This document shows positions 1 to 21,191 of a DNA stretch of 21,191 nt, piece by piece (the first letter of the stretch is position 1; every line of letters begins with the position of its first letter). The translations under genes were made by a program, and so were the position numbers. The stretch lies in assembly GCA_017508895.1 (NCBI GenBank), contig JAFWRA010000269.1:1-21191 (forward strand). The letters are read 5' to 3'. This DNA comes from Bacteroidales bacterium (lineage in GTDB: Bacteria > Bacteroidota > Bacteroidia > Bacteroidales > F082). Under the pieces are notes generated by a model, which ran no database searches, was not told the origin of the DNA, and worked only from the letters and a program-made list of their open reading frames with translations.

Positions 1-11
1 AAAAGGCAATG

Positions 12-19
12 CAAAGATA
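12..19 (-). promoter_or_regulatory. -7 box of a leftward promoter
   Basis: The minus strand reads TATCTTTG, an exact match to the Bacteroidota -7 consensus TAnnTTTG and the same octamer found before three genes in this window. It would drive a gene lying left of the window. TTGACA-like -33 candidates lie upstream within the tandem repeat at 27-48, but their spacings to the box (12 or 23 nt) are not ideal. Confidence 0.5.
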
Positions 20-26
20 CAAAATC

Positions 27-48
27 CGTGTCAACCGCGTGTCAACCG
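27..48. repeat. Perfect 11-bp tandem repeat
   Basis: CGTGTCAACCG occurs twice in direct succession (27-37 and 38-48). On the minus strand each copy contains TTGACA. The pair sits just upstream of the leftward -7 box at 12-19, so it could be a paired binding site (one helical turn apart) or a duplicated -33 element for the gene outside the window. The repeat is directly visible; its role is inferred. Confidence 0.7.
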
Positions 49-190
49 ACCCCCGAAAAATTGCACACTGATGGAAATTTATTATCAATCTAAATAACGC
101 ACTAAACGCATAAATATCGGAAAATCAATGAACTACAAAAAACAAAAAGTGATGAAACTTTCCAACGAAAATCAAATGATGTTTAACATA

Positions 191-209
191 GTACCCCTGT
201 TCGGGGCAC
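191..209. repeat. Small GC-rich hairpin
   Basis: CCCC (194-197) and GGGG (203-206) pair around a 5-nt loop, with a flanking GT/AC pair beyond one A-C mismatch. It lies 16 nt before the terminator-like stem, so together they could form the 3' end of a structured transcript. No tRNA T-arm or other known RNA fold was recognised here. Confidence 0.4.
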
Positions 210-221
210 GGTAAAATAAAG

Positions 222-260
222 AAACCCTAACTCTGAAAATCAACGAGTTAGGTTTTTTTT
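222..260 (+). terminator. Intrinsic terminator, possibly bidirectional
   Basis: CCTAACTC (226-233) pairs perfectly with GAGTTAGG (245-252) around an 11-nt loop. The stem extends through AAAC/GTTT-type pairs with one bulged C, and a run of T follows from 253. On the other strand the stem is followed by a T-rich stretch, so it may work in both directions. No coding sequence precedes it in the window. Confidence 0.7.
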
Positions 261-482
261 TCTATTTTTGACAGACATATGCCTGGTTTATAGAAGGGGG
301 CGAACGTAGCCTAATAGCAGCAAGTGTAAAACTTACGACAAATCGGCAATTGAACATTATAAGCGCTGCTCCTACCATGTTCCGCGAGCGAATGTCATTT
401 TTGAAATCGAACTTACATGGTTCTATAAAACAACAATACTATCCGCCGTGTAAGGCTTGTTAAATGCAGATATGGTAAATTG
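261..482. other. Non-coding stretch, no gene seen
   Basis: Together with 1-260 this makes about 530 bases before the first gene. I see no convincing reading frame, tRNA or CRISPR repeat. The only structure noted is a short inverted repeat, ACCATGT (374-380) and ACATGGT (415-421), whose arms are 34 nt apart and which may be chance. The promoter of the first gene begins at the right end. Confidence 0.5.
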
Positions 483-511
483 TTGGAATTCCAAAATAAT
501 CCTTATCTTTG
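483..511 (+). promoter_or_regulatory. Promoter of the 531-1052 gene
   Basis: TTG at 483-485 is followed after 18 nt by an exact TATCTTTG (504-511), the Bacteroidota -33/-7 arrangement. The start codon is 19 nt downstream, so the leader would be very short. Confidence 0.65.
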
Positions 512-530
512 CCGCAAATTATAACGAACA

Positions 531-1052
531 ATGAACAATTGGATTATTATCATAGCCTTAGTGTCCGCAGGTCTCCTGCTGATGGTCGCGGCTGTGGTTG
601 TTTTGCTTCGCTTGTCGAAGATGAAAGACACGGAATTGCGCAATAGCGGCAAAATGGAATTGAAGGTGCAAGCCCTCAAAATCATCATGCCACTCAAGGT
701 GCAGGCATATGAACGTTTTTTGCTCTATCTTGAGCGTGTTCAGTTGCCTCAACTGGTGAAGCGCGTCTATACCCCTGGCATGGAAAAAGGGACCTTTCAT
801 CTCATACTCCTGCAAAATGTGCGCGAAGAGTTTGAACATAACCTTGCCCAGCAGTTGTATGTTTCCAATTCCACTTGGATTGCAGTCGTTAATGCCAAAG
901 AAGAACTTGTCAATCAAATCAATACGACTTTCGAGCAACTGAAGGACGAAGAGGATGTGTCCATCTTGGCGCAGAGCCTTGTGGCTTTGCCTAATCCCAT
1001 GGTGGAGCAGGCCGTCGCCGTCTTGAAGCGTGATTTTGAACGTTTGCTGTAA
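531..1052 (+). CDS. Small membrane-anchored protein of unknown function
   Basis: A 173-residue protein. Residues about 4-28 form one hydrophobic segment, followed by a basic stretch, so it is probably anchored in the inner membrane with a soluble cytoplasmic domain of about 140 residues. That domain is rich in Leu, Gln and Glu, looks mostly helical, and shows no catalytic motif I recognise. It resembles a short Bacteroidota family of unknown function (DUF7935-like; this label is from memory and uncertain). The ATG at 531 sits 19 nt after a good -7 box, which supports the start. lpxD follows 41 nt later on the same strand, so a link to envelope synthesis is suggested only by position. Confidence 0.8.
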
Positions 1053-1071
1053 TAAAAAGCAGTTATTTTCG
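1044..1071 (+). promoter_or_regulatory. Candidate lpxD promoter
   Basis: TTG (1044-1046, part of TTTG) is followed after 17 nt by TATTTTCG (1064-1071), one mismatch from TAnnTTTG. The 11-mer TATTTTCGTTC recurs exactly at 11445-11455 before the first porU-like gene. The -33 part lies inside the end of the preceding gene. Confidence 0.4.
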
Positions 1072-1093
1072 TTCAGTTACAAAAACTAGAGCA

Positions 1094-2143
1094 ATGAAAT
1101 TTTCCGCTACCCAAATCGCCGGAATCCTTGAAGGCAAGGTGGAAGGCAATCCCAATGTCGAAGTCTGGAACGTGGCCAAAATCGAAGAAGGTGCGCCAGG
1201 AATGATTAGTTTTTTGGCGAACCCGAAATACACGCACTATATCTATGAAACACAGTCGAGTATTGTCATCGTGAACGATGATTTCGAGGCGACGGCTCCC
1301 ATTCAAGCCACCCTGATTCGTGTGCCTGATGCTTACGCCTGCTTTGCCAAATTGCTTGCGTTCTACGACCAAATGACGCAAAACAAGCAAGGCGTTTCGT
1401 CTTTGGCTTTTATTTCAAAGTCTGCTCAATGCGGTGAGAATCTGTATCTTGGTGAATTTGTCTTTGTGGGCGAGAACGCCAAAATCGGGAACAATGTGAA
1501 ACTTTATCCCCAAGTGTATATTGGTGATGGCTGCATCATCGGCGATAATACAGTGCTTTATCCAGGCGTGAAATTATATAGGAATACAGTTATTGGAAAG
1601 AATTGTATCCTTCACGCTGGTGCAGTACTTGGCGCCGATGGTTTTGGCTTTGCGCCTCAGCCGGATGGCCATTACGAGAAGATCCCTCAAGTGGGCAACG
1701 TGGTCGTCGAGGACAACGTGGAAATTGGAGCCAATACAACCATCGACCGCTCCACGATGGGTTCAACGCGCGTTCATAAAGGTGTGAAACTCGATAATCT
1801 GGTTCATCTCGCTCATAATGTTGAGGTTGGCGAAAACTCTGCTTTGGCAGCCCAAGTGGGCGTGAGCGGATCGACACATCTTGGAAAAAATTGTGTGGTA
1901 GGCGGACAGTCCGGCTTTGTTGGTCATATAAACATCGCCGACGGTTCAAAGTTTGGCGGACAAAGCGGAATCATGGGTAGCATCAGGGAGGAAAATAAGG
2001 AGTTTATGGGCACGCCTATACAGCCCTTACGCCAGTATTTAGTTTCAAATGCCCGCTTCCGCCATATTGACGAGATGGCTCGGAAATTGGAAAGACTTGA
2101 AAAGGAATTGGCTGATTTGAGAAGCCAAAAAGAGGGAAAGTGA
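1094..2143 (+). CDS. lpxD: UDP-3-O-acylglucosamine N-acyltransferase LpxD
   Basis: Third step of lipid A synthesis: transfers a 3-hydroxyacyl chain from acyl-ACP to the 2-amino group of UDP-3-O-acyl-glucosamine, in the cytoplasm. The 349-residue length is normal for the family. Residues about 1-100 form the N-terminal uridine-binding domain, residues about 105-320 are hexapeptide repeats forming a left-handed beta-helix, and a helical C-terminal tail follows. The catalytic histidine is His241 in the AHNV motif (His239 in E. coli). The motif ADGFGFAP at 181-188 is typical of LpxD. It is followed by lpxC and lpxA on the same strand, the usual Bacteroidota order; the 91-nt gap before lpxC holds a separate promoter. 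Confidence 0.96.
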
Positions 2144-2163
2144 ATGCTGTTGGAGGTTTTTTT

Positions 2164-2193
2164 TTGGAGATGATAGAATAATTCCTATCTTTG
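2164..2193 (+). promoter_or_regulatory. Promoter of lpxC-lpxA
   Basis: TTG (2164-2166) is followed after 19 nt by an exact TATCTTTG (2186-2193). The lpxC ATG follows 41 nt later. lpxC and lpxA may therefore be transcribed independently of lpxD. Confidence 0.7.
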
Positions 2194-2234
2194 CACGTTT
2201 TTTGTGGAAAAGATATCCACGTATTTGATTTTTT

Positions 2235-3146
2235 ATGGAGAAACAATGTACGCTCAAAAATAGAGTCAGTGTCAAAGGAGCAGGCCTCCACACACGTCAG
2301 TGCGGCACCCTCACCTTCAACCCGGCTCCCATAAATTCTGGAATTCGTTTTCGTAGAATTGATTTAGAGAACCAACCTATCATCGAAGCTGATGTCGATA
2401 ATGTCATTGATACCGCCCGTGGTACCACGCTTGGTAAAGGCGGAGTAAAAATATATACAGTTGAACATGTGTTGGCATCTTTGCGTGGTATGGGTATCGA
2501 TAACGTGTTGATTGACATCGATGTGGAAGAGACTCCTATCATGGATGGCAGTGGCAAGTATTTTGTTGAGGCTATCCATAAGGCGGGCATCGTTGAGCAA
2601 AATGCCCCTCGCAATTATCTCGTTATTGAGGAACCGATTTCCTATAAGAATGAAGTCTTAGGCATCGAATTGAAAATTGAGCCTGCCGATTCTTTCCAAA
2701 TTGACGTAAAGGTGAAATACAATACCCGAGTGCTTGATGAACAACACGCATCATTGCACAATCTCAAGGATTTTGAAAACGAGATTGCACCTTGCCGTAC
2801 ATTTGTTTTTCTTCATGAGTTGGAGACGCTTATTAGCCGTAACCTTATCAAAGGTGGCGACCTGACCAATGCTATCGTGTTCGTTAACCGCAACGTCTCT
2901 GCAGAAGAGCTAGACCATATTGCTGCATTCTTCAAGAAACCTAAGGTTGTGGTCAAGGAGTGTGGTATCTTGAATAATGTTGAGCTTTATTTTGACAATG
3001 AACCGGCTCGCCACAAGCTATTGGATGTCATTGGCGACTTAAGCTTAGTTGGTCGTCCAATTAAGGGTAAGGTGACTGCCGTGAAACCTGGCCATTTCTC
3101 CAACACAGCTTTTGCAAGAAAAATCAAACACACCTTATTATATTAA
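2235..3146 (+). CDS. lpxC: UDP-3-O-acyl-GlcNAc deacetylase LpxC, without FabZ fusion
   Basis: Zinc-dependent deacetylase, the committed step of lipid A synthesis. Visible active-site residues: Glu77-His78 (catalytic Glu, zinc His), His260 and Asp264 in HKLLD (zinc ligands), and His287 in KPGH. The gap between His78 and His260 is about 23 residues longer than between the matching E. coli residues (79 and 238), consistent with the Bacteroidota form. The protein ends at residue 303, only 16 residues after His287. In most Bacteroidota the chain continues at this point into a FabZ dehydratase domain, giving about 460 residues. Here a TAA stop follows and lpxA begins 2 nt later, so the FabZ half is absent. 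All LpxC motifs are intact, so the enzyme should be active. Confidence 0.95.
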   Translation: MEKQCTLKNRVSVKGAGLHTRQCGTLTFNPAPINSGIRFRRIDLENQPIIEADVDNVIDTARGTTLGKGGVKIYTVEHVLASLRGMGIDNVLIDIDVEETPIMDGSGKYFVEAIHKAGIVEQNAPRNYLVIEEPISYKNEVLGIELKIEPADSFQIDVKVKYNTRVLDEQHASLHNLKDFENEIAPCRTFVFLHELETLISRNLIKGGDLTNAIVFVNRNVSAEELDHIAAFFKKPKVVVKECGILNNVELYFDNEPARHKLLDVIGDLSLVGRPIKGKVTAVKPGHFSNTAFARKIKHTLLY

Positions 3147-3148
3147 AC

Positions 3149-3940
3149 ATGAACCAACCTTTAGCCTATATTCACCCAAATGCCCGTATCGCGGAAGACG
3201 TGAAAATTGAGGCTTTTGCATGGATTGGTGAAGATGTGGAGATCGGTAGCGGTACTTGGATCGGACCTAATGCCACCATCATGGACGGAGCCCGTATTGG
3301 GAAGAACTGCAAAATCTTTCCTGGTGCAGTCATCTCAGCTATTCCCCAAGACTTGAAATACAAAGGTGAGACCACCTATTGCTATATCGGTGATGGCACC
3401 ATGGTGCGCGAGTCGGCGACGGTCAACAAAGGCACGGCCGCTTCAGGGAAGACCGTGGTGGGTAGGGACTGCCTTTTGATGGCTTTCACTCATGTAGCGC
3501 ACGACTGCTACCTTGGCGACCATGTTATTATGGCCAATGCCGCCACACTTGCGGGTCATATCACGGTAGATGATTGGGCTATTTTTGGTGGATTGGCTGC
3601 TGTAAGTCAATTTAGCCGTATCGGTGCTCATGTGATGATTTGCGGCGGCGCTATGGTGAATAAGGATATCCCACCTTTTGTGAAGACAAGTACTGGCCAC
3701 CCGGTGTGTTATGCAGGAGTCAATTCCATCGGTTTGATGCGCCGCGGATTTTCCCGAGAGCGTATCAATGCCATCCAAGATGTGTATCGTGTTATTTACA
3801 GCGTCGGAATGAACGTCACTCAGGCGGTGCAATACATACGCGAGAACCTTCCTATTTCGGAAGACCGAGATTTCATTTTGGATTTTGTGGAAAGTTCCAA
3901 GATAGGCATCATGAAGAATGCTGTCGGGAACGAAGACTAA
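3149..3940 (+). CDS. lpxA: UDP-GlcNAc 3-O-acyltransferase LpxA
   Basis: First step of lipid A synthesis: transfers 3-hydroxyacyl from acyl-ACP to the 3-OH of UDP-GlcNAc. The 263-residue length is normal. Residues about 5-185 are hexapeptide repeats of a left-handed beta-helix, followed by a helical C-terminal domain. The motif THVAHDC holds His115, the catalytic His118 and Asp119, matching His122, His125 and Asp126 of E. coli; ATLAGH follows as in the family. It starts 2 nt after the lpxC stop, so the two are almost certainly co-translated. Its TAA stop overlaps the stop codon of the convergent glycosyltransferase gene, and no terminator is seen between them. Confidence 0.96.
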   Translation: MNQPLAYIHPNARIAEDVKIEAFAWIGEDVEIGSGTWIGPNATIMDGARIGKNCKIFPGAVISAIPQDLKYKGETTYCYIGDGTMVRESATVNKGTAASGKTVVGRDCLLMAFTHVAHDCYLGDHVIMANAATLAGHITVDDWAIFGGLAAVSQFSRIGAHVMICGGAMVNKDIPPFVKTSTGHPVCYAGVNSIGLMRRGFSRERINAIQDVYRVIYSVGMNVTQAVQYIRENLPISEDRDFILDFVESSKIGIMKNAVGNED

Positions 3941-5118
3941 GCTTCTCCCATTACCTTTTTGTATTCCTCAAAGATTTGTTGTCCAATGTTTTGGGCAGCA
4001 AATGTTTTTATGGCATAGTCGCGAATTGCTTGGCGGTCGTATTCTGATGAATGGCCGAGCATTTGGATCATGCCTTGCAACAAAGCGTCTTCGTTTCCTT
4101 GGGGGATGAGGATGCCTCTCTCAGGTGAAAGGATTTCGGCAATGCCTCCGACGGAAGTGCTCAATACAGGTACACCGCTGGCAAAGGCTTCCACAATGAC
4201 GCAGGGTAGGTTTTCGAAGTTGGAGAATAACACGAAGAAGTCTGCTTTTTGGTAGGCTTGTGCCACCTCAGCAGAGGTCTTTTTGCCGTGGAAGATGACA
4301 CAATCTTCAAGATGATGCTCTTTTACAAAAGTTTTGAACTCTGGAGCATCATAGTCATGGATGACGTGCAATTCGAAATCGTCGCGCTGATGTCTTAATC
4401 TTTCAATAGTGCGCAGGATGCCACTGAAGTTCTTGGCCTCGTCGCGCAAAGTCGAAATATGGAGCATTCGCTTTTTCCTGCATTGCATGTCATTCCTGCA
4501 GAGGCCTGTGTGATGGGGGGAATCTATGCACGGCTGTCCAAGCTTAAACATATCCGTGTTTACTAAATTGTAAATCACCTGAAATCGGTTATTCACACCA
4601 TGCCCTTCCATGCAACGCTGCAAATCGAGACTGACAGGCATGATAAGCTCGGCATTGTTGGCGATTTTGACGATTTTGTGCTTCAGCATACCGACCAAAA
4701 CGTCCTTGTTCTGCGGCTGGTAAATGGTCCAGTGTTCGGTGAGAACGTATCTATAGCCAAAAAGTTTCTTCCAAAGCAAGGCCACTTGTCCAAGAGGGTA
4801 GGTGACGTGCAGGTGTATCAAGTCGGGCTTGAAAAAATGTTGCTTGATGTATTTCAATCCGTATTGGTACATCCGCAGCATCTTCAGTTTGCGAATGGTG
4901 TTAATCTTTGGTGGACGGATATATATCTGCACATGGGTGTGGTGCGCCCCAGGAATCTCCTTGACCTCGAACGATTTTGTCATGTCCTTGCCGTCGCAGA
5001 CAGAGAGAATGACGGAATGGCATTCCTCAGGCAACGCGTCAATCATGCGGACGCAGAAGTTGCCCAAAGTGGGGTCGTCGGGGGTGGGGAACCAACTCAG
5101 TAGGTGCAGGATGTTCAT
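3937..5118 (-). CDS. GT4-family glycosyltransferase
   Basis: A 393-residue GT-B-fold retaining glycosyltransferase that probably transfers a sugar from a nucleotide-sugar donor to an LPS or other envelope glycan in the cytoplasm. The N-terminal acceptor half (about 1-185) contains HLHVTYP and TEHW. The C-terminal donor half (about 215-385) contains the E-x7-E motif, Glu302 to Glu310, followed by GVPVLSTSVGGIAE, typical of GT4. Between the halves, residues about 195-214 form a Cys- and His-rich stretch that looks like an insertion in the linker. It is last in a minus-strand run behind the methyltransferase (45-nt gap) and the flippase. The sugar and acceptor cannot be told from sequence. Confidence 0.85.
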   Translation of the reverse strand: MNILHLLSWFPTPDDPTLGNFCVRMIDALPEECHSVILSVCDGKDMTKSFEVKEIPGAHHTHVQIYIRPPKINTIRKLKMLRMYQYGLKYIKQHFFKPDLIHLHVTYPLGQVALLWKKLFGYRYVLTEHWTIYQPQNKDVLVGMLKHKIVKIANNAELIMPVSLDLQRCMEGHGVNNRFQVIYNLVNTDMFKLGQPCIDSPHHTGLCRNDMQCRKKRMLHISTLRDEAKNFSGILRTIERLRHQRDDFELHVIHDYDAPEFKTFVKEHHLEDCVIFHGKKTSAEVAQAYQKADFFVLFSNFENLPCVIVEAFASGVPVLSTSVGGIAEILSPERGILIPQGNEDALLQGMIQMLGHSSEYDRQAIRDYAIKTFAAQNIGQQIFEEYKKVMGEA

Positions 5119-5163
5119 CGGTTGTTCAGTTGTAGGGCTGTCACACTGGGGTAGCCGTATTGG

Positions 5164-5973
5164 TTATTCGATTCTATGCGTTTTGATGTCAATCTCAAAG
5201 TACTTATGCGGTATCTCATACGGCACAAGCTTGTGAGTGGGCAAATTTTCAGGCAGATAAACAGCACACAGAGTATTTGAGATATGATAGATATGTTTAC
5301 GCTTCTCTGCCGGTGCACCATCCAAGATGGCGCCCATCACATCCCAGCGGATGGTTTCGGGGTCGAGGCCGTAGTCGTGCCAAACGATGATGCTACGTTC
5401 ACTTTTCAGTAGTTTGAAGGCGGACTCGGTGTCTTTCTTCACGCTCTCGTAATGGTGGTCGCCATCGACGAAGACCATGTCGTACTTGCCAAAATGAGAG
5501 CCGAAGTCAAAAGTCTGGGAGTCGCCGTAAAGCTGTTCTACATTGCTTAAATCCTTGCTGAAGAAGCTATGCAGGTCGGCGTATAATTGATTATTGGTCA
5601 GCTTGACGATGTCTTCCTTTGGCAGGTTGAAGGTGACACAGTGTTCGGCTACATCAGCCAGATTGGCCGCGCTCTCGCCGCGCCATGTGCCGATTTCAAA
5701 GTAGTCTTTCACCGCATAGCGTTTCGCCAAGGCGCGCAGCAAGGCAATGTCGATGGGCATGGTGGCACCCGAAAGATAGGCGTAAGGCCTTGCGATTTCG
5801 TGGAAGTTGGGGAACAATTCGTTGATTTCGATGACGGGCAGGCCGTCGGCGAGACCATATTTTCGGATGACGTCTTCCTTGTTGCTGTCTTCATCTTGAA
5901 GGACGAGGTTGAGCAGGTAAGGATGCCTGATGATACGCCCAAGGGCTTTGGTGAATTTATGGAGTTTATTCAT
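5164..5973 (-). CDS. Class I SAM-dependent methyltransferase
   Basis: A 269-residue cytoplasmic enzyme. The SAM-binding motif I is EIGTWRGESA at 93-102. A second acidic motif, FVDGDHHYESVKKD, lies around 168-181, with a WHDYG motif at 198-202; these fit the Methyltransf_24 type often found in surface-polysaccharide and O-antigen clusters. The first about 80 residues form an N-terminal extension before the Rossmann fold. Its ATG overlaps the end of the flippase gene by 8 nt, so the two are translationally coupled. A role in methylating a glycan or its precursor is inferred from the neighbours; the substrate is unknown. Confidence 0.8.
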   Translation of the reverse strand: MNKLHKFTKALGRIIRHPYLLNLVLQDEDSNKEDVIRKYGLADGLPVIEINELFPNFHEIARPYAYLSGATMPIDIALLRALAKRYAVKDYFEIGTWRGESAANLADVAEHCVTFNLPKEDIVKLTNNQLYADLHSFFSKDLSNVEQLYGDSQTFDFGSHFGKYDMVFVDGDHHYESVKKDTESAFKLLKSERSIIVWHDYGLDPETIRWDVMGAILDGAPAEKRKHIYHISNTLCAVYLPENLPTHKLVPYEIPHKYFEIDIKTHRIE

Positions 5974-7261
5974 TTTCGGTAGGTTGTTTCAAGAATTGTT
6001 GTTTCAGCTCGGCGATGTAGTTCTGTATCTCGCTCTTTGTCAACAGGAAGTCGCGTCCTTTGAAGTGCGACTCTTTGACGAAGAACACGAACAGGAACAC
6101 AGCATTGATAGTATACGACACCGCCGAGGTGATGGCTGCACCTGTGACGTCATACTTGGGTATCAGTGTAAAGCCACATACGAAAGTGACGACCAGCCCG
6201 CAGAGTGCCGCGAAGGTGTTCATCTGATAACGTCCGGTGCCTGAGTAATAGTGTCCGAGGATGAGGAAAATGCAGTAGAGCAGGATGCCTGGTGCGAGGA
6301 TGTGGATTAGTTTAGCCATTTCGCTGAACTCTGGACCGAAAATAAAAGTGTAAACCTGGGACGGTAATAAGCACAACACCACGACGGCCAAGGCAGAGAC
6401 AAGCAAACAAATCTTGCTCAAGTCGAGGGTGAGCTTCTGCGCATAGGTGCGGTCGTCAGCATTGGCGATACGTGCATATTGCACGAGGGCGATGCTATTG
6501 CTAATGATCCAGATGGCTTCTGCGAGCGAAAGGGCGTTGGAGAACACGCCTACGCGCCCTACGTTGATGTATCTGTCGAGCAGATAATAACTCAAGCGCA
6601 GGTTGAAGAACTGCACGAAGTGACCCGTCTGGTTGAGGAAACCGTATTTGAAGAGGTCTTTCAGGACAGGTTTATAGTCTTTGTCCCTGTCTTGACTTAG
6701 GTTAGCATATTCCTTGCGCAGCATCCAAATGCCTAGGAGGAACGTACCTCCGTAGGCGGCATACAGCCCGATGACGTAGCCGTAAATGTCGGTTCGTTTC
6801 AACAAGATATAATAGATGACCAAGGTCAAGGCCAAAAGCACGGGTTGGAGCAATGTGTTGTAGTTGGCTTTCTTGATTTCCTCCTTGCCGACCAGGAAGC
6901 GGAAGTTGATGTTGCTGAGCGAGGAGATGAATGACAAGATGGCCACATGGGCGACCAAGTCAGGCGACAGCTTGGGATAGAACAGCCAGATGGCGAAGCC
7001 CATAATCACCGCGATGAGTGCTGCCCAAACCGTGGAAGCCACAAGTATCTTCTTGAACGAATGGCGTGGGGCGAGGTAGATGATGCTCGCGCCACAGATG
7101 ATGTCGGAGAAGATAAGGATGAAGGAAATGGTGGTCAAGAGAAGCGCCTGCGTACCTTTGCCCGTATCGCCCATCGTTTGGGAGATGATAATGGCGATGG
7201 CGAAGTTGAGGACTGCCGCCAGTATCTTGGTTCCAAAGGTATTAAGGATTTTCTTGAACAC
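5966..7261 (-). CDS. Wzx-type polysaccharide flippase
   Basis: A 431-residue polytopic inner-membrane protein with roughly 12 hydrophobic segments, resembling the Wzx/polysaccharide biosynthesis branch of the MOP exporter superfamily. It would flip a lipid-linked glycan to the periplasmic face. The N-terminus, with NTFGTKILAAVLNF followed by SQTMGDTGKG, is typical of the family. The start is GTG at 7259-7261: an in-frame TAA lies five codons upstream (7274-7276), and the first internal ATG (Met30) would remove the first membrane segment. It follows anmK by 34 nt and overlaps the methyltransferase. No Wzy polymerase or ligase gene is present here. Confidence 0.85.
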   Translation of the reverse strand: MFKKILNTFGTKILAAVLNFAIAIIISQTMGDTGKGTQALLLTTISFILIFSDIICGASIIYLAPRHSFKKILVASTVWAALIAVIMGFAIWLFYPKLSPDLVAHVAILSFISSLSNINFRFLVGKEEIKKANYNTLLQPVLLALTLVIYYILLKRTDIYGYVIGLYAAYGGTFLLGIWMLRKEYANLSQDRDKDYKPVLKDLFKYGFLNQTGHFVQFFNLRLSYYLLDRYINVGRVGVFSNALSLAEAIWIISNSIALVQYARIANADDRTYAQKLTLDLSKICLLVSALAVVVLCLLPSQVYTFIFGPEFSEMAKLIHILAPGILLYCIFLILGHYYSGTGRYQMNTFAALCGLVVTFVCGFTLIPKYDVTGAAITSAVSYTINAVFLFVFFVKESHFKGRDFLLTKSEIQNYIAELKQQFLKQPTENE

Positions 7262-7295
7262 GTTTTCCGATCTTTAATCACCGCAAAAATAACAA

Positions 7296-8354
7296 TTATC
7301 CGTTAGATTTCCAAATGTTCCCGCTACAACTGTCACTTTCAGCGCCAGTCACAGAAGCCAAGACATTGGTCTTTCCTTCCAAACGCAGCAGTCCGAGGAA
7401 AGCAAAGACCAAAGCCTCCTTGTAGTCGATGATTTGCTTTTCGGGCATGACCACCTCATGTTTGGTGCGGGCTTGCAGGCGCTCAATGAGGAACTTGTTC
7501 CTTGCGCCACCTCCAGTGCAGAGGATCTTTCCTTTGGGCAGGAAGCTGATGGGCAGAGCAATTTGCAATGCTATATGCTCAACGAAGGTGGCCAGCATGT
7601 CGGGCACTTGGAGGTCTTTCAAAAGTTCTTTTTGATAGGTTTCAAAGAACTCTCTTCCCAAAGACTTGGGTGGTAGCTGTCCATAGAAAGGATGTTTGTT
7701 CAGCCGCTTCAAAAGCGTGATGTCCACCTTGCCACTGCGTGCCAACTCACCGTCACGGTCGTAATCAAAGCCATTCATGTTGGCGAGATAGTTCAAGGCC
7801 TGGTTGGCGATGCAAAGGTCGTAGGCGATGCGTTTGCCATCCTCGTCGTAGGAGAGGTTGGCGATGCCACCGATGTTGAGACAAATCGCGTAGTCGCCAA
7901 AAAGCAGCTTGTCACCAATGGGAACGAGCGGTGCGCCCTGCCCGCCCTTGCTAACGTCCTCGCTGCGGAAGTCGTTGATGACTGTGAAGCCACATGCTTT
8001 GGCCAGTTCTTGTCCATCACCGATTTGTAGGGTGTAGTGCTCTTCGGGTCTGTGGAAGATGGTGTGTCCGTGCGAGGCTACGAAGTCGGGTGTGGCACTG
8101 TGCTTTTGGGCAAAGGCCAGCACTTGTTCGCCAAGGTATTTGCCATAGTCCTTGTCCAGCTGCACCAACTCCTCGGGTTGCTTGTGGAAGGCCTCGGAGA
8201 GTTGCTCGGTCCAGTATTCGGGATAGGGTAGGGTCTCGGCTTGCAAGATTTGGAAGCTGTACTTGTCGTTCTCTTCTTGGAAGTGTACAAGAGCGAGGTC
8301 TAGCCCGTCCAGCGAGCTGCCCGACATTAATCCTATGGAGATGTAAGAATTCAA
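7296..8354 (-). CDS. anmK: Anhydro-N-acetylmuramic acid kinase AnmK (TTG start)
   Basis: Converts 1,6-anhydro-MurNAc, released during cell-wall recycling, to MurNAc-6-phosphate using ATP, in the cytoplasm. The length of 352 residues is usual. Diagnostic motifs are GLMSGSSLDGLD near the N-terminus and CTGGGARN in the C-terminal half, both of the ASKHA kinase fold. No ATG is available ahead of the first motif: the codons between the in-frame TAG (8358-8360) and the motif include only TTG (8354) and ATT (8357) as possible starts. The only nearby ATG is the Met inside GLMSG and would destroy the first strand. TTG is the most likely start. It lies between murF and the flippase on the same strand. 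Confidence 0.92.
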   Translation of the reverse strand: MNSYISIGLMSGSSLDGLDLALVHFQEENDKYSFQILQAETLPYPEYWTEQLSEAFHKQPEELVQLDKDYGKYLGEQVLAFAQKHSATPDFVASHGHTIFHRPEEHYTLQIGDGQELAKACGFTVINDFRSEDVSKGGQGAPLVPIGDKLLFGDYAICLNIGGIANLSYDEDGKRIAYDLCIANQALNYLANMNGFDYDRDGELARSGKVDITLLKRLNKHPFYGQLPPKSLGREFFETYQKELLKDLQVPDMLATFVEHIALQIALPISFLPKGKILCTGGGARNKFLIERLQARTKHEVVMPEKQIIDYKEALVFAFLGLLRLEGKTNVLASVTGAESDSCSGNIWKSNG

Positions 8355-8421
8355 AATCTAAAGATTTAAAGATTGAAGATTTGGTTCGCTTTGCGTAATT
8401 TTAAATTTTGTATTTTAAATT
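8354..8421. repeat. AT-rich repeats between murF and anmK
   Basis: The short gap holds an inverted repeat AAATCT (8354-8359) / AGATTT (8362-8367), several further AGATT units, and an exact direct repeat ATTTTAAATT at 8398-8407 and 8412-8421. It abuts the unusual TTG start of anmK. No clear promoter or T-tailed terminator is seen. Confidence 0.5.
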
Positions 8422-8422
8422 A

Positions 8423-9706
8423 TCAAAGCAATGGTAACACCTTTCCCAGTTGTATGCTATTAGAGCCTTTGACGAGTATCGTCTTTCCGTTGAGGGGCTG
8501 ACCCTCAAGATATTGACACAAGTCTTCTACCTTTGCAAAGGTCTTCCAATTAGGATTCTCGTTGTAAGTGCTGAAGTTCGACCCGACCAACAAGGCCTCC
8601 TTGAATTTCAGTTCTTTCATCAACTCGAGGATGTTGCGGTGCTCTTCCTCTGAGGCTATTCCCAACTCTCGCATGTCACCTAATATTAATAGGTGTTCCT
8701 CTCCACAGATGCTAGCGAAGTTAATCAATGCGGCACGCATGGAAGTGGGATTGGCGTTGTAAGCATCCATGATGATGCGGTTCTTGTTGGTTTCAATCAC
8801 CTGCGATCGACTGTTGGTGGGCATGTAGGCTTCCAAAGCATCGATGATATCGTTCTCATCCACGCCGAAATATTGCCCCACGCAGATGGCAGCGGCCACA
8901 TTCTCGAAGTTGTAACTTCCCACGAGATGGGTCTGGATGAGGTGCTCCCTCCAGCCGACGCTCAAATATGGGTTGCAGGCAGCAGGGGCGACAGGGCAAA
9001 AGGCAGCGCAATGTCTGCCATAGCTGATACGTTCTTGCCCCTCTGATTGCTCCCAAAGCAGCGGATTGCCTTGGTTGACGAATACAGCCTTTCCGTTGGC
9101 TTTGATATGCCTATAGAGTTCGGCCTTGGTCTTGATGACACCTTCAAAGCTGCCAAATCCTTCCAAATGTGCCTTGCCGATGTTGGTGATGAGGCCATAA
9201 TCGGGGTCTGCGATTTTGCAGAGAAAGTCGATTTCCCCAGGGTGGTTGGCGCCCATTTCCACGACGGCAATCTCGGTCTCAGGCTTGATGCTCAGTAGGG
9301 TGAGTGGCACACCGATATGGTTGTTGAGGTTGCCCATCGTGTGGATGATGTTGTATTTCTTGGCCAGCACTGCCGAAACGAGTTCTTTAGTGGTTGTCTT
9401 GCCATTGGTGCCGGTGATGCTGAGCACTGTGGCCTTGCTCTGCGAACGGTGGTAGGCAGCTAAATCCTGCAAGGTCTTCAGCGTGTCATCCACAATCAAA
9501 ATGCGTTCATGCCGAGGTAGGTCTTTACGGTCGGCAACGACGAGACTGGCCACACCTTGCTCGGCTACTTGTAGGGCGAAGTCGTTGGCATCAAAGTTCT
9601 CGCCTTTCAAAGCGAAGAAGACAGCGTCTTGCTCAATCTTTCGACTGTCGGTAGAGACTTTATGGGCTTTGAGGTAGTGCTGGTATATCGTTTCAATTGG
9701 ATTCAT
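8423..9706 (-). CDS. murF: UDP-MurNAc-tripeptide-D-Ala-D-Ala ligase MurF
   Basis: Adds D-Ala-D-Ala to the UDP-MurNAc-tripeptide, the last cytoplasmic step of the peptidoglycan stem peptide. It is 427 residues long, near the usual length. Mur-ligase domains appear in order: an N-terminal substrate domain (about 1-90), the ATPase core with P-loop GTNGKTT at 99-105 and EMGANHPGEI further on, and a C-terminal domain. The motif RSQ...MDAYNANPTSMRAAL is typical of MurF. The ATG at 9704-9706 is the natural start. It lies directly downstream of gldJ, an arrangement also found in F. johnsoniae, with a hairpin in the 76-nt gap. Confidence 0.95.
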   Translation of the reverse strand: MNPIETIYQHYLKAHKVSTDSRKIEQDAVFFALKGENFDANDFALQVAEQGVASLVVADRKDLPRHERILIVDDTLKTLQDLAAYHRSQSKATVLSITGTNGKTTTKELVSAVLAKKYNIIHTMGNLNNHIGVPLTLLSIKPETEIAVVEMGANHPGEIDFLCKIADPDYGLITNIGKAHLEGFGSFEGVIKTKAELYRHIKANGKAVFVNQGNPLLWEQSEGQERISYGRHCAAFCPVAPAACNPYLSVGWREHLIQTHLVGSYNFENVAAAICVGQYFGVDENDIIDALEAYMPTNSRSQVIETNKNRIIMDAYNANPTSMRAALINFASICGEEHLLILGDMRELGIASEEEHRNILELMKELKFKEALLVGSNFSTYNENPNWKTFAKVEDLCQYLEGQPLNGKTILVKGSNSIQLGKVLPLL

Positions 9707-9726
9707 GAGCTTTGGCTTTAATGAAA

Positions 9727-9754
9727 GAAGCCGCCTGACGGATCAAACGGCTTC
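9727..9754 (-). terminator. Hairpin after gldJ, weak terminator or attenuator
   Basis: GAAGCCG (9727-9733) pairs with CGGCTTC (9748-9754) around a 14-nt loop. On the minus strand the stem is followed by a short interrupted T run, so termination after gldJ would be partial. Some read-through into murF is likely. Confidence 0.5.
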
Positions 9755-9761
9755 AAAACTA
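9754..9761 (-). promoter_or_regulatory. Possible murF -7 box
   Basis: The minus strand reads TAGTTTTG, matching TAnnTTTG, 47 nt before the murF ATG. No TTG lies at the expected -33 distance, and the box touches the gldJ hairpin, so this is a weak call. Confidence 0.25.
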
Positions 9762-9782
9762 TCATGAAAAAGAATCTATTAC

Positions 9783-11279
9783 TTACTTTGCAAAGGAACT
9801 GCCTACCTTGTTCATGGCGCAACGGAAACCGATGGTGGAAGCAGATTGGTTTTGATTGAGGTATCGGCGGGTGCCGGGACTCAGGTAGTAGGGACCATCG
9901 GCCCAAGAGCCGCCTTTGTACACTCTTGATTCATCGCTGATAAGTGTCGTACCAGGGGTGTCGTTAGTGGCAGCTTCATACATCTCTTTTGTGAACACGC
10001 TTTGGTCGTCTTGAGGATCGCTCCAGCGGTTGCGGATGGCTGACATATAGTCACCGTCATCGTAGTTGGAGTTGAAGCTCGTACGGTAGTTCTGACGCTT
10101 GGCTGCTTCTTCCTGAGGGATGGGCTCTCTGCGGATACGGCCGAGGGAGTCTTTCTGCAGCAGGAAGCCTTCGTCGTCAACGGCCTTGCGGGTAAACACG
10201 TTACCACGGAAAGGACTATAGTCGGCCACATCTTCGAAGGAGAGGGGACGATAGACGTCTTGGCACCATTCGGAGACATTGCCAGCCATGTTGTACAAGC
10301 CGTAGTCATTGGGCCAATAGGAACCAACAGGGGCTGGCAGGGCGGCGCCGTCGTTCAGATTGCCGGCAACACCCATGTAGTCACCAGGGCCTCTCTTGAA
10401 GTTGGCCATGAAGCTACCCATATATCTCTTGTTGTCGGTGCGAAGGCCGTCGCCGTTCCAAGGATAAACCTTGCGTTCGCTGACGATTTCGTTGGAGGTG
10501 TTACCCACCAGGCCAACAGCTGCGTATTCCCATTCGGCTTCCGTGGGCAGACGGTAGGAAGGCAACAAAATACCATCGTCCATTCTAACGTTACGAACAC
10601 CATCGCCGCCTTTTGAAAGGTCTTTCTTGCCGTTCTTAACTTTACCCGTGTATTGTCCAGCCAGATATGCATCAGTGTTGAAGTTTTCCTCATCTTGTTG
10701 AGTCGGATCCCAATCAAGGATGCCCGCTTCAACGAGCATCAACTCATTGACACGGTCGGTACGCCATGCGCAGTAGTCATTAGCCTGTACCCAGGTCACA
10801 CCTACTACTGGATAGTCATTGTATGAAGGATGGCGGAAATAAATTTCAACCATGGGTTCGTTGTACGACAAACGGTCACGCCATACCAAAGTGTCGGGTG
10901 CAGCGTTACGTACTACTTGAGGGTAGTTTTGACCATAGACACGGTTCAGCCAGTAGATGTACTCGCGGTAGTCTACATTGCTGACTTCAGTGCGATCCAT
11001 GAGGAAAGAAGGCACGGTCACCTTACGTGGTGAGTTGTCCCACGAATAGGTCAAATTGTCGGTCGTGGCGCCCATGACAAAAGTACCGCCTTCGATGGCA
11101 ATCAGACCGGGACCGATTTCCTGGTCGTTGATTTCTGTAACTTCAAAGCCGCCATTGTTGGCATCGTTATAAGCCCAACCTGTTGTGCGTGAGGACTTCT
11201 TGGAGCATGAAACGGTTAGCAGCCCAGCCAAAACGATGATGGCAATTGTTTTGAATCCTTGTTTTCTATACATTTTCAT
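9783..11279 (-). CDS. gldJ: GldJ-like lipoprotein (SUMF1/FGE fold)
   Basis: A 498-residue lipoprotein with a signal sequence and candidate lipidated Cys25 (LTVSC). From about residue 55 to the end it has the formylglycine-generating-enzyme (SUMF1) fold, with GGTFVMG, RLPTEAEWEYA, YNMAGNVSEWC and the terminal GFRCAMN. GldJ and its paralogue GldK use this fold structurally for T9SS and gliding, not as an enzyme. The N-terminal TTGWAYND..NGGFEV and the location between murF and porU favour GldJ over GldK. F. johnsoniae GldJ is about 60 residues longer; this one ends soon after the fold and seems to lack the C-terminal tail needed for gliding there. Two in-frame ATGs lie at the start (11279 and 11273). 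It is divergent from the porU-like genes. Confidence 0.85.
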   Translation of the reverse strand: MKMYRKQGFKTIAIIVLAGLLTVSCSKKSSRTTGWAYNDANNGGFEVTEINDQEIGPGLIAIEGGTFVMGATTDNLTYSWDNSPRKVTVPSFLMDRTEVSNVDYREYIYWLNRVYGQNYPQVVRNAAPDTLVWRDRLSYNEPMVEIYFRHPSYNDYPVVGVTWVQANDYCAWRTDRVNELMLVEAGILDWDPTQQDEENFNTDAYLAGQYTGKVKNGKKDLSKGGDGVRNVRMDDGILLPSYRLPTEAEWEYAAVGLVGNTSNEIVSERKVYPWNGDGLRTDNKRYMGSFMANFKRGPGDYMGVAGNLNDGAALPAPVGSYWPNDYGLYNMAGNVSEWCQDVYRPLSFEDVADYSPFRGNVFTRKAVDDEGFLLQKDSLGRIRREPIPQEEAAKRQNYRTSFNSNYDDGDYMSAIRNRWSDPQDDQSVFTKEMYEAATNDTPGTTLISDESRVYKGGSWADGPYYLSPGTRRYLNQNQSASTIGFRCAMNKVGSSFAK

Positions 11280-11353
11280 TCAAATTTGTTATCTTTAAAC
11301 TCGATTGAGATGCTTTTATTGTACGCGTCTCGAAATTTTTCAAAAAAATCAGG

Positions 11354-11361
11354 CAAATTTA
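11354..11361 (-). promoter_or_regulatory. Candidate gldJ -7 box
   Basis: The minus strand reads TAAATTTG, an exact TAnnTTTG, 74 nt before the gldJ ATG. No clear TTG lies at the usual -33 distance, where the sequence is A/T runs. Confidence 0.4.
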
Positions 11362-11391
11362 GGGACTTTTTTTGAATTGCTCACCATTTTT

Positions 11392-11411
11392 GAGAAAAAA
11401 ACTTTTTTCTC
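11392..11411. repeat. 20-bp perfect palindrome between gldJ and porU promoters
   Basis: GAGAAAAAA (11392-11400) and TTTTTTCTC (11403-11411) are exact inverted copies around an AC centre. The palindrome lies between the divergent gldJ -7 box and the porU -33 box, ending 8 nt before the latter, a position that suits an operator. A chance palindrome of A/T runs is the alternative. Confidence 0.55.
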
Positions 11412-11419
11412 CGCAATTA

Positions 11420-11452
11420 TTGATCCACTGCAATAAAAAAGTAGTATTTTCG
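11420..11452 (+). promoter_or_regulatory. Candidate promoter of the porU-like genes
   Basis: TTG (11420-11422) is followed after 22 nt by TATTTTCG (11445-11452), one mismatch from TAnnTTTG and identical to the box before lpxD. The leader to the ATG at 11540 would be about 80 nt. The spacing is long, so confidence is moderate. Confidence 0.4.
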
Positions 11453-11539
11453 TTCCCTAATTAATTAAGAAGAAGTCTGTTGTTGTTTTGTTTATAATAT
11501 ATTGAATGATAAATAATTAGTGGTTTAATTTGACGAATT

Positions 11540-14500
11540 ATGCATAATAAAACTCATATCGTATCGCTATTATTTCTGCTTTTGTTTACTTTTTTGGCTC
11601 CTGCGGTTTTCTTCGGACAGGTGAAAACGGACTATTCGATTCGATTGCAATGGAAAGGAGTGGTTGAGGAGCATTATGCTAACGACACAATACTATATAT
11701 CGGCCTTGAATCAGGGGAATATGAAAGTCCCATGCCGATTTTTTCCCAGTCGTTTCCTATTTATGACGATGCGGTAAAAGCAGAAGTGAAATGCCTGAAT
11801 GTGAAGACGGCCGCTCTTTCTGATGAAGAGATGCAGATTGCCAGAAATTATTCTTATGGCTCTAATTTTGAGATGGAGGTTTTGCCGATTCGTTCTCGTA
11901 ACGAGTCTTTTCTTTCGGTGCGTATTGTTCCGTTCCGTCAGTTGGGAGCCCAATACGAGAAGTTACTTTCCGCCACACTTTCTGTGACATTGGTTCCCGA
12001 ATTTGGAACTCAGAAAAATAATCCTGGCTTTAAGACATCTTCGGCTATGTCGAATGGGTCATGGTATAAAATAGGTCTTCACGAAACTGGAATATACAAA
12101 TTGACTGCTTCCGACTTGACGGACTTAGGAATTGATGTTTCATCAGTTGACCCGCGTCAAATTCGCATTTACCATAACGGTGGTGGAGTATTGCCTGAAC
12201 TGAATGCTGCTTCTCGCCCTGATGACTTGGTGGAGATTCCCATCTTTGTTTCAGGAGAGGCTGATGGCAGGTTCGATAACGGAGATTATATTCTGTTTTA
12301 TGGTCGTGGCCCGGTTTGTTGGAAGCGTGACACGGAAAGGACGGCTTATGTCCATGAACAAAATCCTTACGATGATTATGCCTATGCTTTTGTCGTTTTG
12401 GGTTTGGGCGCAGGTAAGCGTATTAGTGAGGCGGGAGTGCCTTCAGGTTCGGTTGAGGCTACTGTCAATCAGTTTATTGACTATCAGGTGTATGAAAAAG
12501 ATGATTATAATTTGAACCATTCGGGTCGCACTTATTACTGTGACAGGATGGATCTTACCTCGACCAAGAATTATAATTTCACATTCAGCAATGTGATTAC
12601 AACTAAACCATGTTGGGTTAAGACGGCATTGGCGGGCCGCAACTTCAAGCCCGCTAACTTTGAAGTGATGGTCGACAATGTGAAGAAAGCTACTTATCTC
12701 GTCGCTGCAACCACCAGTTCAACACAGCACCCTTATGGTTATGAAGTGGGTGGATGGGTCACTGCACATCCGTCGAACGAAACGATTCGCATCACTTTGA
12801 AACATGATGCCTTGGGTGCAAGTTCCACTTCAGAAGGCTATGTTGATTATATTCTCGTTAACGCATGGCGCAGCCTGAAGATGACTGGCGGTCAAATGCT
12901 TTTCCGGAATCCCGACGCAATTATTAATAATAAGGTGTACGAATACCAGCTTTCGGGTGCTTCGCAGCAAATGCAAGTGTGGGATGTGACCGCCCCGACA
13001 TCTCCGAAAAAGGTGAAAGGACAACTCAATGGTTCTCTATTCAGTTTCAAAGTAGTGGGAGATCCTTCAAACGAGTTCGTGGCATTTAACGGCAATGCTT
13101 ACTGCTCAGCAAAGTCTTTTGGCAAAGTTGACAATCAGAATCTTCACGGTGTACGTGATGTGGATTTCGTCATCCTTACATACGCAGATTTCAGTTCGGA
13201 GGCTGAGCGACTAAAGGCCCTTCACAATCGAATTGACCCGGATTTGAATATTTATATTACTACCCCTGAACTGGTTTATAACGAGTTCAGCTGTGGCGCT
13301 AAGGATATCTCGGCCATTCGTGATTTCTGCCGTATGCTTTATCTTGACAGCAGTCCTGGCCGCAAAATCAAATATCTGTTGCTGTTGGGTGATTGTTCAT
13401 ACGATTACAAGAATCGTGACGGGATTGTGGATTTTGTTCCTTCCTATGAAGCCGTGCTCTCGCTTTATATGAGGGATGCCTATGTTACGGATGATTATTT
13501 CGGTTGTATGGATGAAACCGAAGGCAATATTGGACATTCTTTGGCTGATATTGGCATTGGCCGTTTTCCAGTGACTACTCTTGAACAGGCTTCTCAAATG
13601 GTTGACAAAGTGGAACGCTATGTCGTGAAAGATGCCAATACAATGCAGCCGTGGCGTAATACTGTCACCTTCTTTGCAGATGATGGTGAAGGCGATTTTG
13701 TGAACAATGCTGAGACACTGGTTAGCATGTTGCCGGGTGTGGGTGGCGATGGCGTTGTGGTCGACAAAATATATCTTGATGCATATCCGCAAATCAGCGC
13801 GCCAGGTGGTGAAATTGCCCCTGAGGTGAATGCTGCTATCAACAGCCGCATTGAGAAAGGGACCTTGGTGCTCCATTATGTCGGCCACGGCGGCGAGGTG
13901 CAGCTCTCGACGGAGAAAATCATGCAAAGGAAAGATGTTGACTCTTGGCGTAATGCCCCGATGTATCCGCTGATGATTACGGGCACTTGTGAGTTCAGCC
14001 GTTATGATGACCATGTCCGCACTGCCTTGGGCGAATATGCATTTCTGAATCCCTATGGCGGCATGGTTGCCATGTTTACTACATCTAGATTGACAATGGG
14101 AGGCGACAATCAAGACTTTGCTAAAGGTATTTATAACAATTTGTTCCGTATTAATGGTGGCGAGCATTACCGCTTGGGTGACGTCTATCGCATGGCAAAG
14201 ACAAAAGGAAGTTATGCCGAGAAACGTTATGTCTTTTTTGGCGACCCTGCATTGCGTCTGGCCTATCCGAAGTGGAAGGTGGAGACGTTGAGCATCAATG
14301 GTCAATATCCAGGGTATGATTTGGACTCTATCCAAATCAACGACACCACTTGGCAAACTTATCCTCTTTATCGTGATACTATCAGTGCTTTGCAGCCCGT
14401 TGAGATTGAAGGCGTCGTGAAAGATTTAGACGGTAATGTGGCCACTGGCTTTAACGGTGTGGTGCATGTGACGGTTTATGACAAGGCGGCGGAACTCGCC

Positions 14501-15406
14501 ACCTTGGGTACGGCAGATGCCAATAACCATGTCTATCATTTCAATTTGAGGAATAGTGTGATATTCAATGGGAAAGCAGAAGCTGTAAACGGCAGGTTCA
14601 AGATTAATTTCATTGTGCCGCGAGACATAGCCTATCGCTATGGACAGGGCTTGATAAATTATTATGCTACGGATTATGAGGTGGACGCAAACGGGAATTG
14701 CGATTCGTTCATCATCGGCGGTTTCTATGATGATGCTTTTGAGGATAACGATCCGCCGGAGATACGGCTTTTCATTGACGATACCTTGTTTGTGGACGGA
14801 GGCGTGACGAGCGAGAACCCCATCTTGCTTGCCTACATCGAGGACGAGAGTGGTATCAATACTACAGGCGCTGGTATCGGGCACGACATCATGGCTTCGC
14901 TAACAGGACCGTCGCGCAACGCGTATTGTCTCAATGACTATTTTTCAGCCAAAATCGACAAGCCTGGCCATGGTACCATTACTTACAAGATGCAAGACCT
15001 GCCCGATGGGGATTATACCCTGACTTTGAAGGTTTGGGATATCTATAACAACTCGGGCACCGCCACCATCAACTTCACCGTGATTAACAGCGGTGGCATG
15101 CACGTTGAGAACGCTTACAACGTACCCAATCCTGTGACGGACGAGACTTGTTTTGTATTCGATCACAATCAGGTGGGTAACAATGTGAGAGTGAATATCT
15201 ACATCTATGATATAATGGGCCGTTGGGTGAACACGCTATCTGAGACCGTAGCTGGCACCTCGACCCGCATTGCGCCTATCCACTGGAATGGTTGTGGCGC
15301 AAATGGCGAACGTCTGCGAAATGGCATCTATGTCTATCGTATCGTTGCCGTTAATGATCAGGGTGAAACGGCCTCAATAGTATCAAAGTTAGTTTTAAGT
15401 AAATGA
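11540..15406 (+). CDS. porU: PorU-type C25 cysteine protease/sortase, copy 1
   Basis: A 1288-residue secreted protein with an N-terminal signal peptide (cleavage near residue 26). Residues about 27-170 are an N-terminal region missing from copy 2. A shared domain begins at Trp175. The gingipain-type C25 peptidase domain spans about 540-910, with catalytic His783 in GHGG and Cys817 in TGTCEFSRYD, 34 apart as in gingipains. A T9SS-type C-terminal domain (about 1190-1288) starts at NVPNPV and contains YDIMGRWV and NGIYVYRI. PorU removes the C-terminal signal of T9SS cargo at the cell surface and joins cargo to anionic LPS. Position next to gldJ and before porV, and a length close to F. johnsoniae PorU, support the name. 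Which of the two copies is the true sortase is open. Confidence 0.88.
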   Translation: MHNKTHIVSLLFLLLFTFLAPAVFFGQVKTDYSIRLQWKGVVEEHYANDTILYIGLESGEYESPMPIFSQSFPIYDDAVKAEVKCLNVKTAALSDEEMQIARNYSYGSNFEMEVLPIRSRNESFLSVRIVPFRQLGAQYEKLLSATLSVTLVPEFGTQKNNPGFKTSSAMSNGSWYKIGLHETGIYKLTASDLTDLGIDVSSVDPRQIRIYHNGGGVLPELNAASRPDDLVEIPIFVSGEADGRFDNGDYILFYGRGPVCWKRDTERTAYVHEQNPYDDYAYAFVVLGLGAGKRISEAGVPSGSVEATVNQFIDYQVYEKDDYNLNHSGRTYYCDRMDLTSTKNYNFTFSNVITTKPCWVKTALAGRNFKPANFEVMVDNVKKATYLVAATTSSTQHPYGYEVGGWVTAHPSNETIRITLKHDALGASSTSEGYVDYILVNAWRSLKMTGGQMLFRNPDAIINNKVYEYQLSGASQQMQVWDVTAPTSPKKVKGQLNGSLFSFKVVGDPSNEFVAFNGNAYCSAKSFGKVDNQNLHGVRDVDFVILTYADFSSEAERLKALHNRIDPDLNIYITTPELVYNEFSCGAKDISAIRDFCRMLYLDSSPGRKIKYLLLLGDCSYDYKNRDGIVDFVPSYEAVLSLYMRDAYVTDDYFGCMDETEGNIGHSLADIGIGRFPVTTLEQASQMVDKVERYVVKDANTMQPWRNTVTFFADDGEGDFVNNAETLVSMLPGVGGDGVVVDKIYLDAYPQISAPGGEIAPEVNAAINSRIEKGTLVLHYVGHGGEVQLSTEKIMQRKDVDSWRNAPMYPLMITGTCEFSRYDDHVRTALGEYAFLNPYGGMVAMFTTSRLTMGGDNQDFAKGIYNNLFRINGGEHYRLGDVYRMAKTKGSYAEKRYVFFGDPALRLAYPKWKVETLSINGQYPGYDLDSIQINDTTWQTYPLYRDTISALQPVEIEGVVKDLDGNVATGFNGVVHVTVYDKAAELATLGTADANNHVYHFNLRNSVIFNGKAEAVNGRFKINFIVPRDIAYRYGQGLINYYATDYEVDANGNCDSFIIGGFYDDAFEDNDPPEIRLFIDDTLFVDGGVTSENPILLAYIEDESGINTTGAGIGHDIMASLTGPSRNAYCLNDYFSAKIDKPGHGTITYKMQDLPDGDYTLTLKVWDIYNNSGTATINFTVINSGGMHVENAYNVPNPVTDETCFVFDHNQVGNNVRVNIYIYDIMGRWVNTLSETVAGTSTRIAPIHWNGCGANGERLRNGIYVYRIVAVNDQGETASIVSKLVLSK

Positions 15407-18400
15407 GAATAGGTATGAAAAGAAGGAATATTATCGTTTTGTCGAGCATCTTGCTATTGATGTTTTGTGCTCAAGTAGGCTTGGCTCAAGAGAATACTTA
15501 TCAGTCGGTGCTGAGCAACCATACTTGGCATCGTCTTTCTGTGACTCGGGAAGGCGTATATCAGATGGATTATGCCACATTACAAGCTATGGGCATTGAT
15601 ATAAGTAGCTTGAATCCAAATCAGATACGTATTTTTGGCAATGTTTCGGGGATTCTGCCTGAAAAGAATTCCGAAGCCCGTCCCGATGACCTGACGGAGA
15701 TGGCCATTTGTGTTACAGGTGCCGAAGATAATAGTTTTGACGAGGGTGACTTGGTATTGTTTTATGGTCAAGAACCAACGCGTTGGATTTTGGTTGACGG
15801 AAACAACAAAACCTATCGGCGCGAGCGCAATTATTATTCCGACACCACCTATTATTATATGTGTGTTGACAGTGGCAATGATGGACTGAGGGTGGGAGAG
15901 AAGCCCTCTCTTCCCTTGGAGGACGCTACGACGATTATCACAGAATTCCCTGATTATTTTTGGCATGAGGAAGAACTGTTTTCACCTTATAATATTGGAC
16001 AGAATTGGTTCGGCGAACGTATTTCTTCTGAAAATACAGAACTATCTGTACCATTTGTTTTCCCCAATTTGGTGAAAACCAAGGCCCTGACTGTGAATGC
16101 TCAAGTTTTGGGCCGAATCATGAGCGGTTATTTGTATTATGATGTTTGGGTGAAAGACAATCACGTCATGGATAATGTGTCGGTGAAGTATTATGGCAAG
16201 AACTTTTACGGAAGGTTGTCGTCTTTCGAGAAGCAAATCATGTTGGATTCTGATAGTGCAAGCTTCGATTTGAGCTTGCGTTTTGATCCGCTGGCTTCCA
16301 TGTATTTGGATTATGTGGAGGTGTATGGTTGGCGTCAGCTGATACGTACGGATGATAATTTTCTTTTCCGCTTGATGCCAAGCCAGTTTGGCGATGAAAA
16401 GAGTGCTGTTTGGGTGCAAAATACGGATTCCGATTATCTGCTTTGGGAGGTGACCTCTCCCTTGCGGCCAGTTGTCCAGGATGGCGTATTAAGTGGTGGT
16501 AATTTGGTGTTCGCCACTGATGAGAGGACGGAAAAACGATTTGTTTTGTTCAAGCCTTCCGAGACGTATCATGTCGCAAGTTGGACGTCGCTGCCCAACC
16601 AGAATGTGCATGCCATAGCCGAAGCTGACAATCTGATTCTTACCGTACCTCTCTTTTGGGAACAGTCACAGGCTTTGGCGGATTATCATGCTGAAAAGGA
16701 TGGGTTAACAAGTGTGCTTGTCGATGTGAATGAGATTTACAATGAGTTTTCGACGGGTCGGCCCGAGCCTACAGGTATACGCGATTTTGTCCGCATGGTT
16801 TATCGACGTAGTGGAGGAAGACTTAAGTATCTGACCTTATTTGGTCGGTCTTCGTTTGATTTCCGCGACATTTTAGGCGCTGGAAAAGATTTCGTGCCTT
16901 GTTATGAAACCATGAATGAACCTCATAATCAGGTAAGCTTCTGTTCCGACGATTATTATGCCTTGATGGATGATAACGAAGGATCCAACTGTGGAGGCCG
17001 TGTTGACATTGGCGTCGGTAGGATTCCTGTTTCTTCAGTGGAAGAAGCCGAGACGGTGTTGCGAAAGATTTATCATTATGATGATTTGGCAGCTACACAA
17101 GGCCAATGGAAGACGGATGTGCTGTTTTTCGCTGATGATAAGGATTCAGGTTATGTAAGAAACAGTGAGACGTTTGAGAGTATGATGGATACCATTTGTC
17201 CTCCTTTCACAGGCAAAAAGGTGTATTGTGGAGCCTATCCCGTAGTCAACACTTCGAGTGGCGTGACAATTCCTAACGCCACTTCCGATTTGTTGCAGAC
17301 GCTGGATAAAGGTGTGCTGGCTGTGATTTATACAGGTCATGGTGGCGTCAGGGGATTGACAGAAGACAATGTCTTCACCAATGCCGACATTACGTCTTTG
17401 CAAAATTATGACAGGATGCCTTTCGTTTTTACCGCTACCTGTGAGTTTACCAAATATGATAATCCTTTGCTGGTCTCAGCTGGCGAATTATTGTTCTTGA
17501 ATCCTCGAGGCGGCTGCGTGGCATTGTTCACCGCCTGCCGTCCTACCTATGCTCACGACAATCTTCGTCAGTCAAAGGCACTTATGGATGTGCTCATGCG
17601 GCGTGATGAAGAAGGACGGCCGCTTCGTTATGGTGATATCGTTATGAGGGCAAAGAGCAACCTGCTCAACTATGATAACCAGAATAATCCGATCAACAAT
17701 AAAAACATCCGGTATCTGTTTGTAGGCGATCCATTGCTACGCTTCCCCATGCCGCAGGAAAATATCGTTGTGCAGAAAATCAACGGCGAATTGGTTGGTG
17801 GAACAGATAACCTTAATCTCCATGCAATGAGTATGGTCACGGTGGAAGGTGAAATCAGAACGCAAACGGGCACACTCGATAATGGATTCAACGGAACTCT
17901 TTGGGTCAGGTTCTATGACAAAAAATCGAAAATGAAGGTGGTATTCGATCACGATCCTTCCAAAAATGTGTATTATTATAAGGATGTGCTTTATCAAGGG
18001 CAGGTCAGCGTGAATGCTGGTAGATTTACTGTGTCGTTCCAAGTACCTTTGGATATCAAGCCTGAAAGTGGTGTGCCGCGCTTCAGCTTCTATGCTTATG
18101 ATTCCATTCGAGGAGTGGATGCTATGGGTAAGTTTGATGACCTTATTTTGGGCGGCATTGACCCGGCAGCTTTCCCTGACGATCAAGGTCCAACGATTTC
18201 GTTCTATTGGAACTCGCCCGATTTCGTAAATGGTCAGTCGGTGGAACGTCAGGGTGTACTTTATGCCGACCTTTATGACGCCCAAGGCATTTATCACTAT
18301 GATTATTGCTTAGGACGTGACATTGTTTTGAATAGTAATTATTCCTCCTATAATCGTATCGTTCTCAACGATTGTTTTGAGCCTGCCTTGAACGACTTCC

Positions 18401-18834
18401 GCCGTGGGCGGATAGCTGTTCCTCTTTCTGATCTTGAACCTGGCACTTACGAGTTTGACCTCAAGGTTTGGGACACTCAAGACAATTCTTCCGAGGCCAG
18501 TCTTTGGTTTGTCGTTGATGATGACCTGTATCTGTCGCAAGTGTTCAATTATCCCAATCCATTCTCTGAAGAGACTTATATCACGTATAGTCATACAGGT
18601 GAAGACGGTGATTTTGAAGTTAATATAGAGATTTTCGATATCATGGGGCGACCAGTGCGCCACTTGCATCGTAAGGTCAGTGCAATGGAAGGCACTATCG
18701 AACCCATCCGTTGGAATGGCTGTGACTATTCGGGAACACCCTTGCGTTCAGGTATTTACCTTTATCGTCTCACCTTGACCGATGAATCTGGATACTTCCG
18801 TACCGTCAGTCAGCGTATGATAATCCAACGTTGA
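15403..18834 (+). CDS. PorU-type C25 cysteine protease/sortase, copy 2
   Basis: A 1143-residue protein collinear with copy 1 from Trp42 onward (Trp to catalytic His is 604 residues here, 608 in copy 1); by eye, about 40% of residues match over the first 66 aligned. A signal peptide (MKRRNIIVLSS... to about GLAQ) is followed almost at once by the shared domain, so the N-terminal region of copy 1 is absent. The C25 domain spans about 407-785 with His646 in GHGG and Cys680 in TATCEFTKYD, both intact. A T9SS C-terminal domain (about 1045-1143) has NYPNPF and FDIMGRPV. The ATG overlaps the copy-1 stop as ATGA; a second ATG at 15415 gives a cleaner signal peptide. Length is near P. gingivalis PorU, and porV follows, so this copy may be the sortase. 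Confidence 0.87.
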   Translation: MRIGMKRRNIIVLSSILLLMFCAQVGLAQENTYQSVLSNHTWHRLSVTREGVYQMDYATLQAMGIDISSLNPNQIRIFGNVSGILPEKNSEARPDDLTEMAICVTGAEDNSFDEGDLVLFYGQEPTRWILVDGNNKTYRRERNYYSDTTYYYMCVDSGNDGLRVGEKPSLPLEDATTIITEFPDYFWHEEELFSPYNIGQNWFGERISSENTELSVPFVFPNLVKTKALTVNAQVLGRIMSGYLYYDVWVKDNHVMDNVSVKYYGKNFYGRLSSFEKQIMLDSDSASFDLSLRFDPLASMYLDYVEVYGWRQLIRTDDNFLFRLMPSQFGDEKSAVWVQNTDSDYLLWEVTSPLRPVVQDGVLSGGNLVFATDERTEKRFVLFKPSETYHVASWTSLPNQNVHAIAEADNLILTVPLFWEQSQALADYHAEKDGLTSVLVDVNEIYNEFSTGRPEPTGIRDFVRMVYRRSGGRLKYLTLFGRSSFDFRDILGAGKDFVPCYETMNEPHNQVSFCSDDYYALMDDNEGSNCGGRVDIGVGRIPVSSVEEAETVLRKIYHYDDLAATQGQWKTDVLFFADDKDSGYVRNSETFESMMDTICPPFTGKKVYCGAYPVVNTSSGVTIPNATSDLLQTLDKGVLAVIYTGHGGVRGLTEDNVFTNADITSLQNYDRMPFVFTATCEFTKYDNPLLVSAGELLFLNPRGGCVALFTACRPTYAHDNLRQSKALMDVLMRRDEEGRPLRYGDIVMRAKSNLLNYDNQNNPINNKNIRYLFVGDPLLRFPMPQENIVVQKINGELVGGTDNLNLHAMSMVTVEGEIRTQTGTLDNGFNGTLWVRFYDKKSKMKVVFDHDPSKNVYYYKDVLYQGQVSVNAGRFTVSFQVPLDIKPESGVPRFSFYAYDSIRGVDAMGKFDDLILGGIDPAAFPDDQGPTISFYWNSPDFVNGQSVERQGVLYADLYDAQGIYHYDYCLGRDIVLNSNYSSYNRIVLNDCFEPALNDFRRGRIAVPLSDLEPGTYEFDLKVWDTQDNSSEASLWFVVDDDLYLSQVFNYPNPFSEETYITYSHTGEDGDFEVNIEIFDIMGRPVRHLHRKVSAMEGTIEPIRWNGCDYSGTPLRSGIYLYRLTLTDESGYFRTVSQRMIIQR

Positions 18835-18882
18835 TGCGAAATTTTTTTTCGAACCGGTACAATAAGCCATTTGAATAATCGT

Positions 18883-18890
18883 TATCTTTG
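18883..18890 (+). promoter_or_regulatory. -7 box of porV
   Basis: An exact TATCTTTG lies 49 nt after the copy-2 stop and 25 nt before the porV ATG at 18916. No good TTG is seen at the expected -33 distance. It indicates that porV can be transcribed separately from the proteases and that translation starts at 18916, not at the upstream in-frame TTG at 18871. Confidence 0.55.
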
Positions 18891-18915
18891 CAATATTAAA
18901 ATACGGAATTTGAAT

Positions 18916-20166
18916 ATGAAAATCAAGAAAACTCTCGTTGCCGCCCTATTGATGGTTGCGGCAGTATCTTATGGACAGAACAACAACTACATTGGACAGG
19001 ATTACAGTGTTTCTCCTAATGTGATTACGACAGCTGTACCATTTGTTTCTATCGCTCCTGATGCTCGTGGCGGTTCGATGGGCGATTGCGGTGTGGCCTC
19101 TGAGACGGATGTCTATTCCATGAATTACAATGCTGCAAAGTATGCATTTATGGAAGACAAGTTCTCGATCGGCCTTGGCTATAGCCCTTGGCTGCAGAAG
19201 CTGACTAAAGACATGCGTCTTGCATATTTGGCAGGGGCGTATAAAATCAATGACCGCTCTTCGGTAGCGGCAACACTTCGCTATTTTAGTTGTGGTGAAA
19301 TCGAGTTTAGGGATAACAACAACATATCACAAGGTAAATACAGCCCCAATGAATGGGCTATTGATGCTACCTATTCTCGTATGCTCGGCGATTATCTGTC
19401 GGGTGCCGTGGCAGGCCGTTTCATCTATTCCGACCTGACCCAAAACCAGACCGACTATGGCCGTCCCGGCATTTCTGTAGCTGCTGATGTTTCCGTGTAT
19501 TATAAGAAGCCAGTGGAATGGTTCAGCAGTATGGATGCCGACTTTGCATGGGGCGCATCCATCAACAACATTGGTAGTAAGATTACCTACAACGGACAGT
19601 CAGACCGCCGCGACTTCATTCCGACTACATTGCGTGCTGGTACCAGTCTGAAACTTGAACTTGATGAGTACAATTCATTGGCCTTCATGGTCGATTTCTC
19701 CAAACTCCTGGTGCCTACACCTCCAGTTATTGAAAGAAACGAAGCAGGACAACCTGTGGTCAATGATGATGGCAGCTACAGGATTTTGTATGGTTACAAT
19801 AACAACGTTTCCGTGGTACAAGGTATGATTCAATCCTTCTACGATGCTCCTGGATACGGATGGAGTGAAGAGAAGCAAGATTATGTACATTACGGCACCT
19901 TCTATGAGGAATTGTGCGAGATCAACATTGGTGCAGGTGTTGAGTACTGGTATAACAACGTCTTTGCTGTGCGTGCCGGTTATTTCAATGAGACAGCTCT
20001 GAAGGGCAATCGTAAGTATGTCACCCTTGGTGCCGCTTTGAAATATAATGTGTTTGGCTTGGATGTCTCTTATCTGATTCCTGTGAATAGTGTTGTGGGT
20101 AGCAATCCTTTGGAGAACACCTTACGTTTCAATCTCACTTATTGCATGGGCAGAAAGAAGGGCTAA
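18916..20166 (+). CDS. porV: T9SS outer-membrane shuttle protein PorV (LptO)
   Basis: A 416-residue outer-membrane beta-barrel of the FadL-like type. In the T9SS, PorV collects folded cargo from the translocon and hands it to PorU at the surface. The signal peptide is MKIKKTLVAALL to about SYGQ. The family hallmark follows: NVITTAVPFVSIAPDARGGSMGD..GVAS and then NYNAAKYAF. The rest consists of alternating beta-strand segments ending in an aromatic-rich barrel strand. The frame is open from 18871, but the region before 18916 contains the -7 box and would not make a signal peptide, so 18916 is chosen. It follows the two protease genes and ends at a strong terminator. Confidence 0.94.
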   Translation: MKIKKTLVAALLMVAAVSYGQNNNYIGQDYSVSPNVITTAVPFVSIAPDARGGSMGDCGVASETDVYSMNYNAAKYAFMEDKFSIGLGYSPWLQKLTKDMRLAYLAGAYKINDRSSVAATLRYFSCGEIEFRDNNNISQGKYSPNEWAIDATYSRMLGDYLSGAVAGRFIYSDLTQNQTDYGRPGISVAADVSVYYKKPVEWFSSMDADFAWGASINNIGSKITYNGQSDRRDFIPTTLRAGTSLKLELDEYNSLAFMVDFSKLLVPTPPVIERNEAGQPVVNDDGSYRILYGYNNNVSVVQGMIQSFYDAPGYGWSEEKQDYVHYGTFYEELCEINIGAGVEYWYNNVFAVRAGYFNETALKGNRKYVTLGAALKYNVFGLDVSYLIPVNSVVGSNPLENTLRFNLTYCMGRKKG

Positions 20167-20179
20167 GTTTTTCGTATAC

Positions 20180-20219
20180 AAAAAAAGTGGCGGCTGAATG
20201 TTCAACCGCCACTTTTTTT
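20180..20219. terminator. Bidirectional terminator between convergent genes
   Basis: GTGGCGG (20187-20193) pairs with CCGCCAC (20206-20212). An inner TGAA/TTCA pair continues the stem after one mismatch, and the stem is flanked by A7 on the left and T7 on the right. It ends porV on the plus strand and the membrane-protein gene on the minus strand. Confidence 0.9.
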
Positions 20220-20225
20220 GTCCCA

Positions 20226-21188
20226 TTAGAATATCAATGCCAGCAAAACATACAGCCAGTGGGCTGCGATGCCAGCGCAAAGACCACCAATGGTGTGTGC
20301 GCCAATGGCCTTGCCGATGAGCTTGCGATAGCCGAGGCTGTCAAGCATGGCGGCATGGGTGCTGAGGAAACCGCTCCAGCACATACCGATAGCGGTGAAC
20401 ACGGCAATGGCATTGTTGTCGATGATGCCTTCGGTGATGAAACGAGGCACCAAACCAATGGCGGCACCCACCGCGCCGAGGGCAGTCATGGGGAATGAAA
20501 TCAAAGCGCCATCCTTGAAGCCAAAGAGCCAATCGAAGATGAAGTTGATTTTGTTGGCCGCCCAACTGATGACGGGCACGCCCTCGTATGCCACGCCCAT
20601 GTATTCGCCGCCTTCGCCCGAAGGCCCGAAGGTGAGCATCATCACGATGGTGGAGATGCAAAGCACGCCAGGGATGATGGCCACGCCGATGCTTACGCCG
20701 TCCTTGCCGCCGTCCAAGAGCGAGTTGAGAAAACGCATGAACACGCTGCCTTCGCTCTTGAAGGTGATTTGCTGCTCGTCGCCACCAAACTCTTCGTCGA
20801 CGGGCGCGTCAAGTTCGGGATAGGCCTTCAAGGTGGAACGTTGCATCAGTCGTGTGGAGACGATGCTGCCGATGATAGCACCGGCCACACCGATCAAGGC
20901 GCCCTTGCCGAAACCAAGACCCGTCATGAAAGCCACGACCACCAAGCCCATGCCAAAGGCTGTGCCGAAGTTGGTGAGTGAGACGAGTTGGTACTTCTTG
21001 AAGTAACGGTTGAAGTTCTTGTCATGTGCCAGCGTGATGATGGCTGGGTTGTCGCTGAGGAAGGTCATGATGGCGCCCAAGGCTGCAACGCCGGGAAGGT
21101 TGTAGAGAGGCTTCATTAGTGGGCGCAGCAAGTTTTCCAACAGACGTACCACGCCAAACTCGGTGAGCAGCTTGCTGATGGCGCCCAT
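20226..21188 (-). CDS. Polytopic membrane protein, nucleoside-recognition (Gate)-like, possibly 5'-partial
   Basis: At least 320 residues with several hydrophobic segments and Gly-rich turns (LSDNPAIITLAHD, GVAGAIIGS, AIGMCWSGFLSTHAAMLDSLGY). This pattern resembles integral membrane proteins with the nucleoside-recognition/Gate domain; from memory it is closest to the CD0519/CD1768 family, whose function is not known to me. A charged loop at about 120-145 splits two membrane halves. The ATG at 21186-21188 is 3 nt from the window edge and the frame stays open beyond it, so the true start may lie outside. It is convergent with porV and shows no link to the T9SS genes. Transport of a small molecule is a guess. 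Confidence 0.6.
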   Translation of the reverse strand: MGAISKLLTEFGVVRLLENLLRPLMKPLYNLPGVAALGAIMTFLSDNPAIITLAHDKNFNRYFKKYQLVSLTNFGTAFGMGLVVVAFMTGLGFGKGALIGVAGAIIGSIVSTRLMQRSTLKAYPELDAPVDEEFGGDEQQITFKSEGSVFMRFLNSLLDGGKDGVSIGVAIIPGVLCISTIVMMLTFGPSGEGGEYMGVAYEGVPVISWAANKINFIFDWLFGFKDGALISFPMTALGAVGAAIGLVPRFITEGIIDNNAIAVFTAIGMCWSGFLSTHAAMLDSLGYRKLIGKAIGAHTIGGLCAGIAAHWLYVLLALIF

Positions 21189-21191
21189 GAG

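Follow-up and report, generated by a model that had tools for sequence, protein, structure and literature searches.

An old, conserved pair of PorU sortases encoded side by side in the Bacteroidales

The attachment step of the type IX secretion system (T9SS) is known mainly from Porphyromonas gingivalis and a few of its relatives, which have one PorU. In P. gingivalis porU adjoins porV, as it does in the locus described here. The stretch of DNA analysed (the window, 21,191 nucleotides) carries two PorU genes, which lie head to tail on the + strand between a divergent gene for a GldJ-like lipoprotein and porV. The copy on the gldJ side is called PorU1 and the copy on the porV side PorU2; both were defined by open reading frame, profile matches and alignment. 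The features of the locus are:

8423..9706, − strand: putative murF-like gene, a conserved neighbour used as a synteny marker
9783..11279, − strand: GldJ-like lipoprotein gene, divergent from porU1
11540..15406, + strand: PorU1, gldJ-side copy, 1288 residues, long form
PorU1 N-terminus: secretory, signal peptide read by eye
PorU1 residues 12–147: long-form N domain
PorU1 residues 543–907: C25 domain within the PorU region, with dyad His783 and Cys817
PorU1 from about residue 1196: C-terminal sorting domain
15403..15406, + strand: ATGA, PorU2 start over PorU1 stop, if that start is used
15403..18834, + strand: PorU2, porV-side copy, 1143 residues
PorU2 start: 15403 or 15415, two in-frame ATGs
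PorU2 N-terminus: signal peptide read by eye
PorU2 residues 411–780: C25 domain, with dyad His646 and Cys680
PorU2 from about residue 1050: C-terminal sorting domain
18871..20166, + strand: porV, T9SS outer-membrane shuttle, listed as a 431-residue open reading frame from the TTG at 18871

An in-frame ATG at 18916 is a likelier start for porV than the TTG. The porV product scores 437 bits against NF033710 (cut-off 250), and the GldJ-like product 458.1 bits against TIGR03524, just under the cut-off of 458.2.

Both proteins match NF033707, the PorU equivalog profile, over its whole length (1147 bits for PorU1 and 993 for PorU2, cut-off 420), which together with the open reading frames bears out the description, in an initial annotation of this DNA, of two tandem PorU-like genes ahead of porV. 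The C25 domains score 297 and 289 bits respectively. The T9SS C-terminal domains assigned to both proteins in that annotation are confirmed by TIGR04183 (24.9 bits for PorU1 and 25.6 for PorU2, cut-off 23), though PF18962 falls below its cut-off of 27 in both (20.4 and 22 bits). The long-form N domain of PorU1 scores 46.6 bits against NF052318 (cut-off 40), a profile absent from the matches listed for PorU2 of the window. Neither protein reaches the cut-off of 450 for NF052324, the family that NCBIfam calls PorU2 (145 and 157 bits). The catalytic residues are as annotated, and the His and Cys of PorU1 share two alignment columns with those of PorU2. The two copies are identical at 29 of the first 66 shared residues (44%, against an estimate by eye of about 40%) and at 348 of 1094 positions in the whole alignment (32%), while BLASTP gives 31% over 1178 columns. 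The fold agrees with that of the solved PorU. Cleavage of C-terminal domain (CTD) signals and joining of cargo to surface polysaccharide would be the role expected of a PorU sortase.

Since both copies have a C25 domain and a C-terminal sorting domain, one of them might be an ordinary secreted protease of the gingipain type that came to lie here by chance. We consider this next to impossible. Both are full-length matches to the PorU equivalog and the synteny is conserved; chance is not in play with two full-length homologues of one family in conserved synteny. In addition, a phylogeny including both copies, of the kind proposed in the initial annotation, placed neither with the C25 cargo: the 14 cargo domains and 30 PorU domains lie on opposite sides of a single branch (support 96), at which the program warned of long branches meeting. 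The C25 tree thus rejects either copy as a C25 cargo protease.

Bases 15403–15406 read ATGA and would combine the stop codon of PorU1 with the start codon of PorU2. The overlap described earlier is therefore present in the DNA, but it depends on the choice of start codon: a start at 15415 would leave an 8-base gap after PorU1 and no overlap, and the closest public relative of PorU2 (P0001, 1139 residues) starts at the ATG equivalent to 15415. Three relatives (L084, L085 and L087) have no second ATG close behind the overlapping one. We reject the overlap as strong evidence of coupling. It is weak evidence, both because any final PorU1 codon ending in A, followed by TGA, makes an ATG and because the window offers another start. 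A scan for promoters and terminators gave nothing usable.

The origin of the pair was studied using 263 distinct PorU proteins (281 rows of at least 850 residues, less 18 duplicates). In the FastTree analysis of all 263, a single group of 91 tips takes in the gldJ-side copies of almost every pair; it comprises 76 of the 81 first copies and 15 proteins from single-copy loci (singles), and the porV-side copies fall elsewhere. The second-copy side also holds eight singles and three first-copy rows, and 10 of these 11 are in long-branched groups, including seven long-branched singles. Two of those seven (L134 and L097) were the only ones of these 10 kept in a smaller IQ-TREE analysis of 80 rows, where they lie outside both copy clades. 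In this tree all 29 second copies form one clade (SH-aLRT 99), all 29 first copies plus five singles form another (98), the two clades are sister (93), and the branching within one largely mirrors that within the other. A mixture-model tree of 46 rows separates first copies (with two singles), second copies and the other singles with support of 95, 99 and 96; the 80 and 46 rows are chosen subsets of the 263. Forcing the two copies of the window's genus into one clade costs 146 log-likelihood units (p-AU 0.005), and a recent duplication within the genus is thereby rejected. One old duplication, not many young ones, therefore explains most pairs: a single duplication in a Bacteroidales lineage gave a gldJ-side PorU1 and a porV-side PorU2, and the earlier suggestion of an old duplication is upheld by the trees and the AU test. 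A few loci (L116, L117, L119 and L196) look like separate events.

The pair is old and widespread within one order, and is not local to this locus, which corrects the earlier impression of a peculiarity of this DNA. Most of the genomes compared are metagenome bins. Among 60 relatives, 36 belong to the genus of the window, and 28 of these have both copies adjacent, including G015, where the contig ends before the second copy does. In G017 parts of both copies are present, on separate contigs. The other seven have a single copy, and an eighth such genome of the genus, G131, came from the order sample; one genome counted as single-copy (G032, contamination 7%) has an N-terminal piece of PorU at the edge of another contig. 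The order sample comprised 148 genomes drawn evenly, with up to four first-look candidates scored per genome. At least 132 have a PorU match, and at least 23 have two adjacent copies on one contig in the loci fetched. The first copy of G100 is split in two, and in G057 the copies are 1.4 kb apart. The adjacent pairs come from 20 family codes. Three (G057, G126 and G169) look from the tree like separate or recent events. Of the 17 codes that remain, 16 give a clear result; in the other (f50, L112) the second copy fits but the placing of the first is odd. The order PorU1–PorU2 beside gldJ and/or porV is kept across 16 families of this sample.

In the sample drawn across the phylum, with up to three candidates scored per genome, 136 of 198 genomes have a PorU over the cut-off, and 135 of these, all outside the order of the window, have one, in keeping with the initial statement that model T9SS loci carry a single PorU. 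Two were found in G001 alone, which is the nearest genome to the window and the only listed one of its order. The single PorU of G236 consists of two matches of one frame. Matches that were not listed must be under the cut-off, because they score below the last one shown (234 bits). A further scan, of genomes with informative titles, took the best 80 loci of at least 586 relatives in order of their similarity to the second copy, and so describes carriers and not a frequency. The carriers are uncultured Bacteroidales bins, and 38 of the 80 loci hold more than one PorU of 850 residues or longer, with three PorU genes in a row in L208. Titles within the window's genus include yak abomasum, water buffalo cecum, horse faeces, UBA4243 and several RUG bins (the prefix standing for rumen); carriers of other families include a Lentimicrobiaceae bin (L219) and a Marinilabiliales bin. 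Loci L171–L177, L185, L192 and L199 were assigned to the window's genus from the tree and from identical sequences. Loci in this set whose titles place them with kin of the Flavobacteriales, Chitinophagales, Cytophagales and Saprospirales have one copy.

Because 15 singles lie inside the first-copy group, it is the second copy that has been lost. In 12 of them porU is followed directly by porV (L089, L091–L096, L137, L181, L193, L209 and L218), at a spacing of 83–106 bases in the seven that belong to the genus of the window. Of the other three, L090 has neither porV nor gldJ in the stretch fetched, in L121 the contig ends within the second copy, and in L191 the second copy is broken into pieces. 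The 12 loci fall into eight separate single-only groups in the tree, some weakly supported. No clear loss of PorU1 with PorU2 kept was found among the loci read. In L203, a single that groups with the second copies, part of a first copy is present at the contig edge. The seven long-branched FastTree singles would be PorU1 losses if they were truly of PorU2 type. Given repeated loss of PorU2 and no loss of PorU1 found, the first copy looks like the standard sortase and the second like an accessory one.

Both copies keep their catalytic residues under selection. The His and Cys of the dyad are present in all 263 proteins (81/81 first copies, 81/81 second copies, one third copy and 100/100 singles). 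In six pairs from the genus of the window, two of them with dS above 1, dN/dS is 0.08–0.11 for first copies and 0.07–0.11 for second copies, and both copies are thus under purifying selection there. We infer that both are probably active.

PorU2 nevertheless evolves faster than PorU1. Rates and correlations were compared in 27 genomes of the window's genus and in 25 of 26 loci from other families (one being without a marker gene). PorU2 is the faster in 351/351 pairs within the genus, by a median of 1.44 times, and in 295/300 pairs from other families, by 1.2 times, these pairwise distances not being independent data points. Within the genus the rate excess is 1.87 in the active-site loops, 1.63 in the C25 domain, 1.61 in the Ig-like domain, 1.51 in the CTD and 1.38 in the N region; in other families it is 1.14 in the loops, 1.12 in the N region and 1.34 in the CTD, an order that does not single out the active site. 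Two residues near the dyad, Glu786 (three positions past the catalytic His) and Arg827 (ten past the Cys; PorU1 numbering), are fixed in 35/35 first copies of the genus. The 35 second copies have 32 Val, one Leu, one Thr and one Met in the Glu786 column, and none has Arg in the Arg827 column. Second copies of other families keep the Glu in 26/40 and the Arg in 10/40. Glu786 aligns with a Glu of the gingipain RgpB. P. gingivalis PorU, with Pro and Thr at the two sites, has neither Glu nor Arg; either state is thus found among PorU proteins, and a change of function does not necessarily follow. Across all families, strict specificity-determining columns amount to a handful, in sets of 75 first and 75 second copies that exclude the recent or odd copies L112, L116, L117, L119, L196 and L238, and there is therefore no family-wide switch. 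The counts at Glu786 and Arg827 come from the same sets.

The diverged active-site loops in the genus, together with the old and stable retention of both copies, would suit a division of cargo in which the two copies cleave different classes of C-terminal domain or junction. This was among the functions proposed initially. We consider it improbable, as the cargo looks alike with and without PorU2 in the genomes compared. Late-starting (partial) CTD matches make up 36/204 without PorU2 and 46/217 with it, by hand count, which is no difference (Fisher p 0.39). Junction composition does not differ either (chi-square p 0.57 for positions −30 to −8 and 0.13 for −40 to 0), in the best-scoring CTDs of two genomes a side, 60 on each side, of which 30 and 29 were usable. 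A 52-residue junction is shared without change by L263, without PorU2, and L359, with it. These tests are coarse and blind to the chemistry of linkage; as far as they go, neither a gross split of cargo between PorU1 and PorU2 nor a difference in cleavage sites is supported.

A simpler alternative is dosage, namely the same activity twice over, for a very large cargo load. Cargo counts are indeed very high: genomes of the genus that are at least 90% complete have from 90 to at least 118 CTD matches each, and first-look cargo candidates are most numerous (up to 231) in relatives near the window, all with PorU2, compared with 98–125 in the five genomes of at least 90% completeness that lack PorU2. 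Selection is equal on the two copies and PorU2 is dispensable, both of which fit dosage. However, within the sister group its loss is not accompanied by clearly fewer cargo proteins: two genomes lacking PorU2 (100% and 99% complete) give 111 and 93 CTD matches, and two carriers (94% and 91% complete) give 103 and 114. The copies are also just 32% identical, and it is PorU1 and not PorU2 that survives. We therefore regard dosage alone as unlikely. In the sister genomes compared, cargo load and junction are rejected as correlates of PorU2. The equal cargo counts and junctions fit plain redundancy as well as they fit an accessory role.

The idea that PorU2 has a PorV or PorZ of its own is likewise rejected by counts of partner genes; neither was duplicated together with it. 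The PorV-family count covered 72 genomes; within the window's genus there are three such genes in 8/8 genomes without PorU2 and in 22/28 with it, the rest having 1, 2, 2, 4, 4 and 4. PorZ has one strong match in 34/34 genomes, with weak second matches in two.

Our preferred reading, and a reasonably probable one, is that PorU1 is the standard sortase and that its paralogue PorU2 has an accessory role in the same attachment complex, probably as an active enzyme. PorU1 would be the CTD signal peptidase and sortase that cleaves T9SS cargo and joins it to surface polysaccharide. PorU2 would act in the same PorV/PorZ attachment complex, with no cargo class of its own, and may widen the abilities of the complex by another acceptor, by hydrolytic release or by extra capacity. 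In the genus of the window, its active-site surroundings appear to have diverged.

A rival of about the same standing as dosage is that after duplication the homodimer became a PorU1–PorU2 heterodimer, in which PorU2 serves mainly as a gate or activator for PorU1, or latency is mutual. The P. gingivalis crystal structure 6ZA2 is titled ‘dimeric latent PorU’, the two genes are closely spaced on the same strand, and no clear PorU2-only locus was found among the loci read. In 27 genomes of the window's genus the distances of PorU1 and PorU2 have a correlation of 0.83 after control for GldJ and PorV. In 25 genomes of other families, however, the partial correlation is just 0.36, and with GldJ controlled for, each copy correlates at least as strongly with PorV (0.38 and 0.48). 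Moreover, the dyad is invariant, though a pure gate would not need it, and PorU1 repeatedly manages without PorU2. A more elaborate version, which we think less likely still, is a two-subunit heteromeric sortase derived from a homodimer of the P. gingivalis type, with the active sites doing different steps. One site might mainly cleave the CTD, and the other transfer the acyl-enzyme to a second acceptor or release the cargo; each subunit might hold the other latent until assembled on PorV. An accessory sortase in the same complex remains the best-supported reading of PorU2, with a mixed dimer and plain dosage as its rivals.

The finding is thus real and more general than first stated: an old, conserved pair of PorU sortases. 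Among the best 120 listed relatives of PorU2, four are named ‘type IX secretion system sortase PorU’ and two ‘hypothetical protein’, and the rest are unnamed. We found no description of a tandem PorU pair in the open-licence PMC literature, subscription papers being outside its scope, and so no sign, in that literature, that the pair is already taken as standard. A second PorU, deeply conserved and with its dyad intact, is spread over a large, mostly uncultured part of the Bacteroidales, gut bacteria included, which implies that the full range is wider than the model system reveals. Comparing sister genomes that have and lack PorU2 offers a natural way to ask what decides the cleavage, anchoring and release of surface enzymes, including in gut bacteria with about a hundred or more T9SS cargo proteins.

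The gingipains RgpB and Kgp are C25 proteins that are cargo and not machinery, and in the C25 tree the C25 cargo of the window's genus branches elsewhere. NF052324, the ‘putative T9SS sortase PorU2’ (paired with NF052325, PorV2), is also a second PorU-related protein with a C25-type region, but PorU2 of this locus is a second true PorU and distinct from NF052324 by score. Twelve listed proteins of 1360–1933 residues from other classes, which score just 234–259 bits against NF033707, are perhaps members of the NF052324 family. The closest described system is PorU of P. gingivalis (6ZA2; NF033707), with which both proteins share homology over the whole length, the C25 dyad and the C-terminal sorting domain. 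P. gingivalis has one PorU, whereas the window has two paralogues side by side, of which PorU2 evolves faster and has been repeatedly lost.

The long form of PorU, scored by length (at least 1230 aa), is found within the window's genus in 19 of 35 PorU1 proteins, encoded on the gldJ side, as against 1 of 35 PorU2 proteins, encoded on the porV side. Among PorU2 proteins from families other than that of the window's genus, 37 of 40 are of the long form.

Among the PorU loci fetched from relatives, L208 (1-15111) has gldJ followed by three consecutive full-length PorU genes. PorU1 is split in L118 and PorU2 in L191, each being read as two pieces, which reflects either decay or assembly error. A few members of the window's genus carry an additional PorV-like gene approximately 3.5 kb past porV, at the following positions:

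G003:C20:235311, additional PorV-like gene with a PorV-family score of about 250 bits
G022:C19:59083, additional PorV-like gene with a PorV-family score of about 250 bits
L171:16269, additional PorV-like gene
L175:16338, additional PorV-like gene

Genomes of the genus (G001-G036 and G131) that are at least 90% complete contain from 90 to 118 scored matches to the T9SS C-terminal sorting domain (CTD) each, scoring having been capped at 118; the first-look candidates in G001, the window's nearest genome, numbered 231. One 52-residue cargo/CTD junction is identical between L263, a genome that lacks PorU2, and L359, a genome that has it.

In other classes of the phylum sample, at least 12 proteins of 1360-1933 aa match the PorU model (NF033707) with scores of 234-259 bits, under its cut-off of 420 bits. 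These twelve are perhaps candidate members of the separate family that NCBIfam names PorU2 (NF052324), which is distinct from the PorU2 described here.
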